Shown here piece by piece: positions 1-64,000 of a stretch of DNA of 64,000 nt. The position numbers were made by a program, and so were the translations under genes. The notes under the pieces were generated by a model. The model had not been told where the DNA came from, made no database searches, and saw only the letters and a program-made list of their open reading frames with translations. This DNA comes from Nitrosomonas sp. GTDB taxonomy: Bacteria > Pseudomonadota > Gammaproteobacteria > Burkholderiales > Nitrosomonadaceae. Each line of letters opens with the position of its first letter. The stretch's first letter is position 1. The stretch is taken from contig NZ_JAKFWH010000060.1 of the NCBI RefSeq assembly GCF_021731985.1, positions 61,457-125,456 of the forward strand, written 5' to 3'.

Positions 1-385
1 CCTGCAACCTGGTCACCCTCTATGGAGCAGCTGGCGTCTGATGGTGTAAAGATTATCGCACCGCCGATGTGGATGTTACTGGAACTTGAAGAAGGTGAAA
101 TTGTTCCTTCACTGTATGCAAACCAAGCTAAAAAAGCAGGATTGAATATCATCGCTTGGACATTTGAACGATCTGGCCCGCTGGCAACAGGGGGGGGGGT
201 TCTACTATCAAACACTTAACGGTGAAAACCCAAATCCAAGCCATATTGAGAACAGCGTGATCAATAATGATGGGGACATGTTTAATGCCTTACATGTATT
301 GGCGAAAGATGTTCGTATATTAGGGATATTTTCTGACTGGCCAGCAACCGTCACTTACTATGCTAATTGTATGAATCTTAAATAA
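1..385 (+). pseudogene. Glycerophosphodiester phosphodiesterase, C-terminal part (5' end outside window), frame split at a 10-G tract
   Basis: Frame 1 is open from base 1 ([15 protein letters not shown]...[15 protein letters not shown]) and continues in frame 2 after the G run as [12 protein letters not shown]...[26 protein letters not shown], typical of GDPD C-termini. Removing one G from 190-199 joins the frames. Confidence 0.75.
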
Positions 386-400
386 TCACAATCTTTTCAA

Positions 401-442
401 AAGAGCCGGTCAAATTAGCTCAGCTCGTATGAGCCGGCTCTT
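401..442 (+). terminator. Stem-loop downstream of the GDPD gene
   Basis: Inverted repeat AAGAGCCGG (401-409) / CCGGCTCTT (434-442), just after the stop at 385. Confidence 0.45.
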
Positions 443-554
443 GCAACTTAAAGACTGTAACCTCTGAATATACCACTCCTCATCTGCAGCGCTTTGGTTT
501 AATCTACACGGGTTATTAGCCGAATGAGATTCCAGCATAAACAAGCCCGCAATC

Positions 555-1886
555 TTAAAGCAATTGGTTAGCCAAGTTAGCCAGATTTGACCGCTCCCCC
601 TTTTCTAATCGCACATGTGCATAGATTTCATGATGCTTGATTTTATCAATAAGATAAGACAATCCATTACTTTGGGAATCGAGATAAGGCGTGTCTATTT
701 GGTAAATATCGCCGGTGAATATGATCTTGGTGTTTTCACCTGCGCGTGTAATGATAGTTTTTACTTCATGGGGGGTCAGATTCTGCGCCTCATCCACAAT
801 AAAAAAGACATTTGAAATGCTCCTGCCCCTGATATAGGCCAAAGGGGTAATTTTCAACTTTTCCTGATCGACCGCATCAGTAATCTTTTTATATTCTTTG
901 TCTTTTTCATTAAATTGACTTTTAATGAATTTAAGGTTATCCCACAACGGCTCCATATACGGATTGAGCTTTGATATGATGTCACCCGGTAAAAAACCAA
1001 TGTCTTTATTACTCAGTGGTACTACCGGTCGCGCCAAATATATCTGCTTGAAATGCCTTTTCTGGTCAAGCGCACCAGCCAGTGCCAGCAACGTTTTCCC
1101 CGTCCCTGCTACGCCCTGCAAAGTGACTAGTTTTATATTCGGATTAATGATCGCATGCAAAGCAAAAACTTGTTCGGCATTTCTCGGCGCAATCCGGTAG
1201 GCAGATTTCTTCTCAATGCGCTCGATTCTCTGCGACACTGGATTATAAAATACTAAAACAGAAGTTTTGCTGTTCTTCAGAATAAAGTAGTGATTGGGAA
1301 TAGGAGCTTTAATGCCAACATCCTCAGGCATACAAAAATCATTCGTGTAGATGCTGTCAATAATCCCTTTAGGCAACCCCTCTATAACAGTCTTACCGGT
1401 ATACAAGGATTCCAAATCTTTGATTTTCCCGGTTTTAAAATCTTCTGCAGCAATATTAAGGGACTTTGCCTTAAGTCGTAAGTTAATATCCTTGGTTACC
1501 AAGATTATCTTGTTTTTTGGATATTCTGCATTCAAAGAAATGACCGTGTTCAGAATGCGGTGATCGGCATTGTTTTCTCCAAAGATTTTTGTAGCATCCA
1601 GTCCATTTGTCTGTTCCTGCATAATCACTTTAAATTGACCGTGATTCGGTTTGTCAATGGGAATCCAATTTTGCAATGAGTGACTTGCCGACAGTTTGTC
1701 CATAATGCGTATGAATTCCCTTGTCTCAAAGTTCTTTGTCTCATTACCCTTCTTAAAATGATCAAGTTCTTCAAGTACGGTGATTGGAATGGCTACATTA
1801 TTTTCTTCAAAGCTATAGATTGCGTTGTGGTTGTATAAAATAACTGAGGTATCAAGAACATATATCTTCTTTTGCTTTCGCGGCAT
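555..1886 (-). CDS. PhoH family protein (N-terminal PIN domain plus PhoH ATPase)
   Basis: N-term KKIYVLDTSVILYNHNAI (PIN); Walker A LQGVAGTGKTLLALAGAL; VFFIVDEAQNLTPHEVKTIITRAG typical of PhoH. Confidence 0.93.
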   Translation of the reverse strand: MPRKQKKIYVLDTSVILYNHNAIYSFEENNVAIPITVLEELDHFKKGNETKNFETREFIRIMDKLSASHSLQNWIPIDKPNHGQFKVIMQEQTNGLDATKIFGENNADHRILNTVISLNAEYPKNKIILVTKDINLRLKAKSLNIAAEDFKTGKIKDLESLYTGKTVIEGLPKGIIDSIYTNDFCMPEDVGIKAPIPNHYFILKNSKTSVLVFYNPVSQRIERIEKKSAYRIAPRNAEQVFALHAIINPNIKLVTLQGVAGTGKTLLALAGALDQKRHFKQIYLARPVVPLSNKDIGFLPGDIISKLNPYMEPLWDNLKFIKSQFNEKDKEYKKITDAVDQEKLKITPLAYIRGRSISNVFFIVDEAQNLTPHEVKTIITRAGENTKIIFTGDIYQIDTPYLDSQSNGLSYLIDKIKHHEIYAHVRLEKGERSNLANLANQLL

Positions 1887-2401
1887 GAATAGCTAATTTG
1901 TTTTATAAAATGACAATACTAGTCATTAATTATTACAGTATCGTGTAAGTCATTTATTGAATACTGCATACTTATCCGATTGTCCCCTATCGACGTACTT
2001 AAGTAGGACGATTTGCCTTTCCACGTTTTCTGCCGGAATTTCAGCACTATTTTCTGAATGAGGCGGTTTGCGAATACCAGTCTTACTGCCGCACCGTCAT
2101 GGGTTTACATAGCCGTCTATGAACTCCAAGACATTCTAATTGGGAGCAATATTGCAGCGTATCGTCAAATCGGCGAACATGAGATGTAGAACTTCGCCCC
2201 GGCTACTCAATACTTGTTTGATTAGTACTCAAATTAAACTGAAAGCGGGATAGAGGCATATTCTGTTATGTGTTCGTAAGATTCTGTCGCTACAGAGAAT
2301 CCCCTGCTTTTTTATACTCTCTTAAATTAGGCAAAGAAACTCCTTGTTACGCTTAGAAAGCAATATACTTAAGTATTTAAACAATAACACTAAATTTAAA
2401 A

Positions 2402-3922
2402 ATGAATTCATTGCCAGAAAATACCTGGGAATTAAATGAGGTGGCCAGGAACACCGACATTCTCTCGGAAATATCCTCTGAGTTTGATATTGAGGCTAAT
2501 CCGGGCACAACCTCTAATCTACAATTTTACGATGACTTTGATTCTCATCTGTGGAAGGCGAATTATCTGCTTTGCCAAGTGAATAAACAGCAATTCCAAC
2601 TCATTGATCCTTCTGGCTGTATTGGCGAAGTTGGCGCATCAAGTGGAGCCAGATTCTGGTGGGAATTTTCAGGGAATCAAGTTAAAGACAAATTGCAAAG
2701 TTTAGTTGGTTTGCGCGCGGTATTACCTATCGCATCCATAAACTTGCTTGAGACGGATTTTTCATTGCGCAATGACGATCAAAAAATAGTGGTGAGAGGT
2801 CGTTTAACACAAACGATGGTTGGCAACAAAATTGGCCTTTATCTCACACTACAAGCGCTGCGGGGCTATGCAAAATATTATACCAGGGCTGCACAGCTTC
2901 TCAGGCATTTCATTAAGGCGGAAATTAATCATTTCGGATTGAGATTCCTGTTAATGGTTCAAGGTATTCAGGCCCTCGAACCAAAACAAGGTGCTCTACT
3001 ATCCCTGACGGAGGATATGCGGACAGAGCAAGCGGTACGAGCAATGGCCACTGCTATGCTTGTTCAGACAAAGCTTTATGTTGGTGGTGTAATTGCAGAT
3101 ACAGACACCGAGTTTTTGCATCAATTTCGAGTTAACGTTCGAAAACTAAGATCATTAATCAGTTTGTTAAAACAAGCATTGCCGACATCAATGCTTGACA
3201 CGCTAAAACCTAGACTATCTTCAATTGCAGGCAAAACGAATAAGCTTCGGGATCTAGACGTATTTATACTGGCTCAAGACAGTTATCGTGCGATGTTGCC
3301 AGCAAATTTTGAGAGTGGCTTAAACGAGCTGTATCGCTTAATTGAAAAGCAGCGCAAGCAAGAAAAAAACAAAGTGGCTAAATATTTGTCCTCTACCGAG
3401 TATAGGAACGATGTCGCTACCTGCGCAGCAGAATTATCTCAGAGCTCTGCTTTTCAAACACCCATGGCATCAAAACCAGTATTGCAAGCTGTAAAAAAAT
3501 TATTGTTAAAACGCTATCATAAAATGTTAGCAATGAGCGCGGCTATTAATAGCCAGTCAGCAGATGAAAAAATTCATGAATTACGCATTGAATTTAAAAA
3601 GCTACGCTACTTGATCGAATTTTTTGTTGATTTGTTGCCAAAGAAACGTACAGGCAAAATAGTCAGTGAAATTAAAAAGATACAAACAGTATTGGGTAAC
3701 TACAATGATTATTGTATCCAGATAGAGTTTTTAAACAGTTATATTGATGATACCCGGATTGAAATGTCAAAAGCTTTGAGTGGTTTGATAGCAATTTTGT
3801 ATCGAAAGAAAACAGAAGAACGTCCGAAAGTTGAAGGCGCATTAGCAGATTTTTTCACAGAAAATATGACCATTGAATTTGATTTGGTATTTGAGGCAGC
3901 AGAGACAGGAGATTCAGAATGA
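2402..3922 (+). CDS. CHAD domain-containing protein
   Basis: Two CHAD signature repeats: FLHQFRVNVRKLRSLISLLKQALP and IHELRIEFKKLRYLIEFFVDLLP. Stop overlaps the next start (ATGA). Confidence 0.88.
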   Translation: MNSLPENTWELNEVARNTDILSEISSEFDIEANPGTTSNLQFYDDFDSHLWKANYLLCQVNKQQFQLIDPSGCIGEVGASSGARFWWEFSGNQVKDKLQSLVGLRAVLPIASINLLETDFSLRNDDQKIVVRGRLTQTMVGNKIGLYLTLQALRGYAKYYTRAAQLLRHFIKAEINHFGLRFLLMVQGIQALEPKQGALLSLTEDMRTEQAVRAMATAMLVQTKLYVGGVIADTDTEFLHQFRVNVRKLRSLISLLKQALPTSMLDTLKPRLSSIAGKTNKLRDLDVFILAQDSYRAMLPANFESGLNELYRLIEKQRKQEKNKVAKYLSSTEYRNDVATCAAELSQSSAFQTPMASKPVLQAVKKLLLKRYHKMLAMSAAINSQSADEKIHELRIEFKKLRYLIEFFVDLLPKKRTGKIVSEIKKIQTVLGNYNDYCIQIEFLNSYIDDTRIEMSKALSGLIAILYRKKTEERPKVEGALADFFTENMTIEFDLVFEAAETGDSE

Positions 3923-4671
3923 AAGTGATTGCTTGCTACAGCATGAAAGGGGGCGTCGGAAAAACGGCTACTGCGGTCAATCTTGCCTACTGGGCTGCCA
4001 AATCCGGGTTAAAAACATTACTAATTGACTTGGATCCTCAAGGTGCCTCGTCCTTTTATTTCAGAATCAAGCCATCCTCAAAGAAATGGGCAAAGCGCTT
4101 TTTTAATGCGTATGAAAACTTGGTAAAACACATTAAAGCAAGTGATTTTGAGAATCTGGATATTATTCCGGCACATTTGAGTTTTCGTAACTTTGATACA
4201 CTGTTGGCAGGCTTCAAAAAACGCAAAAATCGGTTGAAGCGCGTATTAAAAGGCTTCAACAAAGAATATGACTTGGTGATACTAGACTGTCCGCCATCCA
4301 TTAGCTATCTGTCGGAATCTATATTTATCGCATCTAATTTGGTTTTGGTGCCTGTTATTCCTACCCCGCTTTCAGAACGGACTTTTGAGCAGCTGATGGC
4401 ATTTTTTGAGGAAAATGATTATCCGCAGAATAAGATCGTACCTTTTTTCTCAATGGTTCAAGGACAAAAGTCGCTGCACAAAGCCACGATGGAAGCCATG
4501 TCGGCAAGATACAAAATGTTTCTGAATACAATCATCCCTTATTCATCAGATATCGAGAAAATGGGCGTACACAAAGCACCTGTCGATGTTTTTGCTAAGT
4601 CTCAGCAGGCTAATTACGCTTATATCAAACTTTGGAAAGAAGTTTCAGAAACCGCGAGAAAGTGTGGATAA
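3919..4671 (+). CDS. ParA/MinD-like AAA ATPase
   Basis: Deviant Walker A MKGGVGKTATAVNLAYWAAKSGLKTLLIDLDPQGAS; YDLVILDCPPS Walker B. 4-bp overlap with the CHAD gene. Confidence 0.92.
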   Translation: MKVIACYSMKGGVGKTATAVNLAYWAAKSGLKTLLIDLDPQGASSFYFRIKPSSKKWAKRFFNAYENLVKHIKASDFENLDIIPAHLSFRNFDTLLAGFKKRKNRLKRVLKGFNKEYDLVILDCPPSISYLSESIFIASNLVLVPVIPTPLSERTFEQLMAFFEENDYPQNKIVPFFSMVQGQKSLHKATMEAMSARYKMFLNTIIPYSSDIEKMGVHKAPVDVFAKSQQANYAYIKLWKEVSETARKCG

Positions 4672-4909
4672 GTTAGAGCAATTGAGATGGGATGAAAATT
4701 CTATTTAATTGAGAAAAAATCGGACCTGCGCCGGAAAGAGCCTGGATTTTTTATGAGGAAGTATCTAATTTTCTATCATCCATGACCAGGGAAGTGCAGC
4801 TGGAAAAATCACGATATAGTTTTATCTGAATAGTCATCGACTTGAGTAGGGTATTTATAATGAATCACACAGACCTCTGATATTATCAGCAGTAGGGTTT
4901 TAATCTAAA

Positions 4910-5020
4910 GTGGAAGCCGTTAGCTTTACACCGCCGGAGTTTGCAGCTTTAGGTATGATTGAAAATAAACGCTATCAGAGTGCCCATCCAGTCAAGGAAG
5001 GTAAACGGGATTATGGCTAG
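4910..5020 (+). CDS. Possible small ORF (GTG start, 36 aa) or gene remnant overlapping the Nudix start
   Basis: Reads VEAVSFTPPEFAALGMIENKRYQSAHPVKEGKRDYG*; its TAG (5018-5020) overlaps the probable Nudix start ATGGCTAG (ATG at 5013). Confidence 0.3.
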   Translation: MEAVSFTPPEFAALGMIENKRYQSAHPVKEGKRDYG

Positions 5021-5429
5021 CAAGCAACATCATAAGAAAAAGCGCATCGCAGTAGTTCCTGTCGTCATGAGCAAAACTAGGCTCAAGGTATATCTGATAA
5101 CCAGTCGTGAGGAACGAAAGTGGATTATACCCACAGGAAAATTGGAGAAGAAGCTCAATAACAGACAGGTAGCAGCACTGGAAGCGTTTGAAGAGGCCGG
5201 CATTCTCGGTAAGCTTGATAAACACTTCAGAGAGCAAGTGTTACTGCAAAGTCCCAGTGGCAAACACAAGCGCAAAACAACGGTTTTTTTGCTCTACGTC
5301 AAGCGTATTTTAAAGTGCTGGCCAGAAATTCATGACCGCAAGCGTAAACTGGTAAGTTTGAAAAAATATTTAAAGTCGGTTTCCAATAGAAAGCTAAAAC
5401 GAAAGTTAGCAAAAAATATATATGCCTAG
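5013..5429 (+). CDS. Nudix hydrolase (DIPP-like)
   Basis: ORF 4959..5429; likely start at internal Met (MASKQHHKKKR...). Nudix-box-like KWIIPTGKLEKKLNNRQVAALEAFEEAGILG. Confidence 0.8.
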   Translation: MASKQHHKKKRIAVVPVVMSKTRLKVYLITSREERKWIIPTGKLEKKLNNRQVAALEAFEEAGILGKLDKHFREQVLLQSPSGKHKRKTTVFLLYVKRILKCWPEIHDRKRKLVSLKKYLKSVSNRKLKRKLAKNIYA

Positions 5430-5578
5430 AATTTAATACTGATCATCTTCAGTTTGATCCATTTTGAATGGATAGAGGCTTTAAAATTCTATTTTTCGTA
5501 CAATTTTGATGAATTTTTGGCCTTTACACACCCTACTGAAAATTGTACAGCGGCATATCATAGCTTGTATCAAAGATT

Positions 5579-6454
5579 TTAAGCCGTCTTTAGATTTGAT
5601 GGATTCTGCAAGTTAGGAATGATTAGTTTTTTGCTGAAAAACATAACTTCAGCGCCTTTGCAGTGATGTCGTGCGTTGTGATTGATATCACAGATCGTGG
5701 TCGGATAACCTTTGTACATCTCAATAATTTCCGGATTGTTGTCGCATAAAACTATCCAGTGCTGAGTGATATGTTCCTTGACCAGTTCTGCAATACTTAC
5801 GTGATCATTATGCAAATTGTGATTTTCATAAAGCCCGCGCCCTTTGACATAGGATGGGGGGACAATATAAGTAAGTGTTTTGTCGGGAAGTGTCGGTAAT
5901 ACGGTTTTAATAAAATCTGCCGCATTTTGGTTATAGAGATGAATCCGTGAATGGTACAGTGCAATCAACTCAATCCTGCGAATCAAGTCAACCTTATCAA
6001 AGCGTGCATCAAGCTTCCAATGACAGTCCTGATTTTCTCCATTGATAGATCCTCCCCAGAGGATTCCTAAGCGATTAACTCGATTTAGAAAAAAAATTGA
6101 GAATCCCACTTCAAGTGGACTGTGATTCGCAAGGGAATTTAGAATAGCCTTCTGCCGTTGCCATTCTTTCATTGTTATTTCTACATCGTGAATGGCTCTG
6201 CAAAGTGCTTCCGGTTGATTGATAACACTGCACCAGAAAGCGTATATAGCAGGATTCGCATCGTTCAAATGGATGCAGGATACATAGCCGCGAGTTAGTA
6301 AATTTATTGCTATCTCCGCACCGCCTGCGTAGGGCTCAACATAATGTCCATCTAACAGATTGTTTTGCTCAAAAATCAACTTAATGAATCTTGATAATTT
6401 GTTTCTTCCGCCTGGGTAACGTAAAGGGGTATTGAGTTTCATCGGATACTCCAT
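5579..6454 (-). CDS. D12-class adenine-specific DNA methyltransferase, orphan, with degenerate catalytic motif
   Basis: Motif I-like PLRYPGGRNKLSRFI; YVEPYAGGAEIAINLL; WKLDARFDKVDLIRRIELI. Motif IV region reads TYIVPPSYVKGRGLYENHN where D-P-P-Y is expected. Confidence 0.85.
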   Translation of the reverse strand: MEYPMKLNTPLRYPGGRNKLSRFIKLIFEQNNLLDGHYVEPYAGGAEIAINLLTRGYVSCIHLNDANPAIYAFWCSVINQPEALCRAIHDVEITMKEWQRQKAILNSLANHSPLEVGFSIFFLNRVNRLGILWGGSINGENQDCHWKLDARFDKVDLIRRIELIALYHSRIHLYNQNAADFIKTVLPTLPDKTLTYIVPPSYVKGRGLYENHNLHNDHVSIAELVKEHITQHWIVLCDNNPEIIEMYKGYPTTICDINHNARHHCKGAEVMFFSKKLIIPNLQNPSNLKTA

Positions 6455-6608
6455 TGTGAATTTGATGCGATGCTAACAACCAGGTTCTTACGCAGAAATA
6501 AAGTCATTTTTTATTATACATTTGATATAAGGCGAATACACGGTTCAAAACCCGCTATCAAGGTTTGTTAAAATTTAACAGAAATTTACTTGATCTCCCT
6601 ATTTGACA

Positions 6609-6738
6609 TCACATTTCAATCGCACCAAATTCTGTGCCTAAGATTTCTTGTGCTGCAAGACCAAGACCATCGCGATAATAGCATAGTGATTTTTCCAAGC
6701 CATCGGCGCCCATCGTAGTCAGCGTAATTTGAGCTAAC
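6609..6738 (-). pseudogene. Glyoxalase/VOC family N-terminal gene remnant
   Basis: Minus-strand reading gives ITLTTMGADGLEKSLCYYRDGLGLAAQEILGTEFGAIEM*, resembling the start of VOC proteins (ITLGVxDLExSLxFYRDGLGLPxxGIxGTEFxxGA); terminated after about 40 residues. Confidence 0.55.
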
Positions 6739-6841
6739 TTTCAAATAAGTATGTGCAACTGGTGATCTGTCATATTTATGTAATCAAATTTTTTTATAAT
6801 TTATAAAATTACTTCTCGTATCCCTGAAAATTGTTGGGATT

Positions 6842-8716
6842 ATGATTAAACAGAAACTAGGTTCGCGCAAATCTGAAAAGTTGCATCCTTATGCCAGCTT
6901 GCTGAATGAGCTGGAAGGGTTGCGGAGTGAACTGTTGGCGCTTGAATACTCATCCTCGACAACACTGCAGCATGTACATCCTTCCCATCTATTCAGTGCC
7001 GTTAATCTGATTCACTACCTGGTCTTGAGGCGACGAGATATACGGTCGCTGCAAGAAAGATTGGCGGCAGTGGGTCTCTCATCGTTAGGTCGCATGGAAT
7101 CGCATGTCTTCGCCAATCTCAATGCGATCATTGCTCTTTTGAGCTGCGCATTAGGCAAGAAATCGGTTGACAAAATAGTGCCTCCCGCAGAGGCGGTAGG
7201 CGCGGCACAGCTTGAAAGCAACACCAATCAGTTATTTGGCAAGCCTCCCTCGCATCGCAGAGTCCGGGTCATGGTCACGATGCCAGGCGGAGTGGCGGAC
7301 GATTATTCGTTGATCAAAGACATGCTCATCCATGGTATGGATTGCGCCCGCATCAATTGTGCGCATGATACACCTGAAATATGGAACCGCATGATTGCGC
7401 ATATCAATTTGGCGCGTCGTGAAACCGGCAGGCCTTGCCGTATCCTAATGGATTTGGGTGGTCCTAAGTTGCGCACTGGCGAAATTGCCCCAGGTCCGGC
7501 TGTACTTAAATGGAAGCCACAACGAGATCTCTATGGCAACGTGATTGCACCCGCGCGAATATGGTTGCATCCCGAAAGCGATACTTCTCCCAGCCCGGCT
7601 CCTGCAGATGCTTGTCTGCCTATACAGGGAGATTGGCTGACAAAATTTACATCGCGCGATATCATTGAGTTTACTGACGCGCGGGGTTCCTCCCGTAGCG
7701 TGCAATTGGTTGGTCAAATTGGAACAGGCTTTTGGGGCGAATCCAGTCAAACCACCTATATCACGCCTGGTATAGCACTCAATCGCCTGCGGGTACCTGT
7801 GTCCGGACATCCCCGTCGTACGGGTTGTACCGGCATTGTCGGAACGCTATCGCCAGTACCTGAATTGATCCGCTTGCACATTGAAGACAATCTGAATATC
7901 ACATCTGAACCTTTGCCGGGTACGCCAGCCCAGTTCGATGCGGGAGGACGATTGCTGCATGCGGCCAGTATTGCCTGCTCCTTGCCGGAAGTATTTCTAA
8001 ACGTCCAGCCAGGTGAACGTATCCTGATTGATGATGGCAGAATCGGTGGCGTAATTCGCAGTGTCTGTAAAAATAAATTAGTCGTTGAAATCACGCAAGC
8101 CCGCGAAGGTGGAGAGAAACTGCTCGCGAATAAAGGCATCAACTTACCGGATAGCCGACTTGAGTTGAATGGTCTGACGGAACAAGACATAGAGCACCTG
8201 GAATTTGTCGTGAAACATGCAGACATGGTCGGACTTTCATTTGTCAGAAGGCCTGCTGACATTCTGTTATTACAAAAGCATTTGAAACGGTTGAAAGCTG
8301 AAAAATTGGGGATCGTGCTGAAAATCGAAACGCGCGCTGCGTTTGAGAATCTACCGGAACTGTTGTTGACTTTGCTGCGATCATCAAATGTCGGTGTAAT
8401 GATTGCGCGTGGTGATCTGGCGGTGGAATGCGGCTATGAAAGATTGGCGGAATTACAGGAAGAAATTCTTTGGTTGGCTGAGGCGGCGCGTTTACCGGTG
8501 ATATGGGCTACGCAGGTATTGGAGGGATTATCCAAGAGCGGCAAACCCAGTCGCGCTGAAATAACCGATGCGGCGATGGGTGTGCGTGCCGAATGCGTTA
8601 TGTTGAATAAAGGATCGCATATTATCGAAGCAATCCAGTCATTGGATGACATCCTGCATCGCATGCAATCCCATCAGAATAAAAAGATATCGCTGTTGCG
8701 GCGCCTGCATTGGTAA
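6842..8716 (+). CDS. Atypical pyruvate kinase-like protein with long N-terminal extension and enlarged B-domain
   Basis: RVMVTMPGG, ARINCAHDTPEIW, LMDLGGPKLRTGEI, ADMVGLSFVRRPADI, VLKIETRAAFENL, GVMIARGDLAVECGYERL, PVIWATQVLEGLSKSGKPSRAEITDAAMGVRAECVMLNKG; no typical PK C-terminal domain. Confidence 0.88.
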   Translation: MIKQKLGSRKSEKLHPYASLLNELEGLRSELLALEYSSSTTLQHVHPSHLFSAVNLIHYLVLRRRDIRSLQERLAAVGLSSLGRMESHVFANLNAIIALLSCALGKKSVDKIVPPAEAVGAAQLESNTNQLFGKPPSHRRVRVMVTMPGGVADDYSLIKDMLIHGMDCARINCAHDTPEIWNRMIAHINLARRETGRPCRILMDLGGPKLRTGEIAPGPAVLKWKPQRDLYGNVIAPARIWLHPESDTSPSPAPADACLPIQGDWLTKFTSRDIIEFTDARGSSRSVQLVGQIGTGFWGESSQTTYITPGIALNRLRVPVSGHPRRTGCTGIVGTLSPVPELIRLHIEDNLNITSEPLPGTPAQFDAGGRLLHAASIACSLPEVFLNVQPGERILIDDGRIGGVIRSVCKNKLVVEITQAREGGEKLLANKGINLPDSRLELNGLTEQDIEHLEFVVKHADMVGLSFVRRPADILLLQKHLKRLKAEKLGIVLKIETRAAFENLPELLLTLLRSSNVGVMIARGDLAVECGYERLAELQEEILWLAEAARLPVIWATQVLEGLSKSGKPSRAEITDAAMGVRAECVMLNKGSHIIEAIQSLDDILHRMQSHQNKKISLLRRLHW

Positions 8717-9015
8717 GCTTTCGCTGGGAGCAAGTAAGTTTTTCTTCTGATTCACAAGGAATTTCTAAGAATTTTGAATTCACCAAAAAAATTTGATAGA
8801 TCAATTTCCTCAGAGTTTTATGTCCATAATGGCCAAGATTGCGGAAAGTGCAGATTCAAAGCTATCAACACATGTTCTTGGCTCTCCTTTTACTGTTCAT
8901 GACCATTCGATTAATATTCTTGTCATGATGCTGTCATTCCCCCATGCAAAAATTCAAGACTATCCGGTGTCAGTATTGACTGGCGGGATCTCGTTAAACC
9001 TCAAAGGAAATAAAC

Positions 9016-10446
9016 ATGATAACTTTTAAACAAAAATCAAAAATAATGCTACCAGTACTTTTGGCAATCTCATTGGCAGTGCCGGTTGCAAATGCAACAC
9101 CAGTATTGCTTGGTATCGGGAGTCTTCCAGGTACCGGAAGCGATTTGTCAGGTTTGACAGGCACACTCGAAAGTGGAATCTCCGCTAATCTTCTGGGTGG
9201 AATGGGTTCTGGCTTTGCCTATGCCGGAAACAATACCTTCCTAGCACTGCCAGATAGAGGTCCGAACGCTCTCGCCTATACCGGAGGAAGTGCCGTGGAT
9301 AACACCACTTCCTATATCTCCCGTTTTCATACAATCGGCTTAAGCTATTCGGCGGGCACCACACTACCTCTCACAGTTACAACTACCTTAGACGATACCA
9401 CTTTGCTTTCAAGCGCCACATCTTTGACGTACGCAACCGGTGCCGCACCCGCTTTAAATACTGCGACGATTAACTATTTCAGTGGCCGCTCGGATAATTT
9501 TGGAGCCGGCAGCTCGCTCAATCCAAATAACGGACGTCTTGATCCTGAAGGCATTCGTGTTTCAAACGATGGTAAAAGCGTGTTTATCTCAGATGAATAC
9601 GGTCCTTATGTTTACCAGTTTGATCGCCAGACTGGCGAGCGTATCAATTCATTCGTTTTGCCAGGTAATTTAGCCGCAGCGAACCTGAGTTCAAATGGTG
9701 CCGCAGAGATCAGCGGCAATACCGATGGCCGGGTTGCCAACAAAGGCATGGAAGGACTCGCTATTTCCCCGGATGGCACAACTCTCTTCGGTTTTATGCA
9801 AAGCCCATTGTTGCAGGATGGTGGCGATGGTGGACGGGCCAATCGCATAGTTTCAATAGACATTGCGACCGGTGCAACGCATGAATTTGCGTATGACAAC
9901 CAGATTGGCACAAAAAATTACAACAGCAGTGAAATACTCGCCATTAATAATCATGAATTCCTGGTTCTCGAACGGGATGGTAAGGGGCTAGGTGATGGCT
10001 CAAATGCGGCGATCAAGCAGTTGTGGAAGGTTGATCTGGATGGTGCTACCGACATAACGAGTATGAGTGGCCAAGCAAATCTGTTAGCTAATCAAGGGCA
10101 TCCGGATAAAAGTTTGTTCCTTGATATCAGAGCATTGCTTAATGCAAACGGCATTACTGATGCAAACATCCCGGCCAAGCTGGAAGGCGCGGCTTTTGGT
10201 GATGACGTAATTGTTGGTACCGAAACTTATCACACACTCATATTAACCAACGACAATGATTTTACAACCGCTGCCGGAGATAATCAGTTCTTTGTAATCG
10301 GTTTCAAGGATGCTGATCTTGGAGGCTCGGTTTATCTTCCTCAAGCCGTATCGGCAGTTCCAGAGCCCGAAACCTATGTTATGTTATTAGTCGGATTTAG
10401 CTTACTGGGATTCATGGCGCATCGCAGAAAAGAATCAATAGCTTAA
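9016..10446 (+). CDS. Esterase-like activity of phytase family protein with PEP-CTERM sorting signal
   Basis: Signal peptide MLPVLLAISLAVPVANA; beta-propeller-like DPEGIRVSNDGKSVFISDEYGPYVYQFD and KGMEGLAISPDGTTLFG; C-term VPEPETYVMLLVGFSLLGFMAHRRK. Confidence 0.9.
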   Translation: MITFKQKSKIMLPVLLAISLAVPVANATPVLLGIGSLPGTGSDLSGLTGTLESGISANLLGGMGSGFAYAGNNTFLALPDRGPNALAYTGGSAVDNTTSYISRFHTIGLSYSAGTTLPLTVTTTLDDTTLLSSATSLTYATGAAPALNTATINYFSGRSDNFGAGSSLNPNNGRLDPEGIRVSNDGKSVFISDEYGPYVYQFDRQTGERINSFVLPGNLAAANLSSNGAAEISGNTDGRVANKGMEGLAISPDGTTLFGFMQSPLLQDGGDGGRANRIVSIDIATGATHEFAYDNQIGTKNYNSSEILAINNHEFLVLERDGKGLGDGSNAAIKQLWKVDLDGATDITSMSGQANLLANQGHPDKSLFLDIRALLNANGITDANIPAKLEGAAFGDDVIVGTETYHTLILTNDNDFTTAAGDNQFFVIGFKDADLGGSVYLPQAVSAVPEPETYVMLLVGFSLLGFMAHRRKESIA

Positions 10447-10475
10447 ATAAACTTGCTCCGCGCGCCCTGCACCTA

Positions 10476-10498
10476 TCCCCGTGGCAAGACCACGGGGA
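10476..10498 (+). terminator. Perfect hairpin downstream of the PEP-CTERM gene
   Basis: TCCCCGTGG-CAAGA-CCACGGGGA, 9-bp stem, about 30 bp after the stop. No strong T-run follows. Confidence 0.5.
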
Positions 10499-10538
10499 AT
10501 TGCAAGTTAAAGTCTTTAAATAGAGTCTCCTCAGAAAG

Positions 10539-11100
10539 TCAGCAGACATTGTGGCTGTAGCCTGATCTTTTCTTGATGCTTTGAAATATATTTAAGCAGC
10601 AACCAAACATCAATTGGCAATATTTATAGTTGCGCGCGCAAAGGCAAATAAAAACCTTCAACAACACCATCAGATTCATGACCAGAAAGATGCTATTGAT
10701 CCATGCTTCGCTGGTACGTGCTGTTTTGGCACGGATGTAATTCAGGTTATAGCCGTTTTTGCCTTGTCCGAACTTACCTTCAATTGGTATACGCTGCCGC
10801 TAGTCTTCACGCCGTTGCTTTTGTAGTTGCTTAAATTGTGCTCGATTATCTTCTGTTATCTTGGGAGGACGCTCCAATGGTTTGCCAGCAAAATGAATGC
10901 CTTTTTCCTTCAGGTAATGCCTGTTGTCTCGAGTACCGTAAATAGTGTCACCCAACACACTTTGTGGATAATATCCGTAACACTGTTTGTAGGCTTCAAC
11001 TTGTGTGGGCAAATCGCTTCCTTCATGGAAGGCATCCCAGCGGATGTGGTCAACACTAGCAATACCCGATACTGTCAGGCTAACAAGCTCTCTTTAAGAG
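10539..11100 (-). pseudogene. Degraded IS5-like family transposase remnant (5'-truncated, internal stop)
   Basis: Minus-strand reading: SLTVSGIASVDHIRWDAFHEGSDLPTQVEAYKQCYGYYPQSVLGDTIYGTRDNRHYLKEKGIHFAGKPL...QLQKQRRED*RQRIPIEGKFGQGKNGYNLNYIRAKTA.TSEAWINSIFLVMNL. TAG at 10800-10802. Confidence 0.75.
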
Positions 11101-11431
11101 CCGTGTTGTTAGTTCGGGTTCGACGGATAAACATTCCCTGCTTTTACAGAAAAAGCAAGAGGAAAAACTATGCGGTCAAAAATATTATGGCACAACAAAA
11201 CAGTTTCCGGCAGGTTTAAAAGCAATACACAATAATAATCAATTCGTTAAAAAATCAACCAAGCAAAAATTTGCTGTGTGATGTTAAAGATGGGTTAAGA
11301 ATCTTTAAGCGAGATAAATCTGGGGATACTATAACAGGATCTTTCTTCATTTCTGCAAATTGATCCAAAGCATCTGGAGACCGATATTGAAGGTGCTACT
11401 CTCATAAAGAATCGTATCTATTGGATTACAA

Positions 11432-12547
11432 TCATTCTGAAAAGAACTCACGCGCCTTATCCATCCAAGACTTAGCACGAGGGCTGTGACGTGGGCCATC
11501 ATTCAGACTTATTGTCTCCAGCTCCTCCAGTAATTCTTTCTGACGCGCTGTCAGTTTAACCGGGGTTTCCACAACGACATGACAAAGCAAATCGCCTTTC
11601 TCACGACTGCGCACACCTTTGATTCCTTTACTGCGCAAACGAAAAATCTTTCCCGTTTGCGTTTCAGATGGCACTTTAATTTTGGCATGCCCTTCTAGGG
11701 TGGGCACTTCGATTTCTCCACCTAACGCGGACACAGTAAAACTAATCGGTATCTCACAGTGCAAATTATCACCATCACGACGAAAAACAGAATGTGCTGA
11801 TAAGTGAACCACCACATACAAATCGCCGGGCGGTCCACCGTTCACTCCGGTCTCACCTTCACCTGATATACGAATACGATCACCATCATCAACTCCTTCC
11901 GGAACTTTTACATTCAGTGTCTTATGTTGCTTTACGCGCCCTATTCCATGACAAGTTAAGCAAGGATTCGCGATAATTTTGCCAGCGCCGTGACACTTGG
12001 GACATGCTTGCTGGATAGAAAAGAATCCCTGTTGCATTCTTACCTGCCCATGGCCATTACAAGTAGGACAGGTTTTCGGTGAACTCCCTGGTTTGGAACC
12101 ACTACCATGACAAGGTTCACATTGCTCCATTGTCGGAATGCGAATCTTTGTTTCGGTTCCATGCGCCGCTTGCTCCAGGGAGATTTCCAGGTTGTAACGT
12201 AAATCAGAGCCACGATGCACATTTGATCGTGCACCACCGCGTCCCCCGCCAAAGATATCTCCAAAAATATCACTAAATGCATCGCTGAATCCCTGCGCAC
12301 CGCCCCCGCCTGCTGCACTGGCATCAACGCCAGCATGGCCGAATTGATCATAAGCAGCGCGTTTATTAGCATCCGTCAATATTTCATAAGCTTCTTTGGC
12401 TTCTTTGAACATCTCTTCCGATTTAACATCACCGGCGTTCCGATCGGGATGATATTTCATTGCCAATTTACGATAGGCTTTTTTGATTGTACTTTCATCG
12501 GCATCACGGGTGACACCAAGCACTTGATAGTAATCGCGCTTACTCAT
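11432..12547 (-). CDS. dnaJ: Chaperone protein DnaJ
   Basis: [37 protein letters not shown]; four CxxCxGxG zinc motifs. Confidence 0.98.
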
Positions 12548-12624
12548 ATTGATTTCCTGCTACCGGGATAAAATTTATACTGCTTTGGTTTTTAAAAGAA
12601 TTTAAATTCCACATCAAACACCAA

Positions 12625-12677
12625 AACGCAGAGCACGCAGAAGAATTCGAAAATTCTCTTCCTGCGTCTCTGCGCTT
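12625..12677 (-). repeat. Large imperfect stem-loop between dnaK and dnaJ
   Basis: AACGCAGAGCACGCAG ... CCTGCGTCTCTGCGCTT flanking an inner AGAATT-CGAA-AATTCT hairpin. Confidence 0.6.
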
Positions 12678-12696
12678 CAGTGGGCAGAATGAAAAT

Positions 12697-14631
12697 TTAT
12701 TTCTTGTTTTTGACTTCCTCAAACTCTGCATCAACCACTTCACCTTCCACTGGTTTTTCACCCTGATTGGATGAAGCCCCTGATTCAGGTTGAGCTTGCT
12801 GGCCTTGTTGATCTTTTTGCTGGTACATCTTTTCAGCCAGTTTGTGCGCCGCTTCGGTCAACGCTTGTGTTTTGGCATCGATGTCGTCTTTATTATCAGT
12901 TTTGAGCACTTCTTCTGCATCCTTCAATGCCATCTCAATTCTAGCTTTCTCATCACTACTCAGTTGATCGCCATATTCTTTCAACGATTTTGTAACCGAA
13001 TGAATGATGGCATCGCACTGATTACGGCTGGAAATCAACTCCAGTGCCTTATGATCTTCCTCGGCATGCGCTTCGGCGTCTTTTACCATGCGTTCGACTT
13101 CGTCATCCGACAAACCGGAGCTTGCCTGGATTTTGATCTTGTTTTCCTTGCCAGTGGCCTTGTCTTTGGCCGATACGTGCAAAATCCCATTTGCATCAAT
13201 ATCAAATGTCACTTCGATTTGCGGCATACCGCGCGGTGAAGGCGGAATATCACTCAGATTAAATTGCCCCAAGCTCTTATTACCCGATGCCATCTCACGT
13301 TCGCCCTGTAACACATGGATAGTCACAGCTGTCTGATTCTCTTCCGCTGTAGAAAATACTTGCTGTGCCTTGGTTGGAATTGTAGTATTTTTCTGAATCA
13401 GTTTGGTCATTACACCACCCAGCGTTTCGATACCTAACGACAGCGGTGTCACGTCTAATAGCAAGACATCCTTCACGTCGCCCTGCAATACGCCACCCTG
13501 AATAGCTGCACCAACCGCAACGGCTTCGTCTGGATTAACATCCTTACGGGGTTCTTTGCCAAAAATTTCCTTAACCTTTTCTTGAACTTTCGGCATACGT
13601 GTTTGCCCACCGACCAGAATAACATCGTCAATGTCCGAAGCGGATAGACCCGCATCCTTAATTGCTGTGCGGCAAGGTCCGGCGGTGCGTTCTATCAGAT
13701 CTTCCACCAGACTTTCCAATTTTGCACGGGTTATCTTGACGGCCAAATGTTTGGGTCCCGATGCATCGGCAGTAATATATGGCAAATTAACTTCCGTTTG
13801 CTGGCTGGATGATAATTCAATTTTTGTTTTCTCTGCGGCATCCTTCAAACGTTGCAATGCCAACATATCCTTCTTCAAATCAATGCCGGATTCTTTCTTG
13901 AATTCATCAACCAGGTATTCAATCACACGCAAATCAAAGTCCTCTCCACCGAGGAAAGTATCACCATTGGTAGCTAACACCTCAAACTGGTGCTCGCCTT
14001 CAATTTCAGCAATTTCAATAATGGAAATATCAAAAGTACCGCCGCCTAAGTCATAGACAGCAATTTTCCGATCGCCTTCTTTCTTATCCATACCAAAAGC
14101 CAATGCTGCGGCTGTTGGTTCATTGATAATACGCTTCACTTCTAGACCGGCAATCCGTCCGGCGTCTTTAGTTGCTTGGCGTTGTGAATCGTTGAAATAG
14201 GCTGGCACTGTGATGACAGCTTCAGTTACTGGCTCACCCAGATAATCTTCGGCTGTTTTCTTCATTTTTATCAATACTTGTGCGGAAACTTCCGGTGGCG
14301 CAATTTTTTTACCGCGCACTTCTACCCACGCATCATTGTTATCAGCTTTGATGATGCTGTAAGGCACCATCTTGATGTCTTTTTGCACCATGTCTTCGTC
14401 AAAACGGCGTCCAATCAGACGTTTCACCGCAAACAACGTATTTTTAGGATTGGTAATCGCCTGGCGTTTCGCCGAGGCGCCCACCAAAACTTCATTATCT
14501 TCCGTATAGGCAACGATAGAAGGCGTTGTCCGCGTACCCTCTAAGTTCTCAATAACTTTAGGTTTTCCGTTTTCCATAACGGATACACAAGAGTTGGTGG
14601 TACCCAGATCGATACCGATAATTTTTGCCAT
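12697..14631 (-). CDS. dnaK: Molecular chaperone DnaK
   Basis: [38 protein letters not shown]; full-length Hsp70. Confidence 0.99.
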
Positions 14632-14699
14632 GTTAAGATCCTTTTAAAGATTAATTCTGCCTGTCAACTGACCTAAAAGTGGAGATACTTCGGGAAAAT

Positions 14700-15293
14700 T
14701 CAAGTATCTTTTGCTTTCGAAACCGACACAAGTGCTGGACGGATAATGCGTTCATGTAACTTGTAGCCTTTTTGCATGACTTGAACCACTGTATTTGGAG
14801 CCAATTCAGAATCAACCGTACACATTGCCTGATGTTGATGCGGATCGAACTTCTCCCCTTTGGGATCAATCGCCTTAATGCTGAATTTATCAAACACGTT
14901 GGTCAATTGTTTTAGTGTTAATTCCATACCATTTTTATAACTCTCTACACTTGCATTCTCAATTGCCAATGCCGCATCAAGGCTATCCATTACCGTCAGC
15001 AACTCAGCAGAAAAATTCTCGATCGCATATTTATGCGCATTAGTCACATCACTTTGAGCACGTTTTCGAATATTCTCTGTTTCAGCTTTGGCACGTATCC
15101 AAGCATCATGATGTTCGGCTGCCCTGATCTCAGCTTCTTTCAATAACTGCTCAAGGCTGGGTTGCAGATCTTGGTTTTCTCCGGTTTGAATGGTTGAATC
15201 ACTGGTTATTCCGGGTATTTTGGTTTCCTCTTTCGCATTGAGTAATTCAGCTAAGTTATCTTCTGGATTATTTGAATTTTCTGGGCTTTGCAT
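14700..15293 (-). CDS. grpE: Nucleotide exchange factor GrpE
   Basis: ORF extends to 15347, but the ATG at 15293 follows AGGAGG and lies downstream of a heat-shock-type promoter. ENIRKRAQSDVTNAHKYAIENFSAELLTVMDSLDAAL; HQAMCTVDSELAPNTVVQVMQKGYKLHERIIRPALVSVSK. Confidence 0.95.
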   Translation of the reverse strand: MQSPENSNNPEDNLAELLNAKEETKIPGITSDSTIQTGENQDLQPSLEQLLKEAEIRAAEHHDAWIRAKAETENIRKRAQSDVTNAHKYAIENFSAELLTVMDSLDAALAIENASVESYKNGMELTLKQLTNVFDKFSIKAIDPKGEKFDPHQHQAMCTVDSELAPNTVVQVMQKGYKLHERIIRPALVSVSKAKDT

Positions 15294-15319
15294 CGTACCT
15301 CCTAATGACTGTGCAAGCG

Positions 15320-15350
15320 ATATTGGGGCTGCATTTTTAAATTTCAAGCC
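15320..15350 (-). promoter_or_regulatory. Putative sigma-32 (RpoH) promoter for grpE-dnaK-dnaJ
   Basis: Minus strand reads GGCTTGAAA then a 14-nt gap (counted from CTTGAA) then CCCCAATAT; consensus CTTGAA-N13-15-CCCCATnT. Confidence 0.75.
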
Positions 15351-15434
15351 GATAATTGAAAATTATTCACACGCTATCCAAATTGTATGGATTAGCGCGT
15401 CAGTTCCATGCATTACTCTGGCTGTAATTTTCGA

Positions 15435-16817
<1,383 letters not shown>

Positions 16818-16953
16818 TCAATTTTTTTCAATTCGGGATTTTAACATGCCTGCTTTATAGCGGAAGCAGCCAATTCTGAAACATCAATATTAAAACCTTA
16901 ACCAATGTTTTCTCAAGAGAGATAATGCAGTCATATTTTCCACGATATCTAAC

Positions 16954-18294
16954 TCAATGCGGCATAAAAAATTTATCGTGGATACGTCGCGTAGTGCGCC
17001 AAACCACCCAGAGTACGATAGGAATCATCAATCCGACAGCCACTTCCGGGTGAATGGGTAAGCCAGCAGCGTTGCCAGCTTTGGCTATATACAGCAACAA
17101 ACTAATTACATAATACGTAATGGCTGCAATCGACAAGCCTTCCACTGTACTTTGTAACCGCAATTGTAATTCCTGACCACGAGTCAGTTTTTCCAGTAAT
17201 TGCTGATTTTGTGTTTCGGTCAGAATATCGACTCGCGTACGTAGCAATGCGCTCGCTCGTGAGACACGCGCAGAGAGATAACTCATTCGCTGTGCAGTCG
17301 CTTCAACTGTCGCGATAGCCGGGGAAAGCCGCCGCTGCATAAACTCGCCAATGGTCTGAGTGCCTGGTATGGCTTTTTCTCTGAGTTCGCCGATACGTTG
17401 TGTTACCAGCTTATTGTAAGCTTGTGTTGCTGCAAAGCGATAGGCATGCGCAACAGTGGCATGCTCGATACGCGTCGCCAATGAAATGAGTGTATCAAGT
17501 AATTCTTGATCAGAAGCGGCTTTATTTTCGAGTTGTGCGGTAATATCAGCCAACTGCTGCTCCGCTCTGGTCAATTCAGGAATAAGCCGCTTAGCTACTG
17601 GCAGACCTTTTAACGCCATGAGCCGGTAAGTTTCAATTTCAAGCAAGCGTTGCGAAACACGCCCTGCCCGCGTTTCTGATGCATTAAGCGGCATAATCAC
17701 CAGCATACGTTCAAAACCACTAGGACGCAGCATAAAATCCGTCACCGCAAGCGAGTGTTCATCTCGACCGATAAGAGATGCCACTATCGGATTCCCTCCA
17801 AACCACTTACGTGCCTGAATGAGCAATTCATCGGGTTCGTTCAGATCGCCATGCACCATGGCCAGTTTGACAGCAGCGAAAGTCCGGCCAGGAATTTCAG
17901 CCAACCACCCCTGCGGTAAGGTCAAGTAAGAAAGTAACTCAGGATCTGTCGCACCCAATTGAGCAATTTCTGGTAAATGTTGTACAAGCGAGTACCGCGT
18001 AAATTCGCTATGACGTTCCCATCTCAAGGTATAGCCCTGCAATCGCAAGCGTAGAAAGTTATTCTGCAATTGTTCAAGCGTCAGCGTCTTTTGGCCGGGA
18101 AGACAGCGCAAGTGCTCACACTCTTGCTCGCGTGTTATACCATCATTGATGACCACAACATAAATCACCAGTGCGGGTAATCGAATCCGCTGACTCGGGC
18201 GCGCATGCACTTCATTGTGCAATGAAATTCGTTGCGGATCATCGTCAGGCAGCAAGCCGGATGAATGAATGTCAATATTTGGATACATACGCAT
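16954..18294 (-). CDS. DUF3422 family membrane protein
   Basis: HNEVHARPSQRIRLPALVIYVVV...FTRYSLVQHLP; two C-terminal TM helices. Confidence 0.85.
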   Translation of the reverse strand: MRMYPNIDIHSSGLLPDDDPQRISLHNEVHARPSQRIRLPALVIYVVVINDGITREQECEHLRCLPGQKTLTLEQLQNNFLRLRLQGYTLRWERHSEFTRYSLVQHLPEIAQLGATDPELLSYLTLPQGWLAEIPGRTFAAVKLAMVHGDLNEPDELLIQARKWFGGNPIVASLIGRDEHSLAVTDFMLRPSGFERMLVIMPLNASETRAGRVSQRLLEIETYRLMALKGLPVAKRLIPELTRAEQQLADITAQLENKAASDQELLDTLISLATRIEHATVAHAYRFAATQAYNKLVTQRIGELREKAIPGTQTIGEFMQRRLSPAIATVEATAQRMSYLSARVSRASALLRTRVDILTETQNQQLLEKLTRGQELQLRLQSTVEGLSIAAITYYVISLLLYIAKAGNAAGLPIHPEVAVGLMIPIVLWVVWRTTRRIHDKFFMPH

Positions 18295-18440
18295 AGAAGA
18301 ATAAGCAATTTTTTGGCAGATCTGAATGTACCAAGGATCCAGTGCCAGGTCAAAAACACTGAAAAACTACCACTCATAGTCTACAATGACTGATCGCTAT
18401 TGTAGCTTACTGTGCTTGAAAGCTATCTTCCGAGATTTTC

Positions 18441-19799
18441 GTGATACGTTTAAAAAATTACATGTCGAATATCAATCACAACATACCTTTATCAGCATCG
18501 CAACTACAGCTTAGAAGCCTTGAATCTGTATGGCATCCTTGCACGCAAATGAAGCAGCACGAAACCTATCCGCTCGTTCCGATTGTGAGCGGCAAAGGGG
18601 TATGGCTTTATGATGCTGCTGGCAAGCGCTATCTTGATGCGATTAGTTCCTGGTGGGTCAATCTATTTGGTCACTCCAATCCTTACATCAACGCGGCAAT
18701 CCACGATCAGCTTGAGAAAATAGAACATGTCATGCTGGCAGGTTTCACCCATGAACCGGTTGTATTACTATCGGAGCGACTCAAGAAAATAGCGCCCGGC
18801 ACACTCGGGCATTGCTTCTACGCCAGCGACGGAGCCTCGGCGATTGAAATCGCGTTAAAAATGAGTTTTCATTATTGGCTTTTGTGTGGTCAACCACAGA
18901 AAAGCAATTTTGTCAGCTTGCAAAATGATTATCATGGCGAAACACTCGGTGCATTATCGGTTACTGATGTGGCAATCTTCCGGGAAACTTATGCGCCATT
19001 GCTGCGGCCGTGCACACATGTTCCCACACCCGACTGGCGTTATGCGGAAACCGGCGAATCCCCGAAAGATTATGCCATCCGCGCCGCCGCCGTGCTGGAA
19101 CGCTATTTAGCAGAAAATCATGCCCAAACCGCCGCATTCATTCTTGAGCCACTGGTTCAAGGCGCTACCGGCATGGGCATGTATCACCCTGTTTATCTGC
19201 AACGTGCCAGAGAAATCTGCACTCGATACCAAGTACATTTGATTGCCGATGAGATTGCTGTTGGCTTCGGCCGGACTGGAACGCTATTTGCCTGTAATCA
19301 AGCAGACATCACGCCGGATTTTCTATGTCTATCGAAAGGTCTGAGCGGCGGATACTTGCCGCTGTCCGTTGTGATGACTTCTGATACGGTTTTTCAGGCT
19401 TTTTATGATGACAAAACAGCGCATGCATTTTTACACTCTCATTCGCATACCGGCAATGCATTAGCTTGCCGGGCAGCACTGGCCACGCTGGATATTTTTG
19501 AACACGATCATGTTATTGAGACTAACAAGAACAAAGCGGCCTATTTGAATAAAATAGCAGCACCGCTCGCAGATCATCCAAAAATCAGAAATTTCCGCAA
19601 TTGTGGAATGATATGGGCTTTTGAAGTAGAAACGAATGATTGTGAGTTTGCAGCGAACTGTTTTCAGGCAGGTTTAAAGCAGCAAATACTACTGCGTCCC
19701 CTAGGGAAAACCATTTATTTCATGCCCCCCTATATTATCAACGAGCAGGAAATAGATTTGCTGGTAAATGCCACGCTGCATGTGTTGGACACGTTATAA
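18441..19799 (+). CDS. bioA: Adenosylmethionine-8-amino-7-oxononanoate aminotransferase
   Basis: VWHPCTQMKQHETYPLVPIVSGKGVWLYDAAGKRYLDAISSWWVNLFGH; PLP lysine region FLCLSKGLSGGYLPLSVVM. Start may be the later ATG at 18462. Confidence 0.95.
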   Translation: MIRLKNYMSNINHNIPLSASQLQLRSLESVWHPCTQMKQHETYPLVPIVSGKGVWLYDAAGKRYLDAISSWWVNLFGHSNPYINAAIHDQLEKIEHVMLAGFTHEPVVLLSERLKKIAPGTLGHCFYASDGASAIEIALKMSFHYWLLCGQPQKSNFVSLQNDYHGETLGALSVTDVAIFRETYAPLLRPCTHVPTPDWRYAETGESPKDYAIRAAAVLERYLAENHAQTAAFILEPLVQGATGMGMYHPVYLQRAREICTRYQVHLIADEIAVGFGRTGTLFACNQADITPDFLCLSKGLSGGYLPLSVVMTSDTVFQAFYDDKTAHAFLHSHSHTGNALACRAALATLDIFEHDHVIETNKNKAAYLNKIAAPLADHPKIRNFRNCGMIWAFEVETNDCEFAANCFQAGLKQQILLRPLGKTIYFMPPYIINEQEIDLLVNATLHVLDTL

Positions 19800-19822
19800 A
19801 TCACTGAAAGGAATTTATTGCG

Positions 19823-21220
19823 ATGCAACTTACTTTCTTGGGTGCAGCCGGTGAAGTGACCGGATCCAGTTATCTCATCGAAACCGGAGCAATACGATTC
19901 CTGGTCGATTGCGGCATGTTCCAAGGCGGCCGAGAGGCGGACAGAAAAAACCGTACTGCTTTTAAATTCGACCCTAAAACGATCGATTTTGTATTACTAA
20001 CCCATGCCCATATCGACCATTCCGGTCTACTGCCGCGGTTAAGCGCATGGGGGTTCAGAGGCCCGGTTTATTGCACAGAAGCAACTGCGGATTTACTTCA
20101 GGTCATGCTCAAGGACAGCGCATATATTCAAGAAAAAGAAATTGAGTGGCGCAATAAATCACGTCATCGCAGCCGATCAACACAGGAGCTTGCGCCGTTA
20201 TATACCGTCACTCAAGCGGAAGTGCTTCTCAAGCAATTAATCCGTGTGAATTACGATACAGAAATTAATCCCCACCCATCCGTACGCTGTTGTTTCCGGG
20301 ATGCCGGGCACATCCTCGGATCATCCATTATTGAGCTATGGATCAAAAAACACGCTGATTTCAAGAAAATTGTATTCTCGGGCGATTTGGGACAACCCGG
20401 TCACCCGATTGTACGTGACCCCACTTTCATCCAACAAGCAGATATTCTGCTGATCGAATCAACCTATGGCAATCGCTTGCATCGAAATATGCCCGATACC
20501 TTGGATGAATTGGTTCATGCGATCAACCATACACTTATCCATAAGGGCGGCAATGTGATCATACCCGCTTTCACCGTTGGCCGTACCCAGGATCTGCTGT
20601 TTCTGCTGATTGACCTCTACCGTCAAGGTAAGCTGGGAGAAATGGATATTTATGTTGATTCACCGATGGCGCGAGCGGCGACAGAAATCACGCTCAAACA
20701 TATTGCATTGCTCGATAAAGAAACTTCCGACACGCTGCAGTGGATGAATAAGAATGTGAGAAAACCACAAATACATTTCGTGCAGGATATTGAGGAATCC
20801 ATGCAGCTTAATCACATTAAACATGGGCTCATCATTATTTCAGCCAGTGGTATGTGTGATGCCGGGCGTATCAAACATCATCTCAAATACAATCTTGACA
20901 GATCCGAATGCAGTATACTGATTACCGGGTTCCAGGCGGAAGGAACTTTGGGAAGACGATTAGTAGACGGTGCCCGGAAAGTCAGGATCTTTGGTGAGGA
21001 TGTTCGTGTCAAGGCAATCATATATACCATCGGCGGGCTCTCGGCGCATGCCGATCAGGCAGATTTAATTAACTGGTTGCGACACTTCCAGAAAATGCCC
21101 GAAAATATTTTTGTCGTACATGGTGAATTCAGCAATTCTTCTGCTTTGGTTACCGCGATTCAACAGAAACTCAATTGGACGGCACGCATTCCGGAACAAT
21201 TGTCAGTTGTCACGCTTTAG
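19823..21220 (+). CDS. MBL-fold/beta-CASP RNA-specificity metallohydrolase
   Basis: MQLTFLGAAGEVTGSSYLIETG; LLTHAHIDHSGLLPRL; GHILGSSIIE; ISASGMCDAGRIKHHLKYNL; GGLSAHADQADL. Confidence 0.92.
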   Translation: MQLTFLGAAGEVTGSSYLIETGAIRFLVDCGMFQGGREADRKNRTAFKFDPKTIDFVLLTHAHIDHSGLLPRLSAWGFRGPVYCTEATADLLQVMLKDSAYIQEKEIEWRNKSRHRSRSTQELAPLYTVTQAEVLLKQLIRVNYDTEINPHPSVRCCFRDAGHILGSSIIELWIKKHADFKKIVFSGDLGQPGHPIVRDPTFIQQADILLIESTYGNRLHRNMPDTLDELVHAINHTLIHKGGNVIIPAFTVGRTQDLLFLLIDLYRQGKLGEMDIYVDSPMARAATEITLKHIALLDKETSDTLQWMNKNVRKPQIHFVQDIEESMQLNHIKHGLIIISASGMCDAGRIKHHLKYNLDRSECSILITGFQAEGTLGRRLVDGARKVRIFGEDVRVKAIIYTIGGLSAHADQADLINWLRHFQKMPENIFVVHGEFSNSSALVTAIQQKLNWTARIPEQLSVVTL

Positions 21221-21269
21221 CCCTGTAAACTGCCGGCTTCAGTGATTCACTGGCAATTGCTTGTATTCA

Positions 21270-24185
21270 TTACTCAGAATCTGACTTCATAAAAAACGTA
21301 GCCGCCGGTGCGGGCTTGCCGATGTAATACCCTTGTGCATAATCAATATCCATTTTTTCTATCAAAGCAAGTATTTCCGCGCTCTCGACAAATTCTGCTG
21401 TAATTTTCTTACCAAACCCTCTGGCTACGCTACAAAGAGCATTGACCAAAATCAGATCATCACTGCTTTCAGATAAATTGCGTATAAACGAACCATCAAT
21501 TTTAACCACATCAACCGGCAATTCCCTTAAATAATAAAAAGAAGAAAAGCCAACACCAAAATCATCCAGTACAAAACCACAACCCAGTTCTCTAATTTCA
21601 ATCATCAGCGCACGTGCACCGGGTAAATCTTCTAACGCTGCAGTTTCCGTAATTTCAAACATGACACATGACGGGTCCATGTCTTGCGTTAACAATTCTT
21701 GTTTCAGGATTGGCAATAGTTCGGGGTCATTAAATGCATGAGCGGATAAATTGATTGAAAAGCTAACCTTGAACCCGGCTTGATATATTTTAGCGACCTG
21801 AGCAATGGCTTTCCGTAATACCATGTGATCAATCGCGTGAATTAACCCGGTATGTTCTGCAGCAGGAATAAAGTCCGCAGGCGATAGCACTGAGCCATCT
21901 TTTTCCTGCATACGCAACAATACCTCGTAGTGAGAAATTTGCTTCGATTTAACATGCATAATCGGTTGTAAATAAAGCACGAAATTATCATGTAAATGGG
22001 AATATTCGATCTTCTCTTTCCAGTAAACCAGCGTATGCATCCGCTCCCGGCTACGGTCTTTGTCTGAAAACAGGTACCAGGCATTCCGCCCCATCGCCTT
22101 CGCCTGATACATGGCAAGATCTGCAGCAGCCAACAAGTCATGAATATTAGCACCGTGCTCAGGAAATAATGCAATACCGATACTGGCTGAAATTTTATGG
22201 GTCCGATTGCTAATGGTTAATTGTGCCAGGCCCAGTTGGTCCAATACTTTTTTGGCAACTTCGATTGCGCCACTGGCATTGATTTCCGGCAGGATAATAG
22301 CAAATTCATCCCCTCCCAAACGGCCAGTTATATCATCTGTTCGAATGGTCTGAGCCAACATACCCGCAACCATTTTAAGCAACGAATCCCCAGCCTGATG
22401 CCCGCTGGTGTCATTAATATATTTAAAGCGATCCAGATCAAAAAATAGTAAAGCACCTGGGTGCTGATAGCGTTCTGCACGGCTTAATACTTGCTCCAGT
22501 TCTTCGCTAAAACGGCGCCGGTTAAACATGTTTGTCAAAGGATCATGATCGGCCAGCCAAGCCAGATGGCCCTCAACTCGCTTATATTCGGTAACATCCA
22601 GCCCCACCGATAAAATCGACGGATCATCCGCAGATTGCCAGGACAGATGTGAGTGTAGCCAAGCTACATGACGCGTTGTCCCATCTTTGCAGTGAGTAAT
22701 GGCTTCATGACGTAATTGCATTCTTTGTCCGGCTTGTATCTCTTTAAAGCGCGAAACCAGATCTTGCGATTCATACTCCGGAATCAAGATATTTAGAAAA
22801 GATTTACCCAGCAACTCACCCTCCGTATAGCGAGTCAACATCTCTCCATACGCATTTAACGAAATGATCCCGCCTTCAGAATTCTGTGTCAGAACTATGG
22901 CTTGTGCCGTATCCAGCAAATTCTCCACAAAATCTCTTTCTTTACTGAGCGCATTTTTCTGCTCAATCAGCATCATTGTCCGGGTAGATACTTCTTGCTC
23001 TAGTTTTTCCAGTTGGAGTGATAAGGACACGGCGGCTTCAGACAATGTATCCACTTCATCCCTGAAACGCTGCGCGCGATCTGTCGAGGTCAGTGACAGA
23101 CGAAATTTCTCAAATTGTCCGCTGGCAAGAAGCGGGAGCACAAAAGCGACATCTTTTAGTTTTGCAAGTAGCCGGGTGAAAATCAGGAATAATAAAATCT
23201 CAGAGAAGATAAGTCCAAGCAAGCCGATTAATGCAATTTTCCAGATGGAATCATGAATATTATTCACCGCAGCCGTCACATCGGTAATCACTACCAAATG
23301 GGCCTTTCCGGGTTCATACGAATTGAGGGGGAATAATTTTAATTGTTGATATTGATCATTCCAGCGAGTCTGAACACCCTCATTGAGTGACGACATATCC
23401 GGATAGATCTGCGCGGTTTTATTGAGAATTTCCCGATTTCTTTCTTTGTTGGTAAGCGCTGGGATATGCACATTCCAGCGCAAAAAATCGAAATCATTAT
23501 TAAGCAACAGATTATTCTGTTCCTTAATGAACAAACCAATATCCGCGCCCGCTATCCGTTTAAAGGCCAGAAATACATCGGCTAAAGAAATTCCCATCAC
23601 CACTACGCCCGCTTTCTTCCCTTCTACCAGTAGCGGCGCAACGATGTACTGTATACAGCTTTCCCTGCAAAGCAACGGATTGATCGGCCGTTCAGACTGA
23701 TTGACCTGGCTTACCCAAGTCGGCAGCAGGCTATTGCCATCAATATTCGTGTCCAAACTATCCCAGCTTGCATTCAGTTGATTCCCCGGATTATAAAAAT
23801 GGATAAACTCAACCCCATTATGAAATTGCAGCAATGCCCAGTGTTGATCGAAAGCTCTGCTAATACCCTCGCCATCACTTTTGAGTAAAGCATTTTTCAT
23901 TCCGTCTAAAAACGGAATCATTTCAGCCAACTGATATAAATTCTGCGAAGTATTCTTGATCAGGCTATTGATTTCTCTGGAATATCGTCTGTATTCGACA
24001 TCCCGCTGATTGTCAAAATTGGCCATTAAACCCAGATAACTAATAAAGCAAAACATCATCACAACGGCCAACAGTATTAAACTGCTGCCCAAAGAGATTT
24101 TCCATCTCAAGCTGCGGAACTTACGCCCCTTAATACTTGGAGTAAGATATGCTTTTTCTAATTGATTCCCGGAATTATTTTCCAT
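21270..24185 (-). CDS. Membrane GGDEF/EAL protein with periplasmic sensor region and PAS domain
   Basis: N-terminal TM and periplasmic segment, second TM, PAS-like region, GRLGGDEFAIILPEI, EAL-domain YEVLLRMQE, FEITETAALED, DDFGVGFSSFYYLRELPVDVVKIDGSFI, AEFVESAE, QGYYIGKPAP. Confidence 0.95.
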   Translation of the reverse strand: MENNSGNQLEKAYLTPSIKGRKFRSLRWKISLGSSLILLAVVMMFCFISYLGLMANFDNQRDVEYRRYSREINSLIKNTSQNLYQLAEMIPFLDGMKNALLKSDGEGISRAFDQHWALLQFHNGVEFIHFYNPGNQLNASWDSLDTNIDGNSLLPTWVSQVNQSERPINPLLCRESCIQYIVAPLLVEGKKAGVVVMGISLADVFLAFKRIAGADIGLFIKEQNNLLLNNDFDFLRWNVHIPALTNKERNREILNKTAQIYPDMSSLNEGVQTRWNDQYQQLKLFPLNSYEPGKAHLVVITDVTAAVNNIHDSIWKIALIGLLGLIFSEILLFLIFTRLLAKLKDVAFVLPLLASGQFEKFRLSLTSTDRAQRFRDEVDTLSEAAVSLSLQLEKLEQEVSTRTMMLIEQKNALSKERDFVENLLDTAQAIVLTQNSEGGIISLNAYGEMLTRYTEGELLGKSFLNILIPEYESQDLVSRFKEIQAGQRMQLRHEAITHCKDGTTRHVAWLHSHLSWQSADDPSILSVGLDVTEYKRVEGHLAWLADHDPLTNMFNRRRFSEELEQVLSRAERYQHPGALLFFDLDRFKYINDTSGHQAGDSLLKMVAGMLAQTIRTDDITGRLGGDEFAIILPEINASGAIEVAKKVLDQLGLAQLTISNRTHKISASIGIALFPEHGANIHDLLAAADLAMYQAKAMGRNAWYLFSDKDRSRERMHTLVYWKEKIEYSHLHDNFVLYLQPIMHVKSKQISHYEVLLRMQEKDGSVLSPADFIPAAEHTGLIHAIDHMVLRKAIAQVAKIYQAGFKVSFSINLSAHAFNDPELLPILKQELLTQDMDPSCVMFEITETAALEDLPGARALMIEIRELGCGFVLDDFGVGFSSFYYLRELPVDVVKIDGSFIRNLSESSDDLILVNALCSVARGFGKKITAEFVESAEILALIEKMDIDYAQGYYIGKPAPAATFFMKSDSE

Positions 24186-24197
24186 CAGAATTTCTGC

Positions 24198-25601
24198 TTA
24201 AAAACGATAAGAACCCTGAATCGCGAAGAGATCCCAATGCTGATGTGTGCTGCCCCTGACATTATCCAATGTTGATAGCCATCCGGTTCCGTTTACATGA
24301 TGATATTCAGCGCGCAGCATGAATTGTGGCGTAACATTCCAACGTAATCCCACCGTGATATCTTTGGCAAAACGACTATGAGCAACACCTACACCGTTAG
24401 TGCGCTTAACAAAATCACTGCCATCCCGATCTGCTCTATCGGTATAGAGAACATCATATCGCAAAATTCCTTCCCATTTCGGAGTAAACCGATACTCACC
24501 CTGAAAGTAGTAGCTCTCGCCATAGAAATCCAAACCGTTTACTGGACTTCGAACACCAAAATTCTGATCATATTTAAAGTGGCGTAACGCATATTCAGAG
24601 GTCAGGGTCCAGCGTTCTGCGTTATATTGAGCAGAAAGAAAGATGGGGGTGAATTGTAATCCGCCAGGACCTATTGAGTCATTTAATTTGCTATTGGGAT
24701 CATAAGAGGTATTTAACCATATTCCGCTGATACCCAAGCGAAGGCGTTTGTCATTCGTTTCGAAAATTCCGCGGCCTATGTACGAAACTTCCCGATTTAA
24801 TTGCCCTCTCTGTAAGCCTGCAAGCAACGAACTTTCCGTATCCTTGTCACTCACGATCGGCAACGTTACACCGAATTGAGTAGAGAACGTACCCAAACTA
24901 AATACTGCTGCATCGCTATAGAGCTGCACAGATTCACTCGAAAGCCCCAAATTACGTGTGCGATCAAAATAAATTGATTGCGGTAACATGATACTCGGGC
25001 GCGTAAACGCAACATCCCGGGTTTCATTATAGAAACCAAATGGATTCTTCAATCTGCCGACGCGTATACCAAATTGATTCACTTCATGCGAGTATATCCG
25101 ATAGTCCAGGAATCCAAAATCGAGACGCGGCATACCCGTGTTCCCCTCGCCTGCCCTGCGTGACAACACTTGCGCGGATAGTAACAATCTCGGTAATGGC
25201 CGCACAGAGGCGTTAAGCCCGGCTTCTGTAAAACCAAAGCTGCCGCCTTTATCACTATTCCCAAAAACATCGTTATCTGAGGTTGTAATATAAGCCTGAC
25301 TGGCGAATCCATGGACCTGCAGATCGGCGGGAAGATCTGTTCTTCGAAACCAATTTACCGCTGTCTTCACCAATCCGGGTTTTTTCTTCGCACTGTCCGA
25401 TTCGGTAGCTTGTGCGGGCAATTCTGATGTTTGCAGCCAAACGGGCGGCTTGCCAGATTCAGATTGTTTCTGTGTCTGATTGGGTTCTTGCGCATGCGCT
25501 GAAAAGCACCCGGCAAGAAATAACAAGACCCACCGTCTGGTTATTCTCCGGGTCGCGCTCACAAAAAGGCTACTTAATCTCGAGCACGTTAACATTTTCA
25601 T
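24198..25601 (-). CDS. Outer-membrane porin (OprO/OprP-like)
   Basis: Signal peptide; beta-barrel sequence with terminal aromatic (AIQGSYRF); VHGFASQAYITTSDND, RVGRLKNPFGFYNETRDVAFTRPS. Confidence 0.75.
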   Translation of the reverse strand: MKMLTCSRLSSLFVSATRRITRRWVLLFLAGCFSAHAQEPNQTQKQSESGKPPVWLQTSELPAQATESDSAKKKPGLVKTAVNWFRRTDLPADLQVHGFASQAYITTSDNDVFGNSDKGGSFGFTEAGLNASVRPLPRLLLSAQVLSRRAGEGNTGMPRLDFGFLDYRIYSHEVNQFGIRVGRLKNPFGFYNETRDVAFTRPSIMLPQSIYFDRTRNLGLSSESVQLYSDAAVFSLGTFSTQFGVTLPIVSDKDTESSLLAGLQRGQLNREVSYIGRGIFETNDKRLRLGISGIWLNTSYDPNSKLNDSIGPGGLQFTPIFLSAQYNAERWTLTSEYALRHFKYDQNFGVRSPVNGLDFYGESYYFQGEYRFTPKWEGILRYDVLYTDRADRDGSDFVKRTNGVGVAHSRFAKDITVGLRWNVTPQFMLRAEYHHVNGTGWLSTLDNVRGSTHQHWDLFAIQGSYRF

Positions 25602-26118
25602 TAATATTTGCTCTCCATAAATAACCTATTGCGCCTGGTGTGCTGGCAACCTTGGCAAGCATCTCTTCACTGGAATTGACTTTAATAGGCGCCTGACCTG
25701 TGCCTGAGAATACTAATCGATCCCAGGTAGATCTTAATTGGTAAGGAAATACGTTTAACTTTTCCTTTGAAACGCTTTGATGCAATTGATCGTCATCGGA
25801 TAATACAAAAACTCTAATCTTGGTTCCATCAGGCCAAGTTTTCAAATGCATACTGAAAATAGAGCGCAATGAGTTGACCGAGAGTGTTTTCTCGTGCACT
25901 CCTGGGTTTGTCACAATTTCATATTGATCATTTGCCCTGGCTTCAGCTTCTATACCGAAAAGACATACGGCCAGAGCAAAAAACAAATAGGCTCTAATCC
26001 TTAACAAACAATGCCTTGGTAATTGGATTTGTTTAGAGAAACGAAATAAATTCAAGAAACAGATTCCAGACTTAGTATTATTCCATGACCTAATGTGAAT
26101 TGAGGTTATATGCGCCAC
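25570..26118 (-). CDS. Short PstS-like periplasmic substrate-binding-domain protein
   Basis: YEIVTNPGVHEKTLSVNSLRSIFSMHLKTWPDGTKIRVFVLSDDDQLHQSVSKEKLNVFPYQLRSTWDRLVFSGTGQAPIKVNSSEEMLAKVASTPGAIGYL; probably a later, alternative start codon before the hydrophobic leader. Confidence 0.75.
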   Translation of the reverse strand: MAHITSIHIRSWNNTKSGICFLNLFRFSKQIQLPRHCLLRIRAYLFFALAVCLFGIEAEARANDQYEIVTNPGVHEKTLSVNSLRSIFSMHLKTWPDGTKIRVFVLSDDDQLHQSVSKEKLNVFPYQLRSTWDRLVFSGTGQAPIKVNSSEEMLAKVASTPGAIGYLWRANINENVNVLEIK

Positions 26119-26911
26119 ACTCAGTTACGACTTCCCAGGCATCACGGTGCTCTTTGTACATTTTATCGAGAGCATCCTCGACTTTTACGTAATAAGGCCG
26201 ACGAATGCCGTGATAATTTACCGGTGGCCCGATTGGATTAAAATTCAAACCATAAAAACCCATCAGTTTATTCAAAGCAGGGTCTGCAACTGACAGCCAA
26301 TGCCGGATATTGTATTTTACTGACATGCGCATCACACCCGACATAAGCACCAATCCAATACTTAATGCAGAACGGCGATCTGTGGATCTACGATCTTGCA
26401 CGCTTCTATTATCGCTGTCAATCTCTGTTACCTCTTTCCGACGCCCCTCTCGACGCCGTTCATCTTTACGCCGGTCAAACTGGCTGACAACCAAGAAACG
26501 TGAAATTTCAGCAGTTTGCAGACGAGGCAGTGCTTTGATGTCACACAGCATCGGGTCTGTCTGACCATACAATTCAACTGGCAATAGTTTTTCAGGTTTT
26601 GACGAATCAGGCAGAATTAGCCGCACTGTGCCGATAAAATCTCCGGTCGGTCGATAGCGCAGAAGCACATGGCATGAATGACTGTCATAACCGTCTTTTT
26701 CCTGTTGGTCAGGACAATGCTCAGGTTCAAACCCGGGCAAACGTTTTTCTACGCATAGTACTTGATACCGGATTCTATAAACATTTTCAAGCAACTCGGC
26801 TGTATCAGCTACAATAATTTCAAAGAATTTATGAAAATTTTCATACAATTCAGTCATCGAATCACCCAGTTGAGTTATAAGTAGTCGGCTATATTCACAT
26901 TCAAAAATCAT
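26090..26911 (-). CDS. PEP-CTERM/exosortase system-associated acyltransferase (FeeM/N-acyl amino acid synthase-like)
   Basis: VYRIRYQVLCVEKRLPGFEPEHCPDQQEKDGYDSHSCHVLLRYRPTGDFIGTVRLILP; AEISRFLVVSQF; SIGLVLMSGVMRMSVKYNIRHWLSVADPALNKLMGFYGLNFNPIGPPVNYHGIRRPYY. Confidence 0.88.
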   Translation of the reverse strand: MIFECEYSRLLITQLGDSMTELYENFHKFFEIIVADTAELLENVYRIRYQVLCVEKRLPGFEPEHCPDQQEKDGYDSHSCHVLLRYRPTGDFIGTVRLILPDSSKPEKLLPVELYGQTDPMLCDIKALPRLQTAEISRFLVVSQFDRRKDERRREGRRKEVTEIDSDNRSVQDRRSTDRRSALSIGLVLMSGVMRMSVKYNIRHWLSVADPALNKLMGFYGLNFNPIGPPVNYHGIRRPYYVKVEDALDKMYKEHRDAWEVVTECGAYNLNSH

Positions 26912-27300
26912 TCAGACTAATTTTTAGTCATTCAACTAAGAATTAGTAATAGCAAATTTGTCTAGTCAATAAAATGAGTAGAAATAGTAAACCGCATTCG
27001 CGCAACGTCATAATCGAATAAGCGTGGGAACTATAGTGCATTTTCTATTTCCAATTTCATAAAACAAATACTTTCTCATTCAATAAGTAATATATGTTAA
27101 TTGCAGCAAGCATTTAAGTATATTTAAAGCGAATATTCAACAGATCTTTTTCATTTAATGGAAGAATTACAATAAAGAAGCGAGCCTGTGCACAATAAAC
27201 AACAGACCGATGCAATGCGATGAATTTTGATGTGGTTAACGGTATGGATTAATCTTACGCTAAGGCAAATAAAACAATTTGTTTCGCGTTTGATTCGAAG

Positions 27301-28536
27301 TTAAACCAGCACTTCGATCGGTGCAGGATGACTAAGAAATGCTGTCGGGCTAGCAGTTAAACCATAAGCACCCGATTGTAATACAACGACCAGATCACCA
27401 ACCGATGCTTTGGCCATTCGCATTTGATCGGCCAACAGATCCAGCGGTGTGCAAAGCGGCCCCACGACAGAAACAACTTCCCTTTCAGTTCCCTGAACTT
27501 TATTTCCGATGATGACAGGATAGTTTTTGCGGATTACCTGACCAAAATTACCGGAAGCAGCCAAATGATGATGTAAACCCCCATCCGTCACGAGAAAGAT
27601 CTGCCCTCGCGACACCTTTCGTTCTAAAACCCGGCAAACGTAAGCCCCTGCTTCCGCCACCATATATCGACCTAATTCGATCGCAATCTGGGTATCGGGA
27701 GAATGCTGTTTAACTCGCGGAATCAGGCGCTGCAAATTTTCACCGATGGCAGCAATATTCAGCGCGCGATCCCCGGGGAAATATGGAACACCAAAGCCAC
27801 CACCGATATTAAACAACTGCATGGGCGATGGTGCATGTTCTGCGAGCCGAATACCCAGATGGAAAGTTTTTGTGTGCATCTCCTGAATTGCTGTTGCATT
27901 CAGATTCTGTGAGCCGCTGAATATATGAAAACCAACAAAATTTAATCCGAGTAACCCCAGCCGGTTCAGCATATCAGGTACACGTTCAGCATCTACGCCA
28001 AATGGTTTGGAACCGCCGCTCATTTTCATTCCGGAAGATTTGAGTTCAAAATCCGGATTCACTCGAATGGCTACATTTGGAACAATGCCTAAATATTCGC
28101 CCAATTGCGCGACCAATTCCATTTCCTGCTCGGATTCCAGATTGAGAACGACACCGGCAGCGATAGCGCTGCGCAGTTCATGCTCTTTTTTTCCCGGTCC
28201 GGCAAAGCTGATTTTCTCAGGCGATAGCGTTGTATCCAATGCAGTTTTCATTTCCCCCGCTGAAGCGACATCCATTCCATCAACCAACCCCGCCAAATGT
28301 TGTACCACCGCAGGCATAGGATTTGCCTTCATCGCGTAATGCAGCAAAATTTCTTCCGGCAAATGCTGCCGCAACAAAGCAATCCGCTCTGTTATTTTTT
28401 GCCGGTCATACGCATAGAATGGAGTCGATCCTACGCGTTGCACCAACCGAGTTAGTGCAATGCCGCCTATTTGCAAGCAATTATCCTGCACGGAAAATTG
28501 CACGAGTGGTGCATGTTCTGGAGGTAAATTGTTCAC
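27301..28536 (-). CDS. Pyridoxal-dependent decarboxylase, exosortase A system-associated
   Basis: PLP lysine YAMKANPMPAVVQHLAGLVDGMDVASAGEM; FHIFSGSQNLN; FNIGGGFGVPYFPGD; GPLCTPLD. Confidence 0.9.
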   Translation of the reverse strand: MNNLPPEHAPLVQFSVQDNCLQIGGIALTRLVQRVGSTPFYAYDRQKITERIALLRQHLPEEILLHYAMKANPMPAVVQHLAGLVDGMDVASAGEMKTALDTTLSPEKISFAGPGKKEHELRSAIAAGVVLNLESEQEMELVAQLGEYLGIVPNVAIRVNPDFELKSSGMKMSGGSKPFGVDAERVPDMLNRLGLLGLNFVGFHIFSGSQNLNATAIQEMHTKTFHLGIRLAEHAPSPMQLFNIGGGFGVPYFPGDRALNIAAIGENLQRLIPRVKQHSPDTQIAIELGRYMVAEAGAYVCRVLERKVSRGQIFLVTDGGLHHHLAASGNFGQVIRKNYPVIIGNKVQGTEREVVSVVGPLCTPLDLLADQMRMAKASVGDLVVVLQSGAYGLTASPTAFLSHPAPIEVLV

Positions 28537-30119
28537 TGATCGATTCTCGCAAATAGATGCTGCATTTCCTGAAAAAGTAATTTACGGTCTATTTTACCGT
28601 TTGGATTACGCGGCAAGCTCCCTTCATGCACTTCAATATGACCCGGCAGCATATAGGCAGGCAAACACTGTTTGCACGCTGCCAACAAATTATCGATGTT
28701 CAACTGAGTATCTTTTCGTGCCGTCACAATCACCACAATTGCCTGTCCCAGAACCGGATGCGGAACACCGATGGCGGCGGCTTCTGTCACACATTCTGTG
28801 GCATAAATGACCTCTTCCACTTCCGTCGGGCTGACCCGGTAACCCGAGGTTTTGATCATCTCATCGCGACGCTCAATGAAGTATAGAAACCCTTCCTCAT
28901 CCATTTGCACGGTGTCGCCCGACCAAGCCGCAATTTCCGCAAGCGGCAAACCAGATTGACGCGGTTTAACCGGTTTAAAACACAGCGCCGTCTTTTCCAC
29001 ATCATTCCAGTAACCCATCGCGACCAAGACACCGCGATGCACCAATTCCCCGGGTTCACCCGGAACACAGTGCGATCCATCTTCACGCAACACCAGCACT
29101 TCAGCATTCGGTATCGCTTTGCCGATTGAATCTGGACGCCGATCTAATTCCTCTGGAGCTAGATAAGTTGAACGAAAGGCTTCGGTAAAGCCATACATCA
29201 AGAAAATTTTTGTTTCCGGCAAGGCATTGCGCAATTGGTCCAGTGCCGCGCGCGGTATGGTGCCACCTGAATTGGTGATATAGCGCAACGGGGACACCCG
29301 CCCCCAACTCAACTGAGCCAGTTGAATCCACAATGGTGGAACCGCCGCAAGGCCAGTTATCTGATGTTCCTTGATGATATGAATAATGTCACGCGGCAAC
29401 AGATAATTCATTAAAACATTTGCCGCACCCGCATAAAAAGCAGTAGTGAGTTGACTCAACCCATAATCGAAACTCAGCGGCAATACGGTCAGAATCCGGT
29501 CATCGCGCCGATTTCCTATATACTGCGTTACACTTTTTGCGCCAGCCACCAGATTGCGGTGTGAAAGCACAACTCCCTTAGGTTTCCCGGTACTGCCTGA
29601 AGTATAGAGAATCGCCGCCATATCACTATCGATCGTGGGCAATATCGCGCGAGACTGGTTTGCGGCCTGTAACGCTCCCCAACTGACAACAAGAAGACCG
29701 GCAATAACCGGTAGCTGATCTTTAGCATCTACCACAACAACCGTATGCAGATCGTGACAAGATGGCAAAACGGCTCGTAGTAATTTCAAGCGCTCCAGTG
29801 AAGTAACCAGTATCCGTACATTACAATCAGTCAGAATGTAAGCCACCTGCTCAGGTTTTAATACTGGATTCACTGGAACAAATACACCACTCGCCGCAGA
29901 GGCAGCAAATAATGCTATCACTGCCTCTAAGCGCTTCTCAAGATAGACGGCGACACGTTCACCACGGCTTAAACCCAGCGCACGCAAACCACTGGATTTT
30001 GCCTCAATTTCTTCAGCCAGAATGGCATAACCCATTATTTGATCTTGGTACAACAATGCCTCAGCATCGGGTGCTCGATCAGCAGATTTAAGAATCAGAT
30101 CATGAATTAAGTCAGTCAT
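28533..30119 (-). CDS. Acyl-CoA ligase (AMP-forming), exosortase A system-associated
   Basis: AILYTSGSTGKPKGVVLSHRNLVAGAKSV; MYGFTEAFRSTYLAPEELDRRPDSIGKAIPN; 4-bp overlap with the decarboxylase gene. Confidence 0.9.
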   Translation of the reverse strand: MTDLIHDLILKSADRAPDAEALLYQDQIMGYAILAEEIEAKSSGLRALGLSRGERVAVYLEKRLEAVIALFAASAASGVFVPVNPVLKPEQVAYILTDCNVRILVTSLERLKLLRAVLPSCHDLHTVVVVDAKDQLPVIAGLLVVSWGALQAANQSRAILPTIDSDMAAILYTSGSTGKPKGVVLSHRNLVAGAKSVTQYIGNRRDDRILTVLPLSFDYGLSQLTTAFYAGAANVLMNYLLPRDIIHIIKEHQITGLAAVPPLWIQLAQLSWGRVSPLRYITNSGGTIPRAALDQLRNALPETKIFLMYGFTEAFRSTYLAPEELDRRPDSIGKAIPNAEVLVLREDGSHCVPGEPGELVHRGVLVAMGYWNDVEKTALCFKPVKPRQSGLPLAEIAAWSGDTVQMDEEGFLYFIERRDEMIKTSGYRVSPTEVEEVIYATECVTEAAAIGVPHPVLGQAIVVIVTARKDTQLNIDNLLAACKQCLPAYMLPGHIEVHEGSLPRNPNGKIDRKLLFQEMQHLFARIDQ

Positions 30120-30257
30120 TTATCAAACGCATTATTACTATCCAGGTAGGAAAAATCAATTGGATTAGATTGTTAACATTATAATCGGCTTTAGCTTACA
30201 AGCTGTAATCAACATGCATCATACCGGCAAAAGTCCCGAGCAAAAGAAACACCGTCT

Positions 30258-31712
30258 TTGTGGAATCGCGTAAACTATCGATTTCTCATACTTAGCATAA
30301 CAGTAGACACAACAATTATGATGGTACGCACACGTTTTGCACCCAGTCCGACCGGTTATCTCCACATCGGTGGCGCGCGCACCGCTCTTTTTTCCTGGGC
30401 CTATGCACGCAAACATGGCGGTAAATTTATTCTGCGAATTGAAGACACCGATCTGGAACGTTCAACCCAGCAATCGATGCAGGCAATTCTGGATGGCATG
30501 GCATGGCTAGGATTGGATTATGACGAAGGACCGTTCTATCAGATGCAGCGCTTAGCACGTTACCATGAAATTGCCGAGCAATTATTACAGAATAATCAAG
30601 CCTATCATTGCTACGCGAGCAAAGAAGAATTGGAAGAAATGCGTGAGCAGCAATTGGCCGCCGGCCTGAAACCACGCTACGACGGTCGCTGGCGTGACTC
30701 AAAGAAAACACCGCCCGCTGGTGTCAAACCGGTGCTTCGATTCAAAAATCCATTGGAAGGTCATGTTGCATTTAATGATCAAATAAAGGGGCGCATCACT
30801 GTCGCAAATAATGAATTGGATGATTTGGTGTTGTTACGCGGTGACGGCGTACCGACTTATAATTTCAGTGTGGTGATTGACGATCTGGATATGAATATCA
30901 GCCATGTCATCCGTGGCGATGATCACGTTAACAACACGCCGCGTCAAATTAACATTCTCAAAGCACTGAATGCACCGCTGCCGGAATATGCGCATGTCCC
31001 CATGATACTGGGCGCCAATGGCGAGCGATTATCCAAACGGCACGGCGCTGTCTCTGTTATTCAATACCGTGAAGACGGTTATTTGCCGGAAGCCCTGTTG
31101 AACTATCTGGCAAGACTCGGGTGGTCGCATGGCGATGAAGAAATATTCAGCCGCGAACAACTGGTTGAGTGGTTTGACTTATCAGCAATCAGCCGCTCCC
31201 CGGCCAAATTCAATCCGGAGAAACTGCATTGGATCAACCAGCAATATCTCAAAAAAACTGATAACGCGCGCTTGGCTGAATTGGTCGTTCCTTTTCTGGA
31301 AAAAGATGAATGCCATATTACCGATGGTCCAGATTTAGCGCTTATTGTGGATTTGTTGAAGGAAAGAGTAAATACCATCGAAGAACTGGCGGATGCGGCA
31401 GTTTATTTTTATCGTCCGCTGGAACCCACCGCTGAACTGAAAGCACAACATCTGACTGCAGAAGCAAAACCCATTTTAGTCGGTCTGATAGAAAAATTCA
31501 GCCATATAAATTGGACACGCGAATCAATTCACCATGAAATTAAAACAGCAGCCAAGAACCACGATGTCAAATTGCCTAAAATTGCAATGCCACTGCGGGT
31601 TATGGTGACCGGTGAAGTGCATACGCCTTCCATTGATGCGGTATTGGAATTGCTTGGTCGTGAAGAAACACTCACCCGCATGAATAGCCGTCTGAGCAGT
31701 TTTTCTGATTGA
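30258..31712 (+). CDS. gltX: Glutamate--tRNA ligase
   Basis: MMVRTRFAPSPTGYLHIGGARTALFSWAYARK (likely start near 30318-30321); KRHGAVSVIQYREDGYLPEALLNYLARLGWS. Confidence 0.97.
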   Translation: MWNRVNYRFLILSITVDTTIMMVRTRFAPSPTGYLHIGGARTALFSWAYARKHGGKFILRIEDTDLERSTQQSMQAILDGMAWLGLDYDEGPFYQMQRLARYHEIAEQLLQNNQAYHCYASKEELEEMREQQLAAGLKPRYDGRWRDSKKTPPAGVKPVLRFKNPLEGHVAFNDQIKGRITVANNELDDLVLLRGDGVPTYNFSVVIDDLDMNISHVIRGDDHVNNTPRQINILKALNAPLPEYAHVPMILGANGERLSKRHGAVSVIQYREDGYLPEALLNYLARLGWSHGDEEIFSREQLVEWFDLSAISRSPAKFNPEKLHWINQQYLKKTDNARLAELVVPFLEKDECHITDGPDLALIVDLLKERVNTIEELADAAVYFYRPLEPTAELKAQHLTAEAKPILVGLIEKFSHINWTRESIHHEIKTAAKNHDVKLPKIAMPLRVMVTGEVHTPSIDAVLELLGREETLTRMNSRLSSFSD

Positions 31713-31765
31713 TCTTTTCTTTACAATGAATCAAGGCATCAGTATAATCCCCCTTCCTTTGATCA

Positions 31766-31841
<76 letters not shown>

Positions 31842-31883
31842 GTTCATCATTGATAGAACGACGCTATAGCGACATAAAACTTT

Positions 31884-31959
31884 GTCCCCATCGTCTAGAG
31901 GCCTAGGACATCGCCCTTTCACGGCGGTAACACGAGTTCGAATCTCGTTGGGGACGCCA
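31884..31959 (+). tRNA. tRNA-Glu (TTC)
   Basis: GTCCCCATCGTCTAGAGGCCTAGGACATCGCCCTTTCACGGCGGTAACACGAGTTCGAATCTCGTTGGGGACGCCA; anticodon TTC. Confidence 0.97.
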
Positions 31960-32129
31960 AATAAAACAGATACTTGTAGAAATTCAGAAAATTTTTTCTT
32001 ATCTGTGCTTAGTACATGGGGTTGGAGTATTTCGGCATTTTAGAGAAGTTGTGTCTATCGAATTCCCGTCACAAGGATGGTCACATCAAATATTCAACAA
32101 GTCCTGATTAGAAAGATTCTTCAGCTTGC

Positions 32130-32780
32130 CGAAGCTAACGTGCCGGGCGAGGCCCGGCAGTGGCTGCAACGACGAGTAGACGCAGAGGAAGCGCTTCAAC
32201 GGAAGCGCCGGTTGAAACGGTAAACAAACGCACCGAGGTAACGGGTTCCGTATTTGGCGAAATCGAATGCATGATAAGCGTCACCCAGGCTGGTTTTGAG
32301 GTTGCCAAAAACCGTATTGATCCAGTTGAATTCTGGCAAATCCTTAGGCTTGCGACCGTCCGCGATGATTGCCCGGTGCTGGCAGCCTGCATCAGTAACC
32401 CCGGCAAAACAGCTCAATCCATCGGAAGTGACTATACAATCTGGCGCGAGATTAGCGTTAGCCCAGTCGGAAACCGCTTTGCGCGCAAAACCAGGAACCG
32501 GTGCCATTTTAATATACAGGGGACGGCCTTCGGCACTGAGCGAGATGGCTGCCACAAAAGGCACCTTGTATCGGAACCCCGGCCTGCCTTGTGCCGCCAC
32601 AGTCAATTCTCCGCCAAGGTAAGCATCATCCGCCTGGACATTACCACATAGCGTGTACTTGTCATCCCGTTCGACCATCGCCTGCATCAGCTTCTGCTGA
32701 ATCAGCCAGGCCGTGGGGTAACTCACGCCCAGCTACCGCTTAAGGTCGAGTGCCGACAAGCCGGTCTTGGCTGATCAGAT
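32130..32780 (-). pseudogene. IS1595 (ISXO2-like) transposase remnant with nonsense codon and frameshift
   Basis: ORF 32196..32726: VSYPTAWLIQQKLMQAMVERDDKYTLCGNVQADDAYLGGEL...YHAFDFAKYGTRYLGAFVYRFNRRF. Upstream in frame DLKR*LGVSYPTAW (TAG); downstream LPLRLLVVAATAGPRPAR is in another frame. Confidence 0.85.
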
Positions 32781-32803
32781 AAATTGCTAAAAACGCTGAT
32801 TAC

Positions 32804-32826
32804 GCTTTGCTTTGCTTTGCTTTGCT
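32804..32826. repeat. Pentanucleotide repeat (GCTTT)n
   Basis: GCTTTGCTTTGCTTTGCTTTGCT directly read. Confidence 0.9.
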
Positions 32827-32888
32827 TACAACGCAAGAAATAAAAAATCAGAAGCGTAAAACGAGGAATAAGAAGTGGATCAAATCAT

Positions 32889-32926
32889 ATCCCCGCCACA
32901 AACAGCGGCGGGGATAACCTTTTTCT
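32889..32926 (+). terminator. Rho-independent-terminator-like hairpin
   Basis: ATCCCCGCC-ACAAACAGC-GGCGGGGAT followed by AACCTTTTTC. Confidence 0.6.
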
Positions 32927-33003
32927 CTTCGGGACCAACTGTTTTTCTAGGCCCTTAGTTCCCTGAATAGACTCACACTGTACGAACAAGTTGAGAAACA
33001 ATC

Positions 33004-33795
33004 TTAATGTAATGTCGCCGCTGTTTTTTGCTCATCACATATCAGATTTGCACAGTAGGTTTCATGGATGCCGTCCAAGAAACTCCACAGTGCGTCACAG
33101 GCTTCTTTGGTAGCAGCCAGTACTTCGGCTTGTTTTTCCGGGGTATCGGCAAAGCGCTCAATGATTGCCCATTCAGCTTGTGAATGATAAATATCGGCTT
33201 TTTGATGTACCGAGAAGAACTCATAATCTTCAGGATTTTTCATGCCATAGAATTTAGCCAATCCATCAATTTTCACTGCGGCAATATCAGGCACTTGCGA
33301 TTCAAATGCATGGAGTGCAGCAAGTCCTGCATAAAATGGACGATTTAAACAAATATCGCGGAATGTGGAAACAAGATTTTCGGTATTAGGTAATGCGGCT
33401 GCATTAGCTAAGCTCTTATCATTTGCACCCAATGCAAAAGCAAAGTTTTTCCATAATGCTGGGTGATTCTTTTCGCCGTGTTCTTCGTCGATTAAATTTT
33501 TTAATACTTCCTGACGCACACTGATATCACCGCTGTTTGACTCGGAGTGAATATGCGGTGTATTAAAGTGCACAGCACTTAAATAGGTTGGCTCAGCTAA
33601 AACATTATAAAAATATTGTTCTGCATAATGCCGCAACTGTTCTTTCGTCAGTTTGCCTTCTGTCCAGGCGATATAGAAAGGATGTTTGAGCAGGTGCTTT
33701 TCACCGATAATGGCTGTAATTTTTTGTTTGAGCAGGGTATTGGTCGTCATGATTACTCCTTTTAAACCGAGGTGGATAAAGATGCTGCATATCAT
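33004..33795 (-). CDS. CADD-family (heme-oxygenase-like) protein implicated in p-aminobenzoate/folate metabolism
   Basis: HPFYIAWTEGKLTKEQLRHYAEQYFYNV; NLIDEEHGEKNHPALWKNFA; FYAGLAALHAFESQVPDIAAVKIDGLAKFYG; HQKADIYHSQAE. Likely start MTTNTLLKQ at 33750. Confidence 0.88.
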   Translation of the reverse strand: MICSIFIHLGLKGVIMTTNTLLKQKITAIIGEKHLLKHPFYIAWTEGKLTKEQLRHYAEQYFYNVLAEPTYLSAVHFNTPHIHSESNSGDISVRQEVLKNLIDEEHGEKNHPALWKNFAFALGANDKSLANAAALPNTENLVSTFRDICLNRPFYAGLAALHAFESQVPDIAAVKIDGLAKFYGMKNPEDYEFFSVHQKADIYHSQAEWAIIERFADTPEKQAEVLAATKEACDALWSFLDGIHETYCANLICDEQKTAATLH

Positions 33796-33822
33796 CGCTT
33801 AAATAACATCAGCAAGTCAAAT

Positions 33823-36120
33823 TTAGCTAACCTGAGTTGCGCTAAGACGGCTGGATAAATACCGGCTCGCAGCAATCATATTGCGTAGTGCCGGTTTAAC
33901 TTCTTCCCAATCGCGTGTTTTCAATCCACAATCAGGATTCACCCACAAACGCTCAGCCGGTATACGTTGCGCTGCTTTCTCCATCAAATGAATGATTGAT
34001 TCGACAGAAGGTATATTGGGTGAATGGATATCATACACGCCCGGGCCAATCTCGTTGGGGTAATGAAATTGATCAAATGCATCGAGCAATTCCATATCGG
34101 ATCGCGAAGTCTCAATCGTAATCACATCCGCATCCATTTGAGCAATGGCTTCCATAATGTCATTGAATTCCGAGTAGCACATATGCGTATGAATCTGCGT
34201 TTCATCTTTAACGCCATTCGCAGTAATACGGAATGCGCGGATGGCCCAGTCAAGATAAGTATTCCATTGTGATTTTCTCAACGGCAGCCCTTCTCTTAAT
34301 GCGGCTTCGTCAATCTGAATTATCCGGATACCCGCTTTCTCCAAGGCAAGTACCTCATCACGTATCGCCAACGCCAATTGCACGCAGGTTTCTTCACGCG
34401 ATTGATCATCACGCACAAACGACCAATTCAACATGGTTACCGGTCCGGTTAACATGCCTTTCATCGGCTTTTTGGTTAATGATTGGGCGTATTGAATCCA
34501 TTCGGTAGTAATCGCCTGAGATTGTGAGATATCACCGAAAATAATCGGCGGTTTGACACAGCGTGAACCGTACGATTGCACCCAGCCAAACTGAGTAAAA
34601 GCATAGCCTGATAACTGTTCACCAAAATACTCCACCATATCATTACGTTCGGGTTCGCCATGCACCAGAACATCCAATCCTAGCGCTTCTTGCTCTTGTA
34701 CGCAGTGCGCAATTTCATTTTGCATCGCCTGACGATATTCTGATTCTGTTAACTTGCTTTCGCGGTAATCATGGCGAGTTTGCCTAATCCCCTGTGTTTG
34801 CGGGAAAGATCCAATGGTTGTAGTGGGGAAAAGCGGCAGTTGAAATTTTTCCCGCTGCACAACTGTGCGTTGATGATAGGGTGATTGACGCGCACCCATT
34901 GCCTCATTGATTTCAAGCGCACGCGTTTTTACGGCTGCCTGATGTACGCGTTTGGATTGCTTGCGGCTCGTAATCGCCGCATAATTTTCCTGCAAGATCT
35001 CAGCAACACTTTCTCTGCCATGATTCAGTGCTTTTGCCAGCACTTCAACTTCATTTAACTTCTGCACAGCAAACGCCAGCCAAGACTGAATATCCACATC
35101 CAATCTCTGCTCATTATCCAGATCAACGGGCACATGCAACAACGAACAGGATGGCGCAAGCCAGAGCCTCTTCTGCAAGCGCGCAGAGATAGGTTCCAAC
35201 CAATCCAGTATTGCCGATAAATCGGCTTTCCAGATATTACGCCCGTTGATAACACCTAAAGATAGGATTTTGTGGGCCGGCAACCAATCAATCACCTTGG
35301 CAATTTCATCTTTGGCCGTGATGGCATCCAGGTGCAATCCATCAACCGGCAATTCGCAGGCCAATTGCAAGTTATCTTGTAATTGCCCAAAGTACGTCGT
35401 TAATAACAGATTGATGGGCGTAGCCTGCAACTGATAATAAGTTTTTCTCAAGGCGTGTTTCCATTCCGCAGCCAGTTCCATTACCAATATGGGTTCATCA
35501 ATCTGCACCCACTCGATGCCTGAATTCTCTAACTCTTGCAGTAATTGTGCGTAGGTATTTAACAGATCATCCAACAAATCAAGCTTATCGGTACCATCCT
35601 TGGATTTTCCCAACCATAAATAAGTAACCGGACCGAGAATGACTGGTTTGACTTGATGATGGGTTTGCCTGGCTTGCTGAATCTGTTCAAGCAAATGACT
35701 GGAATTCAGTGAGAAACGCGTATTTTTCTCAAATTCGGGTACGATGTAATGGTAGTTCGTGTCAAACCACTTTGTCATTTCACCGGCATTCACACAGGAA
35801 CTGGCAGAATCGTCACTGACCGAACGTCCCCTGGCTATCCGAAAATAGTTGTCTATCGCACTACCCGGCAATCCACTGACGCGCGCTGGAATATTGCCCA
35901 GCATAAAACTAGTATCCAGAACATGATCGTATAACGAAAAATCACCAGCCGGAATCCAGTCAAGCGCAGCTTGATTTTGCCAGTGCTGCGTTCTAAGATC
36001 GGTTGCGATTTCTAATAAGGCTTGTTCAGAAATTGTACCTTTCCAATATTTTTCTAAAGCAAATTTTAACTCTCGCTTTCTACCGATACGCGGAAACCCC
36101 AGACTGTGCGTTGTTGCCAT
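33823..36120 (-). CDS. metE: Cobalamin-independent methionine synthase
   Basis: [59 protein letters not shown]. Confidence 0.98.
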
Positions 36121-36225
36121 GATTCAATCACCACTCATAGAATAATAAAAGTTCGGCTATTGTATGAACAATGAATAATGAATAATAATGATAAGATTTA
36201 ATATTCCAATAAGGTTTCCTCATAG

Positions 36226-37119
36226 ATGATCGAACACAGCCACCTGAAAATCATTCAAGCACTACATGCAAACGGCACACTCACTGAAGCTGCCAATGCG
36301 CTATGCCTTAGCCAACCGGCCTTATCGCATCAAATCAGCTATCTGGAAAAGAAGTTAGGGGTAGCGCTATGGGAACGCGAAGGCCGCAGCTTGCGCCTGA
36401 CCCAAGCGGGCACTCTGCTATTGGATGTAGCCAATCAAGTATTACCGGTATTATCACAGGCGGAAAAAACACTCGAAGCCTACAGCGAAGGCCGGCAAGG
36501 CATTTTGCGCATCGGCGTGGAATGCTATCCCTGTTTTGAATGGCTCACCGGCGTCATTGGCCAATACATGCAACAAATGCCCGGCATCGATATTGATATC
36601 GTGCAAAAATTCCAGTTTTCCGGATTGGAAGGATTACTGAACCATCACATTGATGTTTTGATCACACCCGATCTGGTCAAAAAAGAAAAGATCGGCTATG
36701 AAATCCTGGCGGAGTATCAACTGGTTTTGCTGGCTGCAGCCAGCCATCCTCTGGCAGAAAGTAAACAACTCACACCCGAGCTTTTGAGTAAAGAAACCTT
36801 ATTAACTTTTCCAGTACCATTGGAAAGATTGGATATTCTGACGCATTTTATGACGCCCGTTCACCTGGAACCGGCAAAACTAAAACAGATAGAATCATTG
36901 GAAATCATGCTACAAATGACCGCACTTCAGCGCGGCGTTTGCGTACTGCCTGAATGGCTGGCCGATATTAAAAATAAAGATCTCAGGTTCAGTAAAATCC
37001 GTATAGGCAAGAAAGGGCTATATCAGAAACTCTATTTAGCAATGCGGGAACCGGATAAAACGATTCCTTATATCCGGCAGTTTATTGCCGTTGGCCAAGA
37101 AACTGCTGAAAATTCATAA
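36226..37119 (+). CDS. metR: LysR-family regulator, probably MetR
   Basis: MIEHSHLKIIQALHANGTLTEAANALCLSQPALSHQISYLEKKLGVALWEREGRSLRLTQAG; divergent from metE. Confidence 0.85.
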   Translation: MIEHSHLKIIQALHANGTLTEAANALCLSQPALSHQISYLEKKLGVALWEREGRSLRLTQAGTLLLDVANQVLPVLSQAEKTLEAYSEGRQGILRIGVECYPCFEWLTGVIGQYMQQMPGIDIDIVQKFQFSGLEGLLNHHIDVLITPDLVKKEKIGYEILAEYQLVLLAAASHPLAESKQLTPELLSKETLLTFPVPLERLDILTHFMTPVHLEPAKLKQIESLEIMLQMTALQRGVCVLPEWLADIKNKDLRFSKIRIGKKGLYQKLYLAMREPDKTIPYIRQFIAVGQETAENS

Positions 37120-37145
37120 GTATAAACTCATAATTTTCTCGACAA

Positions 37146-40100
37146 TCAACCACCGTAACGTCTAGCATGCTCTATTAATCTCTGATATCGATGATCTCTC
37201 TTCAATTTAGGTAATGCCTGAGAAATCTCTTCCAAGCATTGCCGCAGATCTCGAGATACCCAGGGTTGATCATAAATTATCTTATCCAGTAATTGCAGTG
37301 CTTGATTGGGAAATCGGCTGCATAAGCCTGACTCGCGCAAAGAATGTAAAACATGATGTGGATGTTCAAACGGTTTTAACCAGTTCAGAATTAGTGATAA
37401 GGCTGCAGGAAATTCTTCGCGTGCAGCAATGCTAAGACGTACAAGGGATTTAGAAATTTCATTTGAACCAAGTTCATGCGATTTGGGCCACACTTGTATC
37501 AAAAATGGTTGAATCCGATTTTTCCAATAATCCTCTCGTTGTTCTCCAGCTCCTTCTAAAGCTTGTGAGAGCGCTTTCACTATCTCCTGCAGACCATCAT
37601 TCGGCAGATTATCTACAGCTAACCGAAAATCCTGCAGCGTATATCCTTCCACCTGGTGCAATGCCGCATAAGTCAGGAATACTGCAAATTGGCGACTATG
37701 CTCACCCAACTCTGCGTAATAGTGTGCAGTTTTAAGAAGCTGGGATTTAAATGCTAGTAGTAAAGGTTGATATAGACGTGGAGACCAAAGAAATCCTTCC
37801 CATGCTGCTCTTGCTTCGACTGAATCAGTGATCCAATCGAACAGTGGCAACAAGTGTTGCTCCGTCCATAGGCGATCCACACGAAAAAATGTAATTAATT
37901 GTGAGGCAAGTAGTACCCGGCCATGACGAAACTGTCCAATAGTCGTATCGCAAAGTCGGGTGAAAAACGGTTTGAGATCCGCCGGTAGTGTGTCGTTGTC
38001 ATTTGGCTTACGCTTTAACCACAGATTCAACAGTACTTGCGTAACGTGACCAACCGAGTGATTGATCGCTTCAAAAACAGGTCGATTGATCGATTTACCA
38101 TCCATCATAATATTGGAATCAGATTCAAGCGGTAGTTCCATTACCCGACGACACATATCCAGTAAAATATCTTCATGACAGTCAACACATCTAGACGTTT
38201 TTTCCAACCACCAGGCAACGCTGGGCACGATTTCTAGCAGTACGTCGTCAGGCATGGTCTGTACCAACGGTGCAGCGTAGCGCCACGACCGGAGAATCAC
38301 CTTATCCTCGCTCCAAGCATATAACGCTTCTCGCCATCGTCCAGGCAGCCATATCTTTTCTTGGGCAAGTTCGCAGAGCGCAACTAGGCTGAGGGATAAT
38401 CTATCACGACAGGTTTCTTGCCAGGTATCTTCGTAAGATGGACGGTGCTCTGCCGGTGGTCGTTTGAGCCATTTAACAAGTTCTCGACGATTTTGGGGTG
38501 CAATGTCAATATCGCGACTCTCCTCGTAGTCCGGATCGCCGGTGCCACTCATCCAATGAAGAAAATCATCGCGCTCATGTGATTGCAATTTCCAACCAGG
38601 ATAAGTTGACGATAAAGTATTTAAATGCTGTGCAGCTTGTTCGCCCAGAACAGATCCACCCTCGCGCAATTTAGCAAGACACAACCAAATCCACCAATCA
38701 ATTCGCAACTGTAAAGTCGCTGGCTCGATATCTTCTGGAAACATTGAATGAGGTGGGCCTATGAGAATGACGGATTCCAGCTGAGAACGATGGTTTGAAG
38801 CAAGATTCACCCCCTGCATGACAAGCAAACGCCTGACCTCACGATGTGTATCCGCTGCCCACAACCATTTAGCTCTATCCGCTACCAGCCACTCAACCCA
38901 CTGTTCGGAAGCAATACAGCCATCTTGGCTAGCTGCAAATAGGGCAAGACGTTTGAAGGTTGGGTACGGAAGATTAAACCAAGCTTGCGCAACCCAAGTC
39001 GCCTTACTTGGATCAATCTCTCTTGTAGCCCGCCAAGCATCCCGAAGCAATTCAATAAGTGCCACCCAATCATGATATCCTCGATTTTGCCAATGCGGTT
39101 TAATAGAGGGTAGTTGCCAATAAGAAGGATCATTGAAATCATCCGCCTCACCAAGTTCCCGCAACAGATCTAATGCATCGGACAGCAGTTGTTGAAAGTC
39201 TCCGAGTAACTTTGGTAATACCTCACCCCAGTGTTTTAATTGAGCCAGATCTTCTAACATCGAATGAACGTGATCTGTAGTGAGCACTAGTTTCCAATCT
39301 ACGAGTTGTTTGAGTCGCTGAGGGGGCTCTGCATCATTGTCATTTTCCCCGTCTTCGCCCCAGCGGAAAGGTCTCTTTAGCACCACTTTAGGTGACAGTA
39401 ATTCACGCAATTCCAAACGTAACATTGCAGTTAACCCGTCACGCTGTAATCGTCCTTTCCAGCTGAAAAACTCCCAATCGCGTCCCCATGATTTCACTCG
39501 ACCTGTTAGTAATAAACGCCACAGAATTCGCATCGGTGGTTGAGGAATTGCATTTGGAGCATTTGTACGAATCTCATCAAGCTCAGCGGTTTTACCTTCA
39601 CGCTCCAAACGCGCAAAGAAATCCAATTTGCCTTCGATCAATCTACGCCATTCGTTGTGTAACTGACTGCCTCTTTGTGCCAGCCAAATAATTAATTCCG
39701 GATCGTTAAGATGCCGAACCAGCCAGCCTGCAAGCTGTGACATCACGTCATCCCAACGGGTAACTGCTATCTCCGGTGCCAGCGACATATATGATGCGTG
39801 CGTGTAAGGTGCAGGTCGACGAATAAAACTGAAATGCAAGCTTTCATCTATCCTAGGGTGCGGCAATATACCGAAGCGATCAAGATCACTATGCCGATAG
39901 CGATCCTCGGAAAATACTTTCAGCCATTCTATAGGTGGAACGGGATTGAATTCCGCAAAGCATTTGGCAGGCAATCCTGATTTGTGAGACAAAGCCCAGA
40001 GCATCCGACCTACAAAATCATCTTGCTGAGTGCTAGCTGAGGGGTGTGCAATACCATATTCCATAACAATGCGTTCTTTTCCAAGAATGCCATCTCGGTA

Positions 40101-40979
40101 GGTATCAGACCATTTTTTCAATGTGCTATGCAGTATCGAATGATCATAATTATCTTTAGATACTTCATAAAGGATGGGGATAACGCCTTTGGCCTTCCAC
40201 TCGATAGTTTTGTAATGTTCTTGCCCAGGCTCACAATCCCCCAATGCATATGCTTGAGGAGTAGATTCTCCCAGCATTCTGTCAGCAGCCAATGCATCCA
40301 TCATGTAGCGTAATACCGGATCATTGATACTGTAGCCGACGAAACATACCACATAATTTCGAAACAACTCACTGACAAATCGCGCCGCCCAGCGCTCTGT
40401 AAGGTAGGCTAAACCGAAATCACCACTAGTCAATACCAGTCTCTGCAAAGCAGTTTCATCTTGTTCTTCGGGTAATTGTCCATGTAAATATACCAATCCA
40501 TTCCAACGGCTATTTTTTGGGATTGGTAACATTGGCGCTACGAAAGAATTGATTGGTTGCTTTATACGCTTCGCCACTTTCTCGAAAATTCTATCGAAAT
40601 TGGTAGTTACAAGCCGAAATATTCCTTCACGATTACGAGCTAAATGCAACAACGCAGCATGAGTGTCGATCGCTTTCTTGCGTTTTAAATTTGGTTGCAG
40701 GGCATCCGCCAACACTTTACGTACTTCGATTCTCTGCCCTGGTATACGCCGTTCTAGCAAATCCAATGTAGCATCGAACTGATTACGCTTATAGGCATCC
40801 TGTTCAATTTCAGTGGGCTCTGTACCAATACGATGATAGATCTCATCTACCAGCCCTTTAAAACCTGGAAGTCCTGCAGGGTATGAAATTCCCGCACCAC
40901 AAAAAAATACCACACGACCATCTTCGTGTGCTTGCAATAATGCTTCGGGAATATCCGGACCGTTGGTTACGAATTGCAT
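37146..40979 (-). CDS. Large SIR2-domain protein (candidate antiphage NADase) with long C-terminal region
   Basis: VVFFCGAGISYPAGLPGFKGLVDEIY; FRLVTTNFDRIFEK; GLVYLHGQLPEE; VVCFVGYSINDPVLRYMMDALAADR; about 1000-residue extension. Confidence 0.85.
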   Translation of the reverse strand: MQFVTNGPDIPEALLQAHEDGRVVFFCGAGISYPAGLPGFKGLVDEIYHRIGTEPTEIEQDAYKRNQFDATLDLLERRIPGQRIEVRKVLADALQPNLKRKKAIDTHAALLHLARNREGIFRLVTTNFDRIFEKVAKRIKQPINSFVAPMLPIPKNSRWNGLVYLHGQLPEEQDETALQRLVLTSGDFGLAYLTERWAARFVSELFRNYVVCFVGYSINDPVLRYMMDALAADRMLGESTPQAYALGDCEPGQEHYKTIEWKAKGVIPILYEVSKDNYDHSILHSTLKKWSDTYRDGILGKERIVMEYGIAHPSASTQQDDFVGRMLWALSHKSGLPAKCFAEFNPVPPIEWLKVFSEDRYRHSDLDRFGILPHPRIDESLHFSFIRRPAPYTHASYMSLAPEIAVTRWDDVMSQLAGWLVRHLNDPELIIWLAQRGSQLHNEWRRLIEGKLDFFARLEREGKTAELDEIRTNAPNAIPQPPMRILWRLLLTGRVKSWGRDWEFFSWKGRLQRDGLTAMLRLELRELLSPKVVLKRPFRWGEDGENDNDAEPPQRLKQLVDWKLVLTTDHVHSMLEDLAQLKHWGEVLPKLLGDFQQLLSDALDLLRELGEADDFNDPSYWQLPSIKPHWQNRGYHDWVALIELLRDAWRATREIDPSKATWVAQAWFNLPYPTFKRLALFAASQDGCIASEQWVEWLVADRAKWLWAADTHREVRRLLVMQGVNLASNHRSQLESVILIGPPHSMFPEDIEPATLQLRIDWWIWLCLAKLREGGSVLGEQAAQHLNTLSSTYPGWKLQSHERDDFLHWMSGTGDPDYEESRDIDIAPQNRRELVKWLKRPPAEHRPSYEDTWQETCRDRLSLSLVALCELAQEKIWLPGRWREALYAWSEDKVILRSWRYAAPLVQTMPDDVLLEIVPSVAWWLEKTSRCVDCHEDILLDMCRRVMELPLESDSNIMMDGKSINRPVFEAINHSVGHVTQVLLNLWLKRKPNDNDTLPADLKPFFTRLCDTTIGQFRHGRVLLASQLITFFRVDRLWTEQHLLPLFDWITDSVEARAAWEGFLWSPRLYQPLLLAFKSQLLKTAHYYAELGEHSRQFAVFLTYAALHQVEGYTLQDFRLAVDNLPNDGLQEIVKALSQALEGAGEQREDYWKNRIQPFLIQVWPKSHELGSNEISKSLVRLSIAAREEFPAALSLILNWLKPFEHPHHVLHSLRESGLCSRFPNQALQLLDKIIYDQPWVSRDLRQCLEEISQALPKLKRDHRYQRLIEHARRYGG

Positions 40980-41333
40980 GATAATACCGGATTACTGAGA
41001 ACTGTAGTTACATTCAAGAAGCTATATAGCAATGAATTTATGTGGATTATTCTTAGTTTGTTTAGTATAACACTCAATGATAATTTCATTTTCAATGGCA
41101 AATCCGAGTGAGTGAAATCTAAGTGGCAAGATAAGAGATTTTTCCTCATTTTCCCACGTTATTTGAACTACCTATTCGACGGTGCTACATGTTCCGGTGT
41201 ACAACCCCTGATGCAAATGCGAAACAGTCAAGGCAGCATTGACTGAGTTGTACCATAATTCCCTGCACTATATCCTCATAACTTTACAAAATATCCAGTT
41301 AAACTATCGTCTTTTCTAAATTCAATTAGCTTT

Positions 41334-41753
41334 ATGGACGAACAATCAAGCCTATTAGCTTTATTTACCAGCAGTTTTCTCGCAGCCACGCTGCTTCCTG
41401 GCGGATCTGAAGCTGTACTCGTGGGTGTTTTGCTAACATACCCCGAACTGCATTGGCAGGCGCTGATTCTAGCCACTGTGGGCAATACGTTGGGCGGCAT
41501 GAGCTCTTATTTAATTGGTCGGTTTCTGCCGGATGAAAAAACATTATTGAAAAAATCGGGAGGTAGTACACGAGGATTGGAATGGGTGCGCCAGCATGGC
41601 ACCCCTATTCTGCTGTTATCCTGGGCACCGCTGATTGGGGATCTATTGTGCGTGGCTGCCGGTTGGTTACGGGCTAACTGGCTATGGGCTTTAGTATTTA
41701 TTGCTGCGGGGAAGTTTGCCCGCTATTGGGTGATTGCTACAGCGATCAATTAA
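41334..41753 (+). CDS. YqaA/DedA-like membrane protein
   Basis: LLPGGSEAVLVGVLLTYPELHWQALILATVGNTLGGMSSYLIGRFLP; SWAPLIGDLLCVAAGWLRANW. Confidence 0.85.
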   Translation: MDEQSSLLALFTSSFLAATLLPGGSEAVLVGVLLTYPELHWQALILATVGNTLGGMSSYLIGRFLPDEKTLLKKSGGSTRGLEWVRQHGTPILLLSWAPLIGDLLCVAAGWLRANWLWALVFIAAGKFARYWVIATAIN

Positions 41754-41761
41754 TTGGATGC

Positions 41762-41801
41762 ACGATTCAGTTTATTCGTCAGTGTGAATAAACTGAATCG
41801 T
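41762..41801. terminator. Bidirectional terminator candidate between convergent yqaA-like gene and grxD
   Basis: Perfect 16-bp inverted repeat ACGATTCAGTTTATTC-GTCAGTGT-GAATAAACTGAATCGT between convergent ORF ends 41753 and 41820. Confidence 0.75.
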
Positions 41802-41819
41802 TAAATTCTTTAACCGAGA

Positions 41820-42128
41820 TTAGTTTTCAAACAACTTCTGTAGTTCTCCGGACTGATACATTTCAGTCACGATATCCGAACCGCCAATAAACTCGCCATT
41901 CACATACAACTGGGGAATCGTCGGCCAGTTTGAGTAATCTTTGATACCCTGCCTGATTTCCGGATCTGCCAGCACATCGACAGAAAAAATATTATCAACA
42001 CCACAAGATTTCAGAATATTCACAGCGTTAGCCGAAAAACCACATTGCGGCTGATCAAGCGTACCTTTCATATAGAGCACAACCGGATGTGCGGTAATTT
42101 GTTGTTCGATTAAATCTTCAACATTCAT
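41820..42128 (-). CDS. grxD: Monothiol glutaredoxin (Grx4 family)
   Basis: [49 protein letters not shown]. Confidence 0.96.
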
Positions 42129-42218
42129 AGTGTTAATTTCTCCAAAAGATCATTCCAAAAGTTTTTATACAGAAACAAAAACAGCGTCATTAATTACTAC
42201 ATTACTTCTTTATATAGC

Positions 42219-43055
42219 TTACGTAATAAAATTCAATTGACCGCCGCTTACGCGCATTATGCCAGCCAAATCCGGGTAGGAACAAATATTACTAAAATCC
42301 CTATCCCCAAACAATCGCCTGCACGCAGCCGCTTGATCATAGCCATGCTCTAATAGCAACCATCCATTATTAACAAGATAATCCGGTGCCGTAGCGATAA
42401 TGTGGCGAATACATGCCAATCCGTTGTCACCCGTAGACAGCGCCATTTGCGGTTCAAAACGCAAATCACCTTGTTGCAGATGCGGATCATTTTCTGCCAC
42501 ATACGGCGGATTTGATACAATCAGATCAAATCTTTCCCCGGAAAGTTCATCAAACCAGTTCCCGGTTTTGAGATAAATATTATTTACTTCCAGATTCTCG
42601 GCATTCCATCGGGATACCGCGATAGCTTCCGATGACAAATCAATTGCAGTTACTTGTGATTGCGGGCGATGCTTTGCGAGGGTAATAGCGATCGCACCGC
42701 TACCCGTTCCCAAATCCAGTATCTTACAAAACTGACTGTCCGGTATTAGTTTCAATACCAACTCAACCAGCAATTCAGTCTCCGGACGGGGGATTAAAAC
42801 CGCTTCAGTGACTTTAAAAGTCAGGTCGTAAAAGTCTCGTCGCCCAATCAGATAGGCAACCGGTATGCCATCAATACGCTGCCTGACCAAACGGGAAAAT
42901 TCATCAGTCTGTTGCGAAGTTAGTACTTGATCTGGATGAGTCAGTAAAAAGGCATGCTCTACATCTAACACATGCTGTAACAGCAATCGCGCGTCCACTC
43001 TATCAATCTCTCGATAGGCCGATGTTAATGCCTGAGCAATGGTTTCCGGTTGCAT
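42219..43055 (-). CDS. prmC: Release factor glutamine methyltransferase
   Basis: YLIGRRDFYDLTFKVTEAVLIPRPETELLVE; DLGTGSGAIAI; DLIVSNPPYV. Confidence 0.96.
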   Translation of the reverse strand: MQPETIAQALTSAYREIDRVDARLLLQHVLDVEHAFLLTHPDQVLTSQQTDEFSRLVRQRIDGIPVAYLIGRRDFYDLTFKVTEAVLIPRPETELLVELVLKLIPDSQFCKILDLGTGSGAIAITLAKHRPQSQVTAIDLSSEAIAVSRWNAENLEVNNIYLKTGNWFDELSGERFDLIVSNPPYVAENDPHLQQGDLRFEPQMALSTGDNGLACIRHIIATAPDYLVNNGWLLLEHGYDQAAACRRLFGDRDFSNICSYPDLAGIMRVSGGQLNFIT

Positions 43056-43091
43056 AGCCTCACATTAAAGAATACTTAACTGCAAGGCAAA

Positions 43092-44171
43092 CTACTCTTG
43101 AACCGAAGCTGCCAGTAATTCCGCCTGATGTTCAGCCATTAATGCTGAACAAAGTTCATCGATATCACCATCCATAATCTGATCCATTTTATAGAGTGTC
43201 AGATTAATTCGATGATCAGTCACACGTCCCTGAGGAAAATTATAAGTACGGATCCGTTCCGATCGCTCGCCAGTACCTACCAGCGACTTTCTCGTAGCGG
43301 CTTGTTCGGCATGTTGTGCTCGCATTTGTTTGTCATGAATACGGGCAGCCAGGACACTCAGCGCTTGCGCTTTGTTTTTATGTTGCGAACGCCCATCCTG
43401 ACATTCCACGACAATACCGGTTGGCAGATGCGTTATGCGTACAGCCGAATCGGTTTTATTAATATGCTGACCGCCTGCACCAGAGGCACGATAAGTATCA
43501 ATTCGCAACTCAGAAGGATTTAGCACCACTTCGCTGACTTCATCCGCCTCCGGCATAACGGCCACAGTACACGTTGAGGTATGCACACGTCCTTGCGTTT
43601 CGGTAACAGGCACACGTTGAACACGGTGGCCGCCGGATTCAAATTTTAGCCGGGAATACGCACCCTGCCCAATGATTTTGGCGATAATTTCCTTATACCC
43701 GCCGATCTCAGACAAGCTTTGTGAAATAATCTCAACCTGCCAGCTGCGTCTTTCCGCAAAACGGGAATACATACGAAACAAGTTACCGGCAAATAGCGCA
43801 GATTCATCTCCCCCAGTTCCTGCACGAATTTCCAGGAAAATATTGCGCTCATCATTGGGATCTTTCGGGAGTAGTTGCTTCTGAATTTCAGATTCAAGCT
43901 TAACAAGCTTTTCTTTGCCAGCTTGTATTTCTGCTTCCGCAAAAGAACGCATTTCCAAATCGGCGTGCATTTCCCGTGCGGTTTGTATATCTCGCTCACT
44001 GAGCTGGTAAGCACGGTAGAGTTCAACAATCGGAACAATTTCAGAATGTTCTCGCGTGAGCTTGCGATAGTTATCCAGATTGGCTGTCACGGATTCGCTG
44101 CTCAGCAAATGATTTAATTCTTCCAAACGCACACTCAAGCGAGTGAGCCTGTCTGCGATATTCCTGTTCAT
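43092..44171 (-). CDS. prfA: Peptide chain release factor 1
   Basis: [68 protein letters not shown]. Confidence 0.98.
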
Positions 44172-45421
44172 TGCGGGCGATGCAATTGGTAGAGTCGATT
44201 AATCAACTCGACTAATTCCTCGCGTTCATCAGCCGTTGCATGATTCAATACACTGGAAGGCACATGTAAGAATTTATTAGTTAGACTATTACTCAGTGAT
44301 TCAATAACTTTCTTGGGATCTTCGCCCTTTTCCAGTAACTTGCTTGCACGCGCCAGTTCATGACGGCGATAACGTTCGCCCTGGTCACGTAATGCACGAA
44401 TGGTCGGAACCATTTCTCGTGTCGCCAGCCAGCGCATAAAATCCACCACATTGGAATCGATAATGGTTTCAGCCTGGGCAACTGCACTTTGACGCGAATC
44501 CAAACCTTCTTTTACGATTTCGGATAAATCATCGACATAGTAGAGAAATACGTCATCCAGTTCCGCCACTTCAGACTCAACATCGCGCGGCACGGCCAAG
44601 TCCACGATAAAAATCGGCCGATGCTTACGTATCTTAATAGCACGCTCCACCATGCCTTTACCCAGTATCGGTAATGGACTTGCGGTACAAGTTACAACGA
44701 TATCATGGAGCGCCAATTGTTCCGGCAAATCGCTCAGGGTAATAGCTTGTGCATTAAAACGATTGGCCAATGCTTCAGCACGTTCCGTTGTACGATTAGC
44801 AACAGTAATTTTTTTTGGATTACGTGCGGCAAAGTGATTGGCGCATAATTCAATCATCTCCCCGGCACCGATAAACAGAACACGTTGATCGCTGATATCG
44901 CCAAAAATCCGTTCGGCCAAACGCGCAGCCGCAGCAGCCATTGATACCGAATTGGTGCCAATCTCAGTCGATGTACGAACTTCCTTGGCGACATAAAATG
45001 TTCGTTGAAACAGTTTATGCAACATTAATCCCAGGGTACCCGCATGTTCTGCTGATTTCACAGCACTTTTTAACTGCCCCAGTATCTGCGGCTCACCTAG
45101 AACCATAGAATCCAATCCGCTGGCAACCCGGAATGCATGTTTCACAGCTTGTTCGCGCGGAAACTTATATAAGTAGGGATCCAGCTCACGGGTCTGGAGG
45201 TGATGAAAATCCGCCAGCCAAAACATGGCGTCTTCCGGCTTATCGGTACAGCAATAAACTTCGGTACGATTACAGGTGGATACAATAGCCGCTTCTTTGA
45301 TGGGGTTTCGCCCAACCAAATCACGTAATGCATGCTCCATTGTATTTTCAGGAAAAGTAACCTGCTCACGCACATCCAGCGGCGCAGTATTGTGATTAAT
45401 ACCAAAGGCGAATAACTGCAT
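44168..45421 (-). CDS. hemA: Glutamyl-tRNA reductase
   Basis: [57 protein letters not shown]; 4-bp overlap with prfA. Confidence 0.97.
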
Positions 45422-45550
45422 GAAATATAATGTTAGTCTATGAAAGCAAATGGTAAGAAATAACTAAGCATTATAATATTAGGATCCCTTAAATACCATC
45501 AATGAAAAACATTTATTTTTATATTCCTTGTCTACCACACAGCAATTCTA

Positions 45551-46051
45551 TTAGTGCCATGGTGTAATCGGAATAATTGAAATACTATTTTTAGGCGAAC
45601 CCTCAATAATCCGGTCGCTATAAGTCAAATACACCAGAACATTTCTTTTTGCATCATAAAAACGAACAACTTGTAATGACTTGAACAATAACGATGTGCT
45701 TTTTTTAAACACTTCTTTACCATCTTCCTGACCATTCTTAATTTTCTCTGGCAAAGAAATCGGTCCAATCTGACGGCAGGCGATAGAGGCATCGGAAGTA
45801 TCCTCAGCAATGCCCACTACGCCACTGACCCCTCCGGTTTTAGCTCGGCTTAAATAACAGGTCGCTCCAGCAATCTCAGGATCGTCAAAAGCTTCAATAA
45901 CAATCTTATCGTTGGCCCCCAACATCTTGAATTTGGTTGAAACACTACCAATTTGATCAGCCACAACGATGCTGGATGTGAATAGAATTAAGATCAGAAT
46001 CAACAAGACATTTAATGTCTTCTGTTTTCTAGTATTTACCTGACACAGCAT
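45551..46051 (-). CDS. CreA family protein
   Basis: [67 protein letters not shown]. Confidence 0.88.
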
Positions 46052-46345
46052 AGATTCTCTCCTAATGACTTGAAATATTTAATTTTCAATATTTACATCA
46101 AGCGCGGTTTCTTTAAACACGCATTGCATAACAATCGCCTAATCTGTCACTGATCATTGAGTCTTAGGAAGCCAGTTAGTTTCATTATCACATTAATGAT
46201 CATCGGAAATCACAGAATAGTAATCTTGACACACCATCTTCAATCCGATCAGTTCGTGCGAACAATGCATTGGTTTAGTTGTGCATCTACTGATGATTCT
46301 TAACCGGATTAAATTGAAGTAGCAGAATGGTAATAACCAGATAGC

Positions 46346-46422
46346 TGGTAGGCGCGATTGGATTCGAACCAACGACCCCCACCATGTCAAGGTGGTGCTC
46401 TAACCAACTGAGCTACGCGCCT
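46346..46422 (-). tRNA. tRNA-Val (GAC)
   Basis: Minus strand AGGCGCGTAGCTCAGTTGGTTAGAGCACCACCTTGACATGGTGGGGGTCGTTGGTTCGAATCCAATCGCGCCTACCA; anticodon loop TTGACAT. Confidence 0.96.
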
Positions 46423-46515
46423 GGGAAGAGCGGATTCTAACCGAAACAGCTAGCTGCTACAAATGATATGTGCATATGAAGCCAAAATAGTATTGGCAAT
46501 TACTCGATTAAAGAA

Positions 46516-47355
46516 TCAAGCAATGAGTTCCACTTTACCGCTATCCAAATGGTATATTCCACCCACGATGCGAATTCTCTTGTGGTCGTGATAGAAATCC
46601 AAAATAGGCGTTTTTCTTCTCAGTCTTTCGACTGTCATGATGACATTCATCTTAGTCACATTAATTAATCGACTGCTTGATGTATCATTTACCGCTCTGA
46701 CAGCAGGCGCAATCGCACTGGCCAATAATTGGATATGACCCGGAAAATCTTTGTGATGATCAACCGCATCCATAGCTGCTTTCACAGCACCGCAACTTTC
46801 ATGGCCAAGAACCATAATTAATGGCGTGTTCAGGACAGCAACTGAATATTCAATAGTAGCGATGTTATCGTTAGTCAAATAATTACCGGCTCCACGCGCA
46901 ACAAAAAGATCACCCTGTGCTTCGTCAAAACAATGCTCCGGACTGGCTCTGGAATCGGAGCAACCCAGTATTGTGGCATACGGATTTTGACCTCCAGTCA
47001 AAGCGGATTGTATATCATGAAAATCCAATGGCTTGGATTTCCCGGAAACATAGCGTTCGTTGCCTTGCATCAGTCTTTCCAATGCTTGATCGGGTGTTAA
47101 AACATTTTCCGGTTTCGGTGAAAGTGCGCCAGAAGTATTAGCCGGTTTGCTCTCACGGGCATTTGCGATCCCCGCACGAATCATTCCAAGGCTTAAAGCA
47201 GTTGCTGCAGATAGCTTGAGAAACGATCGCTTACTGACATTTAAGTTGCAGTCTTCGGCTTGGTTATTATTTTTTTCACATCGATGACACATACTGAAAA
47301 TCCCATGTTTAAAATTAACCAAAGTAACCAATCTTATACTTTCTGATACGATCAA
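46516..47355 (-). CDS. Beta-class carbonic anhydrase, predicted exported
   Basis: ATILGCSDSRASPEHCFDEAQGDLFVARGAGN; VLGHESCGAVKAAMD; leader VSKRSFLKLSAATALSLGMIRAGIANA. Likely start MCHRCEK at 47295. Confidence 0.92.
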   Translation of the reverse strand: MIVSESIRLVTLVNFKHGIFSMCHRCEKNNNQAEDCNLNVSKRSFLKLSAATALSLGMIRAGIANARESKPANTSGALSPKPENVLTPDQALERLMQGNERYVSGKSKPLDFHDIQSALTGGQNPYATILGCSDSRASPEHCFDEAQGDLFVARGAGNYLTNDNIATIEYSVAVLNTPLIMVLGHESCGAVKAAMDAVDHHKDFPGHIQLLASAIAPAVRAVNDTSSSRLINVTKMNVIMTVERLRRKTPILDFYHDHKRIRIVGGIYHLDSGKVELIA

Positions 47356-47643
47356 TCGTGAGGTAAGATGATTAGACTTGCGCTAGCATTTCAGAAAAAT
47401 TATCTGCTATTTCAATTTAAGTAGAAAAGTCGCCTTGCTCCGTTTTTCCACCTGGTTTATTACTTTTATTTATTCTCACGTAGAACAAAATTGTCAATAA
47501 TGTCCAAAAGCCGAATTTCGAGTATACTGCCCCGCTGCAAGAATTTTCCAGAAAAATAAAAAATGATCTGGAAGCAATGTGTTAACACAGAATAAAAATT
47601 CTACATTTATAAATAATGAATTGGCATTTGCCAGGGAGAACTT

Positions 47644-48087
47644 ATGTACAAGCTATTACCAAGCGTTTTACTATTTTTGATACTTACCATGCCGTATAGT
47701 GTCATTGCCCATGAAGGGGAAGATCACGCGCACGATGAACCCGCTGCGGGGTCGTCATCACAATTGGAGAGCGGTAATGGGTGGCGAGTTATTCGTTCGC
47801 TTGAAATAGGCACTTCAGGAAAATTCGTTCATATGGTACATATTGACCATAGTGTCTATACAGATAAAACCATTTATAGCGCTGCTATCAATAGAATTTG
47901 CCCTTCCGATACCGAATTTTGCAGAATCAGATTCTGGAGTCAAGAGCGTTTTATACCGGAAAAAGTTTCTCTAACAACCGAACAAAATAAACAATTAAAA
48001 GCTGAATATTTAGTGAATAAGACTGCTGGAACTCATCAATTACGTTGGTCTTGCAGCGTTGATCCCGATAAGAAACATTGCTTCTAG
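47644..48087 (+). CDS. Small secreted protein with His/Glu/Asp-rich N-terminus
   Basis: Signal peptide LLPSVLLFLILTMPYSVIA followed by HEGEDHAHDE; SD GGGAGA upstream; family not recognised. Confidence 0.7.
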   Translation: MYKLLPSVLLFLILTMPYSVIAHEGEDHAHDEPAAGSSSQLESGNGWRVIRSLEIGTSGKFVHMVHIDHSVYTDKTIYSAAINRICPSDTEFCRIRFWSQERFIPEKVSLTTEQNKQLKAEYLVNKTAGTHQLRWSCSVDPDKKHCF

Positions 48088-48163
48088 AATTAAAACGCCG
48101 CAGTAGCACGCAATAAACTTGGATAAGTAGTGCAAAAATAAAAGAAATTACGCTATTGTAATT

Positions 48164-49624
48164 TTAGATATGTAAAGCACGCTTATCCACGCCAAGAGCA
48201 GCTTCATGAAACACTTCCGATAGAGACGGATGAGCATGAACAATACAAGCAATGTCTTCACTGCTGGCTGAAAATTTCATCGCCATTACCGCTTCTGAAA
48301 TAAGTTCTGAAACATGCGGTCCGATCATATGAACACCCAATACACGATCAGTTTTTTCATCTGCTAATATTTTAATAAATCCGCTGGTCTCACCCATGGC
48401 ACGCGCACGTCCGTTAGCAATAAAGGGAAACTGCCCGGCTTTATAGGCGATGCCGGCAGCTTTCAATTCCTGTTCATTTTTCCCCACCCAGGCAATTTCG
48501 GGTGCAGTATAAATAACCCAGGGTACGATATTAAAATCGACCGGCTCATTTTCACTCACTTGCCCTTTCTCAAGGTGCATGATCATTTCAGCTACGGCCA
48601 CGCCTTCTTCAGATGCTTTATGCGCCAGCATTGGACCGCGCACCACGTCTCCCACCGCATAAACGTTAGTCAGATTGGTGCGGCAGTATTGATCAACCGT
48701 AATAAATCCACGCTCATCCAATAGCAAACCATTATCTTTAACACCCAATCCTGTGGTATTTGGGATACGGCCAATGGCAATAATTAATTTATCAACTTCT
48801 AAGATCTGCTCCTGATTGCTGGAATCGCTGTAATTAACAACCACACTATTCTTGGATGTTTTGATCGACTTGATGTTAATTCCGGTATTGATTTGCAAAC
48901 CGGCTTCTTTGGCAAATATGCTCTTAGCTTCTTTGGCTATCTGTTCATCAGCCGCCATTAGGAATCCAGGCATCGCTTCCAGAATGGTAACTTCTGCCCC
49001 TAGCCGGCGCCATACACTGCCCATTTCAAGGCCGATAACACCTGCACCAATAACACCCAGCCGTTTGGGCACCTCCGTTAACGCTAATGCGCCGGCATTA
49101 TCCAGGATCCGATCGTTATCAATCGGTGCAATCGATAACGATCGCGGTATCGAACCGGTTGCTATGATGACGTGCTTTGCCTGAATAGTTTCCGTATTGC
49201 CACTATCATCAACATTTATTTGCCAAATATTTGCGGACGCTTCCCGCTTTAATAATGTTCCTTTGCCATGCATCGATTTAACTTTATTCTTCTTAAATAA
49301 CGAGGCAATACCGGTAGTAAACGTAGTAACAATTTTGTCTTTGCGCGCAATCATGACAGGAACATCCACAGATACATTTTCTGTTGTAATGCCGTGAGCG
49401 GATAATTTGTGTTTTATCTGATAATAATTTTCCGAAGATTCCAGCAAGGCTTTCGATGGAATACAGCCTACATTTAAACAGGTACCGCCGAGGCTTGCCT
49501 TTCCTTTTGAATTTTTCCATTCATCGATACATATCGTATTCAAGCCAAGCTGTGCACAGCGGATCGCAGCAACATACCCCCCCGGACCCGCACCAATTAC
49601 TGCTACATCAAATGTTTCTGACAT
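48164..49624 (-). CDS. lpdA: Dihydrolipoyl dehydrogenase
   Basis: DVAVIGAGPGGYVAAIRCAQLGL; GGTCLNVGCIPSKALLESS; VHAHPSLSEVFHEAAL. Confidence 0.96.
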   Translation of the reverse strand: MSETFDVAVIGAGPGGYVAAIRCAQLGLNTICIDEWKNSKGKASLGGTCLNVGCIPSKALLESSENYYQIKHKLSAHGITTENVSVDVPVMIARKDKIVTTFTTGIASLFKKNKVKSMHGKGTLLKREASANIWQINVDDSGNTETIQAKHVIIATGSIPRSLSIAPIDNDRILDNAGALALTEVPKRLGVIGAGVIGLEMGSVWRRLGAEVTILEAMPGFLMAADEQIAKEAKSIFAKEAGLQINTGINIKSIKTSKNSVVVNYSDSSNQEQILEVDKLIIAIGRIPNTTGLGVKDNGLLLDERGFITVDQYCRTNLTNVYAVGDVVRGPMLAHKASEEGVAVAEMIMHLEKGQVSENEPVDFNIVPWVIYTAPEIAWVGKNEQELKAAGIAYKAGQFPFIANGRARAMGETSGFIKILADEKTDRVLGVHMIGPHVSELISEAVMAMKFSASSEDIACIVHAHPSLSEVFHEAALGVDKRALHI

Positions 49625-49732
49625 GATTAAAGCCTTATGAAAAAATCTTATTAATGACGAAGTGATTTTAAATTAAAATGATGCTGTTGTTTATGATTCG
49701 ATTCGATTTGATTTGATCAATACATCACAAGT

Positions 49733-50815
49733 CTACTGAAATGGCAGTTCTTGACTTTCGCATCCAATCGCGCCGATCTCACGAACTGCTTGGACATAAT
49801 CGCCACTTTCGTGCAATTTTGTCAGTGAGCCAAAATTATTCCTGGCGTGCATACGGGCAAGACGAGAAAGGCTAGTCGCCGACATCTCCCAATGCAGTCC
49901 GGTTAAAATTTCATCTGCACCCGAGGAATTATTACAAACCAGTATCATGTCACAGCCTGCGGTGAGCGCAGCTTGTGCGCGCAAGAGCATTGATTCCAGG
50001 TAATCCCCGGCACCACGCATACTCAAATCATCACTAAAAATACAACCTTCGAACTGTAATTCCGTACGTAAAATTTTTTGTAACCAGATCGTTGAAAAAC
50101 CAGCCGGTTTTTGCTCGATTTCTGGATAGATCACATGTGCCGGCATGATTCCAGCCAATCCTGAGTCAATCATGTGTTGGAATGGAATGAGATCATTCAT
50201 TTCGATATCGATGTACCGGCGCTGATCAATTGATTTTTCCAGATGCGAATCGGTTTGGATATAGCCGTGACCTGGAAAATGTTTGCCTATCGCCAGCATG
50301 CCGCCTTTTCTAAGGCCCAGCATCAAATTATGTGCGAGATCTGAAACCGTGTTGGGATCATGATGGAAAGCACGATCCCCGATAACGCAGCTTTGTCCAT
50401 GATCCAGATCCAGCACCGGTGTGAAACTGAAATCCACGCCGCAAGCGTTTAACTCCGCTGCCAGAACAAAGCCAACCTGTATTGCAAGATGGCGGGCGCG
50501 AGCAGGTTGCTTATCCCATATTTTCCCCAATTCACGCATGGCGGGCAATTTTGTGAAATCTTTCTGAAAACGCTGAACACGGCCACCTTCGTGGTCAACC
50601 GCGATTAGTAAGTGGGGATTTCGTAACGCATGAATCTGCTGCGTTAATTCCGTCAGCTGACGATTGTTGGAATAATTTCGCGTAAAGAGTATGACGCCAC
50701 CCGTGAGCGGGTGTAAAAGCCTTTTTATATCATCTTCGGTCAGTTGTGTACCGGCGATATCGAGCATCACTGGACCAAGTGACACGATTACTTCTCCAGC
50801 ACGACAAAAGCGCAA
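49733..50815 (-). CDS. nagZ: Beta-N-acetylhexosaminidase
   Basis: [51 protein letters not shown]. Confidence 0.95.
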
Positions 50816-51165
50816 GCCATATTTATTTCATCACTGATGGAAAGATGATGTTGCGTAATACCTTTGTCGCTGATTAATTGATTGAGTTCAGGATGAAACT
50901 CAAAAAACGGTTTTCCCAGGCTATCATGAGTAATCGTAATATACGTCAAATTAACTGGATGGCGCAAACCGGTTCCCATCGCCTTCGACAGAGCCTCTTT
51001 CGCAGCAAAGCGGCTGGCTAGAAACAGAACGGGCTTACTGCTTGAGTGGTACTCCGGCCATTCGCTATCGGTTAATATGCGTCGCGCAAACCGTTCTCCA
51101 AAACGATCCAGTGATTGTGCAATCCGAGACGATTCTACAATATCGGTTCCAATACCATAGATCAT
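50788..51165 (-). CDS. acpS: Holo-[acyl-carrier-protein] synthase
   Basis: [53 protein letters not shown]. Confidence 0.96.
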
Positions 51166-51887
51166 TCGCGCGCCTCAAGCATGAGTTGTTTCATCTCTTG
51201 TACTGCTTGCTTAAAACCAACAAAAATAGCTCTGGCAACTATAGCATGACCGATATTCAATTCGGATATTTCAGGTAAGGCAGCAATCGGTTGAACATTT
51301 TCATAATGCAGGCCATGCCCGGCATTTACTTTTAAACCAAGATCAATGCCCATTGCAACCGCTTTTTTTACTTCGACGAATTGCTTTTCCTGCGCCTCCG
51401 GAGTAACTGCGTCGGCATAACTACCCGTATGGATCTCGATAACCGGTGCACCGGCGCGAGCTGCTGCATCGATTTGCAGCGGATCGGCATTGATGAAAAG
51501 CGAAACATGTATTCCCGCTTCCCCCAACTTCTGGCAAACACGTTTTATTTGATCAAAATATTTCACCACATCCAGTCCGCCTTCTGTCGTCAACTCCTCG
51601 CGTCTCTCAGGCACTAGGCAAATATCATGGGGCTTTATTTTAAGTGCAATAGCGATCATTTCTTCAGTCACGGCACTTTCAAGATTCATTCTTGTCGTTA
51701 ACCGATCGCGTAGAATCTCCACATCGCGATCCTGAATATGGCGGCGATCCTCACGCAAATGCAATGTGATGGCATCAGCACCAGCAGATTCAGCGATCAG
51801 TGCCGCTTCAATTGGATCCGGATAGCTTGTTCCACGTGCCTGTCTTAATGTGGCCACATGATCAATATTGACGCCTAATTCAATCAT
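51162..51887 (-). CDS. pdxJ: Pyridoxine 5'-phosphate synthase
   Basis: [44 protein letters not shown]. Confidence 0.98.
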
Positions 51888-51935
51888 AATTTATGTTTCC
51901 AAAAATGCCAGCAAGTAAGAATAGCTGATATCTGA

Positions 51936-52829
51936 TTATTCATAACCTAGATTTCTTAATACACTTTCACTATCAGCCCACCCACTTTTAACTTTAACCC
52001 AGACCTCCAGATATACTTTACCCCCCACTAACAGCTCCATATCCTTACGTGCCTGGCTGGCTATTTGCTTTAACTTCTCGCCTTTTTTTCCAATAATAAT
52101 TGCTTTCTGATTCGGTTTCTCAACAAGAATTGTTGCATAAATTCTGTGCAAATCGCCTTCTAGGTTAAACTGATCCACCACGACACTGGTTGAATAGGGA
52201 ATTTCATCACCAACTAAACGGAACAGTTTCTCACGAATAAATTCTCCCGCAATAAACCGCTGACTGCGATCTGTTATTTCATCCTTATCAAATAAGGGTT
52301 GGTTAACTGGCAGATAGGTGCGGATTGTAGTAAGAAGCTCCGGTAATTGCATTTTATGTATGGCGCTAACCGGTATAATAGCTGCAAATTCAAATGTTTT
52401 TGCCATACTACCTAAGAAAGGCAGCAATTGATTCTTGTCAGCCAGCTTATCGATCTTATTCATCACTAAAATAACTGGAACATTCTTCGGAAGAATTTTT
52501 AGAGCAGTAAGATCGCGTTGATCAAAATGCATCGCTTCGATCACAAACAAAATAACATCCACATCTTGCATACTTTGCGTTACCACCCGGTTCATTGCAG
52601 TATTTAAACGGTTAGTATATTGCGTTTGAAATCCGGGTGTATCAACAAAAACAAATTGTGTTTGTTCATCCGTTAAAATGCCGTTAATCCGGAAACGGGT
52701 CGTTTGAGCTTTCTTGGATGTGATACTGATTTTTTGCTGCAGCAACTTATTCAGTAATGTTGATTTACCAACATTTGGACGGCCAATAATGGCAATGTAG
52801 CCAGTACGAAAATTGGCTTCAGTGGTCAT
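51936..52829 (-). CDS. era: GTPase Era
   Basis: [43 protein letters not shown]-term KH domain [24 protein letters not shown]. Confidence 0.98.
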
Positions 52830-52867
52830 TCTGACAAATCATAGCTATTAATGTAGTAACATTCATG

Positions 52868-53602
52868 TTATGAGTAATTTTGATGCGGGCATGCTTCTTC
52901 ATAAGCTAACTTTGCCGCTGCTTGTTCTGCACTCCGGCGGCTTGCGCCTTCACCGAATGTACGAATATTAAACATGGGTATTACACATTCCACTTTAAAT
53001 TTCTGTTTATGTGCTTTGCCGCTGGTTGTAACCACCACGTATTCCGGTAGTGCCAATTTCTGACTTTGCAAGAATTCCTGTAATAAGGTTTTTGGATCTT
53101 TACCTTGTGTTTTAAAATCAATACTCTGCATCAAAGGTAAGTAAAGTGTCCTAATCACATCTTCAGCCCGGGCATAATTACTATCCAGATAAATGGCACC
53201 TAATACCGCTTCCAAGGCATCAGCAAGAATGGAAGGACGATGACAACCACCGCTCTTTAGCTCGCCTTCCCCTAGTCGGATCAGCCTATCCATCTGCAGA
53301 TTCAGCGCCATATCAGATAATGCCTGCTGATTAACAAAATTGGCGCGAAGCCGTGATAAATGTCCTTCCGGCAAGTCCGGAAAACATTTATAAATTAATC
53401 CAGCAATCGCACAATTCAATACGGCATCACCTAAGAATTCGAGACGTTCGTTGTGAAATGCACTATGACTTCGATGCGTCAGTGCTTCTTGCAGTAATTT
53501 GAACTGCGTGAAAGAATAATCTATGCGCTTACAGTATGTATCCAGTAAAAATTGATAATTACTTTGTATCGCGTCATTTGGCATCGTATTGCCTAGCATC
53601 AA
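52868..53602 (-). CDS. rnc: Ribonuclease III
   Basis: NERLEFLGDAVLNCAIAGLIY; C-term dsRBD GEGASRRSAEQAAAKLAYEEA. Confidence 0.97.
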   Translation of the reverse strand: MMLGNTMPNDAIQSNYQFLLDTYCKRIDYSFTQFKLLQEALTHRSHSAFHNERLEFLGDAVLNCAIAGLIYKCFPDLPEGHLSRLRANFVNQQALSDMALNLQMDRLIRLGEGELKSGGCHRPSILADALEAVLGAIYLDSNYARAEDVIRTLYLPLMQSIDFKTQGKDPKTLLQEFLQSQKLALPEYVVVTTSGKAHKQKFKVECVIPMFNIRTFGEGASRRSAEQAAAKLAYEEACPHQNYS

Positions 53603-53988
53603 TCGCTGATGGCTTCAAAATCAATATTTAAGGACAGATTGGCGATGAGTGGAATTTTTGTTGTATATTCTGCGCTCAGGACAATGCGACCATTCTCTTT
53701 ATTGATTTTAATATCTTGCCCATTAATGGATTTAATATTATCAATCTGGGCACGCCTATTAAACGATAGTCTTATTTGATTCAGATCCATATTCTGCGAA
53801 TTAGTATCCTTGATTATTGCTGTTAAGTTTTTTTGGATTGTGGAATATTCAATATAAGCCGGGGCAATTCTCAAGCCGGAAATGGCAATCAAAATCAAGA
53901 TCACAGACCACACCAGCAAACCAGATAAACTAATACCTTTTTGTTTTTGTAGCATCTTGTGATACCTCATGCTTTCCTCCTCGTCCAA
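53599..53988 (-). CDS. DUF4845 domain-containing protein
   Basis: KQKGISLSGLLVWSVILILIAISGLRIAPAYIEYSTIQKNLTAI; located between lepB and rnc. Confidence 0.88.
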   Translation of the reverse strand: MDEEESMRYHKMLQKQKGISLSGLLVWSVILILIAISGLRIAPAYIEYSTIQKNLTAIIKDTNSQNMDLNQIRLSFNRRAQIDNIKSINGQDIKINKENGRIVLSAEYTTKIPLIANLSLNIDFEAISD

Positions 53989-54004
53989 GAAAAAGCTTCA
54001 AGCG

Positions 54005-54808
54005 TTATTTAATGGATAATCCAACTCGGCCAAAATCTCCAAAATTCCACCAAATTATAAAAGCCTTACCAACAATATTCTCTTCCGGAACAAAACCCCA
54101 ATAACGGCTATCACTACTGCTGTCGCGATTATCACCCAGAGTGAAATATCTGCCTGCCGGTACTTCACAAGTGAATCCTGTACGATGATACTTACAATTA
54201 TCTCGAAATTCGAACTCCCTGACATTGGAATATTGAAGTCCTTTCACATCCTGATTAATGAGAATCGAATGGCTATCTGCGTTTAAGTATTCAGAGAATT
54301 TGTCGGAATAAATATATCCAAACCCTGACTCAACATATTTGTAGTCGCCCTCGTATTCCATTTTTATCACCTCACCATTCACAATCAATTGTTTATTATG
54401 ATAGGTGATCACATCGCCGGGTAGACCAATAACACGTTTGATGTAATCAATCGATGGATCTTCCGGATAGCGAAATACCAACACATCGCCACGCTTGGGT
54501 TCATTCATATCCAGAATTTTCTTGTTTAGAACTGGAAGCCGGATCCCGTACGTGTATTTATTGACTAGAATAAAATCGCCGACTAATAGTGTCGGTATCA
54601 TTGAGCCAGAAGGTATTTTGAACGGTTCAATTACAAATGAGCGCAGACTAAAAACGATCAGAATGATTGGAAAAAAACTTTTAGGATACTCGATCCACCA
54701 AGGCTCACTTTCACCCGCAGCGCGTTTCTTTTTCCAAAATAAATAATCTAATAAACAAATACTACCGGTAATTACAAGTAGTACAAACAAAATCAAAGGA
54801 AAATTCAT
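54005..54808 (-). CDS. lepB: Signal peptidase I
   Basis: PFKIPSGSMIPTLLVGDFILVNKYTYGIRLPV; RGDVLVFRYPEDPSIDYIKRVIGLPGD; TLGDNRDSSSDSRYWGFV. Confidence 0.97.
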   Translation of the reverse strand: MNFPLILFVLLVITGSICLLDYLFWKKKRAAGESEPWWIEYPKSFFPIILIVFSLRSFVIEPFKIPSGSMIPTLLVGDFILVNKYTYGIRLPVLNKKILDMNEPKRGDVLVFRYPEDPSIDYIKRVIGLPGDVITYHNKQLIVNGEVIKMEYEGDYKYVESGFGYIYSDKFSEYLNADSHSILINQDVKGLQYSNVREFEFRDNCKYHRTGFTCEVPAGRYFTLGDNRDSSSDSRYWGFVPEENIVGKAFIIWWNFGDFGRVGLSIK

Positions 54809-54899
54809 TTTAATTCCTTTGGTAACACATTAAATATTTCATTAAATCGATTCAGCTTTAACTCAAAATTAAATAAAAGAATTCTACTTTTAGTATTCA

Positions 54900-56693
54900 T
54901 TATTTATTATCAACCTGCAAAATTGCCAGAAATGCTTCTTGCGGAATTTCTACATTGCCAACCCGTTTCATTCTCTTTTTACCTGCTTTTTGTTTCTCCA
55001 GCAACTTTCGTTTACGGCTTATATCGCCACCGTAGCATTTTGCCAACACATTCTTACGTAACGCCTTAACCGTCTCGCGCGAAATAATATGCGCGCCAAT
55101 CGCCGCCTGAACGGCGATATCAAACATCTGACGAGGAATTAATTGGCGCATTTTTTGCACTAGCTCGCGGCCTCGATATTGACTGCTGCTTCGATGGATA
55201 ATCAGGGATAACGCATCGACCTTATCACCATTGATCAATATATCCAGTTTTACTAAATCTGAGGCGCGAAATTCTTTGAATTCGTAATCTAATGAAGCAT
55301 ATCCACGGCTTGTCGATTTCAGACGATCAAAAAAATCCATGACAACTTCGTTTAAAGGCATTTCATAGGTCAGCATGACCTGCTTACCCATATATTGCAT
55401 ATTTGTTTGGTTCCCGCGTTTACTAACGCACAATGTAATCACTGCGCCAACAAATTCTTCCGGTACTAAGATCGTTGAAGTAATAATGGGCTCGCGAATT
55501 TCAGCAATTTTAGAAAGATCGGGGATTTTTGATGGATTTTCTATTTCAATCATCGTCCCATCGCGCATCAGTATTTGATAAACCACTGTCGGTGCAGTAG
55601 TAATCAAATCCATGTCATATTCTCTTTCTAACCGCTCCTGCACAATATCCATGTGCAGCAATCCGAGAAAACCGCAACGAAAACCGAAACCGAGCGCTTG
55701 GGATACTTCCGGTTCAAAATGGAGTGACGAATCGTTCAGTTTCAGTTTTTCCAGCGCTGAACGCAAAGCGTCATACTGATTGGATTCGATCGGGTACAAT
55801 CCGGCAAATACCTGTGGTTTTATTTCTTTAAAACCCTGTAACGGTGTTTCGGCTGGACGAATTGCTAAAGTTACCGTATCACCTACTTTTGCCGCATCCA
55901 GCTCTTTGATGCCGGAGATGACAAAGCCAACTTCTCCTGCACTAAGCGTTTCACGATAGAGTGATTTCGGCACAAATACACCCACATGTTCACATGTCTG
56001 CACTGCCTTACTGGCCATTAGTAAAATCTTGTCACCCGGTTTTAAGGTGCCATCCATAACTCTGACCAAGATGACAACGCCAACATAATTATCAAACCAG
56101 GAATCGATAATCAGCGCTTTTAACGGTGCATTGGGATCTCCCTTCGGCGCGGGAATCTTTGCAATCAATGCTTCTAAAACATCTTCAACCCCTTCACCGG
56201 TTTTTGCGCTGACTCTAACCGCATCCTGCGCATCAATGCCAATGACTTCCTCAATGTTGCTGATAACGCGCACGGGATCGGCAGCCGGCAAATCTATCTT
56301 ATTTAAAACTGGAACAACCTCAACACCTTGCTCAATCGCGGTATAACAATTTGCAACCGTCTGCGCCTCAACACCCTGCGATGCATCCACAACGAGAAGC
56401 GCCCCCTCACACGCGGCAAGAGAGCGAGAGACTTCGTAAGAAAAATCAACATGCCCGGGTGTATCAATTAAATTCAATAAATAAACCTCACCATTTCTTG
56501 CTTTATAGTGCAATGCAGCAGTCTGTGCTTTGATGGTAATGCCTCTTTCACGCTCCAAATCCATGGAGTCCAATACTTGCTCTTCCATTTCACGATCGGA
56601 TAGGCCACCGCATAAATGGATAATACGATCTGCCAATGTGGATTTGCCGTGGTCAATATGTGCAATGATGGAGAAATTACGAATATGCTGCAT
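54900..56693 (-). CDS. lepA: Elongation factor 4
   Basis: [57 protein letters not shown]. Confidence 0.99.
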
Positions 56694-56796
56694 CAGGATA
56701 TGAAATATAAAAAAATAGATTCCTAGTAATAGGGGAAATTAACGTTGTAAAACTGGAAATTAAAATATTGTATTGACAGTTAAAAGGGGCAGCATT

Positions 56797-57090
56797 CTAA
56801 CGAAATTTGCCAAGATAATCATCTAAAGCTGCCACATCAAGAAAGTAATGACAGATCATTTGGTTAGTCAATGGAGCCATCAGCACCGGAATCTTCTCTC
56901 CATAAAGCGCAATCAATTCTGGATCGGAATCGATATCAACAACCTGAAACTCAAAAGATACTTGTCTTTGCAAATTTTGCAGAGCAACTATCATGTCTTG
57001 ACAAAGGTGACAATCTTCACGTCCATATACGATGAGTGTTTTTACTTGATCCGAGGCAAAGGGAGTTGACTCAATTTTTTTTGTCATCAT
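56797..57090 (-). CDS. Glutaredoxin-like family protein (CxxC)
   Basis: LIVYGREDCHLCQDMIVALQNLQ; DIDSDPELIALYGEKIPVLM; overlaps mucD end by 20 nt. Confidence 0.88.
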   Translation of the reverse strand: MMTKKIESTPFASDQVKTLIVYGREDCHLCQDMIVALQNLQRQVSFEFQVVDIDSDPELIALYGEKIPVLMAPLTNQMICHYFLDVAALDDYLGKFR

Positions 57091-58537
57091 CAGTAAGTTT
57101 CATGGTGATGAACGTCGTAATATCCCCTCTTTTAACGAGCAAAGCGATATTTTTTCCACTTTTTACTTGTTTGAGCAATTCATTAAACTGCTCAACACTA
57201 TTCACATCTTTACTGTTAAATCCGAGAATGATATCTCCAATACGGACCCCTGAACGACTGGCAATACCGGCCTGCATGTCTTCAACCAATAATCCGTTCG
57301 AAATTTCCAATTGTTTCTTTTGCTCGGCTGTAATTTCGCTTAAAGCCAGCCCAAGCCGGTTTGAAGTATCCGGTTTTTTTCCTTGCTTGAGTTTCCGGTT
57401 TTCTGCCGCTTCATCAGATGGTGTTTCACCAACTTCGACTTTTACAGTTTTTAAAGAACCATCACGCCAAATCTGAATAGAAACTTTTGAACCCGGTTTG
57501 GTATTACCGACTGTACGTGGCAAATCAGCGGAGGTTGTAATTCTTTTTTCATCAAACTGCAATATGATATCGCGCGCTTTGATTCCTGCCCGATCTGCTG
57601 GACCGCCTTTTTCCACAGAAACGACTAAAGCGCCATTCCCATCAGACAGACCAAATGACTCTGCTAACTCTTTCGTTACTTCCTGAATCATTACGCCAAT
57701 TCTTCCACGGCTTACTTTACCGCTGACTTTTAATTGATCCGCAATTTCAGTCGCAACATTAATCGGTATGGCAAATGACAATCCCATAAATCCACCCGTC
57801 CGGCTGTAGATTTGAGAATTGATACCAACCACTTCACCTCTCATGTTAAACAATGGTCCACCGGAATTTCCTGGATTGATCGCCACATCCGTTTGTATAA
57901 ATGGAACATAATTTTCCTGTGCCAGCGAACGTCCTTTGGCACTCACGATACCAGCGGTTACGCTATGCTCGAAGCCGAAAGGTGAACCGATTGCAACTAC
58001 CCATTCGCCAACTTTAAGATTTTCTGGATTTCCTTGTGTGACTTTGGGTAAATCAGTTGCATTTATCTTAATTAATGCAATATCTGTTTTTCGATCGGTG
58101 CCGATAATCTCTGCGACAAATTCACGCTTGTCATTCAGCTTTACAGTAATCTCATCAGCGGTTTCAACAACATGCGCATTGGTCAAAATATAACCATCCG
58201 AGCTAATAATAAAACCTGATCCCAAAGATTTAGGTTCAGATTTTCTCGGTGCGGGAAAAGGCTGCATATGCCGTTTAAAAAAATCATAAAAAGGTGAATT
58301 CTCAGGAATACCAGGTATTTCTGGAACAACTTGATTATTCAGTGTAGTTAAATTCTGGACGGCACTAATATTGACCACTGCTGCACCATGTTTTTCAACC
58401 AACCCAGTAAAATCTGGCAACTCATTGGCCTGTGCCAAAGCTGTTGATGAATAGAAAAGTAATGTGATTAATATAAGCTGAAGCATGATTTTCATCCTCA
58501 CAATAAACCTGTGCAAGTAGTTAACGTTTATATGCAT
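57071..58537 (-). CDS. mucD: Periplasmic serine protease, Do/DegQ/MucD family
   Basis: GSGFIISSDGYILTNAHVV; RKTDIALIKI; VAINPGNSGGPLFNMRGEVVGINSQI; two PDZ domains. Likely start MKIMLQL at 58495. Confidence 0.93.
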   Translation of the reverse strand: MHINVNYLHRFIVRMKIMLQLILITLLFYSSTALAQANELPDFTGLVEKHGAAVVNISAVQNLTTLNNQVVPEIPGIPENSPFYDFFKRHMQPFPAPRKSEPKSLGSGFIISSDGYILTNAHVVETADEITVKLNDKREFVAEIIGTDRKTDIALIKINATDLPKVTQGNPENLKVGEWVVAIGSPFGFEHSVTAGIVSAKGRSLAQENYVPFIQTDVAINPGNSGGPLFNMRGEVVGINSQIYSRTGGFMGLSFAIPINVATEIADQLKVSGKVSRGRIGVMIQEVTKELAESFGLSDGNGALVVSVEKGGPADRAGIKARDIILQFDEKRITTSADLPRTVGNTKPGSKVSIQIWRDGSLKTVKVEVGETPSDEAAENRKLKQGKKPDTSNRLGLALSEITAEQKKQLEISNGLLVEDMQAGIASRSGVRIGDIILGFNSKDVNSVEQFNELLKQVKSGKNIALLVKRGDITTFITMKLTDDDKKN

Positions 58538-58742
58538 GTAATTTACCGATCAATTCGGGGAGTATATTCAATTCTCTAATCAGCGGAATGTATGAAGAAA
58601 AACAGGATATTTAACTGAATTCAGGCCAAAGCGCGCATAGTGACACGTCTTTGAATAATAAGCCAGTGTCAGATCAATTTCATTAAACTTTTTAATCCAT
58701 GGCAGGAATACTAATCTACTTAGCGCTCTAATTGGCAAGAAC

Positions 58743-59732
58743 TCAATCTTTCTTGATGACAGAATCCCCGATTAATTTTATAGTTTCCAGCGGCACTTCA
58801 CCAACTGTTGTTATTTTATTATCGCCCAGTATACGAACATATATGTTAATCGCGCCATGGCTTGTAAAAAATCCTGGCAGGGATGCCGGAGCATCTTGAG
58901 TGATCGGCTCTATAAAAACAGAAACTGTTGCAAGTCCATCGGATAAAGCAATGTGATCCACCAGTGTAGGTTTCTCAGCTAGATTACGTTTCATTTCAAC
59001 CAGCTTCTTGAAGCCAGCAGGCAGATTCATGACTTGCCACTTCAATTCACCCGCTTTTAAAAAGGAAGTAATTAAATCAGTTACCTTCCATTCTTCTTGA
59101 ACCATGGATTGATTCGGCTTCAATGAATCGGAATGAATCTCTCCGCCAATTTCCAGTTGCGCAAAAGCGAATTGTTCAATGATTTCGCTACCATTTACCA
59201 CTGCGGCTTTCAGTAGCAAACCCGTTTCAACATCAATCCAGAATTGATGGCCATGACGTAAAGAATCTCTTGGTATCAGCGACAGAACTTGACATTGATG
59301 ATCCGTTACCCGTTCAAGCTTGTCTTCTTTAACGTAATAGTTTTCATCAATAACATTATCAAAAGGCCGGGGAAGAATATCAGGAAAAAACTTACGGAAC
59401 CAGCGCTTCTCCGTGAATATTCTTCTACTCTCCGGCAGGTAACATTTCATCTCATCGTTATTACGAAAAACGATTCGCGGCGATCCATCTAAAACCTCGA
59501 TTCTCTCACGTTCACTGATTGAATCGACTTTGTGAACGATACGTGACGTTTCTATATGACCATCAGCATAGTAAACAAATGTCCCAGAATAATTGTGTCG
59601 GCGCGGCGCATCGGCCATTCTCTTCAACCAATTAAGTGCACTTTCAGATGAACGGGGTAACTCTTGCGCGAATGTTGCTGGAAAACCAAATGCTAACAAT
59701 AAAAACAGCGCGACTATTTTACGACTAATCAT
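58743..59732 (-). CDS. rseB: Sigma-E regulatory protein MucB/RseB
   Basis: NWLKRMADAPRRHNYSGTFVYYADGHIETSRIVHKVD; in the rpoE operon. Confidence 0.92.
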   Translation of the reverse strand: MISRKIVALFLLLAFGFPATFAQELPRSSESALNWLKRMADAPRRHNYSGTFVYYADGHIETSRIVHKVDSISERERIEVLDGSPRIVFRNNDEMKCYLPESRRIFTEKRWFRKFFPDILPRPFDNVIDENYYVKEDKLERVTDHQCQVLSLIPRDSLRHGHQFWIDVETGLLLKAAVVNGSEIIEQFAFAQLEIGGEIHSDSLKPNQSMVQEEWKVTDLITSFLKAGELKWQVMNLPAGFKKLVEMKRNLAEKPTLVDHIALSDGLATVSVFIEPITQDAPASLPGFFTSHGAINIYVRILGDNKITTVGEVPLETIKLIGDSVIKKD

Positions 59733-60292
59733 CTACCATATCTTTCGTGATATTCGGTTACACTATTAACATTAGTAGCTTGCCCGCGCATCGTGACCCC
59801 TGGAGAGAATTCTCTATGTACAAACAGATAATCATTAATTTCAATCGGGGGATGGGAATGATTATGTATTGCTGTTGGTGATGATAATGATGATGAAACT
59901 GGGATCGGCGCTATAGACAAATTATGATTATAATTCGGTTGTTCAGCCATGATTATTTGCTGGGGTTCATGTAAATTTTGCATGACTAACCAAGCTGAGA
60001 CCATCGCTATCACAGAAGCTGCCACTGAAAATGCATAGACTTTCCGCTTCAGTTTTTTTTCTAAGTTAGATATATTTGGAGAAAGTACGGTTGGTTCGGC
60101 TTTTAATCTCTGACTAACGCCAGAAGATATGTTCATTGATAATTTGGATGATTGCCGCAATGTATCACCGATCAAATGATAAGCTTCCCATTCCCCCTGT
60201 AAATCATCATCCTTTCTTATTGCTTCAATAATATTTGAAACATCTCGTTGATTAAGTTCACCATCCATTAATGCAGATATTTTACTTTTCAC
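59729..60292 (-). CDS. rseA: Anti-sigma-E factor RseA/MucA
   Basis: KSKISALMDGELNQRDVSNIIEAI; DLQGEWEAYHLIGDTLRQ; single TM. Confidence 0.92.
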   Translation of the reverse strand: MKSKISALMDGELNQRDVSNIIEAIRKDDDLQGEWEAYHLIGDTLRQSSKLSMNISSGVSQRLKAEPTVLSPNISNLEKKLKRKVYAFSVAASVIAMVSAWLVMQNLHEPQQIIMAEQPNYNHNLSIAPIPVSSSLSSPTAIHNHSHPPIEINDYLFVHREFSPGVTMRGQATNVNSVTEYHERYGR

Positions 60293-60293
60293 A

Positions 60294-60893
60294 TTACCAC
60301 CTCTTGTCTTTACTAGTCCCTAATAAAGGACGCAGCTGTTCAGATATCGCTTCTCGTGCACGAAATATACGCGAACGCACTGTCCCTATGGGACAGTCCA
60401 TAATATTCGCAATTTCTTCATAACTTAATCCATCAATCTCTCTTAAAGTAATTGCAGTACGCAATTCTTCAGGCAATGAGTCCAGTGTTTGATTAACTGT
60501 TTGAGCAATTTGTTTGCTCATCAGTTCACTTTCCGGTGTATTCATTTCCTTTAATAAACCGCTATCCTCAAAGTCCTCAGCGTCCTCATTATCAAACCCT
60601 TGCAAAACAGGAAGCTTACGTCCCTGAGATACCAGAAAATTCTTAGCAGTATTGATACCAATCCGGTATAACCATGTGTAAAAAGCACTATCTCCGCGAA
60701 ATGAAGGTAATGCCCTATATGCTTTAATAAAAGCTTCTTGCGTAACATCCTCAACTTCAGCTGAATCGCGTATAAATTGCGATAACAAGCGAGCCAGCTT
60801 ACGCTGATACTTAATGACTAGTAGATCAAATGCATGCTTATCTCCGCCTTGAACTCTTTCTACTAACTGTTGATCGATCTCCCGATCACCCAT
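60294..60893 (-). CDS. rpoE: RNA polymerase sigma factor RpoE/AlgU
   Basis: DREIDQQLVERVQGGDKHAFDLLVIKYQRKLARLLSQF; DVTQEAFIKAYRALPSFRGDSAFYTWLYRI; ANIMDCPIGTVRSRIFRAREAI. Confidence 0.97.
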   Translation of the reverse strand: MGDREIDQQLVERVQGGDKHAFDLLVIKYQRKLARLLSQFIRDSAEVEDVTQEAFIKAYRALPSFRGDSAFYTWLYRIGINTAKNFLVSQGRKLPVLQGFDNEDAEDFEDSGLLKEMNTPESELMSKQIAQTVNQTLDSLPEELRTAITLREIDGLSYEEIANIMDCPIGTVRSRIFRAREAISEQLRPLLGTSKDKRW

Positions 60894-61169
60894 ACCACAT
60901 AATCCCTGAGCATTTGAATGAATTTATAATTTTATTCTTGTTCCATTGAATGTAGCATAATGACACAACAGAACAAGTATACCTATCCAAATCAATCTCG
61001 GGAACTACGTAACTACATCTCATACTTTCCAAAGACAATTAACCCTGTTAATTAGTTCACTATTTGACTCCCTGATATCAAAACAAAACTAATCTTTGAA
61101 TACAGGCATGCAGCGCAGTGAGTCTGCTATTATTCAGACCTCTAGTTATTTAAAGATCACCCCCGCTTA

Positions 61170-62768
61170 ATGTCTAAAAACAATTTTGATACGCTTATTA
61201 TTGGCAGCGGATTGGCTGGATTCTCACTCGCATTGCATTTAGCACAGCACAAAAAGATATGTATCATAACTAAGCAAACTGCTGATTCAGGCGCCAGTTC
61301 ATGGGCACAAGGCGGTATTGCAGCGGCGCTATCAAATGATGACTCCCCATCAAAGCATGTTCAAGATACGCTAATCGCCGGAGCGGGTTTATGCGATGAA
61401 GAAATCACTCGCTATGTTGCTGAAAATGCGGCTAACGCAATACACTGGTTGATAGACCAAGGTGTCATTTTCACCAGCGATCAGAAAAATGAAACGGGAT
61501 ATCACCTTACCAAAGAAGGTGGTCATAGCATGCGGCGAATTATTCACAGCGGTGATGCAACGGGAAAAGCTGTACAACAAGCATTAATCCAGAAAATAAG
61601 AACGCACCCGAATATTTCCGTATTGGAACATCATATCGCGATTGATCTAATCACCAGTGACAAACTACCTGATTATGCGGATACGCAGCACAAACGATGC
61701 TTTGGCGCTTACGTTCTCGACAAGAAAAAAGATCAAGTACTGACATTTACAGCACAAAACACCGTGCTCGCAACAGGCGGGGCCAGCAAAGTTTATCTCT
61801 ATACCACAAATCCAGATACAGCGACTGGCGATGGAATTGCGATGGGTTGGCGGGCAGGTTGTCGAATAGCCAATATGGAATTTATTCAATTTCACCCGAC
61901 TTGTCTTTATCATCCCCATGCAAAATCATTTTTAATCAGCGAAGCCGTCCGTGGCGAAGGTGGGTTATTGAAACTCTCTAATGGTGATCGCTTCATGCCC
62001 TGGCACGATCAACGCGCGGAACTAGCACCCCGTGATATTGTCGCTCGCGCCATTGATTTTGAAATGAAAAAAAGGGGATTGGATTGCGTCTATCTGGATA
62101 TATCCCATAAACCAGCCAGCTTTCTAAAAGAACATTTCCCAACAATTTACGCCCGCTGTCTGGAACTGGGAATCGATATTACCAAAGAACCGATTCCTGT
62201 TGTTCCCGCTGCACACTACACGTGCGGCGGTGTTGTTACCGACAAGCATGGCAAAACTGACTTAAATAATCTCTATGCCATCGGAGAAACCGCGCATACG
62301 GGATTACATGGTGCCAACCGCTTAGCCAGTAACTCACTGCTAGAATGCCTGGTATTGGCCCAAGCTGCAGGTAACAACATTCGCAATCAAGATGCAAATG
62401 AGTTACCAAAATTGCCTGATTGGGATGAAAGCCGTGTTACAGACGCCGATGAAGAAATCGTCATTGCACACAATTGGGATGAATTACGTCGTTTTATGTG
62501 GAATTATGTCGGCATTGTCCGCACTACAAAACGGCTACAGCGGGCTCAGCGCCGCATTGAGTTATTACGAGAAGAAATCAATGAATACTATACAAATTTT
62601 CGCGTCACAAGTGATCTGCTAGAGTTACGCAATCTTGTCGACAGCGCCGATTTAATCGTACGTAGCGCAATGCTGCGTCACGAAAGCCGGGGATTACACT
62701 ACAGTAAAGATTACCCGGATACATTACCGATAGCCGAAAATACTGTGCTTCAAAGGGAAATTTTTTAA
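61170..62768 (+). CDS. nadB: L-aspartate oxidase
   Basis: [90 protein letters not shown]. Confidence 0.97.
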
Positions 62769-62892
62769 ACAATAGCTTCAAAATTTGTTCGAATCGGCTT
62801 TACCTTCAGCACCAATCAAACAAGAGTTGTGACTTTTATGGTGTTGCCAGTCCACAGAAGCCTGCGTTACACTCATCCCCTCTAGTAGTCAG

Positions 62893-63140
62893 TCAGTTCG
62901 AAAAACGAGGATACAAGCGTGCCAGTTTGCGACGAGCATCCTGAGAAGTGAAGCGCCAATTGACGGGAGCAGCTTTGGCATTGCAGGCATTGACATTTGC
63001 CTCTACTTCACGGCGCAGATGATCTTTGTCTGGAATGCGTTGTGTCAGGCACATATTGAACAGCACAGCCAGCTCGATTTCGGCAATGTTTAACCAACTA
63101 CCGTGCTTGTGGGGGTGTAATGGAATTCCAGTCTTCGCGC
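62893..63140 (-). pseudogene. IS630-family transposase C-terminal remnant
   Basis: HPHKHGSWLNIAEIELAVLFNMCLTQRIPDKDHLRREVEANVNACNAKAAPVNWRFTSQDARRKLARLYP, the usual end of IS630 transposases, without N-terminal DDE parts. Confidence 0.85.
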
Positions 63141-63769
63141 TAAAGCGTGAAGAAAAGCCGGTCACTCATCGTCTCAACCAAACTAGCCAGCGCGACACCT
63201 TCGTCACCGCCCGCTTTCTTAGTGTACTCACGCACTCGTTTATCAAACCACTCAAACGCTTTACGCAAACTGTGCTCGGAAGCGCGAAAACCGCGTTGCG
63301 GCAAGTGACCCAGCGGCACCAAATAAGTCTGAAAATAATGATCATTGTTGCGATTCAGCGTCAATTTGCTGCGCGACACCAGCGTAACCGGATCCAGATA
63401 GCCGATATAGGTTTGGCGTATTTGCTCGATACGCTGCTGGTTATTCTCTGGATTGTTCTTTTCTTCAATCAGCCGCTTAAGATTCTTGAGCGCAGTCAGA
63501 ACAATCAGAGTCAGCGTTGTCAAGCGCTGCTGACCGTCAATGACATCAAAATTCTTGTCATCCTGAGATTGCAGAACCAAATAGCCCATATAATGAGCTG
63601 GCTCTCCGCCTTTCTGGATGGTGCCGAGAATATCCATCCACAGATCTTCCCATTCATCTTCCGTCCAACTGTAATCACGCTGAAAACGTGGAATGCGATA
63701 GGTCAGGCCATTACCGATCAGTTTCCGGTAGGTACTGTTTTCAGTTTTAAAATTTGTCGCTGACATCAC
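63140..63769 (-). pseudogene. Truncated DUF262 (ParB/GmrSD-like) N-terminal domain protein
   Basis: YRIPRFQRDYSWTEDEWEDLWMDI; HYMGYLVLQSQDDKNFDVIDGQQRLTTLTLIVLTAL; ends abruptly after ETMSDRLFFT where the IS630 remnant begins. Confidence 0.85.
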
Positions 63770-64000
63770 TCACTCCTTCGTATTCTCTCAGCTTGATACT
63801 TGCAAAACGGTGAATTCTAACTTGCCAGTCTCCTGCAATGATTTCAAACTGGTCTTATCTATTCATTTTATCTCAGAAGTGTCCGGAGATTTAATTGAAT
63901 AGATTCAGTTGGTTATTATTGTTCGACATGGTTATTTGCACATCGGTATTTTTAACCAATTGATCGATAGGTATTTTTTCGAAAAGAGTTAGGCTTAAAA

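Follow-up and report, generated by a model that had tools for sequence, protein, structure and literature searches.

The window, a stretch of 64,000 nucleotides from a Nitrosomonas genome whose nearest relatives are Nitrosomonas isolates and MAGs, carries genes for a CHAD protein, a ParA-family ATPase and a DIPP-like Nudix protein (Table 1), all of which hold up in family searches. The CHAD and ParA reading frames have the ATGA at 3919-3922 in common, a stop-start overlap that the earlier note had described and that the ORF calls bear out. The Nudix gene counted there as part of the cluster is real, its best match among solved structures being yeast Ddp1 (E = 1e-9), but it lies 341 bp past ParA and is therefore not tightly coupled in the window. 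The three-gene cluster proposed in that note thus consists of genuine genes but is incomplete, as it left unseen both the decayed CYTH gene of a reduced operon and an inactivated CYTH/TTM domain within the CHAD protein.

Table 1. Features of the CHAD-ParA locus in the window and genes of the related operon in L166 (in the coordinates of L166)
Feature	Position	Strand	Details
Probable RHH (ribbon-helix-helix) gene remnant	2332-2379	+	QRNSLLRLESNILKYL, just 5' of CHAD
CHAD protein gene	2402-3922	+	506 aa; Pfam CHAD E = 2e-47, residues 216-444
Degenerate CYTH/TTM domain, N-terminus of CHAD protein	2402-3001	+	residues ~1-200
CHAD domain	3047-3733	+	residues 216-444; predicted polyP residues H240, R243, R247, R283, R402, Y403
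C-terminal tail of CHAD protein with FxxVF motif	3860-3919	+	candidate ParA-contact site (speculative)
ParA-family ATPase gene	3919-4671	+	250 aa; AAA_31 E = 4e-39; KGGVGKT deviant Walker A
Decayed standalone CYTH/TTM gene	4755-5011	+	disrupted by frameshifts and stops; in the gap before Nudix
DIPP-like Nudix gene	5013-5429	+	best start ATG 5013, 138 aa; Pfam NUDIX 2.5e-5 (weak)
L166, RHH gene	about 9061-9255	-	
L166, CHAD gene	7529-9061	-	
L166, CYTH gene	6315-6782	-	

PhoH and GDPD genes had also been noted in the neighbourhood. The former is real (555-1886, minus strand; a PIN-PhoH protein of the PhoH2 type) but is not part of a conserved unit: it is present in the closest relative (L004), and four of five relatives (L042, L009, L003 and L006) lack it at the equivalent site, which rules it out as a member. 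A scan of ORFs over the first 12 kb of the window turned up no GDPD; the phosphate-like neighbour there is a phytase-like PEP-CTERM protein (9016-10446).

Co-occurrence of CHAD and ParA across genomes, which the earlier note proposed to check, reaches far beyond close relatives. In a class-wide sample of 369 Gammaproteobacteria genomes, a well-separated ParA subfamily of 58 members was delimited at E <= 1e-55, the next ParAs scoring 1e-41 or weaker, and the subfamily profile matches the window ParA at 2e-133. A CHAD gene lies immediately upstream on the same strand in 43 of the 58, compared with none of 63 weaker, more distant ParAs; the reading frames overlap in 31 of these 43 loci, and the gap is below 30 bp in 40. 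Among 61 genomes from the genus and the wider order, the two genes are adjacent in 13 from Nitrosomonas, of which one was counted on the strength of fragments on a short contig; a single genome from another family of the order also has them side by side. Across this set, identity falls to about 24% for CHAD and 39% for ParA. Pairwise distances of the two proteins are correlated (r = 0.85, a value as high being reached in 0 of 2000 permutations, with species relatedness uncorrected), and within Nitrosomonas alone the ParAs of the pair fall into no fewer than three separate lineages of the tree, which points towards joint transfer of CHAD and ParA. Paracoccus plasmids carry the pair as well. These observations support CHAD-ParA as a deeply conserved, co-transmitted pair. 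The distance of the window Nudix gene and the lack of conservation of PhoH and other neighbours would fit a coincidental arrangement of genes, but for CHAD and ParA coincidence is already refuted by their adjacency, overlapping frames and correlated divergence and by the repeated presence of polyP genes, and its probability is negligible.

The ParA subfamily extends further than the pair, since outside Gammaproteobacteria most of its members do not adjoin CHAD; in the ParA tree, 44 of the 100 rows have no adjoining CHAD. That the subfamily always occurs with CHAD was therefore ruled out, the sister lineages outside Gammaproteobacteria being mostly without it. One sister ParA lineage without CHAD (L146-L157, L175-L177) often has conserved divergent genes upstream, and in a single family (L098, L099 and L100) the subfamily ParA adjoins a response-regulator gene and no CHAD. 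A contig binned as Legionella (L008) encodes a CHAD N-terminus 94% identical to that of the window, which is probably a binning error. The search of a phage collection returned generic ParA matches only, at about 30% identity.

The C-terminal part of the AlphaFold2 model of the CHAD protein (pLDDT 90.5) matches the Chlorobium CHAD-polyP complex 6qva with a TM-score of 0.92 by target length (Foldseek), and the N-terminal part matches thiamine triphosphatase (THTPA) and other TTM enzymes with a Foldseek probability of 1.00. By sequence profile comparison the likeness of the N-terminal domain to CYTH is weak (E = 2e-4, probability 48%); the structure comparison, which returns a TTM fold, ruled out an unrelated domain at this end of the protein. 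Pfam CYTH is undetectable in all 43 full-length ParA-linked CHAD proteins and intact in all 15 unlinked ones of the same order, and the ExExK motif and tunnel arginines that are invariant in the 15 CYTH-CHADs are lost in the ParA-linked set. Twenty further unlinked long CHADs comprise 13 with CYTH (one of which fits both profiles) and 4 of the degenerate type, so the association of degeneracy with ParA linkage is strong, not absolute. The N-terminal domain is missing altogether from a few short ParA-linked CHAD proteins.

The polyP-contact residues are retained in 42-43 of the 43 ParA-linked homologues. In the window protein the predicted polyP residues (Table 1) correspond to positions mutated in CtCHAD and SsCHAD, where mutation abolishes or weakens polyP binding (PMC6537752), and we infer that this protein binds polyP too. 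A dead TTM domain together with kept polyP residues is, at the sequence level, the pattern to be expected if an enzyme-CHAD fusion became a pure polyP adaptor. The FxxVF tail might, speculatively, be the site of contact with ParA; FxxLF-like basic tails occur in many ParA-linked CHADs and in four unlinked degenerate-CYTH CHADs, and in none of the CYTH-CHAD proteins. No classical N-terminal basic activating peptide was evident.

Genes of polyP metabolism recur around the pair. Of 28 families with the pair, 6 have PPK1 no more than 7 kb away, where random placement would give 0.11 (p = 3e-9); PPX is near it in 3 of the 28 and a SixA-like phosphatase in 10, and other pair loci also contain CYTH and DIPP-like Nudix genes. 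Linkage to ppk/ppx, another point raised in the earlier note, is thus found elsewhere but not in the genome of the window, in which ppk1 and ppx are present on another contig than the pair. One subfamily ParA lies 8 bp downstream of ppk1 in a genome without CHAD (L092:5671-8689). A conserved folD-ppk-parA-CHAD cluster was described for Acidithiobacillus in a 2024 paper on copper resistance, in which parA figures as plasmid partition only (PMC10892726). We consider it very likely, with strong genomic support, that the CHAD-ParA pair acts on polyP. Some other Nitrosomonadales (L053, L054 and L057) have an intact CYTH-CHAD gene that overlaps or adjoins ppk1, with no ParA; CYTH-CHAD beside ppk1 represents an alternative layout for these polyP genes.

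E. coli mutants in ygiF, which are sensitive to copper, are complemented by the Acidithiobacillus CHAD gene of the parA-CHAD cluster (PMC10892726), which speaks for a role of the pair in resistance to copper or heavy metals by way of polyP, as has been suggested for CHAD proteins generally. This would leave ParA unexplained, and the neighbourhood is without metal genes according to the same paper. Metal resistance does not conflict with a role in polyP, of which it could be a downstream consequence, and as the function of the pair it seems very improbable.

The ParA protein has the equipment of its family, as the deviant Walker A, the Walker A' Asp and the Walker B Asp are all present, with K10 (the signature lysine), K15, D39 and D123 invariant in all 54 CHAD-linked ParAs, and these proteins are basic (median pI 9.4). 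Their nearest solved structures are ParA/Soj segregation ATPases, McdA fitting the profile less well than the Soj type. The lysine through which HpParA contacts DNA (K227; PMC11229316) aligns with Y208 of the window ParA, and 45 of the 54 CHAD-linked members have Tyr here, so DNA or nucleoid binding by the CHAD-linked ParA is not to be assumed. The earlier note had seen no ParB and held that this is not a chromosomal parAB locus. In agreement with this, the chromosomal ParB of three related genomes (G006, G016 and G020) adjoins a different ParA; no parB linked to the CHAD-linked ParA was found there, and the absence of a ParB holds for this ParA.

The most likely role of such an ATPase is to position or partition polyP granules, a plausible mechanism toward which we lean for two reasons: the parallel with McdAB, and the fact that ATPases of this kind are usually accompanied by a gene for a dedicated adaptor. 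The locus would then encode a ParA-type cargo system with the polyP granule as cargo. The CHAD protein would be the cargo adaptor, gripping polyP on the granule, and its N-terminal TTM domain, being without catalytic residues, would presumably serve as a scaffold, not as an enzyme. The co-translated ParA would dimerise with ATP, probably on the nucleoid; granule-bound CHAD would stimulate it, with the result that granules would be spaced, or shared among daughter cells, as carboxysomes are by McdA-McdB. Synthesis or processing of polyP at the granule could fall to the products of the third genes, which vary (CYTH triphosphatase, DIPP-like Nudix, SixA, PPX and PPK1). Counting against this reading are the tyrosine at the DNA-contact position, the many subfamily ParAs that do not adjoin CHAD, the four unlinked CHADs with a degenerate N-terminus, the apparent lack of a classical activating peptide, and the location of ppk1 and ppx away from the pair in the genome of the window.

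These third genes, which are phosphohydrolases or PPK throughout, would suit the main rival to positioning, in which ParA would bind the CHAD scaffold as an ATP-dependent switch or as an assembly factor of polyP enzymes, governing how PPK, PPX, CYTH or Nudix are recruited to polyP or act on it. Many ParA/MinD relatives work in enzyme complexes (BcsQ, NifH-like), and both the ParA directly behind PPK1 without CHAD and the tyrosine in place of the known DNA-contact lysine would fit such a role. The full ParA-type deviant Walker signature and the basic pI, however, suit nucleoid-bound cargo ATPases better, and segregation ATPases are the nearest solved structures; we see the switch as possible but rather unlikely.

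Comparison with related loci shows the window to contain a reduced version of a longer RHH-CHAD-ParA-CYTH-Nudix operon, which is intact in L166 (9634 bp), a locus from outside Gammaproteobacteria. With the L166 CYTH as tblastn query, the gap between ParA and Nudix in the window gives 44 bits, while the highest score among 100 shuffles was 19.6. A relative (L042) retains a nearly full-length CYTH pseudogene, fuller than that of the window (E = 4e-28), and the standalone CYTH is intact in L043, L166 and Paracoccus. Intact CYTH proteins of these operons match the structure of NeuTTM (NE1496 of Nitrosomonas europaea; 2fbl, E = 1e-32), a specific tripolyphosphatase that hydrolyses tripolyphosphate (PMC3440374), whereas the counterpart in the window has decayed. 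Complete Paracoccus plasmids carry a small ORF, CHAD, an AAA ATPase, CYTH and NUDIX in that order, with proteins that fit the same profiles; on one further Paracoccus plasmid, NUDIX is not annotated in the operon. The L166 ParA is close to the window ParA, which suggests transfer of the whole operon. The Paracoccus plasmids with this operon (L199, L200, L202 and L203) measure about 138-370 kb; L199 has a second CYTH gene, and an IS256 transposase adjoins the operon in L202.

A Nudix homologue follows ParA or CYTH in L166, in Paracoccus and in L116, L117 and L120, which form a separate family with Nudix recurring behind ParA. Ddp1-type enzymes are counted among the polyphosphatases (PMC6537752). 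Compared with GX5EX7REUXEEXGU, the window Nudix box (GX5LX7LEAFEEAG) has kept the E..EE core and, unlike the Ddp1/DIPP hydrolases it otherwise resembles, has its first Glu and its Arg replaced.

The small ORF before CHAD encodes an RHH protein (Pfam RHH_1, E = 0.0066, a match below the cut-off). This gene is intact 5' of CHAD in L166, L199 and L200, and it overlaps CHAD in L166 and the Paracoccus plasmids. In the window, QRNSLLRLESNILKYL aligns with KKNTSLRLESKTLKAL of the intact L166 RHH, with a score reached by 2 of 1000 dinucleotide shuffles, and the stretch before CHAD is a probable RHH remnant. Because an RHH gene lies upstream of CHAD, we weighed a DNA partition module, in which RHH would bind the centromere (as ParG does for ParF), ParA would segregate the replicon and CHAD would be a passenger. 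Besides the overlap of the RHH and CHAD genes, it would accord with type Ib plasmid systems, where RHH proteins partner ParA (PMC7308502). The upstream regions are nevertheless devoid of iterons, RHH is found in few of the searched loci, its copy in the window having decayed, and the loci are mostly chromosomal with variable surroundings. With CHAD as the conserved partner and the chromosomal ParB having its own ParA, partition of DNA is highly unlikely.

Granule positioning, the reading we prefer, invites comparison with known systems. As in the McdAB system of carboxysomes, a ParA/MinD-family ATPase gene lies beside the gene of a cargo-linked protein, and the spacing of a cytoplasmic body is proposed; the adaptor here is a degenerate TTM-CHAD, not McdB, and the proposed cargo is polyP. 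The window protein shares the CHAD fold and polyP residues with the phosins (ReCHAD, CtCHAD and ygiF), of which CtCHAD is the nearest solved relative, but its TTM domain is without the catalytic motif and its gene is coupled to ParA, a partner that the CHAD structure paper does not discuss (PMC6537752). The Acidithiobacillus cluster, in which parA adjoins CHAD and is linked to ppk, very probably represents the same system, although it was described without a positioning hypothesis, a subfamily analysis or the degenerate CYTH (PMC10892726). AlgP of Pseudomonas aeruginosa also influences the spacing of polyP granules, but it is a histone H1-like tether without an ATPase and is not homologous (PMC9239181).

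The component families were known already, as was CHAD-parA adjacency in one genus (Acidithiobacillus). The subfamily-wide pairing, the dead TTM adaptor domain, the decaying five-gene operon and the plasmid copies were not found in the open-access literature, and prior work elsewhere is possible; a literature search for the CHAD-CYTH-ATPase combination yielded no paper, and a survey of ParA/MinD proteins does not mention CHAD (PMC10241942). According to a 2025 review, the spacing component, the mechanism and the ATP dependence of polyP granule positioning are unknown (PMC13052382). A conserved two-gene candidate, consisting of a predicted polyP-binding protein and a ParA ATPase, makes the question of granule spacing directly testable, and the pair may be the missing machinery that positions polyP granules in bacteria. 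We give about even chances to the full proposal, namely a dedicated ATP-driven system for the positioning and inheritance of polyP granules, built from ParA and a dead TTM-CHAD adaptor, that would be widespread in Pseudomonadota and would travel on plasmids with its own polyP enzymes. If true, a mineral-like storage polymer would join the cargos of the ParA/MinD family, and the loss of N-terminal enzyme activity in a class of CHAD proteins would be explained by their having been turned into adaptors.

Downstream of the Nudix gene, the window encodes a D12-class adenine methyltransferase (5579-6454, minus strand) that matches PADLOC PD-Lambda-5_B at 2e-105, and homologues of it are found near the CHAD-ParA pair in L042, L004, L003 and L007. 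A defence system was rejected as a reading of the locus, PADLOC having no match for CHAD or Nudix and weak ATPase cross-matches only for ParA. A pyruvate-kinase-like protein of 624 aa follows at 6842-8716, in which the best Pfam PK barrel stretch covers residues 376-589 only.
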